A DNA stretch of 64,000 bases from the NCBI GenBank assembly GCA_025924315.1, contig JAICIO010000018.1, forward strand, positions 1-64,000, given 5' to 3'. Source of the DNA: Phycisphaerae bacterium (lineage in GTDB: Bacteria > Planctomycetota > Phycisphaerae > Tepidisphaerales > Tepidisphaeraceae). Within the stretch, counting starts at the first letter, position 1; each line of letters begins with the position of its first letter. The position numbers and the translations under genes were made by a program. Below the pieces are notes generated by a model. The model saw only the letters and a program-made list of their open reading frames with translations. It was not told where the DNA came from and did no database searches. Positions 1 through 64,000 of the stretch are shown here, one piece after another.

Positions 1-2112
1 AGCGCCGAGATGTCGCGCGAGCTCGGCCCCTTCCCCGGCTTCCACGAAAACCGCAACGAGATGCTGCGCGTGATGCGCAACCATCGTCGCGCATCCTACG
101 ACGTAGGATCGAAAGCCCAGGGATGGCAATCCCTGGGTGATTACGAAGCGCTCGACATCGCGCCCGTTGGAATTGATTCAAAACAATTCGAGCCCAACGA
201 TCCCCTCGCGTCCAAGCAGCTTCTCCTCAGCGCCCAGGAATGCTGGGATCGCGCCCTCTTCCTCGGCGAACGTCACGGCTACCGCAACGCGCAGTCCACC
301 GTCATCGCCCCCACCGGCACCATCGGCCTGCTGATGGATTGCGACACCACCGGCGTCGAACCCGACTTCGCGCTCGTCAAATTCAAGAAGCTCGCCGGCG
401 GTGGGTATTTCAAGATCGCCAACCAATCGCTGCGTCCCGCGCTCGTGAATCTCGGCTACGATTCGCACCAGATTCACGACATCCTCAAGTACGTGCTCGG
501 CACGCTCTCGCTGCACGACACGCCGCACATCAACTGGGAATCGCTCAAGGCGCACGGCCTCTCCGACGCCGAGCTGACCAAGGTCGAAGATTCGCTCCCC
601 GGCGTGTTCGAGATCGGCTTCGCGTTCAGCGCGTGGTCGTTCGGGCCGGATACCCTCGCGCGTCTCGGCGTGACCGAAGACGAGCGCATGGCGCCCGGAT
701 TTAACCTGCTCCGCAAGCTCGGCTTCACCAAGAAGCAGATCGACGAAGCGAACGACGTCATCTGCGGCCGCGGAACGATCGAAGGCGCGCCTCATCTGAA
801 GGATGAACATCTCCCCGTGTTCGACTGCGCCAACAAGTGCGGCCGGCACGGCGTGCGCTTCATCCCCGCCGACGGCCACATCCGCATGATGGCCGCCGCC
901 CAACCGTTCATCAGCGGTGCGATCAGCAAGACGATCAATCTGCCGAACGAAGCGACGATCGACGAGATCAAGCGCGCCTACGAGCTGAGCTGGAAGCTCG
1001 GCCTCAAGGCCAACGCCCTCTATCGCGACGGCAGCAAGCTCAGCCAACCGCTCAACATCAAGTCCGACACCGAACTGGACAAGGCCGAAGAGGACGACGA
1101 GGAAAACGTGGAAGCAGGACGTGAGGAAGTTGCGACGCAGGTGGCTCGCGCCGCAACCCTCGCGTCCGTTGTAGAAGCAACGGATCCCACCAAAGCCCAC
1201 GGATCGCAAGCCCACGGATCGCCATCCGTGGGCGTGGCCGACGTGAAGCCCGACAACATCGAGCCGGCTCCGACCCACACCCACATCATCGAAAAGATCG
1301 TGGAACGGATCGTCGAGCGTCCCCTCCGCCGCCGCCTCCCCGACACGCGTCACGCCAAGACGCACAAGTTCGACGTCGCCGGCCACGAAGGCTACATCAC
1401 CGCCGGCCTCTACGAAGACGGCTCCCCCGGCGAAGTCTTCATCACAATGGCCAAAGAAGGCAGCACGATCGGCGGGCTCATGGACGCCATCGCCACCCTC
1501 GTCTCGGTCTCCTTGCAGTATGGAGTCCCGGTGGAATCGCTGGTGAGAAAATTCGAACACGTAAGATTCGAACCCAGCGGCATGACGCGCAACCCCGAGA
1601 TCCCCATCGCCAAATCCCTGGTCGACTACATCTTCCGCTGGCTCGCGATGGAATTCGTCACCGGCTACAAAGAAGCCAACGCCCCGAAACGTCCGGCAAA
1701 GAAGCCAGAAGCCAGAAGCCAGGAGCCAGCTACTCCCTCTCCCTCCCAGGGAGAGGGCAGGGGAGAGGGTCAAGCGGCGTCCCACGTCGAGCACGGTTCG
1801 ACCGCGCAACCGACGTCCGAACAACCCCGCAAGAAAGAAGGCAACGGCCACGGCCGCCACATCGAACACGATGTGAAACCCTTCGACTACACCGGCGAAG
1901 AATCCCCCAAGTCGGCTCCCACAAGCGGCACCGAGTCCTCCCCCCAACTCGTCGCCAGCCTGAGGCTGACCATGGCCGTCGACCCCTTAAGCCAACAAGG
2001 CACCGACATGCAAAGCGATGCCCCCGCCTGCGACGTCTGCGGCAGCATCACGGTAAGAAGCGGCACCTGCTACAAATGCCTCAACTGCGGGAATTCGATG
2101 GGGTGCAGTTGA
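1..2112 (+). CDS. nrdJ: Adenosylcobalamin-dependent (class II) ribonucleotide reductase, 3' part
   Basis: The frame is already open at base 1, so the gene begins upstream; 703 C-terminal residues are present. It reduces ribonucleotides to deoxyribonucleotides using coenzyme B12. Visible family signatures are APTGTIGLLMDCDTTG near residue 103, the FISGAISKTINLP and KANALYRDGSKLSQP blocks around 300-350, the THKFDVAGHEGYIT domain near 455, and a C-terminal cysteine tail (CDVC at 677, CYKCLNC near 690, C702) that is expected to shuttle electrons. Odd: three linker stretches (residues about 38-47, 396-412 and 566-591) are encoded by palindromic repeats that elsewhere lie between genes, all kept in frame. 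Identification is secure; the insertions are described in the findings. Confidence 0.96.
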   Translation, partial: SAEMSRELGPFPGFHENRNEMLRVMRNHRRASYDVGSKAQGWQSLGDYEALDIAPVGIDSKQFEPNDPLASKQLLLSAQECWDRALFLGERHGYRNAQSTVIAPTGTIGLLMDCDTTGVEPDFALVKFKKLAGGGYFKIANQSLRPALVNLGYDSHQIHDILKYVLGTLSLHDTPHINWESLKAHGLSDAELTKVEDSLPGVFEIGFAFSAWSFGPDTLARLGVTEDERMAPGFNLLRKLGFTKKQIDEANDVICGRGTIEGAPHLKDEHLPVFDCANKCGRHGVRFIPADGHIRMMAAAQPFISGAISKTINLPNEATIDEIKRAYELSWKLGLKANALYRDGSKLSQPLNIKSDTELDKAEEDDEENVEAGREEVATQVARAATLASVVEATDPTKAHGSQAHGSPSVGVADVKPDNIEPAPTHTHIIEKIVERIVERPLRRRLPDTRHAKTHKFDVAGHEGYITAGLYEDGSPGEVFITMAKEGSTIGGLMDAIATLVSVSLQYGVPVESLVRKFEHVRFEPSGMTRNPEIPIAKSLVDYIFRWLAMEFVTGYKEANAPKRPAKKPEARSQEPATPSPSQGEGRGEGQAASHVEHGSTAQPTSEQPRKKEGNGHGRHIEHDVKPFDYTGEESPKSAPTSGTESSPQLVASLRLTMAVDPLSQQGTDMQSDAPACDVCGSITVRSGTCYKCLNCGNSMGCS
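113..139. repeat. Family L palindrome inside nrdJ, copy 1
   Basis: A perfect 9-bp inverted repeat CCCAGGGAT / ATCCCTGGG with a 4-base loop (GGCA) lies in the coding frame of nrdJ. A related copy follows at 1211-1232. Confidence 0.8.
1191..1234. repeat. Family L palindrome inside nrdJ, copy 2
   Basis: A perfect 9-bp inverted repeat CCCACGGAT / ATCCGTGGG with a 4-base loop at 1211-1232, preceded by an extra left half-unit (AAGCCCACGGATCG) at 1194-1207. It is translated as an Ala-His-Gly-Ser-rich linker. Confidence 0.8.
1699..1772. repeat. Families I and E side by side inside nrdJ
   Basis: A GAAGCCAGAAGCCAG run (1701-1730) matches the arms of the intergenic palindrome at 43710-43788. It is followed at 1735-1757 by a perfect 10-bp stem CCCTCTCCCT / AGGGAGAGGG that matches the repeat arms at 39341-39378. 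Both are read in frame as the nrdJ linker before the C-terminal zinc-like tail. Confidence 0.8.
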
Positions 2113-2203
2113 TGTCTGCGGGTGACAAACGCGAAGATTTCCGCACGACGGCGGCCCGGTGCTCGAAAAGCACCGCGCCTGTCGCCGTATTAGAGGACTC
2201 CAC

Positions 2204-3517
2204 ATGAGCACTTCACTTGGTCGCCAACTTCTTCCACTAATGCGGGCCCGCGGCAATTTCCTCCTACTCGTACTTGCCGCGCTCATCGTCGGCGGCCTCC
2301 CCGTTCTGCTCTCCGTCGTAGCGCCAAATCTCAACAACTCTGTACTGATCGCTATCTGTGCATCGGGCCAGTTCTTCGTATCAATATTCGCAGGAGTAGC
2401 GTGGTCAAAATCTGAAGCAGTTAGAGAAGCGAATATGCGATGGGTGCCAATGGGAGCGAGCGCATGCGACCGTCTTGCAACGATTCTCGGCGCCGTGGCG
2501 AATCTTCGAGCCACAGTTGGCCAAGCATGCTCAACCGCCACCAAAAACTTGCCCGAATTGACGGAGAAAAGGAACCGGGCAGTTCGCATTCACTTTGAAG
2601 GACTCTGTAGTTCGAATGCCACTCGGTTGAACGATGTCGAGTGTCACTTGGATAGTGCGTTGGCCGATTGGGAACGATTCATCAAGCACAATTGTGACGG
2701 ACCGGAATGTGCGGACATAGGTCGACGATTAGCGTTACTTCGAGCGCGCATACCCAACATTGTGCCCGCAGGAACCGGTTGTGGCGTTCAACAACCCGAC
2801 ACTGTCACCGAAGCGCCCGAAGGCAATCTGGAAGATCTTGAATTGGTGGTAAACGGAGTGACCGCGGATGTAACTCGCAATGGTAGGTGGATCCTCCGAA
2901 GAGTTGCCGACGATTATTGGGAAAGCGACATCTACGTTCTCCGTCGGAAGTCTTATGGTTGGTATGTCGAAGAGCGGGTTAATCCCGACAGCTATTTCTT
3001 CCGCCCAGATACAGGCAGCGAGTTCGGAGTCTATGAGCGCTGCGAAGTTTGTCCGTACGATGGCAATGCGGTTATCGCTAAACCCGCATCTGCGCCGCCA
3101 TCAGATTCCCAGCAAGCGAAGCTAACAAACGAGGTGTATAAGGCGAGATTAGTTGAACTGACGATCGCGCTCGATCAATACCTTCAGCACACGGTGAGCC
3201 AGCATCGAGTTTCGCCTGAAGCAATTGTTCGCGCTCTGCGACAGGCAAATGATATTGCTGCGTACTCCGTCCTCATTGGAGCGCGGTGCCCGAAAATCGT
3301 GAGTGCCGGCGCGATACCGGCGCTCAACCTGCTTCGAGGGCTATTTGAGCTTTCGCCGTTCGTCTATGATCCACAACTGCGACAACAGATCTGCAATCCG
3401 AAACGTGCGATGAGCGAGGCCGAGGCAATAGCACTCGGTTTCGTGCCACACGCTCAGAAGCGAATCCCGAATGATTCGGGCGACGGCAATGGCCAGCGCA
3501 AACCCGATCCGCCATGA
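2204..3517 (+). CDS. Hypothetical membrane-anchored protein
   Basis: 437 residues from the ATG at 2204, chosen because AGAGGA lies 6 bases upstream; an earlier ATG at 2159 has no such site. Two hydrophobic segments follow near residues 12-35 and 42-65, so the bulk of the protein probably hangs in the cytoplasm or periplasm behind a hairpin anchor. The central part is rich in Trp/Tyr (near RNGRWILRRVADDYW) with four cysteines; the C-terminal third looks helical. I recognise no family. The base composition is visibly less GC-rich than its neighbours, with many A/T third positions, which fits recent acquisition. Confidence 0.7.
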   Translation: MSTSLGRQLLPLMRARGNFLLLVLAALIVGGLPVLLSVVAPNLNNSVLIAICASGQFFVSIFAGVAWSKSEAVREANMRWVPMGASACDRLATILGAVANLRATVGQACSTATKNLPELTEKRNRAVRIHFEGLCSSNATRLNDVECHLDSALADWERFIKHNCDGPECADIGRRLALLRARIPNIVPAGTGCGVQQPDTVTEAPEGNLEDLELVVNGVTADVTRNGRWILRRVADDYWESDIYVLRRKSYGWYVEERVNPDSYFFRPDTGSEFGVYERCEVCPYDGNAVIAKPASAPPSDSQQAKLTNEVYKARLVELTIALDQYLQHTVSQHRVSPEAIVRALRQANDIAAYSVLIGARCPKIVSAGAIPALNLLRGLFELSPFVYDPQLRQQICNPKRAMSEAEAIALGFVPHAQKRIPNDSGDGNGQRKPDPP

Positions 3518-3520
3518 GTC

Positions 3521-4183
3521 TCACGCCGCGACGCGGAGGCTGGTGGGGTTGGACCAAGGGCCGGTTTCGCCTCTTCGGCTGATCCATCTCGCGAAGTAGG
3601 TCGCCACTTTGCCGTCGTCTTTTCGCTCGTACTGAATGCGCGTCGGGTTGCGCGTGGCCGCCATGAGGAAGTGGGCTTGCGTCGGATCAGTCACCCGTTC
3701 ATCCGCCATCGCGACGAAGACCTGCAGCGCAATCGCGCCGGCGGGTTTTGCTTTGCCGATCTCGTCGCCGTTTTGAAAGCGCAGGAGATGCTGGGCGGAA
3801 GGATGAACGACGACATTGAGAATCGGTGAACTCTTCGGACAGGCGACGCGCCCTCTGCGCTTGCGCGTGGGCTTCATGCCGATCTTGATCCGGTCCTCGT
3901 TCGATACGCTACGATTCGCCTTGATCATCGAATAGAACTGCGCGATGACCTGCTCCGCGGCCACGCGCGTTTCGGTCTTGAGGCAAACGCTGCCCCGCGT
4001 CCTCGTGGGAGGATCCGTCGCCCGCGCCAGGGCCAGTTCGAAGACCTCGACCCCGGCATCGACCGACTCGGCGTCGGAGAGCGTCACGCCATAGATCCCC
4101 GGCCGAGCCAGGAGCCCGTTCGCGAACGTCCGCATCCAGGTTTTCGCCGGCTGATCCGCCCGCGGCATGTAACCATTGGCCAT
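3521..4183 (-). CDS. Hypothetical protein, fibronectin-like C-terminal end
   Basis: 220 residues starting MANGYMPRAD. The start at 4183 is supported by AGGAAGG seven bases upstream, which rejects the longer reading to 4249. There is no signal peptide or membrane segment. The C-terminal half (RIQYERKDDGKVATYFARW, then WSNPTSLRVAA) resembles the strand pattern of a fibronectin type III-like domain, and I recall proteins of this pattern from planctomycetes, but I can assign no function. It converges with the hypothetical membrane gene to its left, only 3 bases away. Confidence 0.75.
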   Translation of the reverse strand: MANGYMPRADQPAKTWMRTFANGLLARPGIYGVTLSDAESVDAGVEVFELALARATDPPTRTRGSVCLKTETRVAAEQVIAQFYSMIKANRSVSNEDRIKIGMKPTRKRRGRVACPKSSPILNVVVHPSAQHLLRFQNGDEIGKAKPAGAIALQVFVAMADERVTDPTQAHFLMAATRNPTRIQYERKDDGKVATYFARWISRRGETGPWSNPTSLRVAA

Positions 4184-4230
4184 AAACGAGCCTTCCTGCT
4201 TTCGGTCGTATCGGCCAATACCGCCCTGCA

Positions 4231-4470
4231 ATGAATCAGCAGATCTCAATTCGCGAAAAATATTTTGCCCGGGGCGCGCGTGAGGCGGCCCGCCGGGTCC
4301 GCTCCGCTTCCCGGCTCACCCGTAAGCAAACCCGAGAACACGGAATCGCCACCCGCTCCGCTCGTCTGCTCTCCCGATTCGCCCGTTTCACTTCCCGCGA
4401 TGGCCGTGACGTCATCCGCTTGATCCGTGAGGCATCACGCAATACCCGCGCCGGCACGTTTCCACGCTAG
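4231..4470 (+). CDS. Small ORF with arginine heptads
   Basis: 79 residues, uncertain as a gene. From residue 14 to 73 arginine falls at 14, 17, 21, 24, 28, 31, 35, 42, 45, 49, 52, 56, 59, 63, 66, 70 and 73: an alternating 3-4 spacing with a single missing position (38). As a helix this puts all arginines on one face, as in a coiled-coil a/d pattern. At the DNA level the CCCG/CGC words recur with a 21-base period, so the opposite strand also stays open and arginine-rich (4457 to 4236). No ribosome binding site is evident. It could be a nucleic-acid- or membrane-binding helix or a non-coding periodic sequence. Confidence 0.4.
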   Translation: MNQQISIREKYFARGAREAARRVRSASRLTRKQTREHGIATRSARLLSRFARFTSRDGRDVIRLIREASRNTRAGTFPR

Positions 4471-4545
4471 CGAGCTTGCCGGATAATGCCCGCATGAGGT
4501 ATTGGCTGCTTCTTGGAGTTTTGTCGTGGTCGCTGCCCCGCCGCA

Positions 4546-4614
4546 TGTGGCACAGCCGCCCTCGGCTGTGGTTGGCGTGCGAGCGAGGGCACAGCCGAGG
4601 GCGGCTGTGCCACA
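4546..4614. repeat. Family B palindrome
   Basis: TGTGGCACAGCCGCCCTCGG and its reverse complement flank a short GC-rich loop. Another full copy is at 16459-16524 and one lone arm at 8230-8254. It lies just upstream of the small membrane protein gene at 4682. Confidence 0.85.
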
Positions 4615-4681
4615 CGGGAATATCCGATGCGCTCATGCGCACCCTGCCTGCGTTACACGCCCTTTCACCTCTCGCCGTATC

Positions 4682-4999
4682 ATGAAAAGGATTCCTTACA
4701 AACCGGCTTCCACCCTCCCGCCGGAAACGCAGACGCTTTCGACGCTCGCGCAAGCGCTGATCGGCTGCGCGATCGGGGTGGGCACGGTGGTTGTTGTCGC
4801 CATGATGGGCGTCTTGACGGCGATCTTCGGCATTGAGTTTCGCGGGTGGTGGTGGATTGGCGTGTTTGTTTATATCTGGATGCTCGTTTTCATCTCGCTG
4901 CGCAAACGCTGGCATGCGATGCTGGTTTCAGCCATCGGCGTGACCGCGATCGGGATCATCCTCGAGCGGATTGTCCTGCACCTCATCGGTGGTGCCTGA
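4682..4999 (+). CDS. Small three-helix membrane protein
   Basis: 105 residues from the ATG at 4682 (MKRIPYKPAS). An upstream in-frame extension to 4502 only translates the family B repeat, so it is rejected. Three hydrophobic segments are visible near residues 22-45, 50-67 and 76-100, separated by short basic loops (RKRWH). No family is recognised. No clear ribosome binding site precedes the start. It is followed at once by a family G repeat, which probably marks the end of the transcription unit. Confidence 0.65.
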   Translation: MKRIPYKPASTLPPETQTLSTLAQALIGCAIGVGTVVVVAMMGVLTAIFGIEFRGWWWIGVFVYIWMLVFISLRKRWHAMLVSAIGVTAIGIILERIVLHLIGGA

Positions 5000-5006
5000 G
5001 GTTCTC

Positions 5007-5076
5007 GTTTAGCCGCGAGCTTGGTCGCGGTTCTATTCTTCACCACAACACACCGCGAGCAAGCTCGCGGCTAAAC
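5007..5076. repeat. Family G palindrome
   Basis: GTTTAGCCGCGAGCTTGG... is mirrored by ...CAAGCTCGCGGCTAAAC. The GTTTAGCC / GGCTAAAC outer arms recur at 31950-32015 with different inner sequence. Confidence 0.85.
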
Positions 5077-5078
5077 AC

Positions 5079-5113
5079 ATCTGCGTTCATCTGTGTGCAT
5101 CTGCGGTTCCCTT
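5079..5113. repeat. Family F decamer cluster (short)
   Basis: ATCTGCGTTC, ATCTGTGTGC and ATCTGCGGTT follow one another with a period of exactly 10 bases. Confidence 0.7.
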
Positions 5114-5166
5114 TTCCCTCGGCGATCCATGTGCATGGGGACCCATTTGTTGCTAAGCTATAAGTA

Positions 5167-5931
5167 ATGACCCTTACCGAACCACCCGTCGCGCGCCCAG
5201 GGGGCGCAGAAGAGCCCTTCTACTTCGCCGAGCGGAGAGCGCGATCGTTTTCGACGGCTGTGATGTTCGTTATCCTCGGCGCGTTTCTCGTCGCGCCGCC
5301 GATCGTCGGAATCTTCTGGCCCGACTCGCTGTTCAATCCTCGATTCGACTTCCATTACTTCGGAATCCAGCTGATGCTGCTCGGCGGGTTGAGCATCCTA
5401 GCCCTGCTGCCGGCCGTGATCCGGAACCGCGTGAAAGAGGTGGTCGTCGATCGTGCGGGGATTCGATATGGCGGGCGATCGTGGACGTGGGATGAGATTC
5501 GCTGGATCGGGTCGACCGAGCACAACCTGGGTGGCGTGTGGCTCGCCTTCCGGGCGAAAGATAAGCCGGACCGGGAGGTCAGGCTGGTGCCCGGCCTGGG
5601 CGGGTCGGGGGCGCTGTCGCCGGCACAATTCGAGCAGATCGTCAATCGCATCGAGGGATGGACGCTCGTTCATGCGCCGCACGTGACGATCGAGCGAACG
5701 CGAAGCGCGAGCGATCGGAAGAAGGGAAAAAAGTGGGCCGTGGTTTCGTTTACGGTCGCGGCCGCGCTGGCGGCGTGGCTGGTGATTGTGCTCGTCAATC
5801 CGACCGTCCGCGCGGCGCTGAACAATTTTCGCCATCCAGTCGCGCTGCGGGTGCTTTTCATCCTGGGGCCGCTGGTCGCGGTGAGTGACGGAATCCGGGA
5901 ATGGCGCGGGAAGAAACGAAAGAGCGGATAG
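5167..5931 (+). CDS. Membrane protein with a PH-like strand region
   Basis: 254 residues. Two hydrophobic segments (about 30-52 and 66-86) are followed by a soluble part with the pattern VVVDRAGIRYGGRSWTWDEI and WLAFRAKDKPDREVRLVPG, which resembles bacterial PH-like domains that follow a double membrane anchor. A basic stretch (SDRKKGKKW) and two further hydrophobic segments (about 193-215 and 222-240) end the protein. No ribosome binding site is seen; TAAGCT lies 7 bases before the start and could be a -10 element of a leaderless message. Function unknown. Confidence 0.65.
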   Translation: MTLTEPPVARPGGAEEPFYFAERRARSFSTAVMFVILGAFLVAPPIVGIFWPDSLFNPRFDFHYFGIQLMLLGGLSILALLPAVIRNRVKEVVVDRAGIRYGGRSWTWDEIRWIGSTEHNLGGVWLAFRAKDKPDREVRLVPGLGGSGALSPAQFEQIVNRIEGWTLVHAPHVTIERTRSASDRKKGKKWAVVSFTVAAALAAWLVIVLVNPTVRAALNNFRHPVALRVLFILGPLVAVSDGIREWRGKKRKSG

Positions 5932-5937
5932 AACGGA

Positions 5938-6086
5938 ATTTTTATCCACGAATGATGAGCAAAGCGAATAATGCCGAATTTTCACGAATGAATTCAGATT
6001 AGTTTCTGGATTCGTGTCAATTCGTGTTCATTCGTGGGCCAACTGCCTTTGTGTTTTATCTGCGTTTATCTGTGTGCATCTGTGGC
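5938..6086. repeat. Family F decamer cluster
   Basis: CACGAAT-type words on the left face GTGTTCATTCGTGG and TTTATCTGCGTTTATCTGTG words on the right, with a unit length near 10 bases. It lies between two converging genes (5931 and 6088). Confidence 0.75.
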
Positions 6087-6087
6087 G

Positions 6088-6942
6088 TCAGGATTTCCGT
6101 CGGGGGCGCGCCGCGAACGCCGTCATTGCCAACGCGAACGCGGCGAGCGATGTGGGCTCCGGGGTGGGGAACGCGATGGCATCGAGTCGTGAAATGCTGG
6201 CCCCGAGATCGGTCACGGCGCCGCTCCCGGTGTCGATCGTCAACAGGTGGTTCGGGCTGCTGAACGAGCTGTACAGCGTCGCGCCGTCGAAACACATCCC
6301 GCCATAGCCGCCGGTGGTACTGAGGTCCGGACCGGGATCGGCGATCTGCACGTACGCCCCGGTGGACTTGTTGTACGTTCCGAAATGCGCGACGTCGGGC
6401 GAGCCGTAGACGATACCGGTGGAATCGATAGCGATGCCTCCGCCGGTCGTGAAGCCAAACCCCGAATCGCCGACCTTCGTCGCCTGCCCCGTCACGGTGT
6501 TGATGCTGTACAGATGCGCGCCGCCGACCGACCCGATGCCGTACAGCGTATCCGTCGTTGGATCGAACGAGATGTCGGTCATGGTCCCGCCGGTGGGGAC
6601 GTTGAACGGACCGATTGGCGTGACGAGGCCGGTGGCGGGGTTGATCGTCACCAGTTTATCGTGCGTGCTTGGGTCGCTCCCGCCGCCATGCGCCGTCGAA
6701 CCGTACAACTGCTGCGTGACGGGATCGAACGCCAATCCGGTCATCCCGTAGTTCAACGCGCCCGCATCGTTCAGCGGACCGATATCTTTGACGACGGCGC
6801 CGTTCACGGAACTGAGTTGGTAGAGTTCACCCGCGCCGGAGCCTGCGGTCGCGGCAAAGAGAGGAAGACCAGGAATCGCCTGCGCGCGAGGGACAGCGAT
6901 GGACCCGAGTATCGCGATGCAAAGGACGTGGCTGATTTTCAC
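6088..6942 (-). CDS. Secreted PEP-CTERM beta-propeller-like protein
   Basis: 284 residues from a GTG at 6942 (MKISHVLCIAILG), chosen because AAGGAG lies 6 bases upstream and a signal peptide follows directly (cleavage after RAQA). The body repeats short blocks such as YQLSSVNGAV, LVTINPATGLV, LYSINTVTGQA and LLTIDTGSGAV, about 40 residues apart, like beta-propeller blades of the DUF4394 kind. The C-terminus has a PEP-CTERM sorting tail: PEPTSLAAFALAMTAFA followed by RPRRKS. It should be exported, cleaved by an exosortase and placed on the surface or in the matrix. Substrate unknown. Confidence 0.85.
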   Translation of the reverse strand: MKISHVLCIAILGSIAVPRAQAIPGLPLFAATAGSGAGELYQLSSVNGAVVKDIGPLNDAGALNYGMTGLAFDPVTQQLYGSTAHGGGSDPSTHDKLVTINPATGLVTPIGPFNVPTGGTMTDISFDPTTDTLYGIGSVGGAHLYSINTVTGQATKVGDSGFGFTTGGGIAIDSTGIVYGSPDVAHFGTYNKSTGAYVQIADPGPDLSTTGGYGGMCFDGATLYSSFSSPNHLLTIDTGSGAVTDLGASISRLDAIAFPTPEPTSLAAFALAMTAFAARPRRKS

Positions 6943-7161
6943 GACCCACTCCTTCCCAAGAGTTGGACGTCGCCGAACTGTGAGCCGCATGTTGCGAAGT
7001 TCCGCGCGCGAATTCAAGGAATCTTTTTGAATACATTTTCCGATCTATCGGAACCCGAGGATCGGATCAGTGAACGCCCCGGCTTATGATCGCGAAGGTA
7101 GGCGGTTTAGGTTGCTTCAAGGCCGGCGCGCGATGATCCGCGTTCATCCGCGTTCATCCGT

Positions 7162-7524
7162 TCAGCGCAGGCTGGACTTCACCGGCCAGGTGTCGGGGTC
7201 GGCGGCGTTGAAGACGTAGCCTACGCCGACCATTGTCGTCGGCGACATCACGCGGAGCTGGTCGTGCTGCATGTCGCGGATGACGTGCTTAAGCGCGTCG
7301 GCGAAGGCGGGCAGTGGGACGCGTGTCGGGGTTGATGGGCCGAGGCGTTCGAGGACGGCCCGGCCGAAGGTTAAGAGCGGGACGGGTCCGCGCGCGTCGT
7401 GGACGATGCCGAGGCCCAGTTCGGAGAGGAGCGCGAGGATTTGCTCGCGCTGCTCAGTGGACAGGGACCACGTTGGAAAGGCCTGCGACTCGGGCCGCCA
7501 CCAGAATCGAAAAACTCGCCTCAT
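7162..7524 (-). CDS. Hypothetical protein
   Basis: 120 residues, no signal peptide or membrane segment. The middle (LSTEQREQILALLSELGLG) looks helical. Its ATG overlaps the TGA of the small upstream ORF ending at 7521 (ATGA), which suggests coupled translation. No family is recognised. Confidence 0.6.
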   Translation of the reverse strand: MRRVFRFWWRPESQAFPTWSLSTEQREQILALLSELGLGIVHDARGPVPLLTFGRAVLERLGPSTPTRVPLPAFADALKHVIRDMQHDQLRVMSPTTMVGVGYVFNAADPDTWPVKSSLR

Positions 7525-7691
7525 TGCATGTTCTCGCGTTGCATACCCGATATGCCGATCCGCAGATCGTAGGCACGTTCGCCCGAGAAGAAAATGGCCT
7601 GTCGAACCGGTCGGCGGACATCGACCGCACGATCTTGAATTTCGTAGCGACGTCCAACCGGCTCACGTAAAATGATTTCGATGAATCCCAT
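7521..7691 (-). CDS. Possible small ORF upstream of a hypothetical gene
   Basis: 56 residues (MGFIEIILREPVGRRYE to the end). It ends in an ATGA overlap with the gene at 7162-7524, and codon choice looks normal for the window. Against it: its 5' end overlaps the start of the divergent DUF433 gene by 11 to 20 bases, depending on which ATG that gene uses, and I see no clear ribosome binding site. No function can be assigned. Confidence 0.4.
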   Translation of the reverse strand: MGFIEIILREPVGRRYEIQDRAVDVRRPVRQAIFFSGERAYDLRIGISGMQRENMQ

Positions 7692-7902
7692 CAAGATCGA
7701 TCCCGAGATTATGGGTGGAACCCCCTGCTTCGCAGGGACACGCGTGCCGGTAAAGGCGCTCTTTGATGTATTAGAACACAATCGCGGGCTGGAAGATTTC
7801 CTGAAAGGGTTTCCGACGGTGACGCGTGAGCAGGCGGTGACCGTCTTGGCACTCGCGAAAGAAAAGCTGCTCGCCTCAGCCATCGCGACGTCGGCCGCAT
7901 GA
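7672..7902 (+). CDS. DUF433 antitoxin-like protein
   Basis: 76 residues; the start could also be 7681. The DUF433 signature IKIDPEIMGGTPCFAGTRV is complete, followed by a helical region that forms the winged helix in this family. DUF433 proteins are the usual upstream partners of DUF5615 PIN-like proteins, acting as antitoxin and probable autorepressor. The stop codon overlaps the next start (ATGA at 7899), so the two are co-translated. Confidence 0.85.
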   Translation: MISMNPIKIDPEIMGGTPCFAGTRVPVKALFDVLEHNRGLEDFLKGFPTVTREQAVTVLALAKEKLLASAIATSAA

Positions 7903-8219
7903 AAGTGCTCCTCGACGAAAATGTCGATGTTGGCTTGAGGCATCACTTGACCGCCCACGATGTGTTCACCGTCGCCTACATGGGATGGAAGGGCCTGAAG
8001 AATGGTGAACTGATCGCTCGGGCAGCAACTGATGGTTTCGAAATCCTGCTCAGCGCCGACCGAGGCTTGGCAAGCCAACAGAACCGCGCGGCGTTGCCGA
8101 TTGCAATCATCGTGATGCTTGCGGCGAGTAATGACCTTGCGGATCTTATCCCATTCGTGCCGCAAGTGCTCATCGCAATGAACGCAATCCAAAAAGGCCA
8201 AGTGGTGGCGGTTTCGTAG
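7899..8219 (+). CDS. DUF5615 PIN-like toxin
   Basis: 106 residues. LLDENVDVGLRHHL near the N-terminus holds the first acidic residues of the PIN-like fold, HDVFTVAYMGWKGLKNGEL follows, and LLSADRGLASQQ near residue 50 holds the second acidic patch. Members are predicted ribonuclease toxins, held in check by the adjacent DUF433 protein. The length is normal for the family. The assignment rests on motifs and context; activity cannot be judged from sequence. Confidence 0.85.
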   Translation: MKVLLDENVDVGLRHHLTAHDVFTVAYMGWKGLKNGELIARAATDGFEILLSADRGLASQQNRAALPIAIIVMLAASNDLADLIPFVPQVLIAMNAIQKGQVVAVS

Positions 8220-8229
8220 CGCGCGGAAT

Positions 8230-8254
8230 CACAGCCGAGGGCGGCTGTGTCACA
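8230..8254. repeat. Family B single arm
   Basis: CACAGCCGAGGGCGGCTGTG followed by TCACA matches the right arm of the family B palindromes; the left arm is missing. It separates the toxin gene from a converging gene. Confidence 0.75.
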
Positions 8255-8262
8255 TCATTCCG

Positions 8263-8859
8263 TCACCCTCCCATCTGCCAATGTTTGATGAAATCGAACG
8301 GGTGAATCAGCATCACGATGTTGAGAAACAAGTTGTCGCGGATGCAGATGGCGCAGATGGCTTCCATCGCGATCACCAGCGCGATCGTCAGCCAGACGGG
8401 GCTGTAGCGGGCGATGAAGAAGCCGATGATCGCGCAGGCGATGTCGCACATCGAGTTGAGAACGGTGTCGCCGGTGTAGCCGAGCGACGCGGTTTGGCTA
8501 CGGTAGTAGTTGATGACGTACGGCGTGTTTTCGATGATCTCCCACGATGACTCGATCGCGATCGCCAGCAGAAGACATAAGCCCAGCGACCATTTCCCGC
8601 GGCCGATCCAGCGCAAGAGCGCGTAAAAGATGAAGCCGTGAATGATGTGCGAGAAGGAATACCAGTCGGCGATTTGTTGTGAATTTTCGGCGCTGGCGAC
8701 CTGGCCCACCCAGAAATGGATGTGGCCGCATTTGCAGATGAGCAGGCGGCCCATCTTCAGCTCGATCGCGCCGGCCAGAAGGATGACCATCACACCCAGG
8801 AGCGCGTAACCCCAAAACGGGAACGGACGATGGTTGTCGATTTCAAGATCGCAAGTCAC
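8263..8859 (-). CDS. DUF2585 (UPF0314) membrane protein
   Basis: 198 residues with about five hydrophobic segments. Conserved features of the DUF2585 family are visible: WYSFSHIIHGFIFYALL near residue 66, ESSWEIIENTPYVINYYR near 102 and GYTGDTVLNSMCDIA near 127, holding invariant His, Glu and Asp residues. It is an inner-membrane protein of unknown activity. The stop is 8 bases from the converging toxin-side repeat, and the upstream gene on the same strand (8867-9229) ends 7 bases before it, so the two probably form an operon. Confidence 0.85.
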   Translation of the reverse strand: MTCDLEIDNHRPFPFWGYALLGVMVILLAGAIELKMGRLLICKCGHIHFWVGQVASAENSQQIADWYSFSHIIHGFIFYALLRWIGRGKWSLGLCLLLAIAIESSWEIIENTPYVINYYRSQTASLGYTGDTVLNSMCDIACAIIGFFIARYSPVWLTIALVIAMEAICAICIRDNLFLNIVMLIHPFDFIKHWQMGG

Positions 8860-8866
8860 GACATGA

Positions 8867-9229
8867 TTATCTGCGGTTAACTTTTTTCTTTCGCGCGCCG
8901 GATTTCGGCCGCTGGCCCGATTTCTGCGCAGGCTTTGAACGGCCGCGCGATTTCACCTGGCGTTTGGGTTCATCCGCCGCAATGCCCCACGCTTTGCGGA
9001 TGCGCGATTCCATCTTGTCGACGACGTCATGTTTTTGCTTGAAATACGCGGCGGCCTCGGGCGTCGGATTCCCGCTGCGGTCGGTCCAGCCGGATTGGAG
9101 GATTGGCGCGCTCAGATGAGTGAGCTTGTCGAGCGCTTCATTTCCGCCGGGGATTTCGGCGCGGATCGCGCGGTTGATCGCCTTGGCGAGCTTTCCGCCG
9201 TACTTTTCACGCAGTTCACGTTCGGGCAT
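8867..9229 (-). CDS. Hypothetical protein with a basic tail
   Basis: 120 residues starting MPERELREKY. A longer reading to 9313 merely translates the family F repeat and is rejected. The N-terminal two thirds look helical (KLAKAINRAIRAEI, KMESRIRKAWGI); the last 35 residues are mostly Lys, Arg, Ser and Gly, as in proteins that bind nucleic acid through a flexible tail. No family is recognised. It lies directly upstream of the DUF2585 gene. Confidence 0.65.
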   Translation of the reverse strand: MPERELREKYGGKLAKAINRAIRAEIPGGNEALDKLTHLSAPILQSGWTDRSGNPTPEAAAYFKQKHDVVDKMESRIRKAWGIAADEPKRQVKSRGRSKPAQKSGQRPKSGARKKKVNRR

Positions 9230-9239
9230 TTGCGGATTG

Positions 9240-9335
9240 TAACCACAGATGAACACAGATAAACACGGATGAGAAGCGACCAACTTTTCTACCAAGCGGT
9301 TCTCGGTGTTCATCGGTGTTCATCTGTGGTTTCAA
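9240..9335. repeat. Family F decamer cluster
   Basis: AACCACAGAT, GAACACAGAT and AAACACGGAT run with a 10-base period and are mirrored at the right end by GTTCATCGGTGTTCATCTGT. It lies between two genes on the minus strand. Confidence 0.8.
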
Positions 9336-9341
9336 GGGGCG

Positions 9342-9608
9342 TTACTTGTCCTTCACCTCGACCTTGGTCGCGGTCATTTTGTATTCGATCGTGACCTTTT
9401 GGCCGACTTTCAGATCGCCGGTGACTTTGGTGCTGTCGTCGCGATCGATCTCCCACTTCTCGTCGTCCGACTTCTGCACCGTGATAATCTTGTCGGTGAG
9501 CTTCACGATGGTGCCGGTGACCTGATAGCTCTTGGCCGCGAGCGCCGTCGTCGTAAGCAGAAGCGACAGCGTCAGGGCGATTGCGATGCTCGAGAAGGAA
9601 CGCTGCAT
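9342..9608 (-). CDS. Small secreted OB-like protein
   Basis: 88 residues. GGAGG lies 5 to 6 bases before the ATG at 9608. A signal peptide runs to about residue 24 (TTTALAA). The mature 64 residues alternate strand-like segments (YQVTGTIVKLTD, KIITVQKSD, KVTGDLKVGQKVTIEY), as in small OB-fold or DUF5666-type periplasmic proteins. Lysine-rich, function unknown. A family A repeat lies upstream. Confidence 0.75.
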   Translation of the reverse strand: MQRSFSSIAIALTLSLLLTTTALAAKSYQVTGTIVKLTDKIITVQKSDDEKWEIDRDDSTKVTGDLKVGQKVTIEYKMTATKVEVKDK

Positions 9609-9726
9609 GAGGACCTCCGGTTGAGAGGATGTGGACCATGAATGCGGACTGAAGCGTGATGCCAGCGGTGCATTTACCTCGCGGGCTTCGCACGTCGCCG
9701 TTCCGTATATTGTCTCCGCAGAATTT

Positions 9727-9802
9727 GTAGGGTCCGCTTCAGCGGACCGGTTATTTCATCCGTCGGACAAGCGAATAACCGGTCCGCTGAAGCGGACCCT
9801 AC
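9727..9802. repeat. Family A palindrome
   Basis: GTAGGGTCCGCTTCAGCGGA and the inverted copy of it are separated by a short loop, with CCGGTTAT / ATAACCGG continuing the arms inward. The same element recurs at 25908, 26019, 32677 and 37394, and as a split variant at 32622-32840. Confidence 0.9.
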
Positions 9803-9827
9803 GAAGACCGCAACAAACGCCGCATGC

Positions 9828-10673
9828 TCAATTGAGCGCATCACATCCGCGGATCATCCAGTTGGAGTATTGGCTGACGGCGGTGTTGAGCTTCATCCGT
9901 TTGCCGTAGTCCGCAATGTCGCGTCCGTTGATCCATTTTACGTGAGAGTCGAGGTAGAGCGCGTTCAGGCCGCCGGAGCGATAGGGGTCTTTGCCCATGT
10001 CCGTGTGAAAGTTGGGATACAAGCTGGTGATGGTCGAATCCGCCGGCGGGACGGGGATGTACTGATCCGTCCAGATCATGCGGCTGGTCGCGCCTTTCAC
10101 GCTGATGCGGTCGTTGACGTTTTCCGGCGTCGTGAGCTGGATCGCGCCGGTGTTGCGGTTGTAAAAGATCTTCGGCAGATACCATTGCCAATACGATTCG
10201 GATTTAAAGTTGCTCGTGAGCGTTGGGATCGTCATCGGCCCCCAGCCGGTGGTCTTGTCCCGAAATGGAGCGCGAACGTTGTCGCCGGGACAGAAGAATG
10301 GATCGGGCGTGGGGAGGTATTTCTGCACCGCGCTGCCTTGCGGTTGATTCACGAGCAGTGCGGCGCCTTGTCCTGGCAAGGTCGCAGTCGCAAGGCCAAC
10401 GTCGGGCCCGAACGTCTGCGTCGCGCCCGGGCCGTTGTATCTCGGCGTCGCATAAACGAAATAGCGCCAGGGGATGTAGCCTTTGTTGTCGTTGGCGTAG
10501 AGGTAGCAGGCGGTGCCGATCTGCCTGAGGTTCGACGCGCATTTGGTGCGATTCGCCTGCTCGCGGGCGCGCTGGACGGCGGGAAGAAGAATGCCGATCA
10601 AAACTGCGATAATTGCAATGACGATCAGCAGTTCGACCAGCGTAAACCCACGGCGTGCGCGCGCGTGCAACAT
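9828..10673 (-). CDS. Prepilin-type protein with H-X9-DG-like C-terminus
   Basis: 281 residues. The start at 10673 ([14 protein letters not shown]) has GGAG six bases upstream. A type IV prepilin leader is cut after Gly9, giving mature Phe1 and Glu5, and is followed by the hydrophobic helix [20 protein letters not shown]. The body contains [21 protein letters not shown] and near the end [18 protein letters not shown], the pattern of the large planctomycete/verrucomicrobial DUF1559-type pseudopilin group. These are thought to be substrates of a type II secretion or pilus-like system and to be located in the envelope. There is no secretion operon next to it. Confidence 0.9.
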
Positions 10674-10808
10674 GGCGATCTCCATTGGCCCGGGGCGAAA
10701 AGAGGTGCGATATTTCGCGAGAGTTCCTGACCATGGAATTGTTAGAGCAAATGATTTATTCCGCAAATACGCGCTATCGCCGCGACAGGACGAAATGCCG
10801 GAGACACG

Positions 10809-13238
10809 ATGAAACACACGCTATTGGTCATGATTGCGCTCGCATCGTTGTGCGCGAAGGCATCTGCCGACGACGCCCAGCTTGGGCGATGGGCGAGAAG
10901 CGTTTTGCTCGGCGAGAGTTCGACAATCCAGCGACCATCGGTTGAGCTGCGGCGGCAGGATCATGGGCAACTTCAAATCGGCAAATCGGTGCTCGGCACG
11001 CCTCTACAGATTGGTCCGGAGAAGTTTGAACATGGTTTCGGAACGCACGCGGCAAGCGAGATCGTGGTGCACGCGGATCGCGCAATCAAACGCTTCGAAG
11101 CGAAAGTCGGCGTCGACAACAATTTTGACACCGCAGGTGTGCGGGGCTCCGTAATCTTCAGCATCGAAAGCGATGGAAAGGAATTGTTCCGCTCGAAGCT
11201 GTGCAAAGGCGGCGAAGCTCCGGTCGCGGTTTCGGTCGATCTCGGCGGCGCACAGGATTTGGTTCTTCGCGTGACCGACGGCGGCGATGGGTTTGCGTAC
11301 GATCAGGCGGACTGGTGCGCTCCGACGATCACGCTCGACGATGGGCGGCGCGTCGCGATCGATGAACTTCCGCGAATCGATGCGAGCGGGCCGCTGGGGC
11401 CGAACTTTCCCGTGAGTTTTATTTACGGTGGGAAGTCGTCGGCTGATCTGCTGCCGTCGTGGAGGGTCGAGCATTCTGATGCGAAAGACGGCGGCAGCAT
11501 TTCGTACATCGATCCGACAACGGGACTGCGCGTACAAACCGAAGTTCGCATCTTCGCCGATGTCGACGCCGTCGAATGGGTCACACGGCTGACGAACACG
11601 CGGAAAAAGGACACGCCGCTCATCGAGCAGCTCGCGCCGCTGGCGACGTCGGTTGCTTCTTCAACGAACGATGTAATCTTTCACCACTCCTCCGGGAGCA
11701 CGTCCGGCCCAACCGATTTTCTGCCGATCGACGATCCCCTGCCGCCGCGGGCACACATGACGCTTGCGCCGAATGGCGGGCGATCAAGCGATGGACAGCT
11801 CCCGTTCTTCAACTTCGAGTTCGCCGGCAACGGCGGGTTCGTGCTCGCCATTGGTTGGAGCGGCGAGTGGCAGCTCGACGTCGATCGCGATCCGTCTCAA
11901 ACAGTGACGATTCGCGCCGCCCAGCAAACGACGCATTTCATTCTTCATCCTGGCGAAAGCGTGCGCACGCCGCGGATTTTGATCGGCCGTTACGACGGCG
12001 ATGCGACCGCGGGGAACAATCTCATTCGCCGCGCGCTGCTGTCGCATTACCTTCCGCGAATCCATGGCGAGTTGGCCACCCCACCGACTGCCGCGTGCAA
12101 CTGGCCGGAGAATCAGGGAAATGATTCGAGCGAGAAGAACCAGTTGAAGCTCATCGAGGAATCGTCGAAGGCGGGGATCGAAGCGTACTGGCTCGACGCG
12201 GGCTGGTTCGTCGGCGGGTGGCCTAATGGTGTCGGCACGTGGGACGCGCGGCCGGATGGTTTTCCGCACGGCTTGAAGGTTTTATCCGACGCCGCGCACG
12301 CGCATCATGAGCAATTCATTCTTTGGTTGGAGCCCGAGCGCGTGCACGCGGGATCGAAAATCGATCGCGAGCACGCCAACTTTGCCTTTCCGAGGCAAGG
12401 TGCTGATGCGTTGTACAACCTCGCGGATCCGACGGCGCGGAAATGGCTCACCGATCTGCTCGATTCGAAAATCAAGGAATATGGCGTTGATATTTATCGC
12501 AACGATTTCAACATCGATCCGCTGCGCTTCTGGTCGGCCGCCGATGCGAAGGATCGGCAAGGCATCACGGAAAACCACTACATTGAAGGTCTATATGCGA
12601 TGTGGGACGACCTTCGTGCGCGCAATCCAGGACTTTGGATCGACAACTGCGCCAGCGGCGGCAGACGCATCGATCTCGAAACGCTTTCGCGCAGCATTCC
12701 GCTCTGGCGAAGCGACACCGAATGCTTCGAAGGACACGACACATGGAGCCAGGCGCAGATCGCGGGGCTCAGCACGTACGTCCCCTTCCACGCCGCCGGG
12801 ATGTGGAACCTTGACGCCTACAGTATTCGCAGCGTCGCAACCACCGGCGGAGCGGTCTTCTCGACAATCAAAACGAACGATCTGCCGATGCTCAAAACCG
12901 CGATCGACGAGATCAAACGCGATCGCATCTACTGGAGTGGCGATTTCTATCCGCTCACGCCGGTGAATGTCGACGACACGCACTGGTGCGCGTGGCAACT
13001 GCATTGCCCGGACCGCAACGAAGGCCTGCTCCAATTCTTCCGCCGCGATAAGAGCCCCTATCCGCAGCTCGCAGTGCATCTGCACGGAATCGATCCCGCC
13101 GCGAACTACACCGTCACGTTTTCTGAAGGTTACGACATCAATGAAACGCGCACGATGACAGGAATAGAGCTCGCCGAGCTTCACGTCACCCTGCAACGAC
13201 CGCGAAGTTGCGTGCGGATTCGGTATGCTAAGCAATGA
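10809..13238 (+). CDS. NPCBM plus GH36 alpha-galactosidase-type glycoside hydrolase
   Basis: 809 residues with a signal peptide ([20 protein letters not shown]). Residues about 30-180 form an NPCBM carbohydrate-binding module ([29 protein letters not shown]). The rest is a GH36 melibiase-type TIM barrel: [16 protein letters not shown] near 458, [10 protein letters not shown] near 560 with the nucleophile Asp, and [15 protein letters not shown] near 616 followed by SDTE with the acid/base Asp. It should release alpha-galactosides from polysaccharide outside the cytoplasm. Length is normal for a modular GH36. It diverges from the prepilin-type gene. Confidence 0.93.
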
Positions 13239-13239
13239 C

Positions 13240-13368
13240 AGATTGGTGATTGGTGATTGACCAGAAACGCGCTTGTATTGATTAGTGATTATTGATTAAC
13301 AAAGACGTTGTCGAATTAATCAATAATCAACAGCTTAGTCATGCACCAATCACCAATCACCAATCGCC
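13240..13368. repeat. Family J AT-rich palindrome
   Basis: ACAGATTGGTGATTGGTGATTG and an inner TTGATTAGTGATTATTGATT are mirrored by AATCAATAATCAA and CACCAATCACCAATCACCAA. It fills the gap between GH36 and the SprT-like gene and is much more AT-rich than its surroundings. Confidence 0.8.
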
Positions 13369-13377
13369 AGCCTTCCT

Positions 13378-13821
13378 ATGAACCTCCACGAAGCCGCTTA
13401 TCTCGCGCGCGAACTCATCCAGCAGCACGGACTGGCGGACTGGCGATTTGAGTTCGACCACGCTCGCCGGCGGTTTGGAAAGTGCGATTACACGAATCGC
13501 CGAATCACCCTTTCGCGGCATCTCACGTTTCTCAATAGCATTGATGAAGTGCGCGACACGATTCTGCATGAGATCGCGCATGCATTGTGTCCTGGCGATG
13601 GGCATGGATCGAAATGGCAGGCGACGTGCCTGCGCATTGGCGCTCGTCCGAAGCGGTGCTTTACTGAAGCGCAGGTCGTCACACCTCCGCGCCGGCCGGC
13701 GCGGTATCAGATGGGGTGTCCGAAGTGCGACTGGTGGGTCGATCGTCGGCGCATGTCGCGCGCGATCAAGCGATACATCTGCAAACACTGCCGCGGGAAG
13801 GTTGTGCTGACCCTGAAATGA
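13378..13821 (+). CDS. SprT-like zinc metalloprotease
   Basis: 147 residues. The HEIAH zinc motif is at residues 64-68, followed by the GHGSKW element near 75, and a C-terminal zinc ribbon uses Cys114, Cys117, Cys135 and Cys138. SprT/Spartan-like proteins of this length act on DNA-bound or misfolded proteins in eukaryotes; the bacterial role is poorly known. The stop abuts the stop of the convergent gene at 13822. Confidence 0.9.
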   Translation: MNLHEAAYLARELIQQHGLADWRFEFDHARRRFGKCDYTNRRITLSRHLTFLNSIDEVRDTILHEIAHALCPGDGHGSKWQATCLRIGARPKRCFTEAQVVTPPRRPARYQMGCPKCDWWVDRRRMSRAIKRYICKHCRGKVVLTLK

Positions 13822-14046
13822 TCAGCGGCAACTGTGAACCCATGCGGCGATCACGACGATCACGAGGATGATGATGACGATCGTCCACGGCATGAGCGCT
13901 ACGCCGAGACAGCCGAGGCCGGTCGCCCCCGCCGCGGCAGCGCCCTCGACATTCTTACGAGTTTCCGCCTCGCGCCGCTTCCGCTCTTCGAGTTCTTGCG
14001 GGGTTTCAATGACTTGATCGTCCTGGTCTTCCCGTTCCTCTGCCAT
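13822..14046 (-). CDS. Small single-pass membrane protein
   Basis: 74 residues: an acidic then basic helical N-terminus (QELEERKRREAETRK), an alanine/glycine stretch, one strongly hydrophobic segment (WTIVIIILVIVVIAAWV) and a short end. Probably an inner-membrane small protein with a cytoplasmic coil. No family is recognised. Confidence 0.65.
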   Translation of the reverse strand: MAEEREDQDDQVIETPQELEERKRREAETRKNVEGAAAAGATGLGCLGVALMPWTIVIIILVIVVIAAWVHSCR

Positions 14047-14145
14047 GAATTATCTCCGCCTGTAGTGTGCTCAGGCGCTCCCGGTCGAGGAACGCGCAAA
14101 ATGCTTGGATTCGGTGCGGATATTCCTGACTGCGCCGGAGCCGAA

Positions 14146-14670
14146 TCAATCCTGTGGTTCGAGATCGAGGTCGCAGTTGAGCTCGGTGCAGACGGATTCG
14201 AGTTCAGATCGCAACTTTCGCAACGCAACGGCCGGCGGGACAGTCAGCGTCATCTCCGTCATAAAGATGGGCGAGCCGGCGAACGCGGCGGATTCCTGCC
14301 ACGCGCTCAACTCTTCGATGTTCACGCCGTGCGCGCGCAGCAGATTCGTCAGACGCGCGACGATGCCGGGCTGGTCCAGCGAATACGTCTTCAGCCGGTA
14401 GCGCAATCCTTCGGAAACTTTCGGCGTGGTGATCTGCGGCGTGACCGTGAGCGTGAGACCGATGTGTTTTCCGACGCCGCCAAGATCGCGCGTCATGCTC
14501 GCGGCGTCGATCTCGCTCGCCTCGAGCAGGATCATCATCGCGAACTCGCCGCGGAGGTTGACCATGCGTGAATCGATGATGTTTCCGCCGGCGCTGTGAA
14601 GATGGCCGGTGAGCTCGCCGACGATGCCAGGTCGATCCGGTCCGACCGCGGTGATGATGAGTTGAGGCAT
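14146..14670 (-). CDS. Tandem ACT-domain protein, GcvR-like
   Basis: 174 residues with two ACT domains: ITAVGPDRPGIVGELTGHLHSAGGNI at the start (residues 5-80) and TYSLDQPGIVARLTNLLRAHGVNIEEL (about 95-170). This two-ACT layout is that of the glycine cleavage regulator GcvR and related amino-acid-sensing proteins; no DNA-binding domain is present. The ligand and target cannot be deduced. A stand-alone gene. Confidence 0.85.
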   Translation of the reverse strand: MPQLIITAVGPDRPGIVGELTGHLHSAGGNIIDSRMVNLRGEFAMMILLEASEIDAASMTRDLGGVGKHIGLTLTVTPQITTPKVSEGLRYRLKTYSLDQPGIVARLTNLLRAHGVNIEELSAWQESAAFAGSPIFMTEMTLTVPPAVALRKLRSELESVCTELNCDLDLEPQD

Positions 14671-14696
14671 GACGCGGATACTCTACGGCAGCAATA

Positions 14697-14753
14697 GCCG
14701 CGAGCCAACGGCTCGCGCGGCCGCGCGGGGCGTTGCCCCGCGGCGAATTGGCC
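14697..14753. repeat. Tandem GC-rich hairpins
   Basis: Two adjoining hairpins, AGCCGCGAGCC/GGCTCGCG and CCGCGCGGGGC/GCCCCGCGG, precede the ACT gene. The wording resembles family G. Confidence 0.6.
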
Positions 14754-14760
14754 TTCGATC

Positions 14761-15072
14761 TTAGATCGACGGCCAGCTCACCCAGGGCTCCTCGCGGCGG
14801 GTGCGAAAGTCGCCCATTTGGTCGTCTTCGAGGCCCGCGTGATCGAGCTCTTCGGCGACGAGCAAATCATCCAGCACGCTGCCGGGGAGAATTGGCAAGT
14901 CGTTCGGTGGAACCGGTGGCGTCGCGGCGAGCTGATCGGCGCGATCGAGTTCGTCCGCGGGGGTCGTAATGACCGGAGTCACCTCGTCGCGTTCTTCGCG
15001 CAACTTGGCGGATTCGACTTTGGTCCGCGAGGGAATGAGGGACTTGAACGGGGTGTTGGGTCGATCGGCCAT
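14761..15072 (-). CDS. Hypothetical acidic protein
   Basis: 103 residues starting MADRPNTPF; GGAGGAG lies directly upstream of the ATG at 15072, so the longer reading to 15108 is rejected. The protein is proline- and aspartate-rich (TPPVPPNDLPILPG, DDLLVAEELDHAGLEDD) and probably largely disordered. No domain is recognised. Confidence 0.6.
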   Translation of the reverse strand: MADRPNTPFKSLIPSRTKVESAKLREERDEVTPVITTPADELDRADQLAATPPVPPNDLPILPGSVLDDLLVAEELDHAGLEDDQMGDFRTRREEPWVSWPSI

Positions 15073-15190
15073 AGCTCCTCCGCGTCTGAGGAATGCGATC
15101 GAAAGCACACCTTATTTTAGAAATGTGTCGTTCGCCCTGCGCGAAAAATCCGGCCGTTGAGCGCAAAAGAATTGTGTGCCAAACCTTCGC

Positions 15191-15607
15191 CTATGCTGTC
15201 CAGGGACGCGTCTTTTCGAGCGCCTGCTCGGGGATGGTCTGCATGAAGTTGATGTACCCTTCAAACCACCCGGGAATAAATTCGCGGCACCGCTTTACTT
15301 GTCCCGCAACGACGACAATTTCACCGCCGGGGACTTCAAAGCGGAACGTGCCGTGTGACCCAGTCGTGAGTGCCTGACGGGAGAGGAAGCCGACGTTCCA
15401 CGCGTTGATGTCGCGGGTCCAGAGCTGGTGCCGCTCGGCGTGTTCGATGGTGAGAAACGCTTCGGCGTGGAAGACCCAGCGCGGGAGGACGCGGCGGTCG
15501 TGCATCTTCGGGAACGACGCGTCGAGCTGCGCGAGAACTTCTTGCACGTCCGCAGGCCAATTTCGCTCCGCGACAGCGGTGCGATTCGAATCGTTTTCCG
15601 GCACCAT
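15191..15607 (-). CDS. Possible PilZ-like protein
   Basis: 138 residues, cytoplasmic. Around residues 38-75 it has RRVLPRWVFHAEAF followed by TRDINAWNVGFLS, which matches the outline of the PilZ motif for cyclic-di-GMP (RxxxR, then D/N-x-S-x-x-G) but with Asn in place of Ser. The following GTFRFEVPGGEIVVVAGQVKRC has the strand spacing of a PilZ barrel. The similarity is weak and a profile search is needed to settle it. Confidence 0.6.
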   Translation of the reverse strand: MVPENDSNRTAVAERNWPADVQEVLAQLDASFPKMHDRRVLPRWVFHAEAFLTIEHAERHQLWTRDINAWNVGFLSRQALTTGSHGTFRFEVPGGEIVVVAGQVKRCREFIPGWFEGYINFMQTIPEQALEKTRPWTA

Positions 15608-15970
15608 AAAACATCAACTCCAGTGTCCTTATCGGTCCGCCATGATTCCGTCTTCAGATGCGGGGTGATGTTCTGTCACGTCCGATAGTGCAGCTCATGC
15701 AGACATGTTCGTTCGCATCTTTTTGTGAACAAACGCGAAATCGCAAGCGACGCCGTGGCCGCCGCACGATATCGAATGTCGCTTGCGATTTCGGGTCGGT
15801 TTTTGGGACGCACCGATTCGTGTGGAGCGCTATCATTTCGCAAACGAAAATTCATGGTATCCTGCTCCCATCGGCGCGTGGAACGCGCCGGGCGCGCGTT
15901 CGTGAAGCAAGAGGCACAAACCCCCTTCGCCCGCGTTTTTCCTTTTTGATTTGTCCAAGCGAGTGAACCC
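15608..15970. other. 363-base intergenic region with a family K palindrome
   Basis: No gene is supported here. The only clear structure is the family K palindrome at 15735-15794, and a GC-rich hairpin GGCGCGTGGAACGCGCC near 15874. The promoter of the phosphoesterase-like gene at 15971 probably lies at its right end. Confidence 0.5.
15735..15794. repeat. Family K palindrome
   Basis: CGAAATCGCAAGCGAC is mirrored by GTCGCTTGCGATTTCG around a 28-base loop. A longer relative is at 61986-62051 and a lone arm at 25823-25840. Confidence 0.8.
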
Positions 15971-16453
15971 ATGTTGGGGGTTGTCGCCAATACGGATGGC
16001 CGGGCGGAGATCATGTCCGCCGCGATGGAAGTGTTCCTCGCGGCCGGCGCGGAATTCGTCGTGCACTGCGGCGACGTCGGTGGACGTCACGTGCTTGATC
16101 CCATGGCGCAGCTCGGCGGGATCTTCGTGTGGGGCGAACGCGACCCGGATCGCATGGGGCTGCTACGTTACGCCCAAAGCCTGGGCATCAGCTGCTTCGG
16201 CCTGATGGGTGAGTTCGAGTACGGGGGGAAAAAGTTCATCGTCCTTCACGGCAACGACAAGAAGGTCCTCAAGAAGCTGATCGACGAGCAACAATACGAC
16301 TACATTCTGGTCGGCCATGATCTCGCGACGGAAGATCGAACGGTGGGACGAACGCGTGTCATAAATCCCGGGCCACTACATGGTGGACAGGCGCGGAGCG
16401 CAATCCTTCTCGATCCGGAAACGGGAAAGCTCAAGCTTCTCGCGCTTTCGTAA
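15971..16453 (+). CDS. YfcE/MJ0936-type phosphoesterase with altered metal site
   Basis: 160 residues, the normal size of the single-domain calcineurin-like family. The fold markers are present: VVHCGDVGG near 34, IVLHGNDKK near 91, ILVGHDLATEDRT near 112 and RVINPGPL near 128. The first metal motif, normally SDTHG, reads ANTDG at residues 6-10, so the usual Asp and His are Asn and Asp. The usual GNxD reads GERD, and the last GHTH reads GHDL. The protein may bind metal differently or be inactive. A family B palindrome follows the stop. Confidence 0.8.
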   Translation: MLGVVANTDGRAEIMSAAMEVFLAAGAEFVVHCGDVGGRHVLDPMAQLGGIFVWGERDPDRMGLLRYAQSLGISCFGLMGEFEYGGKKFIVLHGNDKKVLKKLIDEQQYDYILVGHDLATEDRTVGRTRVINPGPLHGGQARSAILLDPETGKLKLLALS

Positions 16454-16458
16454 TACGC

Positions 16459-16524
16459 ATGTGGCACAGCCGCCCTCGGCTGTGCTTGCGGTGCGGAGCA
16501 CAGCCGAGGGCGGCTGTGCCACAT
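16459..16524. repeat. Family B palindrome
   Basis: Near-identical arms to the copy at 4546-4614, with a shorter loop. It lies between two converging genes and could also act as a bidirectional terminator, though without a T-run. Confidence 0.85.
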
Positions 16525-16536
16525 GAATGTTTCCCA

Positions 16537-17088
16537 CTAATTCACCGACGGATCTTCGGGAATCGATTCGGGTTTGATCTGCTTGCCGAGGGCGATCCAC
16601 GCGGTCAGGCGCGACCACTGCGACTTCGCGGGGGCAAAGATTTGTTCCGTCGTCGCAGGGACGAGCAGCCAGGCGCCCGATTCGATTTCGTTCTCAAGCT
16701 GCTTCGGCCCCCAACCGGAATACCCGGCGATGTACTTCGCCGGCGATTTGGTGCCCCACATCAGCGATTCGATCTCCTCCTGATCGGAGCTGAAATGGAT
16801 GCCTGCGATCACTTCATCTCCCCCACCGCCGGGGTCGCCGTGCAACACGACCAGCGGACCTTCACACGGGCCGCCCAGATGCAGCGGCGCTTCCACGCCG
16901 GACGCCGCGGCGAGCGCTTCGCCGCATGCATCCGCCACCGTCACGTCCAGCGGACGATTCAGCACCACGCCCAGCGCGCCTTCATCATCATGGCGCACGA
17001 TCAGCACCACCGACTGATGAAAGTTCGGGTCGCGCAATGATCGCGAGGCGATGAGAAGTTCTCCGCGATGAGATTCGCTCACGTCCAT
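16537..17088 (-). CDS. YqgE/AlgH family protein (UPF0301)
   Basis: 183 residues. The family landmarks are GELLIASRSLRDPNFHQSVVLIVRHDDEGALGVVLNRP at the N-terminus, LHLGGPCEGPLVVLHGDP in the middle and YSGWGPKQLENEIESGAWL near 140, in the right order and spacing. The proteins are cytoplasmic with an unsettled role; AlgH was named from alginate regulation in Pseudomonas. Single gene here. Confidence 0.92.
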   Translation of the reverse strand: MDVSESHRGELLIASRSLRDPNFHQSVVLIVRHDDEGALGVVLNRPLDVTVADACGEALAAASGVEAPLHLGGPCEGPLVVLHGDPGGGGDEVIAGIHFSSDQEEIESLMWGTKSPAKYIAGYSGWGPKQLENEIESGAWLLVPATTEQIFAPAKSQWSRLTAWIALGKQIKPESIPEDPSVN

Positions 17089-17209
17089 AACTTATGCTGC
17101 CTCGCTTCACTCAAGCAAGTGAACTTTTGGCTATTCCTTCTAATCATCATTCCGTTGACGACGTAGCCGCTCCCGCGCAACATCATGTCCCTCACACGGA
17201 AGGAACAGA

Positions 17210-17662
17210 ATGATTCGATTCGCCACGATCGCTTTAGCTTTGACGCTGATGTTGTGCAGCGGTTGCATGTCCGAGCCGCTCACCCCACCCGATACGCGGT
17301 TTAATGTGAACCAGGCGCAGTTCGATGTTCCGCCGAAAGAACTGGTGGAGAAAGTAAAGGCCGCGATCGCGCAGCCCCCGCTGAATCTTTCCGTCGAATC
17401 GCAAGATCACGGCGTGCTGCTTTCAAGCTACAAGCAGTACGAAGGCGAGTTCCACATCGCGCGGCACTGGAAAGAACAAACGCGCTATCGCATCGAGATC
17501 TCGCCGGATTGGGACAATCCCACTGGCAAGGCAAAGCTCGCCGTCACCGAACAAACGCAGCAGCGGCGGACGGACAACCAGAAATGGGAAGACGCGCCGG
17601 AGCTCCAGCGGCCCGAACGCGCGAAGGAAGTGCTGGATCAGATTGTGAAGAATGTGAAGTAG
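17210..17662 (+). CDS. Small lipoprotein
   Basis: 150 residues with a lipoprotein signal peptide: MIRFATIALALTLMLCSGC, Cys19 being the lipid site. The mature part is about 130 residues, with a helical start (PPKELVEKVKAAIAQ) and strand-rich middle (GVLLSSYKQYEGEFHI, TRYRIEISPDWD). Probably anchored to the outer membrane. A ribosome binding site (GGAAGGA) precedes the ATG. Function unknown. Confidence 0.8.
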   Translation: MIRFATIALALTLMLCSGCMSEPLTPPDTRFNVNQAQFDVPPKELVEKVKAAIAQPPLNLSVESQDHGVLLSSYKQYEGEFHIARHWKEQTRYRIEISPDWDNPTGKAKLAVTEQTQQRRTDNQKWEDAPELQRPERAKEVLDQIVKNVK

Positions 17663-17677
17663 GCGCCCGCACGCGCG

Positions 17678-17757
17678 TCATCCTGAGCGCACGTGAAGGA
17701 TCTCGAATTCGAGCGTTGCTCTCGATCCAGAGATACTTCGCGTGCCGATCAGGATGA
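17678..17757. repeat. Family D palindrome, degenerate
   Basis: TCATCCTGAGCGCA...GAAGGATCTCGA is mirrored by GATCAGGATGA with several mismatches. Cleaner copies are at 39424-39500, 34510-34657 and 52366-52553. Confidence 0.75.
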
Positions 17758-17763
17758 CGGCTT

Positions 17764-18003
17764 TCATCGGCGCTTACGTTTCGCGGGCGGACAGGCTTCC
17801 TCACACTTCTCTTCGTCCGTTTGAATGACCTGCCGTCGCCGATCGAGCGCGGCGGCGGCGATGCGTTCCTTCTGTTTGCGCGAGACCTTCGGCGGATTCA
17901 CGCCTACGCTCGCGCCGGTCTTTCGTACGCTCTTTTCATCCGGAAGTGCGATGGAACTTTTCCCGCGACCGCGCTGCGACGTTCGCTTCACCTGTTTCGC
18001 CAT
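17764..18003 (-). CDS. Small basic protein
   Basis: 79 residues from the ATG at 18003, which has AAGGAG six bases upstream. Lys/Arg-rich at both ends (MAKQVKRTSQRGRGK and CPPAKRKRR), with one Cys pair near the end. It may bind nucleic acid; no family is recognised. It overlaps nothing and lies 23 bases downstream of the PLDc_N-type gene on the same strand. Confidence 0.6.
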   Translation of the reverse strand: MAKQVKRTSQRGRGKSSIALPDEKSVRKTGASVGVNPPKVSRKQKERIAAAALDRRRQVIQTDEEKCEEACPPAKRKRR

Positions 18004-18026
18004 CTCGTTGCTCCTTGCCGAAACCC

Positions 18027-18290
18027 TCAAGTCACCGTTGACGATGTTCCCCTGCTTCCTCGGGCGACGAAGAAATAAATCAGCGCGCCGACCAGATGCA
18101 GGAAGAAGATCACCAGGAACCAGAGCACTTTTTCACCGCTCGGCCGGTTGCTCGTCAAGCAATCAATCAGCATCCAGAGCCAGAAGATCGACGCGACGAT
18201 CACGATCAGGATGACGACGAGAAAAATGCCACCGATCGCGATGCCACCGCCGGTATTCACGGTTTGCTGCGCGAGCATGAAATTGATCAT
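18027..18290 (-). CDS. PLDc_N-type small membrane protein
   Basis: 87 residues from the ATG at 18290, supported by GGGAGG six bases upstream. Two membrane segments surround a short loop: GIFLVVILIVIVASIFWLWMLIDCLTSN and KVLWFLVIFFLHLVGALIYFFVAR. The pattern W-x-W-M-L-I-D-C ... KVLW...G-x-x-I-Y-F is that of the PLDc_N domain, found at the start of cardiolipin synthases and as a stand-alone membrane protein. The enzyme part is absent here. Confidence 0.85.
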   Translation of the reverse strand: MINFMLAQQTVNTGGGIAIGGIFLVVILIVIVASIFWLWMLIDCLTSNRPSGEKVLWFLVIFFLHLVGALIYFFVARGSRGTSSTVT

Positions 18291-18341
18291 TGCGTGCCTC
18301 CCTTTCGCTACAACAGGGAGCAACCGCTGTGCCATTTCTTG

Positions 18342-18671
18342 CTACTTCGCCGCGCCTGGTTTGATCGGAACAACGGCCGGCGCGTTCTGCAGCTCTTTCC
18401 ACGCGGTTTGCGAATCATCGCCACTGAACTCAATCTTCAGCGGAACTTGTCCAACACCCGCGGAGACGTAAACCGTCGTCAGCTTTTTCGTCTCCTCGCG
18501 AGAGATGACGATGACATCCTTGCTGTGGACCGCCAGCGGACCCCAGCGCAAAAGCTCATCGCCCGCCGGCACTGCAGGCGTCTGCGCCTGCGTCTGGTTG
18601 TGCATCGAAAAGATCGCCCCGAGCAGCAATGCGCCGCCCACGGCCGTCGCCGCCTTCACGTTCACTCGCAT
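18342..18671 (-). CDS. Hypothetical secreted protein
   Basis: 109 residues from the ATG at 18671, with AAGGAGA upstream. An N-terminal signal segment (VGGALLLGAIFSMHNQTQAQ) leads to a mature part of about 70 residues with strand pattern KDVIVISREETKKLTTVYVSAG and a Pro/Ala-rich end. Family not recognised. The minus-strand genes 18671, 18290 and 18003 run in the same direction and each has its own ribosome binding site. Confidence 0.65.
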   Translation of the reverse strand: MRVNVKAATAVGGALLLGAIFSMHNQTQAQTPAVPAGDELLRWGPLAVHSKDVIVISREETKKLTTVYVSAGVGQVPLKIEFSGDDSQTAWKELQNAPAVVPIKPGAAK

Positions 18672-18720
18672 GTGTGGTTCTCCTTTGCGTGTGGTTCGAT
18701 GAGCGCGCAAGCGGCTCCAC

Positions 18721-18830
18721 TTGGTGGCACAGACATTCTTGTCTGTGACGGGGCGAGGTACTCTTCGACCCGATCTGAGTCGGCCGCGGATTACCGCGTC
18801 CGATCACCGACAGGAATGTCGGTGCCACCG
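18721..18830. repeat. Family H repeat
   Basis: TTGGTGGCACAGACATTCTTG and GACAGGAATGTCGGTGCCAC form the ends of a 110-base unit whose interior (GTACTCTTCGACCCGAT... GGATTACCG) is also conserved in the copy at 23775-23879. Confidence 0.85.
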
Positions 18831-18921
18831 AAAGCCGCTTCAGCACTCGCTCTGATGAAACCCATCTTCAAGATCGCTAGCCACTTTCGCAAATTCTTTC
18901 TGTCGCGTATCACATCTCTTA

Positions 18922-19611
18922 ATGACCATTCACAAATCTCTCGTCGCGTTCGTGCTGATCTTGATCGCCTCTCTCGCTTTCGGTGACGACAACAAGCCGA
19001 CGGCGGACAACACCCCGCCGCCAGGGTTCGTCGCTCTCTTCAATGGCAAAGATCTGACCGGCTGGAAAGGCCTGGTCGAAAATCCCCCCAAGCGCGCGGC
19101 GATGTCGCCGGACGAACTCGCGGAGAAGCAAAAAGCCGCCGACGAAGACATGCGCAAGCACTGGAAAGTCGAAGACGGCGTGATCGCCTTCGACGGCAAA
19201 GGCAAAGCCCTCTGCACGACGAAAGACTACGGCGACTTTGAAATGATGGTCGACTGGAAGATCGAAAAAGGCGGCGACAGCGGAATCTACCTCCGCGGCT
19301 CGCCGCAGGTGCAGATCTGGGACCGCCCCGACATTGGCTCGGGCGGGCTATTCAACAACAAGATCAATCCAGCAAATCCAACCAAGGTCGCGGACAAACC
19401 CGTCGGCGAGTGGAATCATTTCCGCATCAAAATGGTCGGCGACAAGGTTACGGTGTGGCTGAACGACGAGCTCGTCGTCGACAACGTCACGATGGAAAAC
19501 TACTGGGAGCGCGACAAGCCGATCTATCCGACCGGCCAGATCGAACTGCAAAACCACAACAGCCCGCTGTTCTTCAAGAACATTTACATCAAAGAACTGC
19601 CGACGCAGTAA
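18922..19611 (+). CDS. DUF1080 (3-keto-disaccharide hydrolase-like) secreted protein
   Basis: 229 residues with a signal peptide ending near residue 21. PPPGFVALFNGKDLTGWKG opens the DUF1080 domain, and it carries WKVEDGVIAFDGKGKAL, DWKIEKGGDSGIYLRG and GQIELQNHNSPLFFKNIYIKEL. The fold is a ConA-like sandwich; members attack 3-keto-glucosides or bind sugars. Very common in Planctomycetes and Verrucomicrobia. The protein is single-domain with an insert of about 35 residues after the first strand (NPPKRAAMSPDELAEKQ). Confidence 0.93.
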   Translation: MTIHKSLVAFVLILIASLAFGDDNKPTADNTPPPGFVALFNGKDLTGWKGLVENPPKRAAMSPDELAEKQKAADEDMRKHWKVEDGVIAFDGKGKALCTTKDYGDFEMMVDWKIEKGGDSGIYLRGSPQVQIWDRPDIGSGGLFNNKINPANPTKVADKPVGEWNHFRIKMVGDKVTVWLNDELVVDNVTMENYWERDKPIYPTGQIELQNHNSPLFFKNIYIKELPTQ

Positions 19612-19618
19612 GATATTT

Positions 19619-19795
19619 GCCACGGATGGGTCACCGATGCGCACCGATGAGAAGATTTTTATCCACGAATGAACACGAATTCACACGAATAGAGAAACCC
19701 AATTTGATTCTTCATTCGTGTCCATTCGTGTCCATTCGTGGTTCATCCTCTTTTATCGGTGCCCATCGGTGCCCCATCGGTGGCTAATCTCTTAA
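19619..19795. repeat. Family F decamer clusters, two nested pairs
   Basis: An outer pair (CACGGATGGGTCACCGATG / CATCGGTGCCCCATCGGTGG) encloses an inner pair (ACGAATGAACACGAATTC / CATTCGTGTCCATTCGTGTC). Units repeat every 10 to 11 bases. Confidence 0.8.
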
Positions 19796-19804
19796 GGAGC
19801 GACC

Positions 19805-20656
19805 ATGCACGCGTTCTGGGTTATCGCCGGAGCAACGTTGGGCGCTTTGCTGATCGGCGCGGGCATTCTTCATCTGATCCCAAAGCTCGGCAACGGCGGA
19901 CGCGCTGCTTCCGATGCGTTATGTCGCGCTCCGCTGCTCGACGTCGTCATCACCTACTTCACCGTCGCCCCAATGTTCGCGGGCGCCATCTTGCGCGGAT
20001 GGCGCGGACTGGCCGGCGGAATCGTCGGCCAGGTCGCGGCGCTCGTCGTTTGGACGATCCTCTCGGAGCTCGCCCATCCCGAAGCCCGCAAAGGCCCGCG
20101 GATCATCAAGTTCAACAACTATCTCGTCGGCCCGGTGCGCAACATGCTCGCGGTCTACATCACCGCGATTGTCACGCCGCTGTTCTGGTTCACGCGCATG
20201 GCGGAGATCGCGATCTACCCCGCCCTCACGGCCCTCGTCGGACTGCCGCCGTACAAATCCGGCGAATGGGTCAACGTCTCGCGCCACAAGTTTTCCGGCC
20301 TCGTCGGACACGACCTGATCTGGTGCCTCTACTGCGATTGGATGACCGGCGTGTGGTCGCTCGGCTCGGAAATGCTCCGCAATGTCGAAAGCTTCTGGTG
20401 CCCCATCCGCTTCGCGAGCGACAAGAAGTGCGCCAACTGCCGCACCGATTTCCCCGACCTCGACGGCGGATGGGTCGACGCGAGCGCAAGCATGTCCGAC
20501 GTCACGCGCACGCTCGAAACTATGTACAAGCGCGACGAGAAGTACCATCCGTGGTTCGGCCATCCCGTGCGCATCACGGTGAAAGGACGCGAGCTTCCCG
20601 ATCGCGAGCTCGTCGCTGCGCCCGCCGATGGAAACGGCCATGCCGATACCGACTGA
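19805..20656 (+). CDS. Hypothetical membrane protein
   Basis: 283 residues with a strong ribosome binding site (AAGGAG, 5 bases before the ATG). Membrane segments near 5-25, 45-63, 68-88 and 115-140 precede a soluble half with a Cys-x-x-Cys motif (KKCANCRTDFPD) that may bind zinc. Family not recognised. The 3' end overlaps the start of the GNAT gene by 17 bases, so they are probably co-expressed. Confidence 0.7.
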   Translation: MHAFWVIAGATLGALLIGAGILHLIPKLGNGGRAASDALCRAPLLDVVITYFTVAPMFAGAILRGWRGLAGGIVGQVAALVVWTILSELAHPEARKGPRIIKFNNYLVGPVRNMLAVYITAIVTPLFWFTRMAEIAIYPALTALVGLPPYKSGEWVNVSRHKFSGLVGHDLIWCLYCDWMTGVWSLGSEMLRNVESFWCPIRFASDKKCANCRTDFPDLDGGWVDASASMSDVTRTLETMYKRDEKYHPWFGHPVRITVKGRELPDRELVAAPADGNGHADTD

Positions 20657-21602
20657 TATCACGTTTACACCCTTCCGCGGCGATGACGATCTCGCCGCGA
20701 TGGTCCGCATTCACGAGCTGCGCCGCGAAGTCGATCAAGTTGATCGGCTCTCAACCCGCGAGAGCTGGATGACGCTCGAGGCTGCGAAATCAGACGCTGA
20801 ATGGTCCGGCGACCCGCACCGCAACATTCTCTTCGCTCAGACAGGGGATGGGCCGATTGGGTATGCGCTCGTCACGCATTGGCAGGAACCGAACGTCCAC
20901 GTTTTCCTGGTCCTGGTTTACGTCATCCCGGCACATCGTGGGCAAGGCATCGAAGGTCACCTGCTGAACTGGGCGGAAGATCGCAGCCGCGCACTCGCCG
21001 CCGAGATCCGTGCGACCGCGCCATGCACATTTGCCGCGAACGCCTCGGAAACCGAATCAGATTGGCAGGCGGTGTTGCAGCGACACAATTACACGCTCGT
21101 GCGCACGCTCGTCGATCTGCAATGCAAACTCGGCACCGATGTGCCAGTCGCCTCACTCCCACAGGGCATTGAAGTTCGCCCACTGACTCGCGGTAATCGA
21201 CGTCAACTTCTTCACGCGCGCTTTGAGGCCTTCAAGGATGAGCCGAACATCTTTGCTGTGGTGCATTCGGAAGCGCAGATTCGCGAATTCGAGAGCGGTG
21301 ATCACCTCGACACTTCACTCTGGCAGATCGCGTGGGACGGCGACGAAATCGTCGGCGGCGTCCAGATCACAGTCCCCAACGGTCGCGGGATCTTCGACCA
21401 GGTCTGGATTCGCCGCCCGTGGCGCCGCCGCGGAATCGCCACGGCGCTGATGAGAATGGGCCTCGGCGCACTTCGAGCCCGCGGAATCCCCCTCGCCATG
21501 CTCCACACCGACGCCGCAAACGCCGGCGGCGCGCTCAACCTCTATGCGAAGGTCGGTTTCCACCCGCGAAAGCATTTCCACTTGTTCCGAAAGCCGTTTT
21601 GA
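20640..21602 (+). CDS. Tandem GNAT acetyltransferase
   Basis: 320 residues; the start may also be 20628. Two GNAT domains: residues about 5-155 with VFLVLVYVIPAHRGQGIEGHLLNW as the acetyl-CoA motif, and about 165-315 with IFDQVWIRRPWRRRGIATALMRMGL and AANAGGALNLYAKVGF. Both acetyl-CoA loops (RGQGIE and RRRGIA) look usable. Double-GNAT proteins often have one active and one regulatory half, for example in mycothiol synthase; the substrate here is unknown. It converges with the toxin gene at 21604. Confidence 0.85.
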   Translation: MPIPTDITFTPFRGDDDLAAMVRIHELRREVDQVDRLSTRESWMTLEAAKSDAEWSGDPHRNILFAQTGDGPIGYALVTHWQEPNVHVFLVLVYVIPAHRGQGIEGHLLNWAEDRSRALAAEIRATAPCTFAANASETESDWQAVLQRHNYTLVRTLVDLQCKLGTDVPVASLPQGIEVRPLTRGNRRQLLHARFEAFKDEPNIFAVVHSEAQIREFESGDHLDTSLWQIAWDGDEIVGGVQITVPNGRGIFDQVWIRRPWRRRGIATALMRMGLGALRARGIPLAMLHTDAANAGGALNLYAKVGFHPRKHFHLFRKPF

Positions 21603-21603
21603 G

Positions 21604-21879
21604 TCATCCACGTTGGACGGCGATGTGAAAGATATGAAGCGTTTGCTCGTCCTGTCCGTATTGAAAGAGAATGTTGAACCAGTACCGAGTGCCTTCGAAA
21701 TCGTGTACGAAGCTGAACAGTTGTGCATTCTGTATGAACGGAAACCGCGAACGCCTGCTTAGCTCGGTGGGTCGGTTGCAAAGATCGCCAATGCATCGCT
21801 CGACGTGTTCGGCGACCGGTAGTGGTAATCGTGCGAGGTCTTGCGCGGCTTCAGGCCCGATGTCGGCGTCGTAGCTCAT
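21604..21879 (-). CDS. RelE/ParE-superfamily toxin-like protein
   Basis: 91 residues. The pattern GPEAAQDLARLPLPVAEHVERCIGDLC is the two-helix start of RelE/ParE toxins, followed by strand-like RRSRFPFIQNAQLFSFVHDFEG, YWFNILFQYG and TLHIFHIAVQRG. Such proteins are mRNA-cleaving or gyrase-blocking toxins; catalytic residues are not well conserved across the group, so the target cannot be told. The start lies within the last 29 bases of the upstream gene, typical of a co-transcribed pair. Confidence 0.75.
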   Translation of the reverse strand: MSYDADIGPEAAQDLARLPLPVAEHVERCIGDLCNRPTELSRRSRFPFIQNAQLFSFVHDFEGTRYWFNILFQYGQDEQTLHIFHIAVQRG

Positions 21880-22273
21880 TCATCACTTCCCCCAGCGGGC
21901 GAAACTTCCCGGCCGCGAGATCTTTCTCGGCTCGAATAACGTCTGACATCGGAAGACTGAGGATCTGACGCAACTCCGCGCGGACACGACGGATTTCGGC
22001 TTGGTCGATTGGGAGCCCTTCGAGCATCGCAAGCCCGTCGTCGAGCTTCTGATATGCCCGGACGAAGGTTTCCGTCTGAACAATCCGAAGCGATTCTTCC
22101 TGATACTCCGGCGACTGCGCCCATCGCTCGCTAAGCCGATGGACCATTTCCACCAAGGACAATCCGATGCTTGCTAGCGCTTCTGCTTCAGAGCGGTCTG
22201 GCGCGGACGCCTGCGCCAACCGGGCGGCCGACCGACCATACGTATCAACTTGTTCTTCAAGAACGCCGATCAT
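21851..22273 (-). CDS. Probable antitoxin partner of the RelE-like gene
   Basis: 140 residues, entirely helical in appearance, with long runs (LVEMVHRLSERWAQSPEYQ, AYQKLDDGLAMLEGLP). The assignment as an antitoxin comes from position only: upstream of and overlapping a RelE-like toxin by 29 bases. It is longer than most antitoxins, and no DNA-binding domain is obvious. The end (DLAAGKFRPLGEVMNELRRRH) resembles the toxin-binding tail of RelB/Phd-type antitoxins. Confidence 0.6.
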   Translation of the reverse strand: MIGVLEEQVDTYGRSAARLAQASAPDRSEAEALASIGLSLVEMVHRLSERWAQSPEYQEESLRIVQTETFVRAYQKLDDGLAMLEGLPIDQAEIRRVRAELRQILSLPMSDVIRAEKDLAAGKFRPLGEVMNELRRRHRA

Positions 22274-22403
22274 CGCTTCTCATTATCGATGGCAATGCGC
22301 ACACGAGTCAATGAAATTAAGCACCGGATGCGGTGATCAAGGCCGATTTGTCGGTCTAAAGTCCAATAGCGGAAAATCTTCGCAGCGTTTCTCATCTGCG
22401 GGC

Positions 22404-23171
22404 ATGAGATCAACCACTCGCCTCATTGCTTTGGCCGGCGCGTTGCTTTTAACTTTCGGCGTCTTTGTCCGCGCGCAGGATCCGCCGGGCATCGATCCGA
22501 AGGCGGATGAGATTCTCAAGAAGATGGGGCAAACCCTCGCGGCGGCGAAGAGCTTCAGTTTTGATTCGCACGCGATCTCCGATCAGATCATGCCGGATGG
22601 CCGAAAGCTGCAGTTTGCGCGCAACGAAAAGGTGAAGCTGCGCCGGCCGGATAAGCTGGCCGCCGACATCGTCGGCGACACCGATGACTTTGTGTTCCGC
22701 TACGACGGCAAGCAGGTCATTCTCTACAACCCGAAGAACAAGAGCTGGGGCGCCGATCCCGCGCCTGCAACGATCCCCGACACACTCGACATGCTCGCCG
22801 AGCAACATGGGATGACGCTTCCGCTGGCGGACCTCGCCTTTCCCGATCCGTACAAGTGTTTGACGGAGAATGTGCGCAGCAGCGAATACGTCGGCGTCGG
22901 TTACGTCTTCGACACGAAGTGCCACCATCTCTCGTTCCGGCAGGCACTGGTCGATTGGCAGATCTGGATCGACACCGGCGACAAACCGCTGCCGCTGAAG
23001 ATCACGATCACCTACAAGGATTCGCCGTCGCATCCGGTGTACACGGCGTTTTTGTCGAACTGGAACCTCTCGGCCGACACGCCCGATTCGACATTCGTCT
23101 TCAACCCTCCCGAGGGCGCAAAGCAGGTCGACTTCTTCACCCCCACTACTCAGCCGGCAACGGGGAAATAA
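22404..23171 (+). CDS. DUF2092-family secreted protein
   Basis: 255 residues from the ATG at 22404 (MRSTTRLIALAGALLLTFG), with signal peptide to about residue 25. The DUF2092 order is visible: ADEILKKMGQTLAAAKSFSFDSH, KVKLRRPDKLAAD, DFVFRYDGKQVILYNPKNKSW, then WQIWIDTGDKPLPLKITITYKD. This outline resembles the LolA/LppX lipid-carrier fold. The C-terminus ends in a TTQPATGK linker. The next gene starts 5 bases after the stop. Confidence 0.85.
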   Translation: MRSTTRLIALAGALLLTFGVFVRAQDPPGIDPKADEILKKMGQTLAAAKSFSFDSHAISDQIMPDGRKLQFARNEKVKLRRPDKLAADIVGDTDDFVFRYDGKQVILYNPKNKSWGADPAPATIPDTLDMLAEQHGMTLPLADLAFPDPYKCLTENVRSSEYVGVGYVFDTKCHHLSFRQALVDWQIWIDTGDKPLPLKITITYKDSPSHPVYTAFLSNWNLSADTPDSTFVFNPPEGAKQVDFFTPTTQPATGK

Positions 23172-23175
23172 TCGC

Positions 23176-23736
23176 GTGAAGAGCTCGACCAAATATCGCC
23201 CAGCCGTGATCGCGCTCGCGACGTTCTGCGCGGGCGCTGCGATCGTCTGGTCTCAGCATCAGGTGAATCCGCAAGTGCAGCGGCAGGTCAATACGGCACT
23301 CTATGCGACGGGATCGAAGTCGTCGGTGCGCTACGCGAAAGATCTCGGCACGAGCGTCGCCATGCCGTCCGAACTGCGCTACGCGTACGTGCGATCCGGC
23401 GCACTGCCGTCTGAGATCCGCATGAACGTCGCGAGGATTGGCCCCCTCTCGCCCGGCGGGCCGCTTTCCTACATCCCCGACGCGACACCGAGCTACATGC
23501 CGCAGCGGAACAAGGAACCGCCGCCGTCGCCGATGGGCTCGGCTGCTTATTACGGCACGTCCGTCCGTTTCGCGTCGCCGAAGTATTCCGGCTCGTCTCA
23601 GGCGCTGAAGTTCAACACTTCCACCGGCAGCATCTCGCCCAAATTCGCATCGCAGAAGGTGAGCAGTTCGCTCGTGCCTTCACCAAAGTTTGCCAGCCCG
23701 AGCATGAGCAATTCGTCCATTCGCTACAACCCGTAA
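23176..23736 (+). CDS. Hypothetical secreted protein with short repeats
   Basis: 186 residues from GTG. A signal-anchor (VIALATFCAGAAIVW) is followed by a Ser/Pro/Tyr-rich region with the recurring word KFAS/RFASPK at about residues 128, 150, 161 and 174, and no globular domain is apparent. Presumably co-transcribed with the DUF2092 gene (5 bases apart). Planctomycete genomes often have a paired gene of this kind; function unknown. Confidence 0.65.
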   Translation: MKSSTKYRPAVIALATFCAGAAIVWSQHQVNPQVQRQVNTALYATGSKSSVRYAKDLGTSVAMPSELRYAYVRSGALPSEIRMNVARIGPLSPGGPLSYIPDATPSYMPQRNKEPPPSPMGSAAYYGTSVRFASPKYSGSSQALKFNTSTGSISPKFASQKVSSSLVPSPKFASPSMSNSSIRYNP

Positions 23737-23774
23737 GCTTCGCCCCAGCGGTACGCGTTCTCAGAAACTGGCAT

Positions 23775-23879
23775 TTGGTGGCACAGGCATTCTTGCCTGT
23801 GATGCGGCGATGTACTCATCGACGCAATTCGGTCACGGATTACCGTGCCTGATCACCGACAGGAATGTCGGTGCCACCG
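23775..23879. repeat. Family H repeat
   Basis: Second copy of the element at 18721-18830, in the same orientation, with conserved interior. Confidence 0.85.
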
Positions 23880-24012
23880 TCCGTTCATTCTTGCAAGAAC
23901 GCGAAACGGGTGGCCTCGCCCTCCCAGTGTGGCAAACTTCGCCCGGTTTCGACAACAAACGTCTCTTGGCGTATCTTCTCCGCACACTTTTGGGTCGCGG
24001 AGAACCACGCAC

Positions 24013-25641
24013 ATGATGCACTTGTCCTGGTCGATTCTGGCACTCACGCATTTCAGCTGGCCGGTCGATGGAACGATCATCGGTATTTATCTGTTGGCGA
24101 CGATGGTCGCCGGCATCATGGTGCGAAAGTACGTCGGCGGAGTCGATGACTTCCTCGTCGCCGGACGCGAGATGAATGTCTATCTCGGCATCGCCTCACT
24201 GGCGGCGACCGAGTTTGGCATCGTCACCGCGATGTACACCGCGCAGAACTCCTACGACAAGGGCTTTTCCGGCGCGTCGGTGGGCATCTGCACGGCGATC
24301 GGCATGTTCGTCGTCGGCTACACCGGATTCTGCATCAAGCCGCTGCGCGACGCGGGCGTCATCACCATCCCCGAGCTTTTTCGCAAGCGTTTCGGAAACG
24401 GCGTGCAGTGGCTGGCGGGTGTTGTCATCGTGCTCGGTGGACTGCTCAACATGGGCGTGTTCCTCCGAGTCGGCGGTGAATTCCTCGCCGTCGTTTGCGG
24501 GTTCAACCTCAACAAGATCGAGATGGTGATGACGGGCCTGCTGGTGGGCGTCGCCGTCTACACCATCCTGGGCGGGATGCTCTCGGTGCTCATCACCGAC
24601 TTCATGCAGTTCGTCATCATGAGCGCGGGGTTGCTGGTCATCACGCTGCTGATCCTGCACGACGTCGGCTGGAACAAGATGGTCGAGACGGTGCATGCCC
24701 ACTACGGCGCCGGCGGATTTAATCCGTTCATCGCGGTGGGCATGGGCCTTCCGTACCTTCTGATCAACCTCATACAAAACACCGCCGCCGCGCTCACGTG
24801 GCAAACGCAGATTGCGCGCGTTCTGGCGGCGAAGGATTCCGCGACGGGCCGGAAGGTTTACACGCGCACGAGCTTCTTCTTCGTCTGCCGCTTCATGATC
24901 CCGGGCCTGTGGGGTGTTGCGGCGCTCGCGGTGCTCAAGCCCGAAGCGTTCAACGTTCTGCCCGCGCACGGAATGATGGCCGAGAATTCGCTCTACGCCA
25001 TGCCGATTTACCTCAGCCACATCGTGCCAGTCGGATTGATGGGCCTGCTCATCGCCGCGATGCTCGCCGCCGACATGTCGACCGATTCTTCCTACATGCT
25101 TGCTTGGGGCAGCGTCATCTATAACGACATCCTCGCCCCCTTCCGCAAAACGCCATGGTCGGAAAAGAAGGGCCTGCTCTGGAACCGCTTCATCGTCGCG
25201 ATCATCGGCGTCTTTCTGCTGATCTGGGGCCTGTGGTACAAGCTCGAAGGCAACCTCTGGGATTACCTGCAGCTCACCGGCATCATTTATCTGGCGAGCA
25301 TGTCTACGCTCCTGATCGCGGCGTGCTACTGGAAGCGTGCAAACAACTGGGGCGCGTATTCCGCGATCATCGTCGGCGCGGTCGTGCCGATGATCTTCCT
25401 GTTCCTGGAAAAGACCTGGCGGGTGCCGGTGGTCGATCCGATCACGCAGGTTCAAAAGATCGTCGCTGGGAAGCCGGAAACCATCGATTACCTGCGATCC
25501 CGCATTGGCCCGACGGCTTCGCACTGGACGGGGCTCACGACGTTTGCGCTGTGCTGGGTTACAATGATCGTCGGCTCGCTGCTGAAGCCCGGCGCGGGCG
25601 AGACTGAAACGATGGCTCAGGCGACGAAAGGAGCGATCTGA
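24013..25641 (+). CDS. Sodium/solute symporter (SSS family)
   Basis: 542 residues with about 13 hydrophobic segments. The start is 24013 or 24016 (MMHLSWSIL); the reading to 23845 is repeat-derived. The SSS signature is visible: YVGGVDDFLVAGREMNVYLGIASLAATEFGIVTAMYTAQ near residues 40-80, and GLLIAAMLAADMSTDSSYMLAWGSVI near 350 with the Na2-site Ser/Thr residues. It should import a sugar, amino or organic acid with Na+. A tiny membrane protein is encoded three bases downstream, suggesting a two-part transporter. Confidence 0.92.
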   Translation: MMHLSWSILALTHFSWPVDGTIIGIYLLATMVAGIMVRKYVGGVDDFLVAGREMNVYLGIASLAATEFGIVTAMYTAQNSYDKGFSGASVGICTAIGMFVVGYTGFCIKPLRDAGVITIPELFRKRFGNGVQWLAGVVIVLGGLLNMGVFLRVGGEFLAVVCGFNLNKIEMVMTGLLVGVAVYTILGGMLSVLITDFMQFVIMSAGLLVITLLILHDVGWNKMVETVHAHYGAGGFNPFIAVGMGLPYLLINLIQNTAAALTWQTQIARVLAAKDSATGRKVYTRTSFFFVCRFMIPGLWGVAALAVLKPEAFNVLPAHGMMAENSLYAMPIYLSHIVPVGLMGLLIAAMLAADMSTDSSYMLAWGSVIYNDILAPFRKTPWSEKKGLLWNRFIVAIIGVFLLIWGLWYKLEGNLWDYLQLTGIIYLASMSTLLIAACYWKRANNWGAYSAIIVGAVVPMIFLFLEKTWRVPVVDPITQVQKIVAGKPETIDYLRSRIGPTASHWTGLTTFALCWVTMIVGSLLKPGAGETETMAQATKGAI

Positions 25642-25643
25642 TC

Positions 25644-25808
25644 ATGGCCGTTAACTTCTGGTACATCGTGATGATCGCGGTGCTGGTCTGGTATTCCACG
25701 ATCACGATCTACGTCGCCATCCGCGGAAGCTACGACGTAAAGCACATGCTCGCGAACCTGAAAAAGGATCATGCGGACGAAGGCCTGCCGCCAACGCCCG
25801 GAAAGTAG
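25644..25808 (+). CDS. Tiny single-pass membrane partner of the symporter
   Basis: 54 residues (MAVNFWYIVMIAVLVWYSTITIYVAIRG...), with AAGGAG upstream inside the end of the symporter gene and only 2 bases between the stop and this start. One membrane helix is followed by a charged tail (KHMLANLKKDHADEG). Tight coupling suggests an accessory subunit, as known for some other SSS transporters that need a small membrane partner. No family can be named from so short a sequence. Confidence 0.6.
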   Translation: MAVNFWYIVMIAVLVWYSTITIYVAIRGSYDVKHMLANLKKDHADEGLPPTPGK

Positions 25809-25822
25809 AGGCGTTTGGAACC

Positions 25823-25840
25823 CGCTTGCGGTTTCGCAGA
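25823..25840. repeat. Family K single arm
   Basis: CGCTTGCGGTTTCGCAGA matches the right arm of the palindrome at 61986-62051; no partner arm is nearby. Confidence 0.6.
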
Positions 25841-25907
25841 CCAACCGGCTCGGCACGAGCCTCGCCCTCCCAATCTTCTCAACGCTCTTCGTGGTGATTG
25901 AGTCTTC

Positions 25908-25981
25908 GTAGGGTCCGCTTCAGCGCACCGGTCATCCAATTCGCGCGGAAGATATAACCGGTGCGCTGAAGCGCACCCTAC
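25908..25981. repeat. Family A palindrome (GCGCACC variant)
   Basis: GTAGGGTCCGCTTCAGCGCACCGG on the left and GTGCGCTGAAGCGCACCCTAC on the right; the arms carry compensating base changes relative to the copy at 9727. Confidence 0.85.
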
Positions 25982-25984
25982 GAG

Positions 25985-26138
25985 TAATACGGTTCTCATT
26001 TAATTCCGGCGCGCATTTGTAGGGTCCGCTTCAGCGGACCGGTTATTTCTTCGGTTCGAAAAGGCGAATAACCGGTCCGCTGAAGCGGACCCTCCACGAA
26101 GCTTCATGTGGCGCGCGAATTAAGTGAGATCCGTATAA
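25985..26138. mobile_element. MITE-like element with TAA target duplication, copy 1
   Basis: A 148-bp unit (25988-26135) with imperfect terminal inverted repeats TACGGTTCTCATTTAATTC / GAATTAAGTGAGATCCGTA, flanked on both sides by TAA (25985-25987 and 26136-26138). The interior is a full family A palindrome (26019-26093). A second copy with a TTA duplication is at 32649-32793. No transposase is encoded. Confidence 0.85.
26019..26093. repeat. Family A palindrome inside the MITE
   Basis: Arms GTAGGGTCCGCTTCAGCGGA and inverse, identical to those at 9727-9802 apart from the loop. Confidence 0.85.
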
Positions 26139-26145
26139 GACATCG

Positions 26146-27489
26146 TCACTTGCGGACGGCGTGATTGAACAGCGCCGTGAAGCTCATCGGCGCAACTTTG
26201 ACTTCGGCGAGCCCGCTCGGTGCCACGAACGCCGGCGCAACCGCCGACATCTTTCCATCACCCCGTTCATTCCACGACTGTGCGGACCAATCGCCCCTTG
26301 GCAATCCGCCGATCGTGAACGTCTGCGGTTTGTCGGAACAGTTCAAAGCAAAGAGCGTGATCTCGCCATTCGCCCCGCGCAGCGCTGCAAGCCGCAACTG
26401 GCTGCGTGAACCTTGCACATCCACCGCCTGCCAATGCGGCCGCGTCGTCTGCGTGAAGAGTCGCAGCAAGTCGTATCCCGGCTTCAGCGGCCAGCCGTCC
26501 TTTGGCTCGCCGATCACGCCTGTGCGCATGAGACTCCGATCGTAGCGAATGTCGTACGCGTCCCACTGCAGCATCGAAACGTACCCCATGTTCATCGCCT
26601 CGAGGATCGCCATCGCGCACTCGACCGGATGAACCGTCGTATCGAGCATCGGCCGCCCGTCGACGAAATGCCCCGGCCGTTCCTTCGGAAACCCAAGCCC
26701 GCGAACGCCGAATTCCGTCAGATGCATCGGCTTGCGGCGATCCGGCGCGATCTTGTCGATGATCAGCCGCGCGCTGTTGAGGCGGTTGTAGATGTGATCG
26801 GTGTCCCAATACTCCCAGTACATGTGCACCGACCAGCCGTCGCACACGTCGTTGAGATGATTCGCCATCGCGTTAAACCAGGGCTCCTGATCGATGCCGA
26901 GCAGATCTCCACCCACGATTTCAAAATGATCGCGAATATTTCGGGCACGCAATGCCTCATCGAATTGTCGATACAGCTCGACATACTGCTCGGTCGTGAT
27001 CTTCGTGCTGTTGGGTTCGTTCTGCAGCGTGATGTACCGAATCGCCTGCAGATCATCTTTGGTGAGCAGCTCCTGCAATACCTCTGCCATGCGCTTCGCA
27101 ACCGCCGGCGTGTTCTTTCCGCCCCATCCGCGCCACAGCGTCGCGTTGATGCTCGCGCCCGATCGCGCCGCCAGCCGGCACACACGCACGAACGATTCGC
27201 GGACCTTCGGATCCATGTCCGCGTCCCACCACTTCAGCTCGAGAAAGATCCGCACGTGCTGCGGCGCAAGGTCGATCATCTTTCGCTCGACGTCTTTCAC
27301 GTTCGTGTCGTTCACGTCGCCCCAATTCGGTGCGCAATACAGCCACGGGTTCATCTGCACGCCGATTCCAACGAGCGGCGGGCCGATCGTCCGATCCGGC
27401 TTGAGCAAGTATTCGACTTCGAGCGGGCGAGCGGCAATTGCCGTCGTGAAACCAATCGCCACCGCGAGAACGCATCCGATGCATCGCAT
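26146..27489 (-). CDS. Secreted clan GH-A glycoside hydrolase
   Basis: 447 residues with a signal peptide (MRCIGCVLAVAIGFTTAIAA). The TIM-barrel has the two GH-A glutamates: YITLQNEPNSTK near residue 155 as acid/base (NEP) and MHLTEFGVRG near 263 as nucleophile (TEFG). A beta-sandwich-like end follows (LRLAALRGANGEITLFALNCSDKPQTF). The exact family (GH5/GH39/GH79-type) cannot be set by eye. It probably cleaves plant or algal polysaccharide. The stop is 8 bases from the MITE. Confidence 0.85.
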   Translation of the reverse strand: MRCIGCVLAVAIGFTTAIAARPLEVEYLLKPDRTIGPPLVGIGVQMNPWLYCAPNWGDVNDTNVKDVERKMIDLAPQHVRIFLELKWWDADMDPKVRESFVRVCRLAARSGASINATLWRGWGGKNTPAVAKRMAEVLQELLTKDDLQAIRYITLQNEPNSTKITTEQYVELYRQFDEALRARNIRDHFEIVGGDLLGIDQEPWFNAMANHLNDVCDGWSVHMYWEYWDTDHIYNRLNSARLIIDKIAPDRRKPMHLTEFGVRGLGFPKERPGHFVDGRPMLDTTVHPVECAMAILEAMNMGYVSMLQWDAYDIRYDRSLMRTGVIGEPKDGWPLKPGYDLLRLFTQTTRPHWQAVDVQGSRSQLRLAALRGANGEITLFALNCSDKPQTFTIGGLPRGDWSAQSWNERGDGKMSAVAPAFVAPSGLAEVKVAPMSFTALFNHAVRK

Positions 27490-27591
27490 GGCCCGACTCT
27501 AATCGCAATCGCTAGAAGGCGTTACAATGAAGTGCGCGTCGCGACAGTGCGATCCGATCGTTTTCCACCGATAATGACCGACCACCAAGCC

Positions 27592-27619
27592 TTGACAGTC
27601 ATCCTTGCGCCTCTAAACT
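27592..27619 (+). promoter_or_regulatory. Sigma-70-type promoter of sdh operon
   Basis: TTGACA (27592-27597), 16-base spacer, TAAACT (27614-27619), 24 bases before the sdhB start. Confidence 0.65.
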
Positions 27620-27643
27620 CGCCGTTTTCCCGAAGCATCCTCA

Positions 27644-28378
27644 ATGGCCACTTATCAAATTCGGGTTGCACGTTCCGGCTCGGACGGAGCGACCGACTCT
27701 TTTACCGTCGAGCTTGATCACCGGATGACCGTACTCGACGCGCTGTTTCTCATTCAGCGCGAGCAAGATCCCACACTCAGCTTCCGCTGTTCGTGTCGCG
27801 TCGGAATGTGCGGGACGTGCGCGATGCGCATTAACTGGCAACCGCGGCTCGCCTGCCAGACGCGCGTGCTCACGCTTAAGGCTGATACCATCGTCGTCGA
27901 ACCGCTGGCGCACCTGCCGGTGATGAAGGACCTCGTCGTCGCGATGGATCCGTTCTTCGAGCAGTGGAAGCGCGTGAAGCCTGCCCTGCATCCCGATCCC
28001 AAGCGCGATCCAAAGAAGCTCGCGGTGGTTCCACCAACGAGCGAGTTCGGCAAGCAGGCCCAAGGCAAGCGCGACTGCATCACCTGCGGCGCCTGCTACG
28101 CTGCCTGCGGAATCGTTGGCTCAAACGAGGAATACCTGGGGCCGGCGGCTATTAATAAAGCGATGCTTCGCTTGATGGACCCGCGCGATAACGCCGTCGA
28201 TGAGCGGCTCGAAGAACTGAACGACGAAAACGGCGTGTGGCGTTGTCACACGCAGTTCAACTGCGTCGCCGCGTGCCCGAAGGGGATTAATCTCACTGAC
28301 TCGATCATGAAGATGAAGCGGTCGCTTCTCTTCCCGAAGAAATTCCATGACAAGCGCAATTTCGTTGACAATCCGTAA
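27644..28378 (+). CDS. sdhB: Succinate dehydrogenase/fumarate reductase iron-sulfur subunit
   Basis: 244 residues. The [2Fe-2S] ligands sit at Cys49/51, Cys56, Cys59 and Cys71. The second ferredoxin-like domain holds CITCGACYAACG (about 146-156) and the CxxxCP group Cys201, Cys207, Cys211, for the [4Fe-4S] and [3Fe-4S] clusters. It carries electrons between the flavoprotein and the membrane quinone site. It is the first gene of a four-gene operon B-C-D-A and overlaps sdhC by 32 bases. Confidence 0.95.
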   Translation: MATYQIRVARSGSDGATDSFTVELDHRMTVLDALFLIQREQDPTLSFRCSCRVGMCGTCAMRINWQPRLACQTRVLTLKADTIVVEPLAHLPVMKDLVVAMDPFFEQWKRVKPALHPDPKRDPKKLAVVPPTSEFGKQAQGKRDCITCGACYAACGIVGSNEEYLGPAAINKAMLRLMDPRDNAVDERLEELNDENGVWRCHTQFNCVAACPKGINLTDSIMKMKRSLLFPKKFHDKRNFVDNP

Positions 28379-28739
28379 GTACAGCTGGAAGTACGCGGGG
28401 AACCTGGCGTTCTGGATCCAGCGGCTCACGGGGCTGGGCCTCGTGTTCTATCTGATCCTGCACGTGCACACGATTCACGACCTGCGCGATCCCGCGAAGT
28501 TCGATGCGGCGCTCGCGACGTTCAGCAAGCCGTTCTTCAAGCTCGGCGAGATCTTTCTGCTGGCGACCGTGATCCTGCACGCGATGAACGGCATCCGCCT
28601 GACCATGGTCGACATGGGCGTCGGCCTGACGAAACAGCGGCAGGTCTTCTGGTATTTCACGATCGGCCTCGGCGCGGCGCTGCTCATCGCCGGCGCGCTC
28701 CCGATGTTCATCTACGGCATCCTTCGTCATCAGCCGTAA
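28347..28739 (+). CDS. sdhC: Succinate dehydrogenase cytochrome b subunit C
   Basis: 130 residues with three membrane segments (about 25-43, 65-85, 105-125). KYAGNLAFWIQRLTGLGLVFYLILHV carries the SerArg-like quinone region and the first His; ILHAMNGIRLTMVD supplies the second heme His. Together with SdhD it anchors the dehydrogenase and binds heme b. It starts inside the end of sdhB. Confidence 0.9.
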   Translation: MTSAISLTIRKYSWKYAGNLAFWIQRLTGLGLVFYLILHVHTIHDLRDPAKFDAALATFSKPFFKLGEIFLLATVILHAMNGIRLTMVDMGVGLTKQRQVFWYFTIGLGAALLIAGALPMFIYGILRHQP

Positions 28740-28749
28740 GAGTTGAAAT

Positions 28750-28819
28750 GTGGCGAGGGCATCTTGCCCTCGCATTCGCGGCTTATGCCGCACGCGCGAG
28801 GACGAGACGCCCTCGCCAC
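28750..28819. repeat. Family C palindrome between sdhC and sdhD
   Basis: TGGCGAGGGCATCTTGCCCTCG is mirrored by CGAGACGCCCTCGCCA. The same core is found inside larger elements at 34540 and 52458. It lies inside an operon, so it is in the mRNA. Confidence 0.85.
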
Positions 28820-28838
28820 GAAAAGGAACGCACTCGAA

Positions 28839-29237
28839 ATGTCCGCTCGCGTCATTAACTGGTATCTGCAACGCGTCACAGGCGCCGCCCTGTTGTTTCT
28901 GCTCGTCCTGCACTTCTGGGTCGAGCATTTCACCGCCGAGGTGCGCACGCCGCATGGCCTGACCTTCGCGGTGATTCAGCAGCGGTTTTTCCACAACCCC
29001 TGGTTCGTCGCGGTCGATATCTCGTTCCTCATCATCGCGCTCTATCACGGCCTCAACGGCGTGCGGAACATCATCTGCGATTTCAGCATCGTCACGAAGC
29101 CGATGCGAAACGTCGTCACTGTTGCGCTGATTCTCTTCGGCCTCGGTGTCGCCTACTGGGGCATCATGGCGTTTGTCGGCAATGAACATTTGAATCCCCT
29201 CAATCCGAAAGGTGCCACCGTTGCTGCCGCTCGTTGA
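28839..29237 (+). CDS. sdhD: Succinate dehydrogenase membrane subunit D
   Basis: 132 residues from the ATG at 28839, with AAAGGAA upstream; the longer reading from 28743 translates the family C repeat. Three membrane segments; NWYLQRVTGAALLFLLVLHFWVEHF and ALYHGLNGVRNIICDF hold the conserved Arg/His residues for heme and quinone. It overlaps sdhA by 26 bases. Confidence 0.88.
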   Translation: MSARVINWYLQRVTGAALLFLLVLHFWVEHFTAEVRTPHGLTFAVIQQRFFHNPWFVAVDISFLIIALYHGLNGVRNIICDFSIVTKPMRNVVTVALILFGLGVAYWGIMAFVGNEHLNPLNPKGATVAAAR

Positions 29238-30951
29238 ACTGGAAGCAGATATCCTGATCCTCGGCGCCGGCGGCGCGGGACTTCTCGCGGCGCTGCACGC
29301 GACGACCATCAATCCGCGGACCAAGATCCTCATCGCCGTCAAAGGCCTGCTCGGCCAGTCCGGCTGCACGCGAATGGTGCAGGGCGGATACAACTGCGTG
29401 CTCAACCCGAACGACTCGTTCGAAAAGCATTTCGAAGACACGATCAAAGGCGGACAGTTCGTCAACAACCAGGACCTCGCCTGGGCGCTGGTGAACGATT
29501 CGCCGGATCGAATCCTCGAGCTCGAAAACAAGTGCGGCTGTCTCTTCGACCGCAACCCGGACGGCACCATTCACCAGAAGCCCTTCGCCGGTCAATCGTT
29601 CGATCGCACGGTGCACAAAGGCGATCTCACCGGCATCGAGATCATGGCCAACCTGCGCGACTGGACGCTCGAGCAGGAGAACATCACCGTCCTTCAAGAG
29701 ACGCGTGGGCTCGATCTGCTGACCGACACCAACGGCAAAGTCGTCGGCGCGCTGCTGCTGAACAATCGCAAAGGCGAGTTCGTCAGCGTGAAGGCAAAAG
29801 CGACGCTCGTCGCGACAGGGGGCGGGGCGACAATGTACCAAATTTCGTCGCCCTCGCTGGAAAAAGCCGGCGACGGCATGGGCATGGCCTTCCGCGTGGG
29901 TGCCGAGTTCATCGACATGGAAATGATGCAGTTCCACCCCACCGGCCTTTTGGTCGGCAAGTCGATCGCCACGGGTGGATTGCTCGAAGAAGGTTTGCGC
30001 GGCGCCGGCGCGCGGCTCTTCAACAAAGACGGCGAGCGCTACATGGAGCGCTATTCGCCGGACAAGATGGAGCGCGCCACGCGCGACGTCGTCAGCCGCA
30101 GCAGCTACATGGAAATCATGGCCGGGCGCGGAACCCCGAGCGGCGGCGTTTTGATCGACGCCACGCACATGGGCGAGAAGTTCCTGCTCGACAACTTTCG
30201 CGGAATGGTCGATCGCTGCCGCGAGTATGGCTTCGACCTGCTGCACTCGCGCGTTGAAGTGAGCCCGAGCGCGCACTACCACATGGGCGGCATACGGATC
30301 GACCTGAACTGCAAATCAAACATCGACGGCCTCTTCGCCGCGGGCGAAGACAGCGGCGGCGTGCACGGCGGAAATCGTCTGGGTGGCAACGGCGTCGCCG
30401 ACTCCATCGTCTTCGGCGCCCGCGCCGGCGACGCGATGGCCGAGTACATCCGCACGGCAAAAGCGCCAGGCGACGTCAGCACGCAAGCGCGTCAACTCAT
30501 GGAGAAATGGCTCGCCCCGCTCAATCGAGAAGGCGGCGAGAATCCGTTCAAGCTCCGCGATCAGCTCGAGCGCGTGATGTGGCGAAAGGCCGGCGTCGTG
30601 CGCAACGGCAAAGACATGGCCGAAGCAATCCCCGAGATCATCGAGATCCGCGAAAAGATCGAACAGGCGAATGGCGCCGGCGCCCCGATCTACAACGCCC
30701 CGTGGAACGAAATGATCAACACAGTAAACCTCGGCGTCTGCGCCGAGCTGCTGACACGAAGCGCAATACTCCGCGAAGAATCCCGCGGCGCCCACTACCG
30801 CCAGGATTTCCCGGAAAAAAACGTGAAGTGGCTGAAGAATATCACGGTAAAACCCGTGAATGGCGACCTAAAATGGGACACAGTCCCGGTCAAATTCACG
30901 CGCCTGAAACCGCCGGAACTGATCGAGCAGGAAAAGAGTCTCGTCCACTAA
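29212..30951 (+). CDS. sdhA: Succinate dehydrogenase/fumarate reductase flavoprotein subunit
   Basis: 579 residues from GTG at 29212. The FAD-binding GAGGAGLLAALHA is at 18-30, substrate residues are in MQFHPTGLL and NKDGERYMERY, and GGVHGGNRLGGNGVADSIVFG is near 385. The residue that usually bears covalent FAD (His in SHT) aligns with Cys52 (SGCTRMVQGG), so the flavin may be non-covalent or attached otherwise. It oxidises succinate to fumarate in the TCA cycle, or the reverse. Last gene of the sdhBCDA operon. Confidence 0.94.
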   Translation: MPPLLPLVELEADILILGAGGAGLLAALHATTINPRTKILIAVKGLLGQSGCTRMVQGGYNCVLNPNDSFEKHFEDTIKGGQFVNNQDLAWALVNDSPDRILELENKCGCLFDRNPDGTIHQKPFAGQSFDRTVHKGDLTGIEIMANLRDWTLEQENITVLQETRGLDLLTDTNGKVVGALLLNNRKGEFVSVKAKATLVATGGGATMYQISSPSLEKAGDGMGMAFRVGAEFIDMEMMQFHPTGLLVGKSIATGGLLEEGLRGAGARLFNKDGERYMERYSPDKMERATRDVVSRSSYMEIMAGRGTPSGGVLIDATHMGEKFLLDNFRGMVDRCREYGFDLLHSRVEVSPSAHYHMGGIRIDLNCKSNIDGLFAAGEDSGGVHGGNRLGGNGVADSIVFGARAGDAMAEYIRTAKAPGDVSTQARQLMEKWLAPLNREGGENPFKLRDQLERVMWRKAGVVRNGKDMAEAIPEIIEIREKIEQANGAGAPIYNAPWNEMINTVNLGVCAELLTRSAILREESRGAHYRQDFPEKNVKWLKNITVKPVNGDLKWDTVPVKFTRLKPPELIEQEKSLVH

Positions 30952-30953
30952 GG

Positions 30954-31022
30954 ACACGAAGGGACACGAAGAAGACAAGCATTGGATTTATTCGTGCCCC
31001 TTCGTGTCCTTCGTGGATAATA
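30954..31022. repeat. Family F cluster (AAGGACACGAAGG type)
   Basis: CTAAGGACACGAAGGGACACG is mirrored by CGTGCCCCTTCGTGTCCTTCG. It separates sdhA from the fumarase genes. Confidence 0.8.
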
Positions 31023-31038
31023 AAAATTTGGAGTTGGT

Positions 31039-31944
31039 ATGACCACTGCAACCGCAACGCTCTACGACACCATCGAAGACGTCGGCAAGGACCTTTACAT
31101 CAAGGCCCTCACCGATATCCCCAAAGACGTCCGCAAGGCACTCAAGGGAAGCCATCAGGCCGAAGTGGATGCCGGCAATACGACCGCCTCGAAGATCATG
31201 CTCACGGTGCTCGAGAACGTGCGCCTCGCCGACGAGAAGAGCATGATGGTTTGCCAGGACACGGGCCTGCCGATCTACAAGGTGATCGTCGGCAGCAAGT
31301 TTGGTGGCGACCTCGACCTGCTCGAAGTGAAGAAACGCCTCAAGCTCGGCGCCGAGCGCGCGACGAAGGAATATCCACTGCGCAGCAGCACGGTGCATCC
31401 CATCACGCGGAAGAACACGCAGACCAACAGCGGCCAGGGAATCCCGGTCATCAAGTTCGACTTCAACGATTCCGACAAGCTCGAAATCTGGATGGCGCCG
31501 AAGGGCAGCGGCTCGGAGAACATGAGCTTCCTCCGCATGCTCAAGCCCGCAGAGGGAATGAAGGCGGTGAAGCGCTTCGTGATCGAATGCGTTTTCGAAT
31601 CGGGCGCCAACCCCTGCCCGCCGGTGATCGTCGGCATCGGCCTCGGCGGGACGAGCGACGTCGCCGCGGCGATGGCGAAGGAAGCCAGCGTTTTTCGCAA
31701 GGTCGGCACGCACTCGGCCGATCCACTCGTCGCGCAGCTCGAAAACGAATTGCTCGAGCTGGTGAACCAAACCGGCATCGGCCCGCAAGGTTTGGGTGGC
31801 GCGCAAACCGCGATGGCCGTCAACATCGAATGGGCCCACACCCACATCAGCCAGCTCCCCGTCGCGGTCAACATGCAATGCTGGCGCGGCGAACGAGCCA
31901 GCGCCATCATCGACGCGGACGGCAATGTGACGTTTGGGAACTGA
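31039..31944 (+). CDS. Class I fumarate hydratase, alpha subunit
   Basis: 301 residues. The FumA/TtdA-type alpha domain with cluster cysteines in MMVCQDTGLP (near 76), ESGANPCPPVIVGIGLGG (near 195) and the end region (NMQCWRGER, near 283), which ligate the [4Fe-4S] cluster. Hydration of fumarate to malate fits the neighbouring sdh genes; tartrate dehydratase is the alternative of the same family. Unlike E. coli FumA, alpha and beta are separate genes, as in archaea and many other bacteria. GGAG lies 9 bases upstream. Confidence 0.93.
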   Translation: MTTATATLYDTIEDVGKDLYIKALTDIPKDVRKALKGSHQAEVDAGNTTASKIMLTVLENVRLADEKSMMVCQDTGLPIYKVIVGSKFGGDLDLLEVKKRLKLGAERATKEYPLRSSTVHPITRKNTQTNSGQGIPVIKFDFNDSDKLEIWMAPKGSGSENMSFLRMLKPAEGMKAVKRFVIECVFESGANPCPPVIVGIGLGGTSDVAAAMAKEASVFRKVGTHSADPLVAQLENELLELVNQTGIGPQGLGGAQTAMAVNIEWAHTHISQLPVAVNMQCWRGERASAIIDADGNVTFGN

Positions 31945-31949
31945 TCAAC

Positions 31950-32015
31950 GTTTAGCCCCCGCGGCCACGCGGGGTCGAACTGTAGGAAAACGCCGCGTGG
32001 CCGCGGCGGCTAAAC
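31950..32015. repeat. Family G palindrome between fumarase genes
   Basis: GTTTAGCCCCCGCGGCCACG and CGTGGCCGCGGCGGCTAAAC. It shares only the outer GTTTAGCC/GGCTAAAC shell with the copy at 5007. Confidence 0.85.
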
Positions 32016-32024
32016 GAGGAAGCC

Positions 32025-32603
32025 ATGGCAGAAATCACCCTACAAACTCCGCTGACCGAAGAGATGGTCCGCAACCTCAAGCTCGAGGACACGGTTTACA
32101 TCAACGGCCACATTTACGGCATCCGCGACGCGACGCAGATTCGGATTTTCGACGAAGGCGTTCCGCCGCCCACGGATCTCACCGGCACCGTGCTGCTGCA
32201 CACCGCGCCCGGCGTGAAGAAACTGCCGAACGGGAAATTTGAAAAGGTCTGCATCGGCACGACAACCAGCACGCGCATGAACCGCTTCTATCCGCCGCTC
32301 ATCAAGGAGTACGGCGTGCGCGCGATGGTCGGCAAAGGTGGATTCCTCCAGGACACCGTCGACAAGATGAAAGAGTACGGCGCGGTCTATCTCGCGATCG
32401 TCGGTGGCGCCGCCGCCATCGAAACCACGCAGATCGAAGAGATCGAAGAAGTCTGGTGGGAAGACCTGATGCCCGAATGCCTCTGGAAATTCCGCGTGAA
32501 AAACTTCGGCCCCCTCATCGTCGCGATCGACGCCCATGGCAACAGCCTCTACAAACAGGTCAAAGCCAACGCCGCCGAAAAGATGGCAGCGATGAAGTTC
32601 TAA
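32025..32603 (+). CDS. Class I fumarate hydratase, beta subunit
   Basis: 192 residues. The beta-domain pattern is complete: DTVYINGHIYGIRDATQIRIF, LHTAPGVKKLP, CIGTTTSTRMNRFYPPLIKEYGVRAMVGKGG and EALWKF-type end. The domain holds substrate-binding and catalytic residues that complete the [4Fe-4S] active site of the alpha subunit. AGGAAG lies 8 bases before the start. It is separated from the alpha gene by only a family G repeat. Confidence 0.93.
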   Translation: MAEITLQTPLTEEMVRNLKLEDTVYINGHIYGIRDATQIRIFDEGVPPPTDLTGTVLLHTAPGVKKLPNGKFEKVCIGTTTSTRMNRFYPPLIKEYGVRAMVGKGGFLQDTVDKMKEYGAVYLAIVGGAAAIETTQIEEIEEVWWEDLMPECLWKFRVKNFGPLIVAIDAHGNSLYKQVKANAAEKMAAMKF

Positions 32604-32621
32604 ATTCCCGGCGAATCTCCC

Positions 32622-32840
32622 GTAGGTTGCGCTTCAGCGCACCGGTTATACGGTTCTCATTTAATTCCGCGCATTTGTAGGGTCCGCTTCAGCGGACCGG
32701 TTATTTCTTCGGTTCGAAAAGGCGAATAACCGGTTCGCTGAAGCGGACCCTACAAGAGGCATCATGCGGCGCGCGAATTAAGTGAGATCCGTATTATTCT
32801 TGTGCGAAGAGAATAACCGGTGCGCTGAAGCGCACCCTCC
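32622..32840. repeat. Family A variant interrupted by a MITE
   Basis: Left arm GTAGGTTGCGCTTCAGCGCA (32622) and right arm GTGCGCTGAAGCGCACCCT (to 32840) belong to one palindrome that has been split by the element at 32649-32793. Confidence 0.85.
32646..32796. mobile_element. MITE-like element with TTA target duplication, copy 2
   Basis: A 145-bp unit (32649-32793) almost identical to the one at 25988-26135: same terminal inverted repeats (TACGGTTCTCATTTAATTC...), same internal family A palindrome (32677-32753). It is flanked by TTA on both sides and inserted into the loop-side of another family A variant; removal of element plus one TTA restores ACCGGTTATTCTTG. Confidence 0.88.
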
Positions 32841-32857
32841 GCGTTTACAGAGGTTCA

Positions 32858-33418
32858 ATGGCCACGATCTCCACGCTTTCCCCTTTCGACACAATGAAAA
32901 AGCAATGGCGCGTCGTCATCGAAACGCCGCAGGGAAGTCAGAACAAATACAAATTCGACGAAGACCTCGGGCAATTCACGCTCAGCGGCGTGCTGCCGGA
33001 GGGCATGAGCTTCCCGTACGACTTCGGCTTTCTCCCGTCGACGTTAGGTGATGACGGCGACCCGCTGGACGTGCTGCTTCTGATGGATGAGCCCGCCTTC
33101 TGCGGGTGCGTAATTCCAGCACGCCTCGTGGGGATTATCGAAGCGGAGCAAACCGAGCGCGACGGTGAGACCTCGCGAAACGACCGCCTCGTCGCCATTC
33201 CCGTCGACGCGCGAACTTACAACGACTGTAAAACGCTGAATGACCTCAATGAGCATCGCCTGAAGGAGATCCAGCAGTTCTTCGTCTCCTACAACCGCAT
33301 CCGCGGAAAGAAATTCAAGCTCCTCGGCATCAAAGGCCCGGACCGCGCCGCCGCCGTCGCCAAAAACGGAATCGCCGCATTCAAAAAGAAGCGCTCAAAG
33401 AAACGCACTTCGAAGTAG
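32858..33418 (+). CDS. ppa: Inorganic pyrophosphatase (family I)
   Basis: 186 residues. Diphosphate-binding and metal residues are visible: KYKFDEDLGQFTL near 30, YDFGFLPSTLGDDGDPLDVLLL with the DxDPxD-type acidic cluster near 65, and AIPVDARTY followed by LNEHRLKEIQQFF. It hydrolyses PPi in the cytoplasm. A basic tail (KKKRSKKRTSK) is unusual. The start codon of MATIST is inside the last arm of the family A variant's downstream sequence. Confidence 0.94.
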   Translation: MATISTLSPFDTMKKQWRVVIETPQGSQNKYKFDEDLGQFTLSGVLPEGMSFPYDFGFLPSTLGDDGDPLDVLLLMDEPAFCGCVIPARLVGIIEAEQTERDGETSRNDRLVAIPVDARTYNDCKTLNDLNEHRLKEIQQFFVSYNRIRGKKFKLLGIKGPDRAAAVAKNGIAAFKKKRSKKRTSK

Positions 33419-33444
33419 CACAGGTTTTCAGCCCGTGAACCTGT

Positions 33445-34434
33445 TTACGTCGAAGGCTTCGGCTTCTCCTTCACCGGCCGCGCGAGGAGCAGACCAAATT
33501 CATACAGCAGAATCAGCGGAATCATCAGCATAAACATCCCGGTCACCACATCCGGAATGATGAACGCCGACAGCACGCACAAGCCGAAGTAAATGAAGCG
33601 CCGCAGCGCCTTGAGCTGATCCAGATCCACGATGCCGATGCGCACCAGCGCCAGCACCACCAGCGGCATCTGAAACGACAGCCCAAACGCCAGCAGCATC
33701 TGCACGACCATGTCGATGTATTCCGGCAGCGTGATCACCTGCTGGATCAGCGACGAATCGCCGAAGCTCATGATGTGCGTCTCGCCGCCGAAGAAAAACT
33801 TCACCTGCAGATGCGCGGCGTCGATCCACATCTGCGTTTCGATCGGATGCTCCGGATCGGCGGGCAACACCGGGATGGTCATCACCGGTTGCGTCGTCGG
33901 CTCATTGATCACGTATCCCGGTATCTGCGGGATCTTGAGCGGCAGCGCGTTGCTAAACCGGAAAAAGAACTCGAGCGAGATCGGCAGCACGTAGAAGTAC
34001 AGGAAGAGCATCCCCACGATCAGCAGCACGATGCTGAGCGGCATGTATTTCGTGATGTACTTTCGTTCCGCTGGATAGAGTCCGGCGGCGACGAACTGCC
34101 ACAGCTGATAGAGAATCCACCACGACGACAGCGCCCCCGCGCTGATCAGGCTGATCTCGATGTACACCACGAACGGGTCCGCCGCCCGCATGTAGTTGAT
34201 GTGCGGGTTGATGTGCGCCCGCGCCATCGCGATGAACAACGGACGAACGAAGATGGCGAGCACCTGCTCGCCGAAGATAAAACAGATCACCGCCGCCGCA
34301 AAAAAGCCGAGGATCCCGAGGATCATCCGCATGCGGAGCTCCTCGAGGTGATCTCCGAGGGTCATGCGATAATCTTCCGGATCGCCGTGCGACTTCGAAG
34401 AAAAAGCCCGCGCCGCCGCGGTGAAAAAACTCAT
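33445..34434 (-). CDS. tatC: Sec-independent translocase TatC
   Basis: 329 residues from the ATG at 34434 (MSFFTAAAR), 7 bases after a TAAAAT -10-like word; an ATG three codons earlier is possible. TMTLGDHLEELRMRMILG is the conserved cytoplasmic start, and ERKYITKYMPLS and MPLVVLALVRIGIVDLDQL are also family marks. Six membrane segments are seen. There is a long extracytoplasmic insert of about 60 residues between segments 3 and 4 (NALPLKIPQIPGY to LQVKFFFGGETH), containing TTQPV. The Tat substrates in this window include the protein at 53779 and perhaps the DUF1501 protein. Confidence 0.92.
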   Translation of the reverse strand: MSFFTAAARAFSSKSHGDPEDYRMTLGDHLEELRMRMILGILGFFAAAVICFIFGEQVLAIFVRPLFIAMARAHINPHINYMRAADPFVVYIEISLISAGALSSWWILYQLWQFVAAGLYPAERKYITKYMPLSIVLLIVGMLFLYFYVLPISLEFFFRFSNALPLKIPQIPGYVINEPTTQPVMTIPVLPADPEHPIETQMWIDAAHLQVKFFFGGETHIMSFGDSSLIQQVITLPEYIDMVVQMLLAFGLSFQMPLVVLALVRIGIVDLDQLKALRRFIYFGLCVLSAFIIPDVVTGMFMLMIPLILLYEFGLLLARPVKEKPKPST

Positions 34435-34509
34435 GGCGGGCATTTTAGGGGAGGAGTCGCGTTCCGCACAGTGGACGCGCCCGTTCGGGAAGAGGCGCCT
34501 TGGGACCAG

Positions 34510-34657
34510 TCATCCTGAGAGCATGTGATCTTTTGGGTGGCGAGGGCATCTTGCCCTCGCCACCACGTTGAAAAAATCACACGCTCTGAGCGCAGCGAAG
34601 GATCTCGGGCTCTCACGCAACTTTCGCTCCCGAGATTCTTCGCTCCGCTCAGAATGA
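34510..34657. repeat. Composite D/C repeat, inverse orientation
   Basis: TCATCCTGAG...CTCAGAATGA forms the outer family D palindrome. At 34520-34585 a 66-bp unit with ends AGCATGTGATCTTTT / AAAAAATCACACGCT and a family C core sits between two CTGAG copies (34515-34519, 34586-34590). The same architecture lies in the opposite orientation at 52366-52553. Confidence 0.85.
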
Positions 34658-34679
34658 CGATGGCTCAAAAAGAATTCTA

Positions 34680-34716
34680 TTGACGATCGCTTTGTGTATT
34701 CCTACACTAATACACA
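34680..34716 (+). promoter_or_regulatory. Promoter and operator of the GntR-ABC operon
   Basis: TTGACG (34680-34685), a 17-base spacer, TACACT (34703-34708); the ATG begins at 34716, 7 bases on. The promoter overlaps an inverted repeat TGTGTATT / AATACACA (34693-34716), which has the form of a YtrA/GntR operator. It suggests autorepression and a leaderless message. Confidence 0.8.
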
Positions 34717-35108
34717 TGCCCGCGATATCGTTCCAGGTTTCAACCGCGTCCGGTATTCCCATCTACCGTCAGTTAATCGATCAGATCCGCGCCCAGATCG
34801 CCGGCGGGCGACTCGCTTCCGGACAGTTTCTGCCGTCCGTCCGGCAAGTGGCCGAAGAACTCGAAGTGAACCCGATGACCGTCTCCAAAGCCTACTCCCT
34901 GCTCGAGCGCGACGGACTCGTCGAGCTCGTGCGCGGGCAGGGAATGATGGTCAAAGCCTCGAGCAACGGCCTCGGCCAGAAAACGCGAAAACAGGTCCTG
35001 CTTCCGCTGCTCAAGCAGGTCGCCCATACCGCGCAGCAGCTCAATCTTTCGCCGCAGGATGTGCTGAACCAGCTCAAAACGCTGCTGGAGGAGAACACCC
35101 GTGACTGA
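34716..35108 (+). CDS. GntR-family repressor, YtrA type
   Basis: 130 residues from the ATG at 34716. The winged helix-turn-helix is complete: GIPIYRQLIDQIRAQIAGGRLASGQFLPSVRQVAEELEVNPMTVSKAYSLLERDG. The end (LLPLLKQVAHTAQQLNLSPQDVLNQLKTLL) is the short YtrA dimerisation tail. YtrA-type regulators repress an adjoining ABC transporter operon, as seen here. The ABC gene starts 8 bases before its stop. Confidence 0.9.
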   Translation: MPAISFQVSTASGIPIYRQLIDQIRAQIAGGRLASGQFLPSVRQVAEELEVNPMTVSKAYSLLERDGLVELVRGQGMMVKASSNGLGQKTRKQVLLPLLKQVAHTAQQLNLSPQDVLNQLKTLLEENTRD

Positions 35109-35982
35109 CGCACCGATTCGATTGCAAGAACTACAGAAGCACTACAGGAAAAAGGTGGTGCTCGACGGCGTGAACCTCGACATCCCCGCCGGCTCCGTCG
35201 TCGGCCTGCTCGGCAAAAACGGCGAGGGCAAAACGACGCTCATCAAGTGCGCCCTCGGGCTGATCGCCCCCACCGGCGGACGCTCCGAAGTCCTCGGCGA
35301 AAACAGCTGGCAGCTCACTGCCCAAACCAAGGCCCGGGTCGGCTACGTCCCGCAGATCGTGCAGCTGTATCCGTGGCTGACCGTTCGCCAGGCGATCGAC
35401 TACTTCGCCGCGTTCTATCCGAAGTGGAACGACCGTCTCGTCGGCGAGTTGCTGCGCGAATTCGAGGTCGACGCCAAGCAAAGAATCGCGGTCCTCTCCC
35501 TCGGCACGCTGCAAAAAATCGCGATCATCCTCGCCCTCGCGCACGAGCCGGAGTTGCTCATCCTCGATGAGCCCGCGGCCAGCCTCGATCCCGCCGCCCG
35601 TCGCGATTTCCTCAAAGCCCTGGTCGACATCGCCGTCGACGGAAAGCGCACGATCCTTTTCTCCACGCACATTACCTCCGACCTCGAGCGCGTCGCCGAT
35701 CGCGTCGCGATCCTTCGCAACGGCAAAATCGCCTACGACGGCGAGCTCGCGGACCTGAAGGAACAGGTCAAGCGCCTCCGCATCACCGCCCGCGCGCCAA
35801 TCGCCCCCGGCTTCACGATCCCCGGCGGGTTCCGCTCGCGCATCGAAGGCAACGAAGCGCTCATCAGCGTGCGCGAAGCATCCCCCGAACTCCTCAGCAG
35901 CATCGAATCCCAGCTCGAAGCCCGCGTCCGCGTGGAAGATCTGAACCTCGAAGACATCTTCCTGGAGATGCATCATGATTAG
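35101..35982 (+). CDS. ABC transporter ATP-binding protein
   Basis: 293 residues from GTG. Walker A GKNGEGKT at 38-45, the Q-loop region near 85, Walker B LLILDEPAASLDP near 155 and the H-loop His (FSTHITSDLE). The signature reads LSLGTLQKI instead of LSGGQ, as is common in YtrB/BcrA-like ATPases. A C-terminal extension of about 70 residues follows. It overlaps the repressor and permease genes, so all three are one operon. The cargo may be an antibiotic or lipid. Confidence 0.92.
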   Translation: MTDAPIRLQELQKHYRKKVVLDGVNLDIPAGSVVGLLGKNGEGKTTLIKCALGLIAPTGGRSEVLGENSWQLTAQTKARVGYVPQIVQLYPWLTVRQAIDYFAAFYPKWNDRLVGELLREFEVDAKQRIAVLSLGTLQKIAIILALAHEPELLILDEPAASLDPAARRDFLKALVDIAVDGKRTILFSTHITSDLERVADRVAILRNGKIAYDGELADLKEQVKRLRITARAPIAPGFTIPGGFRSRIEGNEALISVREASPELLSSIESQLEARVRVEDLNLEDIFLEMHHD

Positions 35983-37378
35983 CCTCTACGCGCGCATCGC
36001 CGGGAACTATTTCAAGCCGCTCGCCTTTCGGATCGCGTACTGCCTCATCGCACTCGTCGCGCTGCTGGCAGCGTGGCGGCAGGCGGTGGCGCACGATCTC
36101 TCCGACCTTTTCCCTCCGCCCGTGCTGGGCTTCTTCGTCTTCCTCGCGACTGTGATCCTTGCGGACATGGGCATTCTCTACCTGAAAGAACAGATCGCGA
36201 CGTGGCAATCGTCGCTCGTTCCGCACTATCGCCGGCCGCACCTGATCGTTGGCGCGGTCTTTGTGGCGATCGCGCTGTGCGGAATTCCTGTGCTCGTCAA
36301 CGAGATCGTACGGCTGGAACTTTTCCCGCTGATCGCGCTGTGCGCTGTCGGCGCGAGCCTCGCGGGCTGGCTCATGTACGATCCGTCGATCAAAACGCTC
36401 CTGATTTTCTTCGCCGCGCTCGCTTTTGTGTGCTTCCCTGAGGTGCAACACAGATTGAGCCTGATGATGGCCTATCCGGTTGCTTACATCCGGCTCATCG
36501 CACTGTTGCTTGCGGGATCGATCGCGCTGTTTGGCTGGATCTGGTGGCAACTGGCGCGCTTGCGCGAGGATATGCCGCAATACCGCACGATCGTGCCCGG
36601 GTCGAAGCACCGAGCCATGACCGAGGTTCGCGGGGCAGCTCAGGGCGGCGCGCTCGACATCATGGCCGGCCTCATCGCACGCTATCCCGGGTGGCGAATC
36701 TCCCCGCGTTACGGCGATCCGCTCGACTCTTTCCTCGCCCGCGTCTCGCACCGCCGCGTCGTCACCGCCGGCGGATGGATTCCTTGGCGGCTGGGCGTGC
36801 TCTGGTCGCTCGCGCTGCTGCTCATGCTCATCTGTATCAACTTCGCATTCGACGCGAATCACCGCATGAAATTCGCCGACATCGCGCCGATCGTGTTTGT
36901 CGTTTCGATGCCGGCAGCGCCGATCATTACCTCGAGCTTATGGATGCGGCGCGCGTCAATGCTGCCTTATGAGATGACGCTGCCCGCGTCACGCCGCTCC
37001 TTCATCCGCGAAACGATGGCGTCACTTGTCTGGGACTACCTTTCCTGCTGGGCGGGCGCGTACGTCAGTTCACTGGCACTTCTCTTCGCGACGAGTCAGT
37101 TGGGCCACGACGGCCTATTCGAGATCCTCGCGTGGAACGCTTTCTTTTTCTCCGGCCAGGTGGCCGCACTCTCAATCATCGCCTGGACCCTGCGGTTCCG
37201 ATCCTCGACCCTCTCCATTTTCATTATGGTCGTCGGGTCCGCGCTGACACTTCCGATCCTCGTGGGGATAGCACACGGACGGCTGAACTATGGGTTGACG
37301 ATCCCGATCTACCTGATCGGCGGATTCGCTGTGCTCTTCGACGCGTATCGACGATGGTTGCGCGTGAACTTCGAGTAA
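35975..37378 (+). CDS. ABC transporter membrane protein
   Basis: 467 residues with about 11-12 membrane segments in two groups (1-190 and 275-460), separated by a basic cytoplasmic stretch. The ATG lies in the last bases of the ATPase gene (CATCATGATTAG). It is the expected permease of the YtrABC-like operon. No closer family was recognised. Confidence 0.8.
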   Translation: MISLYARIAGNYFKPLAFRIAYCLIALVALLAAWRQAVAHDLSDLFPPPVLGFFVFLATVILADMGILYLKEQIATWQSSLVPHYRRPHLIVGAVFVAIALCGIPVLVNEIVRLELFPLIALCAVGASLAGWLMYDPSIKTLLIFFAALAFVCFPEVQHRLSLMMAYPVAYIRLIALLLAGSIALFGWIWWQLARLREDMPQYRTIVPGSKHRAMTEVRGAAQGGALDIMAGLIARYPGWRISPRYGDPLDSFLARVSHRRVVTAGGWIPWRLGVLWSLALLLMLICINFAFDANHRMKFADIAPIVFVVSMPAAPIITSSLWMRRASMLPYEMTLPASRRSFIRETMASLVWDYLSCWAGAYVSSLALLFATSQLGHDGLFEILAWNAFFFSGQVAALSIIAWTLRFRSSTLSIFIMVVGSALTLPILVGIAHGRLNYGLTIPIYLIGGFAVLFDAYRRWLRVNFE

Positions 37379-37393
37379 CGCCAGTGCGCAATT

Positions 37394-37467
37394 GTAGGGT
37401 CCGCTTCAGCGGACTGGTTGCTCTCACCGCTGAAAAGCAATAACCGGTCCGCTGAAGCGGACCCTAC
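37394..37467. repeat. Family A palindrome
   Basis: GTAGGGTCCGCTTCAGCGGA, loop, then the inverse ending CCCTAC. It follows the ABC operon. Confidence 0.85.
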
Positions 37468-37504
37468 AGTGACATGGTCGCGCGCTCGCCTTACGATCCG
37501 CCGC

Positions 37505-38584
37505 ATGAAACGCTTCATGTGGATCGCTGTCATCGTTCTCCTGTTCGCACCGTTCTCCTTCGCCGCGGGAAATAAAGTTACCTTCGATGATCAAGGCGTC
37601 ATCCAAGTCAATGGCAAGCCGTTCTTCCCGATCGGCATCTGGGTGTATCAGCTCAATCCGGAGGTGATTGCGGAGATCAACGAGCGGCGTTTCAACACGA
37701 TCGTCGGCAATGGTTTCGGTCCCGAAGCGATGGATGGAATTCATGGCATGGGGATGATGGCGATTCCGTTCGCGACGAAGGACTTTCTCGCCAAGTCGAT
37801 CAATCATTCCGCCCTGCTCATGTGGTATCTCACCGACGAGCCCGAAGGCCACAACATGGACCCGGCGGCGCTGAAGAAGGAATACGACCGCGTGAAGGCG
37901 ATCGACGGGAACCATCCGCTCGGCGTGGACATGTACCTCTTCACCGCGATCGCGCAATACAAGGACGCCGCCGACTACACGATGACGGATGTTTATCCCG
38001 TCACCAAAAATCGTGACGTGCCGCTCAAGAACGTCGGCGTGCACATGGACGAAGCACGCCGCGTGCACGGCGCAAACTGGCCGCATCTGTCTTTCATCCA
38101 GACCTTCGGTGGCGAGAAAACGGATAACGGAAAATGGGCCCAGCCCACGCCCGCGGAAGTGCGTTGCATGACGTTCATCGCACTCGCGCATCGAGCGAAC
38201 GGTATTCTCTACTTCTCCTATTGGCCGCAGGCGCCCGAAACGTGGCAATCGATCGGCAAACTAAACCGCGATATAGAGCAGATCGTCCCGTGGCTGATCG
38301 CGCCCGGCGGAAAGGAAATCGCCGCTAAATCTTCCGAAGCCGCGATCGAAATCCGCGCGCGAAAGATCGGCGAGAGCTGGCTGATCATCGCGGTGAATAC
38401 CGAACGGAAATGGCATCGCGACGTTACGCTAAGCGTCGAATCGCTTCCCGATCAAGCGCTTCACATGGCGTACGAAAATCGCGAAATCAAACCTTCCGCC
38501 GGGAAGTGGGTCGAATCGTTTGCGCCGATGGAGGAAAAGGTTTACCTGCTGGGCGCCGAACCAGACGTGAACACAGCAAAGTAG
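37505..38584 (+). CDS. Secreted TIM-barrel glycoside hydrolase-like protein
   Basis: 359 residues from the ATG at 37505 with signal peptide (IAVIVLLFAPFSFAAG); the reading from 37418 is repeat-derived. NGKPFFPIGIWVYQLNPEV and MWYLTDEPEGH (near 115) are the GH-A-type start and acid/base (DEP in place of NEP). WPHLSFIQTFGGE lies near the place of a nucleophile, though no clear second Glu is visible. A small C-terminal sandwich follows. Specificity unknown; it may be inactive as a retaining enzyme. Confidence 0.75.
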   Translation: MKRFMWIAVIVLLFAPFSFAAGNKVTFDDQGVIQVNGKPFFPIGIWVYQLNPEVIAEINERRFNTIVGNGFGPEAMDGIHGMGMMAIPFATKDFLAKSINHSALLMWYLTDEPEGHNMDPAALKKEYDRVKAIDGNHPLGVDMYLFTAIAQYKDAADYTMTDVYPVTKNRDVPLKNVGVHMDEARRVHGANWPHLSFIQTFGGEKTDNGKWAQPTPAEVRCMTFIALAHRANGILYFSYWPQAPETWQSIGKLNRDIEQIVPWLIAPGGKEIAAKSSEAAIEIRARKIGESWLIIAVNTERKWHRDVTLSVESLPDQALHMAYENREIKPSAGKWVESFAPMEEKVYLLGAEPDVNTAK

Positions 38585-38612
38585 CGGGTCTTACTTCTAC
38601 ATGGGAGCAGCT

Positions 38613-39353
38613 ATGATCAGAGGCTTGATCGCCGTTGCGTTTTGCGCGCTCGTGCTGGGTTGTGCCGCAACCGGATACATCGACAAAGATGAGACGGGTT
38701 CCGTGTCCGCCGCGGACGTCGCTCCCGCACAGACGCTGCAGGAATCGCTCTTCAAAGAAGACACGAAGGTCATCAGCAACGAAGACTTCGCGAAGATTCT
38801 CGCCGCCAACGTCCGCATCCCCGACAACAGTCATCTTGCCGTCGTTCGCTTCGGGCAGCTGCCGTATTGGTGGGGATGGTCAGAGAACTTCGTGCGGATG
38901 AACCAGCAGATCGACGACGATTTTCTCAATCGCCTCAAGCAGAGTCCGCATCTGCGGAAGGTGTCGTATCTGCCGTCGCTCGTCACGCCGAAGGAGATGA
39001 CGATTCCGTATCTACGCCAGGCGGCCGCGCGATTCCAGGCGGATGCGCTGCTCATCTACCGCACCTCGACACGGACGTACGATTCGCAAAAGTGGTTCAA
39101 GAAGGATGAGAGCAAGGCGTACTGCACGGTGGAAGCCATCCTGCTCGACACGCGGACGGGTGTTGTGCCCTTCAGCACGGTGGTGACGGAGTTTTATTCG
39201 ACGCAACGGTCGTCCAGTGATTCTGATATCTCCGAAACAAGTGCGAAGGCGGAACAGGCAGCGATCGCGAAGGCGTGGATGAATTTAGCGGATCAGACGG
39301 TGGATTTTTTAGCGAAGCCGGCGACGACACACGGGTCTACTCCCTCTCCCTGA
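38613..39353 (+). CDS. Lipoprotein ending in a repeat
   Basis: 246 residues from the ATG at 38613 (GGGAG five bases upstream). The lipobox is LVLGC with Cys17. The domain contains VRIPDNSHLAVVRFGQLPYWWGW, then an alpha/beta region (YLRQAAARFQADALLIYRTSTRTYD, VEAILLDTRTGVVPFSTVVTEF). The last residues (STPSP) and the stop codon come from a family E repeat, so the original C-terminus was probably replaced. Function unknown. Confidence 0.75.
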   Translation: MIRGLIAVAFCALVLGCAATGYIDKDETGSVSAADVAPAQTLQESLFKEDTKVISNEDFAKILAANVRIPDNSHLAVVRFGQLPYWWGWSENFVRMNQQIDDDFLNRLKQSPHLRKVSYLPSLVTPKEMTIPYLRQAAARFQADALLIYRTSTRTYDSQKWFKKDESKAYCTVEAILLDTRTGVVPFSTVVTEFYSTQRSSSDSDISETSAKAEQAAIAKAWMNLADQTVDFLAKPATTHGSTPSP

Positions 39354-39586
39354 AAGGGAGAGGGTGGGGGTGAGGGTGAAGCATGAGAGCTGAATAGTCT
39401 CATTTTCTATGATCGCGCTGGCGTCATCCTGAGCGCAGCGAAGGATCTCGGGATCGAGGATGACCCTCGACATCGAGATGCTTCGCTGCGCTCAGGATGA
39501 CTGCTACGCGTAACGCGAGCGCCGCGCGGCGCGTACTCCCACGCTCGACCCTCACCCTCACCCTCTCCCTTTCAGGGAGAGGGGAT
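39341..39586. repeat. Family E arms enclosing a family D palindrome
   Basis: TCCCTCTCCCTGAAAGGGAG + AGGGTGGGGGTGAGGGTG on the left (39341-39378) is inverted at 39549-39586. Between them lies a complete family D unit, 39424-39500. Confidence 0.85.
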
Positions 39587-39598
39587 CAGACAAATCCC

Positions 39599-42436
39599 TC
39601 ACGCCGCTTTCTTTTGCGGCGTTGACTGCTGCGTCGCGGGTTTGCGCTGGGAGGGCATGGGCATTACCTCGACCTCACCCAACTTTTCCAGCTGCGACTT
39701 CACTTCGCTCGCGGGGGCGACCACGACGATCGTCATTGCATCCGGATTCACGTACTTGTCCATCACATCCTTCACCTGTTCGGCTGTTACCTGCGCGATT
39801 CGCGCGGGGTACTTGTCGTAGTAGTCGATGGGATAATCGTTCAGGATGCCCTCGACCCGCCGGCCGGCTTGCTGGTCGATCGTCTGCATCTCCATTGCCA
39901 TTCCACCGGCGACGCGCATCTGGGCGTCCTTCAGTTCCTTGTCCGTCACGTTTTTCGCTCGCATGTCGCCCAAGACTTTGAAGATCGCGTCGATCGTGTC
40001 GGCCGTCGTTTCGAACTTCGTATCGGTCTGCGTGACGAACGCTCCACCGTGGCGATCCGGCGTGAAGTAGCCGAACACGCCATACACATAGCCTTTCTCG
40101 GCGCGAACGTATTTGCCGAGGCGCGAATCAATGCCGTCGCTCAGGATTCGGCCCGCGACGGAGCCGGCGAATTTGTCCTCGTCGTGGATGTCGAACGCGC
40201 GGATGCCCATCTCGATCGTGCTCTGCTTACCCTCGGTGTTGTCCACCAGAATGATGTGCCGCTTCTTCGCCGCCGGAGGTAGCGTGTAATCGACCGGCGG
40301 AAGATCGCCGCTCGCTTTCCAGCCGTCGAGCATCTTCTCCGCCAGCGCCTTCCCCTGTTCGGGCGAGACGTCGCCGCTGATCATGAAGATCGCATCCTTC
40401 GGCGAGAAAACCGTCTTGTAGTAATTCTTCACATCGTCGAGCGTGATTGCGCCGAGAGTTTGCACCGTGGTGTAACGCCCGAGCGGCGAGTCGCCATAGA
40501 GCGCGAAGTTTAATTCGCGACTGGCGACCGGATTCGGATGCGCCAGCCGATCATTCAGCTCGGCGATGCTCTGGTCCATCAACTTTTTGAATTCGTCCTC
40601 CGGGAACGTCGGCTCAAGCAGAACCTGCCGCGAGCGCTCGATCGCGTGATCGAGCTGATCAGTCGTGCAGCTTCCGGTGAGACGCATGAAGTCTCCGCCG
40701 TCGCTTACGCCAATGTCGATGCTGCGCGATTCAAGGTCGTTGCTGAGCTGCTCGTACGTCATCCCCTTGACGCCGCGCATGAGCATCGCGGCGGTGATGC
40801 CGGCGAGGCCCTGTTTCTCAGCCGGCACGAGATTCGCGCCGCGGCGCATCGTCAGGCTCCAGTCGACCAGCGGGAGGCGATGATCGGGCATCACGATGAC
40901 CTTCACGCCGTTCACATCGCTGCTGACGCCTTTCTCAAAGGGCGGGGTCTTGGCGATGTCGGAAATCGGCGGTTTCGTCGGATAATCCTTCGGGAATTCG
41001 ACGACGCGCGGCGTAATCGGCGCGGTCGACGGCGCGACGGGCGCGGCCTTCACCGCGGCGGCCTGCGTCGCGGCGGCTTTTGCGTGCTCGCCTTTCGGGT
41101 CGGGAATGATGTAGAGCGTGCTCGACTCATTCGGCGCGAGGTACTTCTTCGCCATCGCCTGCACTCCGGCAGTCGTCACCGCGTTGAAGTTGTCCATCGC
41201 GGTGTTCACGCGATTGGCATCTTTGCCGAACACGGACTCTTCACCCAGAATCGTCGCGACATCGGTCGCGGTTTTGCGGCCATTGATGATGCTCGTGCGC
41301 ATCTGCGTTTTCGCCTTGGCGAGCTCGTCCTCAGTCACGCCTTTGTCGCGCACTTCCGCGACGACGCGATTCAGTTCTTTCTCCACGTCATCGGTGTTCT
41401 TTTCCGGCAGCACTTTCGCATCGATGATGAAAATGCCGTTGTCCTCAAGCTGCCATTCGCCGGCGCTCGTTTCCATCGCGAGCGGAGATTTCGAATTGAC
41501 CAGCGCCTGATCGAGTCGGCTCGTGTTTCCGCTGCCGAGAATCATGCCGAGCAGCGTGAGGGCGTAGTGATCCTTGTCGGTGTACTGCGGCGTGTGCCAG
41601 CCGATCACGATCGCGGGAAGCGGCACGCGCTGATACTGCACTTCGCGGCGCGGTTCGGTTTGCGGCGGTTCCGTGACGTTCGGGCGCACCGGCTTCTCCG
41701 CGGCGGCGGGGATCCAGCCGAAGTATTCGCGAACCATTTTCTTGGTCTGATCGACGTCGATGTTGCCGGCGATCACCAGCGTCGCATTGTCCGGCGTGTA
41801 CCACTTGTTGAAGAAGCTCTGCAATTCGCTCGGCCGGGCGCGGAGCAGGTCGCCCATGTCACCGATCGGCGTCCAGCGATAGTTGCTTTTCAGGAACGAG
41901 AGCTTCAGGAAATCCTGCATCTGCGTTCCGTACGGCTGGTTCATGTTCCGCATGCGCCACTCTTCCGCGACGACGAGACGCTCGGTGCGATAGATGTCCG
42001 CGGAGACTTTAAAGCTCGCCATGCGATCTGCTTCGAGCCACAACACCATCTCCAGCTGATTCGAGGGAACGGTGTTCACGTACGTCGTCTGATCGAAGCT
42101 CGTGAACGCGTTGGACATTCCGCCGACGGTGCCGACGAGCTTCATGTGCTCTTCGGGCTTCACGTGCGCCGATCCGCGAAACATCATGTGCTCGAACATG
42201 TGGGCGAAGCCCTGCCGGTCGGGCCGCTCGTCGGAGGAACCGACGTGATAGAGTACGCGCACGTGCACGACCGGCGATTCCTTCAGCGGCGCGTAGATCA
42301 CATGCAGGCCGTTCTCGAGCGTCTCTTCCTGAAATTGAACCGGAGCGATGTCGGATTTTTCCGCCGCCTGCGCTTGTGCGACGAGGAAAACGAAAACGAA
42401 CATTAATGCGGGGACGAAGCGCCGGAAATTCGGCAT
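39599..42436 (-). CDS. Two-domain M16 zinc peptidase
   Basis: 945 residues with signal peptide (RRFVPALMFVFVFLVAQAQAA). The first M16 domain has the inverted zinc motif HMFEH near residue 81 and the distant Glu around 155 (VVAEEWR). The second domain (from about 510) lacks the motif, as usual for the structural half. The two halves form the clamshell seen in pitrilysin and its relatives. Envelope-located, peptide-degrading. The end of the coding region is just outside the family E repeat. Confidence 0.92.
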   Translation of the reverse strand: MPNFRRFVPALMFVFVFLVAQAQAAEKSDIAPVQFQEETLENGLHVIYAPLKESPVVHVRVLYHVGSSDERPDRQGFAHMFEHMMFRGSAHVKPEEHMKLVGTVGGMSNAFTSFDQTTYVNTVPSNQLEMVLWLEADRMASFKVSADIYRTERLVVAEEWRMRNMNQPYGTQMQDFLKLSFLKSNYRWTPIGDMGDLLRARPSELQSFFNKWYTPDNATLVIAGNIDVDQTKKMVREYFGWIPAAAEKPVRPNVTEPPQTEPRREVQYQRVPLPAIVIGWHTPQYTDKDHYALTLLGMILGSGNTSRLDQALVNSKSPLAMETSAGEWQLEDNGIFIIDAKVLPEKNTDDVEKELNRVVAEVRDKGVTEDELAKAKTQMRTSIINGRKTATDVATILGEESVFGKDANRVNTAMDNFNAVTTAGVQAMAKKYLAPNESSTLYIIPDPKGEHAKAAATQAAAVKAAPVAPSTAPITPRVVEFPKDYPTKPPISDIAKTPPFEKGVSSDVNGVKVIVMPDHRLPLVDWSLTMRRGANLVPAEKQGLAGITAAMLMRGVKGMTYEQLSNDLESRSIDIGVSDGGDFMRLTGSCTTDQLDHAIERSRQVLLEPTFPEDEFKKLMDQSIAELNDRLAHPNPVASRELNFALYGDSPLGRYTTVQTLGAITLDDVKNYYKTVFSPKDAIFMISGDVSPEQGKALAEKMLDGWKASGDLPPVDYTLPPAAKKRHIILVDNTEGKQSTIEMGIRAFDIHDEDKFAGSVAGRILSDGIDSRLGKYVRAEKGYVYGVFGYFTPDRHGGAFVTQTDTKFETTADTIDAIFKVLGDMRAKNVTDKELKDAQMRVAGGMAMEMQTIDQQAGRRVEGILNDYPIDYYDKYPARIAQVTAEQVKDVMDKYVNPDAMTIVVVAPASEVKSQLEKLGEVEVMPMPSQRKPATQQSTPQKKAA

Positions 42437-42539
42437 GAGATTTCTCCTTAGGCCGTTGCGCTAAATGCCTGTTCTAACTACACTCGCGCAGCGCTCGAAA
42501 GTTACGCATCGAGCAAGCTCTGGCAAGGCCACCAAAGAC

Positions 42540-42655
42540 TTATTGCCCACGAATCGCACGAATGCATGCGAATCCGAACCGAATTCACTCGTGGAGATTC
42601 GTGCGATTCGTGGGCAATTCCGATCTGTGTTCATCCGTGTTCATCTGTGGTTTCC
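42540..42655. repeat. Family F clusters upstream of mdh
   Basis: CCCACGAATCGCACGAATGC is mirrored by GAGATTCGTGCGATTCGTGG; then GTTCATCCGT and GTTCATCTGT run with a period of 10 bases. Confidence 0.8.
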
Positions 42656-42665
42656 TTTTGCCGCG

Positions 42666-42693
42666 TTGAATTGCGCAGCGGATTCTCCATAAT
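42666..42693 (+). promoter_or_regulatory. Probable mdh promoter
   Basis: TTGAAT (42666-42671), 16-base spacer, CATAAT (42688-42693), 33 bases before the ATG. Confidence 0.5.
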
Positions 42694-42726
42694 CATCGAT
42701 TCGTTTTCTCGAAAGGATCACTTCAC

Positions 42727-43701
42727 ATGCGACGTGCAAAGATCAGCATTATTGGGGCCGGAAATGTCGGCGCGACGTGCGCTCACTGGGCCGCCAGCAA
42801 GGAACTGGGCGATATCGTTCTGATCGATATCCCGGAAATCGAAGTCACTAAGCCGGACGGAACGAAAGAAAAGGTGCCCTTCACCATGCCCGCGGGCAAG
42901 GCGCTCGACCTGTACGAGGCCTCGCCGGTCGAAGGCTACGACTCGAAGATCATCGGCACGAGCGATTACTCGAAGACCGCCGACAGCGACGTCGTGATCG
43001 TGACCGCCGGCATCGCCCGCAAGCCGGGCATGAGCCGCGATGACCTGATCGCGACCAACACCAAGATCGTGCGCGAAGTGGCGCAGAACGTCGCCAAGCA
43101 TTCGCCCAAGGCGATCATGATCGTCGTCAGCAACCCACTCGACGCGATGGTGTACGTCGCGTGGAAGGCGAGCGGTTTCCCCACGAACCAGATCATCGGC
43201 CAGGCCGGCGTGCTCGATGCCGCCCGTTACCGAAGCTTCCTTGCGGAAGAGATCGGCTGCTCGGTGGAAGACGTGCAGGCGCTATTGCTCGGTGGCCACG
43301 GTGACGACATGGTCCCGCTGCCGCGCTACACCTTCGCGGGAGGAATTCCGATCGCGCAGCTCGTGAAGAAGGAACGACTTGAACAGATCGTCCAGCGCGC
43401 CCGCGACGGCGGCGCGGAGATCGTGAAGCTGCTGAAGACCGGCAGCGCCTACTACGCCCCCGCCGCCGCGACCGTGCAGATGGCCGAAGCGATCATCAAG
43501 GACAAGAAGCGCATCCTCCCCTGCGCCGCGTACTGCGAAAAGGAATACGGCGTCGGCGGATACTTCGTCGGCGTGCCCTGTGTCCTCGGCACCAACGGCG
43601 TCGAGCGCGTGATCCAGATCGAGCTGGACGACAATGAGAAGAAGGCATTCCAGACGAGCGTCGATCACGTGAAGGAGCTCGTGAAGACGGTGAAGCTGTA
43701 A
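42727..43701 (+). CDS. mdh: Malate dehydrogenase (LDH-like type)
   Basis: 324 residues. The NAD-binding GAGNVGA is at 10-16, substrate loop and arginines at [13 protein letters not shown] near 95, catalytic His in [16 protein letters not shown] near 187. AAAGGATC precedes the start. It oxidises malate to oxaloacetate and follows logically from the sdh and fumarase genes 10 kb away. It contains an extra [10 protein letters not shown] segment after the second strand, compared with shorter LDH-like enzymes. Confidence 0.94.
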
Positions 43702-43709
43702 TCGAAGGG

Positions 43710-43788
43710 AAGCCAGGAGCCAGGAGCCAGAAGCCAGCAGAAAAGCGGCCTCTCCTTCTGGCTTCTGGCTTGTGGCTCCTGGCTTCTG
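43710..43788. repeat. Family I palindrome
   Basis: AAGCCAGGAGCCAGGAGCCA and the inverse GGCTTGTGGCTCCTGGCTTC, with an inner AGCAGAAAAG loop. Similar words occur in nrdJ at 1701-1730. Confidence 0.85.
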
Positions 43789-43824
43789 CCCTCCCATCAT
43801 TTGCAAAAATCCTTACCCGATCCA

Positions 43825-45477
43825 ATGATGCTCCCCATGGATATGCTTCTGGGCCGCGGGTTGTCGTCTTTCTATCGCGGATTGCTTTTGGCACTGATCG
43901 TTTTGATCGGCGGATGCATCCGCGGGCCGTCTATTCTTGCCCCCAACCAGCAGCAGGTGATCGATCGTTCCATCGTCGAATATCCGCCGGGATATGAGCT
44001 CAAAACCTTTGTGGAACATCTGACGGCGCCGAGCGCGATCGCGTTCGACCCGGACGCCTTCGCGGGCAAGGGCGCGATCCTCATCGCCGAGAGCGGCATC
44101 GGCGGAAAAGACACAAAGATCTTCGGCTACACGAAGGGCACGCACGATTACTACGACAAATACTTCGAAATCTATCCGCGCGACATCCGCATTCCCTCAT
44201 TCGGTTTGATCCGCCCGGCGTTCATGGTGAAAGGCCCGATCGGCGGAATGACCGTCGCGCAGGGGAAGATTTTCGTCACCCATCGCGACTTCGACGACAA
44301 GGGCGTCGTCACCGCGTTCGACTACGACGGCAACCACAAAACGATCGCATCCGATTTCCCTTGCCTCGGCGAGTATTCGCTGACCGACATCATCGTGAAA
44401 GGAAATCGCGTCTACTTCGGCCAAGGCGCCGCGACGAACAGCGGCGTGGTTGGACCGGACGATTGGGAAATCGGCTGGGTGAAGAAGCATCCCAGGTTCT
44501 GCGACCAATCGTATTACACGCTCAAGCTGAACGGTTATCGATTCGACGCGAAGAACCCGCGGGCGGGTTTGTTCGGCGGCGACGACATCGCGCGAACGGC
44601 GCCATTCCTTCCCTTTGGCGTGAGCGATCTCTCGTGGGTTCCGCCCGCGCCGGACCAGCGTCCGACCGCTGCGATCTACTCTGCAAATGTCGCGGGTGGA
44701 GACGTGCACGTCGAGGCGACGGGCGTCCGCCTGCCGCGAGGCCTTGCCGTCGACGAATGGGGCGGCGGACGAATTTACTTCACCAACGACGGCATGGAGC
44801 TCCGCGGCACGCGCCCGGTGAGAGATGACAAGGATGCCCTTCTGCGTTTAGTCACTGGCGCGTGGTACGGCTGGCCGGATTTCAGTGCCGATCTGCAATC
44901 GATCGGCCAGGAGCGCTACCAACCGCCGCCCGAGCTGATGCGCGGGACCGGCTATCGCGAGATCTACAACCTCATCGACCACACCGCCAGCAATCCACCG
45001 AAGGGCCTGCAGAACCCCGAGATCGATCGCGCCGGGCTGCTGCAGGCGACATTCCCCTCGCTTTGCGGCGCGGGCAAGATGACGTTTATCCCCAACACGG
45101 GCCCGTTTAAGTCAATGTCAGGCAATTTGCTCGTGACGCTTAGCGGCGATCGCGCGCCCTTCGCCACGAGCGGCGTGAAGAACTTCACCGGCTCGCCGGG
45201 TTATCGCGTCGTGATGGTCAACATCGACACGGAAAAAGGCAAAGTCACCGATTTCGTCAAAAACACCGGCGGAAAGCCCGCGAGCAAGCTGGGCCGCAAG
45301 GACATCATCGCGCTGGAGCGGCCGGTCGATGTGAAGTTCGGCCCGGATGGCTCGGCGTACATCCTCGACATGGGCCCGATGGAAGTGAAGAACGGCCACG
45401 AAAATGTCCCGCGCTTCGGTGGTCGCATTTTCATCCTCACCCCCGAACGCAGCGCGACGACGGAACCGGCGAAGTAG
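43825..45477 (+). CDS. Sorbosone/glucose dehydrogenase-like lipoprotein
   Basis: 550 residues; the start is uncertain among several ATGs from 43825 (a TTG at 43801 is also possible). The lipobox is LIGGC with Cys31. The domain has the strand blocks of a PQQ-type sugar dehydrogenase/L-sorbosone dehydrogenase beta-propeller: GAILIAESGIGGKDT, GGMTVAQGKIFVTHRD, GLAVDEWGGGRIYFTNDG and RPVDVKFGPDGSAYILDMGPME. A membrane-attached periplasmic oxidoreductase or binding propeller. Function inferred from fold only. Confidence 0.75.
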   Translation: MMLPMDMLLGRGLSSFYRGLLLALIVLIGGCIRGPSILAPNQQQVIDRSIVEYPPGYELKTFVEHLTAPSAIAFDPDAFAGKGAILIAESGIGGKDTKIFGYTKGTHDYYDKYFEIYPRDIRIPSFGLIRPAFMVKGPIGGMTVAQGKIFVTHRDFDDKGVVTAFDYDGNHKTIASDFPCLGEYSLTDIIVKGNRVYFGQGAATNSGVVGPDDWEIGWVKKHPRFCDQSYYTLKLNGYRFDAKNPRAGLFGGDDIARTAPFLPFGVSDLSWVPPAPDQRPTAAIYSANVAGGDVHVEATGVRLPRGLAVDEWGGGRIYFTNDGMELRGTRPVRDDKDALLRLVTGAWYGWPDFSADLQSIGQERYQPPPELMRGTGYREIYNLIDHTASNPPKGLQNPEIDRAGLLQATFPSLCGAGKMTFIPNTGPFKSMSGNLLVTLSGDRAPFATSGVKNFTGSPGYRVVMVNIDTEKGKVTDFVKNTGGKPASKLGRKDIIALERPVDVKFGPDGSAYILDMGPMEVKNGHENVPRFGGRIFILTPERSATTEPAK

Positions 45478-45551
45478 GACCGAGCGAGCGTCCTCCTTCC
45501 GTTCATCGCAAAAAACTCTAAACTGCTCCGGGCTTTTCAGGGGTACCTGAG

Positions 45552-46175
45552 GTGACGGACGAGGAAGTTTCGCTGCTCCTGCACAATTCGGTCGACGGCG
45601 ATCGAGGTGCACTGGAGCGGCTGCTTTTGAACTTTCACGATTCTCTCTTTCATTACGTTCAATCTCTGCTTCCATCCGACGAGCCCGGCTTCTCGGCCGA
45701 GGACGTCCTTCAGGAAACGCTCGTCGAAGCGTTCCGCCGGATTCATTCGCTCGATGCGCGCGGGAATGCGGCGTTCTTCGCCTGGCTGAAATCCGTCGCT
45801 AAGAGCAAATTCCTCAACCTGATCGAGGCACAACAGGCGCTCAAACGCGGCGGCGGGCATGCTCGCATTGTTGAAGGACGCGCCGGCACCGAAACGGCTT
45901 CGTCCCCGCTCGATCAAATCCCCGCAGATCAAACGCGCCTCAGTGCAATGCTGTATCGAAAAGAATCGCTAGAGGCGATCGCCGGCGCTTTGGGGGAATT
46001 GGACGCTCTGGATCGGGAGCTGATGGATCTGCGATTTCAAAAAGGGCTGACATTCGTCCAGATCGCCGAGAAGCTGAGCAGCGGCGAAAGCGCCGTGAAA
46101 ATGGCTATTCACCGCATTCTCAAGAAGTTGCGCGAATCGATCGCCGGCAGTGGAAATTTCTCCGCCGGATTGTGA
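45552..46175 (+). CDS. ECF sigma factor of planctomycete type
   Basis: 207 residues from GTG. Region 2 is DVLQETLVEAFRRIHSLDARGNAAFFAWLKSVAKSKFLNLIEAQQALKRGGG (about 55-105) and region 4 is ALGELDALDRELMDLRFQKGLTFVQIAEKLSSGESAVKMAIHRILKKLRE (about 148-197). The tail ends as the kinase begins. Sigma-kinase gene pairs are typical of Planctomycetes; the kinase is probably its regulator. Confidence 0.9.
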   Translation: MTDEEVSLLLHNSVDGDRGALERLLLNFHDSLFHYVQSLLPSDEPGFSAEDVLQETLVEAFRRIHSLDARGNAAFFAWLKSVAKSKFLNLIEAQQALKRGGGHARIVEGRAGTETASSPLDQIPADQTRLSAMLYRKESLEAIAGALGELDALDRELMDLRFQKGLTFVQIAEKLSSGESAVKMAIHRILKKLRESIAGSGNFSAGL

Positions 46176-46215
46176 CGACCGGGCACCAGCTCTTGTTGTT
46201 TCTGATGAGAGCTTC

Positions 46216-48126
46216 ATGAGCACCGATTCTGACAAAGCGAAATCATCCGAAGCCGACGCGGATAAAGCCGCACGAATCACGCGTGTGATGAACGACGTTT
46301 TAACGGCGCGCGCCTCGGGCAAACTCGTCGATTACGAATCCTTGATGCAGAACAATGCCGACCTGATGCCCGACCTCGCGGATGCGCTGAAGGGATTCGA
46401 GCGGGTCAAATCCGCGCGTGCCGCAGCCGAGGCGGCGCCAACGATCACGCCGGAAATGGAGCGCCTCGCGCAGGCGGTGCGCGAAGAATTTGAGCGTCCG
46501 CTGATCCAGGCGCCCGGTTACTCGATCGATGCGGAGCTCGCGCGAGGCGGACAGAGCATCATTTATCTCGCAACGCAACTGAGCACCGGGCGGCGAGTGG
46601 TCGTCAAAGTTCTGCGCGATGGACCGCTCGCCGATGAACGGGCACTGGCTCGCTTCAAGCGCGAGGCGCAGATTCTGGCGACGTTGAATCATCCCAACAT
46701 CGTCACGGTGCTCGACGCCGGCCGGACAACCGACGGAAGCCGCTTCATCGTAATGGACTACATCGGTGGACGAACACTGGATGAATTCATGCAGGATCGG
46801 CACCGCAGACACCCCGATGATCCGAGCAAACTGCTGCGGCTTTTCCTCAAGATCTGCGCCGCCGTCAGCGCCGCACATCTTCGCGGAGTGGTGCATCGCG
46901 ATCTCAAGCCGAGCAACATCCGCATCGACGACCGCGGTGAGCCGCACATCCTCGATTTCGGGCTCGCGCGCACGGCGCTCGATCGTTTCAACGAAAGCAT
47001 CACGCAACCGGTGAGCATTACGGGCGAATTCCTCGGCAGCTTGCCATGGTCGAGCCCGGAACAAGCGGAAGGCGATTCCGACAAGATCGATTTGCGTACC
47101 GACGTCTACAGCCTGGGCGTAATTCTTTACCAGATGCTGACCGGCGGACGGTTTCCGTACACGGTGGTCGGGAATATTCGCGACGTGCTCAACAACATCC
47201 TCACCGCCGAGCCGACGCCGCCGAGCAAGGTCCTTCAGGCGCACGACGTGGCGGCGGATGACGATCCGCGTCAGCGAACCATTCGGCCGTCGCTCATCAA
47301 CGAAACGATGGAGCGAATCGTGCTGAAGACGCTCGCGAAACGGCCCGACGATCGATATCAATCCGCGAGCGAATTAGGGCGGGCGGTCGCGGATTATCTG
47401 TCGGGGCGATCTCCGGCAACGGCGATCCAGGAATCGCCGAGCATTCCCTCTGACGAGAGTCAGAGAGGATCGGTGCCGGACGGTTCTTCGGGGCGCGTTT
47501 CGAAAATCGCCGCCATTGGCGCGGTGTCGGTCATCGCGCTGTTGGCGGTCGGGGTTTTCGTTTTCAAGCGTCGTTCGCCCGTCGCGACCGACGCGACGAC
47601 GAATATCCCAAGCGCGTCGCAACCAGCACCGCTCGATCACGCCTCTGAAAAAACCGTACCACCGGCGCGACCGACGACCTTGGCGCCTCAGGAAAAACAG
47701 GCCATCGCTGCCCCCGCACCGATCAGGGAGCAGGGTATCCCCGCGGATGCAGTTGCGCATGACGGGCGTCATTTCAAGTTCTATGACGAGACGATCGGCT
47801 GGCACGCCGCGGATCAGCGTTGCGCAGAACTGGGTGGACACTTGGCCCGGCCGGAATCCGCCGACTTGCAGGCCTTTTTGCAGAATCTCAAAGGCGAGGG
47901 CATGACCGCTTGGCTGGGCGGACGACGCGACACTTCCACGAGTCGCTGGACCTGGACAAACCAGCATCCCATCGATCCCGCTGGCGTTGAGTCACCTCTT
48001 TCCAACGACTTCGATTGTCTCTTTCTCGCTCGGAACGGAAAGCTTTCTTCACGGCCCGCCAGCGGCCACGTCGAAGGCGCCGCGGTGCCCAACATTCAGG
48101 GATTCTTCTGTGAATGGGATCGATAG
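46216..48126 (+). CDS. Ser/Thr protein kinase fused to a C-type-lectin-like domain
   Basis: 636 residues from the ATG at 46216 (MSTDSDKAKS); 46150 is possible but would lie inside the sigma gene. Cytoplasmic kinase domain: glycine loop RGGQSIIYLA and Lys in VVVKVLRDG (about 102-135), HRDLKPSN (about 224), DFGLAR (about 243), APE-like SPEQ. One membrane segment (about 433-456), then a Pro/Thr linker and a lectin-like domain (from about 513; GWHAADQRCAELGGHLARPES ... FFCEWD). Signal input is probably outside, output the sigma factor. Confidence 0.9.
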   Translation: MSTDSDKAKSSEADADKAARITRVMNDVLTARASGKLVDYESLMQNNADLMPDLADALKGFERVKSARAAAEAAPTITPEMERLAQAVREEFERPLIQAPGYSIDAELARGGQSIIYLATQLSTGRRVVVKVLRDGPLADERALARFKREAQILATLNHPNIVTVLDAGRTTDGSRFIVMDYIGGRTLDEFMQDRHRRHPDDPSKLLRLFLKICAAVSAAHLRGVVHRDLKPSNIRIDDRGEPHILDFGLARTALDRFNESITQPVSITGEFLGSLPWSSPEQAEGDSDKIDLRTDVYSLGVILYQMLTGGRFPYTVVGNIRDVLNNILTAEPTPPSKVLQAHDVAADDDPRQRTIRPSLINETMERIVLKTLAKRPDDRYQSASELGRAVADYLSGRSPATAIQESPSIPSDESQRGSVPDGSSGRVSKIAAIGAVSVIALLAVGVFVFKRRSPVATDATTNIPSASQPAPLDHASEKTVPPARPTTLAPQEKQAIAAPAPIREQGIPADAVAHDGRHFKFYDETIGWHAADQRCAELGGHLARPESADLQAFLQNLKGEGMTAWLGGRRDTSTSRWTWTNQHPIDPAGVESPLSNDFDCLFLARNGKLSSRPASGHVEGAAVPNIQGFFCEWDR

Positions 48127-48157
48127 ACCACATCAATCAGAGAATTGCGAGACCTTT

Positions 48158-49894
48158 ATGAAGCGTGCACTCGTTCATCTTTCATTCGTCGTGGCGATCG
48201 TGTTGCTTGGCACTGTGCATCTTTTCGCCGCCACGCCGGCAACCACGCAGGCATCGACCGATGACTCGCCCGAGGCGAGGCGATTCACCTTCCTGGGTGA
48301 CCAGCTCTCCGCCGACGAAGCGGCGATCGCGGCGATCAACAAAGCACTCGTTCAAGCGGGCTACAAAGCGGCCATCGCGTCCGATCGCGCCAACGTCGCC
48401 GCCAAGGGCAACGAGCTGATGGACCGCCAGGGTGGCGCGCCGGTCGCATGGAAAGATTTCTATGGCCGCACCGCGCGCGACTTCGTCATGCACGACACCG
48501 ATTCCACCTATCATCAGGTCCAGCGGCCAAAGCAGTTCAACTACATTTATCGCGCCAATAACAATCAGATTGAAGCCGCCAAGACGGAGGTCGATTCGAT
48601 CGGAAAGAAGGTCGACGCTCTTCTCGCGCGTCGGCAACAGCTCGAGGCGGAGCAAAGCTCGCTGTGGGCGACGATCTCCTTCGAATCGATCACCAATCGC
48701 GACATCAGCACGCGCTTGCTCTATCGCAACGAACTTCAAGCCGGTTCATCACCGGGGAACGACAACCTCCCGGACCCGGCGTCGTTGAAGGTCGTCCGGG
48801 CGGCGACGGCGTTCGTCCGCGCTTTGAACTCGACGGTGACCAAGGAACTTGGTCCTTCGCTCGAATCGGACCAGAAGGCGTCGTATGGCCGGGTGCAGGC
48901 CGCCGTCGCAAGCGCACAGGCGACGCTTGAGGATGCGATTGCCGGCGCCTCGGATGTGAGCTCCGCCGATCCCGCTCAAAGCAAAGACGCAACAAGTCTC
49001 GTCAGCAGCGGCAAACGCATCCTCGCGCTCAGCAAAGATCTCGACGACGCGTACCGCAAATCGCTCGACGCCGATCGCGAGAAGGAAGAAGGCCGGAAAC
49101 TCCTTTATCGCGGGACGGTCCAGGAATCTCTGTTCGCCTTCTCCGAGTCAGTCGCGCAGATGGACGATCAAGTCAGCAAGCTGGCGGATCAGTGGGGAAT
49201 CAAGCCCATTGCGGCACGACGGCTCGTGGAGCCGGTTGCTTCGGGTTTCCCGCAATCGATCGTCAGCACTACCAAAGCTGCCACGCCATCAGTCGGCCTC
49301 GCGCCCGCGCACGAAGCCACCGATGGAAAAAAGGTTGATCTGATTCCGCTGGCGGATCCAAGCGCAGCCCGCCGGTGGTGGCATGTGCAGGGTAGTACAC
49401 TCGTCGGCAGCAAGGCGACCACGGTCGAATTCGTCAAATTCCGTTACGCGCCGCCTGCCGAATATGACTATCACCTGCATCTCATCCGCAAAACAGGACT
49501 CGAATGCATGAATATCGGGTGCGTCGGCGGCGGAAAACACTTTCACTTCAGCATCAAGGGCGACAATGGTACCGAGTGCAGCTTTGGCCCTGTGCAGCAT
49601 AAGCTTGATTCTTCGAATCCGAACAATCCAACGCGGCATGTCCTCAATCATGAAACGATCCCTGACCAGGAGCTCGATGTCATCATCAAGGTTCGAAGAG
49701 ATGGAATGGAAGCTTCCGTGAACGGTGAACCCGTCTCAAGTTATAAAACGGATTTCAGCGATGTCGGGAGGGGCGAGGACGCCACGCAACCCAAAACGTT
49801 GGGGATTGGTGTCTTCCGAGCCGGCGACGGCGTTTTGACCGTAAAATCCGCGGATGTGGTGGAACTGAGTGGCGAGGGTACGATTCTTCACTGA
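48158..49894 (+). CDS. Secreted hypothetical protein downstream of the kinase
   Basis: 578 residues from the ATG at 48158 with signal peptide (ALVHLSFVVAIVLLGTVHLFAA). Residues about 40-400 are helical/coiled (VDSIGKKVDALLARRQQLEAEQ). The last 170 residues are strand-rich (EYDYHLHLIRKTGLECMNIG, ELDVIIKVRRDGMEASVNGEP, KTLGIGVFRAGDGVL) like a laminin-G/DUF1080-type sandwich. It starts 32 bases after the kinase stop and is likely co-transcribed; it could be a target or ligand of the kinase's lectin domain. Family unknown. Confidence 0.75.
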   Translation: MKRALVHLSFVVAIVLLGTVHLFAATPATTQASTDDSPEARRFTFLGDQLSADEAAIAAINKALVQAGYKAAIASDRANVAAKGNELMDRQGGAPVAWKDFYGRTARDFVMHDTDSTYHQVQRPKQFNYIYRANNNQIEAAKTEVDSIGKKVDALLARRQQLEAEQSSLWATISFESITNRDISTRLLYRNELQAGSSPGNDNLPDPASLKVVRAATAFVRALNSTVTKELGPSLESDQKASYGRVQAAVASAQATLEDAIAGASDVSSADPAQSKDATSLVSSGKRILALSKDLDDAYRKSLDADREKEEGRKLLYRGTVQESLFAFSESVAQMDDQVSKLADQWGIKPIAARRLVEPVASGFPQSIVSTTKAATPSVGLAPAHEATDGKKVDLIPLADPSAARRWWHVQGSTLVGSKATTVEFVKFRYAPPAEYDYHLHLIRKTGLECMNIGCVGGGKHFHFSIKGDNGTECSFGPVQHKLDSSNPNNPTRHVLNHETIPDQELDVIIKVRRDGMEASVNGEPVSSYKTDFSDVGRGEDATQPKTLGIGVFRAGDGVLTVKSADVVELSGEGTILH

Positions 49895-49901
49895 GGTGCG
49901 T

Positions 49902-49993
49902 ACCCGAACCAGCGAGCTTCGCTCCGACGCTAACTATTGGGTGATGTCCGTCAGGATTCCCAATATTTAGCGGCGGGGCGAAGCTCCGCGGGT
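49902..49993. repeat. Family G-like palindrome (GAGCTTCGCTCCG type)
   Basis: CCAGCGAGCTTCGCTCCGACG... CCCAATATTTAGCGGCGGGG... The CGAGCTTCGCTCC core and TTTAGCGGCGG word recur at 53620-53702. Confidence 0.8.
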
Positions 49994-50076
49994 TCTCGTT
50001 CCTCTCCCTTCACGGCGCGCCGATCCGTAAACCGCGCACTCGCCTCGTTTTTCGCTCATTTCCCCGCCTTCCGAGC

Positions 50077-50105
50077 TTGAATCCAACGCATCATTGCGTT
50101 ACACT
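50077..50105 (+). promoter_or_regulatory. rpsB promoter
   Basis: TTGAAT (50077-50082), 17-base spacer, TACACT (50100-50105). It leaves an untranslated leader of about 195 bases before the rpsB start, long enough for a regulatory RNA structure. Confidence 0.6.
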
Positions 50106-50307
50106 GTTCGGCTCGGCTCAGCCAAGAGCCGCCTGCGTGGTGTCGATTGGGGGAATCGAGTCTGCCCGCGGGTCCGTTTTTACAACCTCGTTTTACCTAA
50201 AGCCTTATGGCGGTTGCCGGCGACTTGGCCGTCTGCTTCTGCATGGGCTGGCGATCTTCCCGACCGCAGAATCAATCTCGGGGAACAGATCGACGTTCGG
50301 AGTGAAC

Positions 50308-51159
50308 ATGGCTACGAATCAAGCTGAGCTCGTCAAAAACCTCGTTGATGCGGGTGTGCATTTCGGCCACCGCGTCAGCCGCTGGAATCCCAAGATGGAG
50401 CCGTACATCCACGGCAAGCGAAACATGATTCACATCATTGATGTGAAGGAAACCATCAAGGGACTTCTCCGCGCCAAGAAGCTCATCACGCAGACCGTCG
50501 CCGGTGGCAAGGACGTGCTCTTTGTCGGCACCAAGCGCCAGGCGCGTCACGCGATCGAAGATGAAGCCAAGCGCGCGAACATGCACTATGTCAGTGAGCG
50601 CTGGCTCGGCGGAACGCTCACCAACTTCCGCACCATCCGCGCCCGCCTCAATCGACTGGAAGAACTCGAAAAGCTCTGGGAAACCGGCCAGATCGAAACC
50701 TACTCCAAGAAGATGAAGTCCACGCTCGATCGCGAGCGCACCAAGATCAAGACCAATCTCGAAGGCATCCGCAAGATGGAACGCATGCCCGGCGTGATGT
50801 TCATCATCGACACCCGCCGTGAGCACATCGCGGTGAAGGAAGCCAAGAAGCTCGGCGTGAAGACCATCGCCCTGATCGACACCGACAGCGATCCCGATCT
50901 GATCGACCTTCCGATCCCGGGCAACGACGACGCGATGCGCGCGATCGAAATCATCATGCACGAGCTCGCCGAAGCCGTCATCGAAGGCAAGACGGCCCGC
51001 CCGGAAACCAAGGGCGAAGATGCGGGTCAGCCGCGTCGCCGCAGCACGCGGAGCCAGTTCCGCGCGGAAGGCGCCCCGACCGAAGAAGCAGCGCCAGGCG
51101 AAACGCCCGCTCCGGTCGAGAACGTCCCGCAATCGGAACCCGCGGTCGCAGCTCAGTAA
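50308..51159 (+). CDS. rpsB: 30S ribosomal protein S2
   Basis: 283 residues from ATG 50308; an in-frame longer reading to 50077 runs through the promoter and is rejected. LVDAGVHFGHRVSRWNPKMEPYIHGKRNMIHIIDV, RWLGGTLTNFRTI and PGVMFIIDTRREHIAVKEAKKLGVKTIALIDTDSDPDLIDLPIPGNDDAMRAI are the S2 core. A Pro/Ala/Glu-rich tail of about 50 residues extends past the usual end. Directly followed by tsf, the normal bacterial order. Confidence 0.97.
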   Translation: MATNQAELVKNLVDAGVHFGHRVSRWNPKMEPYIHGKRNMIHIIDVKETIKGLLRAKKLITQTVAGGKDVLFVGTKRQARHAIEDEAKRANMHYVSERWLGGTLTNFRTIRARLNRLEELEKLWETGQIETYSKKMKSTLDRERTKIKTNLEGIRKMERMPGVMFIIDTRREHIAVKEAKKLGVKTIALIDTDSDPDLIDLPIPGNDDAMRAIEIIMHELAEAVIEGKTARPETKGEDAGQPRRRSTRSQFRAEGAPTEEAAPGETPAPVENVPQSEPAVAAQ

Positions 51160-51227
51160 CTCGTTTAGCGACGTCCGGGAACTCGCGAAGCGGGTACTCG
51201 AGGGACGTGCTTATCCGACCAACTCAC

Positions 51228-51263
51228 GCGGGCGCCGCCAATCAGCGGCGCCCGCACTTTTCT
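51228..51263 (+). terminator. Hairpin between rpsB and tsf
   Basis: GCGGGCGCCGC / GCGGCGCCCGC perfect 11-bp stem with 6-base loop, then ACTTTTCT. Probably partial termination or a processing/pausing site in the rpsB-tsf transcript. Confidence 0.7.
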
Positions 51264-51303
51264 AACAACTCAATCAAACGCAACGAATCTGGAGAAACAT
51301 AAA

Positions 51304-52116
51304 ATGGCAGAAATCACCGCCAAGCTCGTCAACGAACTCCGGTCAAAGACCGGTCAGGGCATGATGGAATGCAAGAAGATGCTCACCGAGTGCGCGGGTG
51401 ACATGGAGAAGGCCATCGAAGGCTTTCGCAAGAAAGGCGTGAAGGCGTCGCTCGCCGAACGCACCGCGTCCGAAGGCCGCGTCGCCGGCGTCGTCACCGA
51501 AGATGGCAAGGCCGCCGCCCTCGTCGAGCTCAACTGCAACACCGACTTCACCGCCAAGAGCGAACCGTTCCTCGCCCTGGCCGCCAAGGCCGCCAAGGCG
51601 CTCGCTCACAACCCGGGCATCAACGTCGCCCAGGCCGCCGAAGTGAATTCAACCGCGACCGAAGTCTCGCAGCAAACCGGAGAAAACATCGTCGTCGGTA
51701 AGACCGCTCGCCTCGAGGCCCCCGCCGGTGGCAAGGTCGGCCTCTACCTCTACGCGATCAGCGGAAAGATCGGCGTCATCATGGCCTTCAAGGGCAACCC
51801 CAGCGACGACCTCATCAAACAGCTCGGCGGACACATCGCCTTCGCCCGCCCCGCCGGCCTCACGCGCGACGCGGTCCCTGCAGACCTCGTCGAAAAGGAA
51901 AAGGCCTTCGCCGTCGAGCAAGCCAAAGCGACCGGCAAGCCCCAAAACATCGCCGAGAAAATCGCCGAAGGCAAAATGAACGCCTTCTTCGCCGAGCGCG
52001 TTTTGCTCGACCAGGAATTCTTCAACGCCCAGGTCTTCAAAGGCAACGTCGCCAACTACCTGAAGCAGAACACCGTCGAGCTGACCCAATACGCCCGCAT
52101 CGAAGTCGGGGGATAA
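51304..52116 (+). CDS. tsf: Translation elongation factor Ts
   Basis: 270 residues. KLVNELRSKTGQGMMECKKML is the N-terminal motif and AALVELNCNTDFTAKSEPF the core domain; the second subdomain contains YLYAISGKIGVIMAFKG. Recycles EF-Tu. Length is normal for the shorter EF-Ts type. GGAGA lies 9 bases upstream. Confidence 0.97.
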   Translation: MAEITAKLVNELRSKTGQGMMECKKMLTECAGDMEKAIEGFRKKGVKASLAERTASEGRVAGVVTEDGKAAALVELNCNTDFTAKSEPFLALAAKAAKALAHNPGINVAQAAEVNSTATEVSQQTGENIVVGKTARLEAPAGGKVGLYLYAISGKIGVIMAFKGNPSDDLIKQLGGHIAFARPAGLTRDAVPADLVEKEKAFAVEQAKATGKPQNIAEKIAEGKMNAFFAERVLLDQEFFNAQVFKGNVANYLKQNTVELTQYARIEVGG

Positions 52117-52140
52117 CAATGTCTACGCGCGAGACTCACA

Positions 52141-52174
52141 AGAGCCCAGCCGAGTTGGCTGGGCTCTTTCGTTT
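52141..52174 (+). terminator. Rho-independent terminator of tsf
   Basis: AGAGCCCAGCC / GGCTGGGCTCT 11-bp stem with a 5-base loop, followed by TTCGTTT. Confidence 0.85.
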
Positions 52175-52179
52175 CGTGG

Positions 52180-52185
52180 TACAAT
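52180..52185 (+). promoter_or_regulatory. -10 element of a leaderless ORF
   Basis: TACAAT ends 6 bases before the GTG at 52192, leaving no room for a ribosome binding site. No good -35 is seen. Confidence 0.5.
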
Positions 52186-52191
52186 TTAGCA

Positions 52192-52374
52192 GTGGCTGCT
52201 GCCGACGAACCATCTCAGGACGACTTCGACCAAACCGTGACCGACGAAGATCGCGCCGCTATTCTGCTGGCCGACCATGCAGACGACGATGAGTTCATTG
52301 ATTTCGACGAATTCGCCGCGCGGATCCGCGAGAAGTTCCATATTCGACGTAAGTCTATAAACGGGTCATCCTGA
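52192..52374 (+). CDS. Small acidic ORF cut by a repeat
   Basis: 60 residues from GTG, N-terminal half strongly acidic (DEPSQDDFDQTVTDED, HADDDEFIDFDEF), then a basic helix (ARIREKFHIRRKS). The last residues and the stop codon (TCATCCTGA) are those of the family D repeat, so the gene may have been shortened by its arrival. Acidic-then-basic short proteins are often antitoxins, but no toxin is adjacent. Confidence 0.45.
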   Translation: MAAADEPSQDDFDQTVTDEDRAAILLADHADDDEFIDFDEFAARIREKFHIRRKSINGSS

Positions 52375-52553
52375 GCGGAGCGAAGGATCTCGAAATCAAG
52401 CGCGTCTTCGCATCCCGAGATCCTTCGCTGCGCTCAGAGCGTGTGATCTTTTCAGCGTGGCGAGGGCATCTTGCCCTCGCCAACGCGGCTGTAGCCGCAA
52501 ATGCGAGGGCGAGACGCCCTCGCCACGCAAAAGATCACACGCTCTCAGGATGA
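52366..52553. repeat. Composite D/C repeat
   Basis: Outer family D palindrome TCATCCTGAGCGGAGCG ... CAGGATGA. Its inner right side carries a 106-bp unit (52438-52543) with ends AGCGTGTGATCTTTT / AAAAGATCACACGCT, a family C core (52458-52526) and flanking CTCAG copies at 52433-52437 and 52544-52548. Confidence 0.85.
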
Positions 52554-52706
52554 CTTCACTTCGAGCGCATTCGTAGCGCCGCCAACTTGCTCGCGCGCCA
52601 CCGCACTGCACATCATTGCGAAGCCGCGCTCTCTTCGTAAAATCTTCCTTCGCGGAGGGATTTCAGGTCTTCATCTCACGTCTCATTCTCTCAAGGGAGT
52701 TCGACA

Positions 52707-53606
52707 ATGCGCATGTGTTCCGCCCGAATCCTTTTTGCCGTGGCTGTTGTTTCACTTCTTTCACTCGCGGGATGTAGTAAATCGGATTCGAATACGGCGG
52801 CGTCTTCATCCGGTGGCGCGTCGCCTTCAGCGAGTGCGGGTGCAAACACGTCTTCCGGCCCGAAGGCCGGATATGCGACCGGGAAAATACTTCAGCAAAA
52901 TGGAAAGCCGATCGATGTGCCGGGTGCGAAAATCACCATCGATCTCAACGGCGTCAGCAGCAAGGGCGGCGAGAAGGTGAACTACACGCCGAAGGTCAAC
53001 GCCGACGGTTCGTACGAACAGAAACTCGCCGACGGCGCCTATCGCTTCAACGGCGCCTGGATGTACGTGCCCTTCGACGGCAAGCAGTTCCGCTTCGATT
53101 TCGAACCTGTCGGCGACGATAAATCCGATCGCGATTCGGACAACGGCATCGTGCAGGATTATGTGTGGAAGCTGACCGGCGTGCGGCCGGGACACGAAAG
53201 CGACCCCGCGAACTTCACCAACTGGTACGGCGTCAGCGTCAACATGCAGTTTCAATCCTATCGCAACGACATCAAGAAGAGCGTGTCAAAACCGCCGGCG
53301 GGCACGAAGTGCGTCTTCACGCTCACGCCCGTCGGCAAACTCATCGACGGAACCGACGGCAAGCCGCTGACGTTCGAGCGCGAGTTCGATCCGCAACTCA
53401 GCGGCCTGAAGAACGGCAACCTGGAGAATATTCCGCTCGGCGTTTACACCGTGAAAGGCGAGGAGGTCCGCGCCGACGGCACGAAAAAACCGCTGCTCAT
53501 TCAGCAGGCGTTCGCTAAGTTCGGTGAATCAACCGAAGTGCATTTCTCCCCCGCGAACAGCTCAACCGCCTGGCCGGTGAACGTCGGTTTTACGCGGGAG
53601 GAGTAG
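52707..53606 (+). CDS. Lipoprotein with a transthyretin-like domain
   Basis: 299 residues, start supported by AAGGGAG. The lipobox is SLAGC with Cys23, followed by a Ser/Gly/Ala linker. Then KAGYATGKILQQNGKPIDVPGAKITI and GSYEQKLADGAYRFNGAWMYVPFDG suggest a carboxypeptidase-regulatory or transthyretin-like sandwich (about 50-150). The second half is strand-rich and unassigned. Probably surface-exposed. Confidence 0.78.
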   Translation: MRMCSARILFAVAVVSLLSLAGCSKSDSNTAASSSGGASPSASAGANTSSGPKAGYATGKILQQNGKPIDVPGAKITIDLNGVSSKGGEKVNYTPKVNADGSYEQKLADGAYRFNGAWMYVPFDGKQFRFDFEPVGDDKSDRDSDNGIVQDYVWKLTGVRPGHESDPANFTNWYGVSVNMQFQSYRNDIKKSVSKPPAGTKCVFTLTPVGKLIDGTDGKPLTFEREFDPQLSGLKNGNLENIPLGVYTVKGEEVRADGTKKPLLIQQAFAKFGESTEVHFSPANSSTAWPVNVGFTREE

Positions 53607-53619
53607 GTATCACGCGAGA

Positions 53620-53702
53620 AACCCGCGGAGCTTCGCTCCGCCGCTAAATATTCAAACAGCGTCTGCGCCATTATTTAGCGGCGGAGCGCAGCTCCGCGGG
53701 TT
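53620..53702. repeat. Family G-like palindrome
   Basis: AACCCGCGGAGCTTCGCTCCG with CCGCTAAATA, then TATTTAGCGG and CTCCGCGGGTT. Close relative of 49902-49993. Confidence 0.85.
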
Positions 53703-53778
53703 CGACCTCACGGCGCCGCCCAAACGTGAATCGCCGCCCCGTTTGCATTAAAACGAGCGACGTTCAGCGGAGGCGATG

Positions 53779-54759
53779 ATGTCGCAAATCACTCGACGAA
53801 CCGTAATTCGTGCCGCCGTGGCCACGGGCGTGGGGGCGGCGGTGGGCGGCGTGCCGACGGTTGCGCAAGCGGATGGGCTTGTCGTCGCGCCGGCGAAACC
53901 GAGTGCATTGCGGTTCGCGCATCTCACCGACATGCACATCACCGAGAAAGACCGCGGCGATCGGGGGTACGCGCTGGCGTTGCGATCCCTCGACCAATAT
54001 CAGCCCGCGTTCATCATCACCGGCGGGGATCACGTGATGGATGCTTCGGGGCAAATCAAACATCAGGTGGTCGCCTGGTACGACATGTACGAGAAAGTGC
54101 TGGCGCAGAACACCAAGCTGCCGGTCTACCCGTGCATCGGAAATCACGACGTGTACGGCTGGACGACGAAGGAGGCATCGTCAAACGATCCGGAGTTCGG
54201 CAAACAGATGGCGCTCGATCGCCTCAGGCTCAAGCAGCGCTTCTACTCCTTCGATCACAGCGGATGGCACTTCATCATTCTCGACAACATCCAGCGCCGC
54301 GAGCCGTCGTATTACGGCGATCTCGATCCGGAGCAATTCGAGTGGCTGAAGGCGGACCTCGCGCGCAACAAGCTGCCTACCGTCGTCGTCACGCACATTC
54401 CGCTCATGTCGATCTCCAGCATGTTCGACGGCGGACGCGGACCGAAAGGCAACGGCTTCATCTACGAGACGAGCGACGCGAACATGCACCACAACGTTCG
54501 CCCGCTGGTGAAACTCCTTGCCGCCAATCACGTCAAGCTCGCCCTTTCCGGCCACATGCATCAGGTCGATCAGGTCGAGTACCTGGGCATCACCTTCTGC
54601 TGCAATGGCGCCGTCTGCGGAAACTGGTGGAAAGGCCCGCACCTCGAGTTCGCCGAAGGCTACGGCATCGTCGATCTGTATCCCAACGGCACGTTCGAGA
54701 ATCGCTACGTGACCTACGGCTGGAAAGCGCCGAATCCCACAACGAAGTCGGGCGCGTGA
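53779..54759 (+). CDS. Tat-exported metallophosphoesterase
   Basis: 326 residues from ATG 53779 (GGAGG five bases upstream). Twin-arginine signal TRRTVIRAAVATGVGAAVG. Calcineurin-like core with all metal motifs: HLTDMHI near 45, GGDHVMD near 78, CIGNHDVYG near 118, VVTHIPL near 207, SGHMHQVD near 261. Acts in the periplasm on phosphate esters or nucleotides. It depends on TatC, encoded at 33445. Confidence 0.9.
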   Translation: MSQITRRTVIRAAVATGVGAAVGGVPTVAQADGLVVAPAKPSALRFAHLTDMHITEKDRGDRGYALALRSLDQYQPAFIITGGDHVMDASGQIKHQVVAWYDMYEKVLAQNTKLPVYPCIGNHDVYGWTTKEASSNDPEFGKQMALDRLRLKQRFYSFDHSGWHFIILDNIQRREPSYYGDLDPEQFEWLKADLARNKLPTVVVTHIPLMSISSMFDGGRGPKGNGFIYETSDANMHHNVRPLVKLLAANHVKLALSGHMHQVDQVEYLGITFCCNGAVCGNWWKGPHLEFAEGYGIVDLYPNGTFENRYVTYGWKAPNPTTKSGA

Positions 54760-54783
54760 ATTTTACCTGAAATGCGCCGGCGA

Positions 54784-55386
54784 TTATTCGTCGGGTGAGG
54801 GCGGTGGGAATTCGACACCGGCGTAAATCTCGGTCATCGGCAAATCGATCTCCACGGATCGGAGGCGAATAGTCGATTCGATTCCAAAGTACGGAGTCAT
54901 CAGCCAGGCGCCATCGGCCTGGCGGAAAAACGTTTCGATCGACGGTCGTTCCTGAGAGACGAGCACGTATTCTTGTAGCGACGACAGTTCCCGATAGCGA
55001 CGGAACTTTTCGCCGCGATCGTGCAGCTCCGTACTCGGTGAGAGCACCTCGATCACCAGTCGCGGATTCGTGACGGTTTCATTCCGATCATCGCGCGGAT
55101 CAAATTCTGGCTTGCCGCAGATCACGGGGATGTCGGGGTACATGAACCGCGTGTCGCGCGGAATGCCGACCCGCAAATTGCTCTCGAGAACACGGCATGG
55201 CTTGCCCTTCAAACCGTTGCCCAATTCACGCACCGCGTTCGCGATGACGAGACTATGGTTGTACGTCCCACCTGCCATCGCAACGATTTCGCCATCGATA
55301 TACTCCAGCCGCTCGCTCGAATCGCGATCGATCCGAAGATATTCATCGATCGTCTGATAGCGAGGTTTTTCAACCGGCATCGACAT
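54784..55386 (-). CDS. Uma2-family (DUF820) putative endonuclease
   Basis: 200 residues from ATG 55386. The PD-(D/E)XK-like core is visible: YIDGEIVAMAGGTYNHSLVIANAVREL, FMYPDIPVICGK and TNPRLVIEVLSPSTELHDRGEKFRRYREL. Such genes are abundant in Cyanobacteria, Planctomycetes and Chloroflexi, and the function is unknown. TATACT (55395-55400, minus strand) lies 8 bases before the ATG and no ribosome binding site is present, so the message may be leaderless. Confidence 0.9.
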   Translation of the reverse strand: MSMPVEKPRYQTIDEYLRIDRDSSERLEYIDGEIVAMAGGTYNHSLVIANAVRELGNGLKGKPCRVLESNLRVGIPRDTRFMYPDIPVICGKPEFDPRDDRNETVTNPRLVIEVLSPSTELHDRGEKFRRYRELSSLQEYVLVSQERPSIETFFRQADGAWLMTPYFGIESTIRLRSVEIDLPMTEIYAGVEFPPPSPDE

Positions 55387-55394
55387 GTGTGATG

Positions 55395-55400
55395 AGTATA
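55395..55400 (-). promoter_or_regulatory. -10 element of the Uma2 gene
   Basis: TATACT on the minus strand, 8 bases before ATG at 55386. No convincing -35. Confidence 0.5.
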
Positions 55401-55404
55401 CCAC

Positions 55405-55896
55405 AAGCCAACTGCTCGATCTTTGCGACCATTAGTGGCCCGCCACGAACATCCCACCGTCTGCAATTCCTGGAGGCGCGATCGAATTTTCACGGATTCG
55501 CTATTTTCGCCGCGGGCGGTGACGGGACGGATTTCTGCAAGTCGTCATCGGTGAACTATGGCGCGATCGCGGTGCCCGCGGCAGCGGTCAGTTCACCGAC
55601 TTCCGGAACCGTGAGTTCGACAACGTTCAGCACGAGTTCCTCGCTCGCGGACCAGGTCCTGCAACCGGCGAGCGGTTCGGTCCTCGCCTGAGATTTAATC
55701 TAGGTAGACAGGAACGACACGGAGCCCCGCTCGTCGCCGGCTCCGTTCTTTTTTGCGCCGAAAGAATTGCGCACAATGGCCGAACGTGTGCTAAATTCCT
55801 TGCATCTTGAATAAGTAGTTTTACGGAATAATCACCTCTTGAATGCGTTTTCCAGATCGAACTGCTTGTGAGCGTCATGTCAAGGAGTTGCTAACC
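55405..55896 (+). other. Gap with an ORF remnant and a terminator
   Basis: About 490 bases without a convincing gene. The plus strand is open to 55691 and codes for a Ser/Thr-rich end (GTVSSTTFSTSSSLADQV) with normal codon bias, but the frame starts inside the Uma2 gene and no start is plausible. The terminator at 55720-55755 implies that something upstream is transcribed on this strand. It might be a gene remnant or a small secreted peptide with a non-ATG start. Confidence 0.35.
55720..55755 (+). terminator. Rho-independent terminator
   Basis: ACGGAGCC / GGCTCCGT stem, followed by TCTTTTTTG. Confidence 0.85.
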
Positions 55897-57330
55897 ATGG
55901 CCAGATTGCCGAATTACGACCCTGCGGAGCACATGATTCCCCTCGAACAGCTGGCGATGACCCGCCGGGAAATGCTGCGGAAAAGCGGCATGGGGATGGG
56001 TGCTCTTTCGCTGGGCATGCTGCTCGGCTCGACACTGAAGGGCTCGACCGCGCAGGCGGCTGAGGTGGTGCAGCAGGCTCTGAAGGCAAGTCCTTTGGCT
56101 CCCAAGCATCCGCCGCTGCCCTGCAAGGCGCAACACGTGATTCACATTTTTGCGGGCGGCGCGCCGTCGCACGTCGATACGTTCGATCCGAAGCCGACTC
56201 TCGCAAGATTTGAAGACAAGACCCTGCCAGGCCTCACGGGCGTAGCGTTTCCTTCGCCGTTCAAGTTCAGCAAATACGGCAAGGCGGGCATTGAAGTCAG
56301 TGAAGTGTTCTCGAAGCTCGGCGAATGCGTCGACGACATGTGCATCATCCGCTCGATGTGGACCGACGTCCCCGCGCACGATCCCGCGTCGCGGTTCATG
56401 CACACTGGCTCGCTCCAGCTTCCCAAGCCCTCGCTCGGCTCCTGGGTGCTGTACGGGCTCGGGACCGAAAACCAGAACATGCCCGGTTTCATCGCGCTGG
56501 GTGGCAAAGAGGAGTATCGCCAGGCGGCGTTCCTGCCCAGCCTCTACCAGGGCGCGGAAGTCAACTACAACTCGAAGCTTCCGCTCAATCAGATTCTGCT
56601 GAACATCAAGAGCTCGTTCGCGAAGGAAGATGACCAGCGGCGGCAGTTGGATCTCGCGCACAAGCTCGACGCGATGTACAGCCAGAAGCTGCAGAAGGAA
56701 GAACAGCTCGACGCGCGCATCGAATCGTTCGAGATGGCCTTCCGCATGCAGACCGAAGCGACGGATGCGTTCGACATCACCAAAGAACCGCAGAACGTTC
56801 GCGATCTTTATGGAAGCGGCGAGAACGGCGCGAAGCTGCTCGTCGCGCGAAGACTTGTCGAACGCGGCGTGCGGTTCGTGCAGGTGTTCACCGGCGGATG
56901 GGATCATCACTCGAATCTCGAAGTGAACCTCCGCAAGCGCGCCGAAGACATCGATCAGGCCGCCGCGGGGTTGCTGAAGGATCTCAAGCAGCGCGGCTTG
57001 CTAGACAAGACGCTGGTGATCTGGGGCGGTGAGTTCGGCCGAACCGTGACGCGCGACGGCGGTGGATCGACCAGCCCCGGCCGCGATCACAACGGCCGCG
57101 GGTTCTGCACCTGGATGGCCGGCGGCGGCGTAAAGGGCGGGACCACCTACGGCGCAACCGATGATTTCGGCGATCGCGCGGTCGAGAATCGCGTTCACGT
57201 GCACGACCTGCATGCGACGATTCTCGCCCTGCTCGGCTTCGATCACACGAAGCTGACCTATCGCTACAACGGCCGCGATTTCCGATTGACCGACAACTAC
57301 GGGAACGTCGTCAAAGACATCATCGCGTGA
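55897..57330 (+). CDS. DUF1501 protein with Tat signal
   Basis: 477 residues from ATG 55897 (AAGGAG upstream); the reading from 55843 is not supported. TRREMLRKSGMGMGALSLGMLLG is a twin-arginine signal. The sulfatase-like DUF1501 marks are VIHIFAGGAPSHVDTFDPKP, HDPASRFMHTGS, FVQVFTGGWDHHSNLE and WGGEFGRTV. Usually paired with DUF1549/DUF1553 cytochrome proteins in Planctomycetes, as here 115 bases downstream, though mostly in the reverse order. Likely acts on sulfated or other polysaccharides in the periplasm. Confidence 0.92.
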   Translation: MARLPNYDPAEHMIPLEQLAMTRREMLRKSGMGMGALSLGMLLGSTLKGSTAQAAEVVQQALKASPLAPKHPPLPCKAQHVIHIFAGGAPSHVDTFDPKPTLARFEDKTLPGLTGVAFPSPFKFSKYGKAGIEVSEVFSKLGECVDDMCIIRSMWTDVPAHDPASRFMHTGSLQLPKPSLGSWVLYGLGTENQNMPGFIALGGKEEYRQAAFLPSLYQGAEVNYNSKLPLNQILLNIKSSFAKEDDQRRQLDLAHKLDAMYSQKLQKEEQLDARIESFEMAFRMQTEATDAFDITKEPQNVRDLYGSGENGAKLLVARRLVERGVRFVQVFTGGWDHHSNLEVNLRKRAEDIDQAAAGLLKDLKQRGLLDKTLVIWGGEFGRTVTRDGGGSTSPGRDHNGRGFCTWMAGGGVKGGTTYGATDDFGDRAVENRVHVHDLHATILALLGFDHTKLTYRYNGRDFRLTDNYGNVVKDIIA

Positions 57331-57332
57331 GG

Positions 57333-57424
57333 ATTTGCCACCGATGGGGCACCGATTCACACCGATGAAAAAAGAATGATTGAATGTCTTTATCGGTGTC
57401 CATCGGTGCCCCATCGGTGGCTAA
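57333..57424. repeat. Family F cluster between DUF1501 and DUF1549/1553
   Basis: GCCACCGATGGGGCACCGATTC is mirrored by GGTGCCCCATCGGTGGC, and both arms repeat in 10-11 base steps. Confidence 0.8.
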
Positions 57425-57445
57425 AAATGAATTGCTCGACCCGAG

Positions 57446-60400
57446 ATGAGAACGTACATGAATAATCGATTCGCGATTTTATTTGTGTCAACCGCTTTCG
57501 CGATCGTCGCGCCGTCAAGTCATGCGCAGATCTCAGCAACTCCCACAACGAAACCTGCGTCGGTGGCAAACGTTTCAGCCCCGCCGACGCAGCTGACTCA
57601 GCAGCAAACCGATTTCTTCGAAACCAAAATCCGGCCGATCTTCGTCGCCAATTGCTACGAATGTCACAGTCTGCAGGAGCACAAATCCAAGGGCGGGTTG
57701 CTCCTCGACACGCGCGATGGTTGGATGAAAGGCGGAAAGCACGGGCAGGAAATCATCCCCGGCGATCCGGACAAGAGCTTCCTCATCAAGGCGATCAACT
57801 ATCACGTTCCCGATTTCGAGATGCCGCCGGATGACAAGCTCAAGGACGAAGAGATCGGGCTCCTCACGCAATGGGTGAAGATGGGCGCGCCCGATCCGCG
57901 GGTCACCACCACCAGCAAGCTGACCGGCCTTAACGACAAAGCTCGCGCGCACTGGTCGTATCAACCCGTGAAGAATCCGCCGGTGCCGAAGGTGTCCAGC
58001 CCGGGCTGGGTGAAGACGCCGATCGACAACTTCATCCTCGCCAAGCTCGAAGAGAAAGGGATGCATCCCGCGAAGCCCGCTTCGCGCGAGACGCTCATCC
58101 GCCGCGCAACGTACGACCTGATCGGCCTCCCGCCGACGCCCGAAGAAGTCGCGGACTTCGTGCACGATCCCTCGCCCAACGCCTTCGAAAAAGTCGTCGA
58201 TCGCCTGCTCGCCTCGCCCCACTACGGCGAGCGCTGGGGCCGCTTCTGGCTCGATACCGCGCGCTATAGCGACACCACCGGCTCGGAGGAAAAGAAAGGC
58301 GAATATCGCTATCCCTTCGCTTGGACTTACCGCGATTGGGTCATCAACGCCTTCAACGCCAACCTGCCCTACGACAAGTTCCTGAAGGAACAGATCGCCG
58401 CCGACTTGATGCCGGACACGAAGAGCGATCCGTCGCAGCTCGCCGCCCTCGGATTCCTCACCGTCGGCAAGCGTTTTCAGAATCCCAACGACACGATCGA
58501 TGAGCGCATTGACGCGGTGTGCAAAGGCACGATGGCCCTCACGGTATCGTGCGCGCGCTGCCACGATCACAAGTTCGATCCGATTCCGCAGGCGGACTAC
58601 TACTCACTTCACGGCGTTTTCGCGAGCACCGAAGAACCGCTCGCCAAACCGATCATCTCGCAGGATCTGTCGAGCCCGGAGTATTTCGAATTCGCCAAGA
58701 AGCTCGCGGCGCTCGAGCAGAAGGATAAGGACCTCTACTACGACCTGATCAAGGAAAAGTCTGAGGAGTTCCGGAAGAATCCGAAGGAGTATCTGCTCGT
58801 CGTCATGCTCGGCGGGAAAAATCGCGATGCCGATTCGATCAATCGGAAGAACGACATCATCAAGAAGTATGATCTGGACCGCGACGTCTATCAGACGGTC
58901 GGGATCAACCTTCGCCGCAGCATCTCCGTGTTCGCGCCGCTCTACCGCTTCGCGAATCTTCCGAAGGACAAGTTTGCGGAGGCCGCCAAGCCGGTCCTCG
59001 CGCAGGTGATTGCGAATCGGAACGGCAAGCTCAATCCGCTCGTCGTGAAAGCCTTCGCGGCGCTTCCGCCGGACTCGCTCAAGACCATCGACGACGTCGT
59101 CGACGTTTACGGCAAGCTCTACACGAGCATCGACAAACAGGCGAGCGATTATCTCGAAGCCGCCCGCCATGCGACCGGCACCGAAGTCCCCGGTTACGAT
59201 TCAGACCTTGTCGAGGTCATCGACTTCCCGAACAAGATCGAGCTCGCGCCCGCCCTCACGACGGATCACTTGACCGAGATCGCGCCAACGCTCCCGGTCG
59301 TCAACCGCAACGGCTACAACAAGCTTTGCCTCGGCGAGATCAACGACCTGATGCTGACCGATCCCGGCGCGCCGGCCCGCGCGATGGTCGTCGAAGATGC
59401 ACCCAAGCCGCACAACTCGCCGATCCTCATCCGCGGCGATGCCCAGAACCGCGGCCCGATCGTTCCGCGCCGGTTCCTTGAAATCCTCTCGCCGAAGAAT
59501 CGCAAGAACTTCACCGAAGGCAGCGGACGGCTCGAGCTCGCCCAGGACATCGCCGACGGGAAAAATCCGCTGACTGCGCGCGTCGCGATCAACCGGATCT
59601 GGATGCATCACTTCGGCCAGGCGTTCGTCCGCACGCCGGATGATCTCGGCGTGCAGTGCGAAGATCCGAGCCACCCGGAGCTGCTCGATTACCTCGCCAC
59701 GCGCTTCGTCGAGAGCGGCTGGGACATTAAGGCGATGCACAAGCTCATCATGATGTCCGCCGTCTACCAGGAGAGCAGCGAAACGTACGCCGCCTACGAG
59801 AATCAGGATCCCGACAACCGTCTGCTCTGGCGCGCCAACCTCCGCAAGCTCGACTTCGAAGCCGTGCGCGATTCGATGCTCGTCTATTCGGGCGAGCTCG
59901 ACGACACGATCGGTGGAAAGCCGGTCAATCTCACCGACGAACCCTATAGCGATCGCCGCAGCGTCTACGGCTACATCGATCGCGGCAAGGTTCCCGAGCT
60001 GATGTCGCAGTTCGACTTCGCCGACCCGGACATGGCCAACAGCAAGCGCACCAGCACGATCGTTCCGCAGCAGGCGCTTTTCTACATGAACAGCCCAATG
60101 GCGATTAACGTCGTGCGAAAAGTCACGCAGCTGCCGGATTTCGTGAACGCCACCAACGCAAGCGATCGTGTGAAAGCGCTCTACACGGTTCTCTTCCAGC
60201 GCGCCCCGCAGCCGCAGGAAATCCAGTTCGCCAAGGAGTTCCTGAAGTCCGCAGGATTAACGAACGTCGACAGCAATCGCCCCACAACGCAACCGAGCCT
60301 CGCGGTTCAGAAACAGCGCGAGCGTCAGCAGAAGATCGAAGAGGCGATGCTCGAAAAGCAGAAGGAGCGCTACCAGAAGATCACAGAACAACAACGACGC

Positions 60401-60520
60401 AACCCCCGCGCCACGATCCGCAACCCCGACGGCGATTTCGTCCTGCGCCGCCAGCTCACCCCATGGGAGCAATACGCCCAGGCGCTGCTGTTCACGAACG
60501 AAATCGCGTATGTGAATTGA
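57446..60520 (+). CDS. PSCyt1-DUF1549-DUF1553 secreted cytochrome protein
   Basis: 1,024 residues with signal peptide (FAILFVSTAFAIVAPSSHAQ); an ATG 12 bases downstream is an alternative start. Order: PSCyt1 heme-binding domain with NCYECHSLQEHKSKGGLLLD (CxxCH near 70); DUF1549 from PIDNFILAKLEEKGMHP near 188, including a second CxxCH in SCARCHDHKFDPIP near 370; DUF1553 from about 680 (LELAQDIADGKNPLTARVAINRIWMHHFG). These proteins pair with DUF1501 proteins and are thought to oxidise polysaccharide components in the periplasm. An Arg/Gln/Glu-rich coil lies near 950-985. Confidence 0.93.
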   Translation: MRTYMNNRFAILFVSTAFAIVAPSSHAQISATPTTKPASVANVSAPPTQLTQQQTDFFETKIRPIFVANCYECHSLQEHKSKGGLLLDTRDGWMKGGKHGQEIIPGDPDKSFLIKAINYHVPDFEMPPDDKLKDEEIGLLTQWVKMGAPDPRVTTTSKLTGLNDKARAHWSYQPVKNPPVPKVSSPGWVKTPIDNFILAKLEEKGMHPAKPASRETLIRRATYDLIGLPPTPEEVADFVHDPSPNAFEKVVDRLLASPHYGERWGRFWLDTARYSDTTGSEEKKGEYRYPFAWTYRDWVINAFNANLPYDKFLKEQIAADLMPDTKSDPSQLAALGFLTVGKRFQNPNDTIDERIDAVCKGTMALTVSCARCHDHKFDPIPQADYYSLHGVFASTEEPLAKPIISQDLSSPEYFEFAKKLAALEQKDKDLYYDLIKEKSEEFRKNPKEYLLVVMLGGKNRDADSINRKNDIIKKYDLDRDVYQTVGINLRRSISVFAPLYRFANLPKDKFAEAAKPVLAQVIANRNGKLNPLVVKAFAALPPDSLKTIDDVVDVYGKLYTSIDKQASDYLEAARHATGTEVPGYDSDLVEVIDFPNKIELAPALTTDHLTEIAPTLPVVNRNGYNKLCLGEINDLMLTDPGAPARAMVVEDAPKPHNSPILIRGDAQNRGPIVPRRFLEILSPKNRKNFTEGSGRLELAQDIADGKNPLTARVAINRIWMHHFGQAFVRTPDDLGVQCEDPSHPELLDYLATRFVESGWDIKAMHKLIMMSAVYQESSETYAAYENQDPDNRLLWRANLRKLDFEAVRDSMLVYSGELDDTIGGKPVNLTDEPYSDRRSVYGYIDRGKVPELMSQFDFADPDMANSKRTSTIVPQQALFYMNSPMAINVVRKVTQLPDFVNATNASDRVKALYTVLFQRAPQPQEIQFAKEFLKSAGLTNVDSNRPTTQPSLAVQKQRERQQKIEEAMLEKQKERYQKITEQQRRNPRATIRNPDGDFVLRRQLTPWEQYAQALLFTNEIAYVN

Positions 60521-60648
60521 GCTAACGCGCAGACGCGCCGCTCGCCCTCAATCCCCTCTTCCGGCGTACCGAGAGAGGGTGTCATCGCGGACTCGCATCT
60601 TCGAATGTAAAATAAATGGATCCTTTCGCTTCATGGATGGAGCACTGA

Positions 60649-61455
60649 ATGATCCGACTCAAATCCGTCGCCCTTCTCGCGATCGTTGGAGTGATTGCAG
60701 GGTGCCACGAGACGATCTCCCAAACTCCGACGCACGCGCACACGCTGACCGACCCGCAGGTGACCGCCCGCGCCGCCGATGCACTCCGCGCCGCCGACCT
60801 CGTCACACAAGATATTCCACAAACGCTCGCGGGGATCGACTTGGCGATTCGCATCGTTCAATTCAACTTGCAGCACGCCGAAGACACCGGCTTTAAAGGA
60901 ACGCAAACTCGCGTGATCGAAGGCAAACCTTCAATCTTGGAACTAGACACGGAGCAAGGGGCAATCGAGAAGACCGGACGCCATCTCGATGTCGCCATCT
61001 CCGGCGACGGATTCTTCGGCCTCAAGAGCAGAGGGTGCGAGGTTTACACGCGTAACGGAAATTTCTTCGTGAATCAGGAAGGCAAACTTGTTTCGAGCAG
61101 CGGACACCTCCTTCGGCCCGGAATCGAAATCCCTCACGGCGCAACCGGACCTTGGATCTCGGAAGACGGCGACGTGATCTGCATTAAGCCCGGCAGCACA
61201 CTCAAATCCGCCGTCGGCCGCATTCAGATTTATCGGTTCCGAAACCCCGCCGGACTCGCGCTCAACGACGAAGGGTTGTTCATCCAGACCGACGCCTCAG
61301 GCATTCCAATCGAAGCGTCACGCGACGATTCGCACACCGGCGCACTGCTTCAAGATTTCCTCGAAGCGAGCAATGTGAACGTCTACCAGCAAAGGCTGAG
61401 GCTCAAGCTCCTCGAAACATGGCGTAGAGAGATCCTCCGGGCGATGCCGCATTAG
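60649..61455 (+). CDS. FlgG-like lipoprotein
   Basis: 268 residues. The signal peptide ends in the lipobox VIAGC (Cys19). Residues about 100-250 align with the flagellar distal rod/hook family FlgG: LDVAISGDGFFGLKSRG, YTRNGNFFVNQEGKLVSSSGHLLRP, GRIQIYRFRNPAGLALNDEGLF, LLQDFLEASNVNVYQQ. The N-terminal coil of flagellar rods is replaced by a different helix ([25 protein letters not shown]). No flagellar genes are nearby. A membrane-anchored FlgG homologue is unusual. Confidence 0.8.
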   Translation: MIRLKSVALLAIVGVIAGCHETISQTPTHAHTLTDPQVTARAADALRAADLVTQDIPQTLAGIDLAIRIVQFNLQHAEDTGFKGTQTRVIEGKPSILELDTEQGAIEKTGRHLDVAISGDGFFGLKSRGCEVYTRNGNFFVNQEGKLVSSSGHLLRPGIEIPHGATGPWISEDGDVICIKPGSTLKSAVGRIQIYRFRNPAGLALNDEGLFIQTDASGIPIEASRDDSHTGALLQDFLEASNVNVYQQRLRLKLLETWRREILRAMPH

Positions 61456-61522
61456 CGAATCTGCTTGATTGTTCGTATTTTGTTTGGTACGCTCTACTGC
61501 GGCACATCTTCGGGGAGAAAAC

Positions 61523-61891
61523 ATGCCGGATCGAGCAAAATTTCAGGCCGCGGCGAGCAAGTTGGCGATCGAATCGAGTGTCGCGGAGGTTGCGTCGCGC
61601 TTGCTCGTAAATGCGCGGCCGGTGGTTGACGCTGGTTTACAAAAGTTGTCAAAGGTTAACGAAAGTTTACCCCCGCGAGCAAACGTCAAAACGAACCCAC
61701 CGCGAGCGCTGCGCCCGCGCGGGTTGGCGATCGCGCGACTGCTCGCGCAAGGCAGAAGCGTCTCCGAAATTGCCAGCGCGCTGGGCATCACGCGACAGGC
61801 GATTTGGAAATGGTCGCAGCGACCAGAAATCATCACGGAGGTGAACCGCGCCCACGCCGCGATGCTTGCCTCGGCCTCGCGAACCGGTTGA
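61523..61891 (+). CDS. Small helix-turn-helix protein
   Basis: 122 residues from ATG 61523 (GGGAGA upstream). The C-terminal part RGLAIARLLAQGRSVSEIASALGITRQAIWKWSQRPEI (about residues 68-105) is a homeodomain-like HTH, as in small terminase subunits or transposase-type regulators. The N-terminus is a helical, basic stretch. Its coding region contains a decamer array (61625-61670) and ends inside another (61887-61932), which may be its own operators. Function unknown. Confidence 0.75.
   Translation: MPDRAKFQAAASKLAIESSVAEVASRLLVNARPVVDAGLQKLSKVNESLPPRANVKTNPPRALRPRGLAIARLLAQGRSVSEIASALGITRQAIWKWSQRPEIITEVNRAHAAMLASASRTG
61625..61670. repeat. Decamer array 1 (GTTNAC-N4)
   Basis: Five hexamers GTTGAC, GTTTAC, GTTGTC, GTTAAC and GTTTAC begin at 61625, 61635, 61645, 61655 and 61665: an exact 10-base period. 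It lies inside the HTH gene. Confidence 0.9.
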
Positions 61892-61932
61892 CGCAGGTTG
61901 TCAAAAGTTAACGAAAGGTGACGTTTGTTGAC
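61887..61932. repeat. Decamer array 2 (GTTNAC-N4)
   Basis: GTTGAC, GTTGTC, GTTAAC, GGTGAC and GTTGAC begin at 61887, 61897, 61907, 61917 and 61927, an exact 10-base period. It straddles the stop codon of the HTH gene. Confidence 0.9.
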
Positions 61933-61985
61933 CTCAGATTCTCGGATGCGAAACGAAGCCACCGCGATTCTTCGCACGCCGTTTG

Positions 61986-62051
61986 GTCTGCGAAACCGCA
62001 AGCGACTCCGTTACCAGATCGCGATCCGAAGTTGCTTGCGGTTTCGCAGAC
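61986..62051. repeat. Family K palindrome
   Basis: GTCTGCGAAACCGCAAGCGAC is mirrored by GTTGCTTGCGGTTTCGCAGAC around a 24-base loop. Confidence 0.85.
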
Positions 62052-62082
62052 ATTTGTCGATCAATTCGCGGGTCACCACCGA

Positions 62083-62110
62083 TTGCACGTTCGCGCACCA
62101 TCGCTATATC
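62083..62110 (+). promoter_or_regulatory. Promoter of the isomerase-like gene
   Basis: TTGCAC (62083-62088), 16-base spacer, TATATC (62105-62110); the ATG lies 10 bases downstream and no ribosome binding site is present. Confidence 0.5.
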
Positions 62111-62120
62111 TGGACGATCT

Positions 62121-62990
62121 ATGAAATTATCCGTCAGCACCTACAGCCTCTCGCGGTGGCGCAATGAGAACGGCAAGTCGCTCGAAGATTCCATCGACCA
62201 GATTGCGGCGATGGACGTGAAAGGGATTGAGTTTTCCGGACTCGACGAGAAGGCACTGAAGAATCCGGTGAAGCGGGCGAAGCAGCTTCGCGCGCGATCT
62301 GAGAAGAGAGGATTGAAAGTCGCGAATTATTGCGTCGGGGCGGAATTGCTCGTGCCGCAGAGCGAGCAACGCAAAGTCATCGAGCAATTGAAAGGCGAGG
62401 TCGATGTCGCGAGCGCGCTGGGTGCGCGGACGATGCGGCACGACGTGACGCGCGGATTCGGCGAGCAGAGCAAGTCGCTCCGAATCGCGAAAACCTTCGA
62501 GGAGGTGCTGAAGCACGTCGTCCCCGCGATACGGGAGGTCGCGGATTATGCCAAGACGAAAGGCGTCCGGACGTCGTTGGAGAATCACGGCTTTTACATG
62601 CAGGAGTCAAAACGCGTCGAGAAGCTGATCAAGACGGTCAACCATCCGAACTACGGGCTGACGATCGACATGGGAAATTTCCTGTGCGTGAACGAAGAGC
62701 CGGTCGGCGCCGTGAAGCGACTGGCGAAGTATGCGCAGATGGCGCATGTGAAGGATTTCCACGTGCGCAAGAAGGCGACCAAACCGCCGACAGGATGGTT
62801 CGACACGCCGACCGAAATTGCGCTTCGCGGGGCGATTTGCGGACACGGGGAGATCGATATCCCGGCGGAGATCAAGCTGCTGAAGCGCGCGGGATACGAT
62901 GGGTTTTTATCGCTGGAATTCGAAGGAATCGAAGAGCCGCTCACCGCCGTGCGATCGGGATTGGATTACCTGCGCCCGCTCATCGAGTGA
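62121..62990 (+). CDS. Sugar phosphate isomerase/epimerase-like TIM barrel
   Basis: 289 residues from ATG 62121; upstream frames are repeat-derived. The AP-endonuclease-2/IolE-like TIM barrel is visible: KLSVSTYSLSR, VKGIEFSGLD, TSLENHGFYMQ (with the metal Glu near 154), GLTIDMGNFL, MAHVKDFHVRKK and ICGHGEIDIPAEI (the second Glu). Acts on sugar or inositol-type substrates, possibly feeding the saccharide enzymes of this window. Substrate unknown. Confidence 0.85.
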   Translation: MKLSVSTYSLSRWRNENGKSLEDSIDQIAAMDVKGIEFSGLDEKALKNPVKRAKQLRARSEKRGLKVANYCVGAELLVPQSEQRKVIEQLKGEVDVASALGARTMRHDVTRGFGEQSKSLRIAKTFEEVLKHVVPAIREVADYAKTKGVRTSLENHGFYMQESKRVEKLIKTVNHPNYGLTIDMGNFLCVNEEPVGAVKRLAKYAQMAHVKDFHVRKKATKPPTGWFDTPTEIALRGAICGHGEIDIPAEIKLLKRAGYDGFLSLEFEGIEEPLTAVRSGLDYLRPLIE

Positions 62991-63113
62991 TGAAGTGATG
63001 CACGGGACGAGCCGATGGTACGCGCTCCGCAGATTCAGCAGATCAATCGCGAAGAGTATGACGAGCAGTGCGATCGGGAGCGCGATCATGCGGATCAGAT
63101 CTTTGATAGGCAT
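62907..63113 (-). CDS. Small membrane ORF coupled to a membrane protein
   Basis: 68 residues starting MPIKDLIRMIALPIALLVILFAIDLL, one membrane segment. Its ATG follows directly on the TGA of the upstream membrane protein gene (TGAATG), which suggests coupling. Its 3' end overlaps the converging isomerase-like gene by 84 bases, which argues against the full length. Confidence 0.4.
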   Translation of the reverse strand: MPIKDLIRMIALPIALLVILFAIDLLNLRSAYHRLVPCITSSLDERAQVIQSRSHGGERLFDSFEFQR

Positions 63114-64000
63114 TCACGCAAGCATGCCGGAGGGCAAGCCGGATCGCGGAAGCAAGGTGCGCCACGACTCACGCATACGCAAGATCAGGCGCTTGCGCTC
63201 GGCGATGCAAAAGTACCAGAACGCGTACGCGGTGATCGCAAAGATCTCGGCGAGAATGATCTGGACGACGACCGTCGAGCGGTCGAACTCATCGCCGACG
63301 AGGTAGAGCTTTCGGACGGTTTTCGCATTCCATGCGATGAACGCGCGCTCGCCGAGCCCCCCACTGCCGGCGATCACGACGATGCCGGCGCGCTTGGCCG
63401 GATCGGGAAGAAAGTAGAACGTGCGGTGTTCGAGCGTCGCGTGAAGAAACGTGCCGAAGGCAAAGTCGATAATGCACGCGACGAGCAGAACTACGCGCAC
63501 CCACCTGTAAAGTGACTTCACATTTCCCGCGAGCAGGACGATCCCCAGCAGCATGAGCGACTGGAGACAGATATGCGCAACCCCGTAGGTCTCGCGCGTT
63601 CCTTCGACCGCGATACCGAGGATGATCGCGGCGACGATGAACCAGCACCAGAAAAGGATCATGCGAACGCGGAGGCCGCCGCGCGCGAGCCGGCGGACCA
63701 CGAGGTAAATGACGATCAGGCCGCCGATCGATCCCATGCCGAAGATGAGGTTGTGCTGATAGAGACAGAAGACGTAATCGCGGATCGTGCCGGCAAGGCT
63801 TTCCTGTGCGAAATCGATCCGAAAAGCCTTCGGATTCCGCCAGATAAAGGGGACGATCGTATCGACGATGTTCCCGCCGACACGGGCGCTCGTGCTTTCT
63901 TTCGACGTGGCGGCCTCGGTCACGGAGGTGTTCGATCCGAACGTTTCTTTCACGCCATATTGCGCCATCGACCAGCCCATCCAGACCATCAGCACGGCGA
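63114..64000 (-). CDS. Polytopic membrane protein, C-terminal part
   Basis: At least 295 residues; the frame remains open at the window end, so the start lies outside. Six or more hydrophobic segments (GSIGGLIVIYLVV, MILFWCWFIVAAIILGIAV, HICLQSLMLLGIVLLAG, VLLVACIIDFAFG, VVVQIILAEIFAITAYAFWYF) with polar loops. The order resembles the C-terminal half of ArnT/PMT-type glycosyltransferases or related membrane enzymes, but no catalytic motif is in the visible part. Confidence 0.65.
   Translation of the reverse strand, partial: AVLMVWMGWSMAQYGVKETFGSNTSVTEAATSKESTSARVGGNIVDTIVPFIWRNPKAFRIDFAQESLAGTIRDYVFCLYQHNLIFGMGSIGGLIVIYLVVRRLARGGLRVRMILFWCWFIVAAIILGIAVEGTRETYGVAHICLQSLMLLGIVLLAGNVKSLYRWVRVVLLVACIIDFAFGTFLHATLEHRTFYFLPDPAKRAGIVVIAGSGGLGERAFIAWNAKTVRKLYLVGDEFDRSTVVVQIILAEIFAITAYAFWYFCIAERKRLILRMRESWRTLLPRSGLPSGMLA

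Follow-up and report, generated by a model that had tools for sequence, protein, structure and literature searches.

Candidate binding arrays of 10-bp period in and near helix-turn-helix genes of a Phycisphaerae bacterium and its relatives

Tandem words about one helical turn apart are known from OmpR/PhoB-type boxes such as the Streptomyces PHO box, where GTTCAC-like words are bound by head-to-tail monomers. The PHO box has an 11-bp period, its proteins are winged-helix response regulators, and its regulons are promoter-linked. A different arrangement is that of phage P1 pac and PacA, in which several hexamer copies lie within the packaging-protein gene. In the rings of small terminases, adjacent helix-turn-helix (HTH) domains are approximately one turn of B-DNA apart, and pac of phage SPP1 extends across the beginning of the gene for the small terminase (PMC4737164). 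The channel of the phBC6A51 protein looks too narrow for DNA (PMC11331095). Here we describe arrays of short words with a period of 10 bp, found in and next to the gene of a small HTH protein of a Phycisphaerae bacterium (GCA_025924315.1). The window, that is, the whole stretch of DNA that was analysed, is 64,000 nucleotides long (contig JAICIO010000018.1, positions 1 to 64,000).

The HTH gene of the window and its two arrays

The gene (61523..61891, + strand) codes for a protein of 122 aa. An HTH_23 domain was detected in it at E 1.4e-7, consistent with the initial annotation of the host gene as one for an HTH protein, and the assignment is accompanied by a paralogue on contig C3 and by PHROG matches. 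The protein is composed of an N-terminal segment, a linker coded by an array and its tail, and the HTH in the C-terminal half; the codons of the recognition-helix region, ITRQAIWKWS, are at 61787..61816 (+ strand). The stretch at 61469..61522 (+ strand) is the probable promoter or leader of the gene, because it can be aligned by eye to the corresponding stretch in the C3 paralogue (TTTGGTA..., and CACATCTTC.GGGAG ahead of the ATG). Neighbouring genes code for a flagellar-hook-like protein and for a TIM barrel resembling xylose isomerase; DUF1501/DUF1549-type neighbours, recognised by eye, suggest a planctomycete-like bacterium.

Array 1 (61625..61670, + strand) reads GTTGAC GTTTAC GTTGTC GTTAAC GTTTAC, with words starting at 61625, 61635, 61645, 61655 and 61665. 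It had been described as five GTTNAC words at 10-base steps. The spacing is indeed exactly 10 bp, while four of the five words agree with the pattern, the third being GTTGTC, and the fit to GTTNAC amounts to 24 of 25 constrained letters. When the HTH ORF was resampled synonymously 2000 times, the maximum was 20/25. As 24/25 was never reached, coding constraint does not make array 1, in agreement with what had been argued before. In the window, 11 pairs of GTTNAC words 10 bp apart were counted with at most one mismatch, against 1.8 expected, and nine of them fall in the arrays at 61625 and 61887. A three-word pattern, again with at most one mismatch, was found at 90 places in the same genome, compared with two for the reversed pattern. 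Array 1 is a genuine feature and no artefact of coding.

A second array and conserved tails after both arrays were absent from the initial annotation. Array 2 (61887..61932, + strand) reads GTTGAC GTTGTC GTTAAC GGTGAC GTTGAC, also at 10-bp steps, and the stop codon TGA of the HTH gene (61889-61891) sits inside its first word, GTTGAC. Tail 1 is located at 61687..61702 (+ strand; CAAAACGAACCCACCG, with AAAACGAACCCA from 61688) and is read by the ORF as KTNPPR, and tail 2 is located at 61949..61964 (+ strand; CGAAACGAAGCCACCG, with GAAACGAAGCCA from 61950). The tail consensus, AAAACGAA[G/C]CCA, lies about 24 bp past the start of the last array word. Within it, AACGAAnCCA was invariant across 26 aligned copies, and the tail alone gave 91 matches in the genome against three for the reversed control. 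The hairpin at 61986..62051, with 18-bp arms (GTCTGCGAAACCGCAAGC), is neighbourhood rather than a part of the array. Long hairpins with perfect arms, of several unrelated sequences, were seen near many array copies, including this one and those at six other loci.

The C3 paralogue (C3:60788-61087) has 49% identity to the window protein, the same helix TRQAIWKWS and the same word, and its gene carries array and tail at both corresponding places. In the window gene (contig C18) and in C3, the translated array and tail form a linker, which was unstructured in the predicted model of C3 (low confidence). A third gene, on contig C96, has TGTTCC words and a tail in the same reading frame. The translation of the array in C18 and C3, where the period of 10 bp makes the peptide repeat every 10 residues, would suit selection at the peptide or RNA level, as a linker repeat or a leader structure. 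We regard this as very improbable. The copies described below are mostly intergenic, and such non-coding copies largely refute it; neither a consensus RNA structure for the repeat nor an Rfam match was found, and the synonymous resampling also speaks against it.

Words and recognition helices in relatives of the gene

With a profile of the tail-coded segment plus the HTH, full-length relatives were found in two genomes of the same family that have tails, G020 and G010. Their genes have period-10 arrays near the starts, with words such as GTGCAAC, CTTCAG, CGCCAAA, GCGCACC, GTCCC and more. Of 26 family genomes, 18 had matches to a wider profile, and 46 genes were taken from these. Self-matches at lags of 4-30 were scored over 350 bp on the 5ʹ side of the HTH domain, a span that takes in the early coding part and the upstream region. 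Lag 10 was the best lag in 19 of the 46 relatives and in 5 of 82 control regions, and the mean lag-10 score was 9.8 in relatives against 5.0 in controls. A period-10 array at the gene start or just upstream was detected in 23 of the 46 (shuffle p<=0.02); these 23 include a few weak two-copy matches, and some of their arrays lie 200-300 bp upstream. The other half showed no clear array. Among 19 HTH genes outside the family, none had an array of the strength seen in the relatives. These genes are mostly LuxR-type, IS3-type and similar, so they serve as controls for HTH genes in general and not for distant members of the family.

For the 24 genes whose lag-10 score was 9 or more, word similarity was correlated with recognition-helix similarity (Mantel r=0.354, p=1e-4). 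The correlation also held after removal of three genes judged to be close duplicates (r=0.385, p=3.5e-4). Identical or near-identical combinations of helix and word were found in different genera: DRG[TS][IV]YRW with GCGCAACA, DRRTLYRW with GTCCC, and [RQ]KTLYRW with TGCCC. A shared ancestry of gene and array could account for part of this covariation. The helix TRQAIWKW was found, among the 46 relatives examined, in the genome of the window only.

A pattern of three GCGCAACA words, chosen from genes of the window's genome (G000) and G020, was present at five places in G000 and three in G020, copies outside those genes included; neither the reversed control nor any of the other 24 family genomes had it. 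Both genomes with these arrays have the DRG helix. Of six dispersed copies that were read, five had an inverted word 3ʹ of the array, and an A/T run followed the array. Arrays of GCGCAACA were also noticed upstream of genes read by eye as radA (G000) and ruvB (G020).

Because the words of sister genes track the recognition helix, each gene seems to hold a copy of the binding site of its own protein. Judging from these sequence comparisons, we consider it probable that the array within the gene serves the encoded HTH protein as a binding array with multiple sites. Several findings count against this interpretation: the half of the relatives with no clear array, the arrays that lie upstream of the gene instead of in it, the location of most GTTNAC arrays away from HTH genes, and the arrays of G016. 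The latter genome has period-10 arrays of TGTTC type (TGTTCCATTT / TGTTCGATTT) at two loci, and no HTH gene matching a TGTTC-type word was found in it.

The tail motif was also abundant in certain genomes from other families of the class. At five loci there, it took the form AAAAATGCAAAACGAACCCAATTT and occurred in runs of CAAA[G/C]CCAAT words about 10-11 bp apart.

Dispersed copies and their possible origins

A sequence-only model of 82 positions was built from 26 copies, and arrays in the genome were counted from searches with the model plus fetched stretches. About 55 strong copies (E below 1e-6) were detected in the window's own genome, and no convincing copy of the window-type array was found by the same kind of search in 40 relatives. 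Arrays therefore occur in many unrelated places, mostly far from HTH genes, and they are present beside relatives of the gene as well. The link between array and host HTH protein proposed in the initial annotation is supported by the paralogues and by the relatives from other genera, but the array is more than a local operator. In the fetched stretches, five words were found in 33 of the 55 detected arrays, and a tail followed the array in 51 of the 55. Measured from where the last word begins, the tail lay 24 bp away in 34 of these 51 and 23-25 bp away in 43. Two subfamilies were distinguished by the linker, A (GCAG, AAAA, GAAA, GTTT) and B (CGCC, CGCT); the arrays of the window gene are A-like and those of the C3 paralogue B-like. 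The type-A array had no match in named genomes, among which its own genome is possibly not included.

The copies were mostly intergenic, and their orientation to the downstream gene was about even (13 co-directional and 12 opposite, tallied by hand on gene calls from a simple codon-usage script). A promoter element of the neighbouring genes was rejected because of this even orientation. Being intergenic and randomly oriented, the copies suggest a dispersed site and not the operator of a single gene. Close pairs of arrays were on the same strand in 18 cases and on opposite strands in none, and the direct pairs were often 138-281 bp apart. Mixed-type close pairs, A then B, made up 6 of 15. No inverted word was found to flank the GTTNAC arrays. 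Integron-like or CRISPR-like arrays were set aside, as neither an attC-type palindrome nor an adjacent recombinase was noticed while clusters of tails were read.

The number of copies, their mostly intergenic location, their even direction and their frequent direct pairing, together with other hairpin repeats near many of them, would suit a non-autonomous dispersed repeat of MITE-like or REP-like kind, which landed in the HTH gene by chance and has no functional relation to it. We think this quite unlikely, because relatives have arrays of other words at a similar position, because words follow the recognition helix across genera, and because no target-site duplication was seen by eye around the copies.

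Six junctions of an insertion sequence with the ends CAAAAGTGCAGAAGTCGAG were seen (G000 contigs C6, C11, C40, C42, C45 and C127), and at each of them the element lies directly against a GTTGAC or ATTGAC word. Five of the junctions are in arrays, and the sixth, on C45, has one word before the element. A stretch of 27 bp is common to C6 and C11, which may represent both flanks of a single insertion. The position of the ends at a word in 6/6 junctions suggests that the arrays are a preferred target of the insertion sequence.

These junctions also speak for another explanation, in which the composite sites are the ends of a mobile element, the array being the bound end and the tail the reaction site; the HTH gene would then code for the protein that survives from the element, and the single copies would be solo remnants. 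This explanation is compatible with binding and gives the dispersed copies another purpose. It agrees with the direct order array-tail, HTH, array-tail in the C18 and C3 genes, with the strand bias of the close pairs, and with a copy on C11 where a stretch resembling the 5ʹ part of the gene is retained and the HTH is missing. The protein, however, has no recombinase or nuclease domain, and neither an empty site nor a duplication was shown, in a comparison set that has no genome of the same genus. We judge the explanation unlikely on balance.

Kind of protein, proposed role and comparison with known systems

Both the window protein and the C3 protein matched PHROG profiles of the terminase small subunit. 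The C86 protein matched a PHROG small terminase at 5e-10 (protein 37-158, profile 6-124/161), and among PDB entries the family profile matched best to 2ao9 (E 1.4e-5), a nine-chain phage protein. For PF13022 (HTH_Tnp_1_2), C86 and G010:C8 were above the cut-off and the window protein below it; the former two extend further, whereas the window and C3 proteins end soon after the HTH. The AlphaFold models did not reach the quality that a fold search needs. At ten other loci, the neighbouring genes, read by eye, look non-phage. No relatives were found in viral contigs, and the only match in phage records was a weak one of C86 to small terminases of Bacillus phages. The sole relative by helix in a named genome was set aside, since it looks like an IS3-type transposase. 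As the short window protein is without the small-terminase core, a ring is doubtful for it, and with no core and no packaging neighbours it was not classed as a terminase subunit. By analogy, it may read DNA like a small terminase.

We propose that the family would represent orphan, chromosomal, small-terminase-like HTH proteins. The recognition helix TRQAIWKWS of each protomer would read a single GTTNAC word through the major groove. At a spacing of 10 bp, words lie on the same face of the DNA, so that adjacent protomers could sit next to each other on it, or it could be wrapped round a ring of them, and we infer that binding is cooperative. The array copy at the gene start would most likely provide autoregulation, and the approximately 55 dispersed copies of array and tail would be the targets of the protein throughout the genome. 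The tail, which is common to arrays of different words, probably serves a common partner. More tentatively, and as a possibility that we would not favour as a whole, domesticated small-terminase-like HTH proteins might mark chromosomal sites, with a sample of each protein's array kept in its own gene, words and helices diversifying together without cross-talk between paralogues, and the common tail linking every array to one shared machine.

If this site-marking scheme were true, the genomes would record a DNA-recognition code directly. If our interpretation of the arrays is right, many HTH genes carry their own sites in or beside them, specificity could be read from sequence, and the specificity of helix for word would be open to testing pair by pair. 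It would also point to a binding system that acts across the genome and is so far undescribed, in a little-studied group of bacteria. The occurrence of one word per turn would bear on the debate on whether small-terminase-like rings wrap DNA on the outside or thread it.

Among known systems, TerS of phages (SPP1/SF6) is similar in that it is an HTH protein of the same broad family with a recognition region at the start of its own gene, a place taken here by the candidate array. It differs in that the present genes are orphans beside housekeeping-type genes with no packaging genes, the words are regular 10-bp repeats with many dispersed copies, and the window protein is without the oligomerisation core. 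The phBC6A51 protein (2AO9; PF13022) is the top PDB match of the family profile, but the window protein is under the PF13022 cut-off and has no core domain. P1 pac differs in spacing and role, and no packaging genes are near the window gene. OmpR/PhoB-type boxes, with their 11-bp period and winged-helix regulators, are distinct from the 10-bp array described here. REP/BIME elements resemble the arrays in having tens of intergenic copies; unlike them, the arrays contain no palindrome and consist of a rigid array of words plus a tail, tied to a family of HTH genes.
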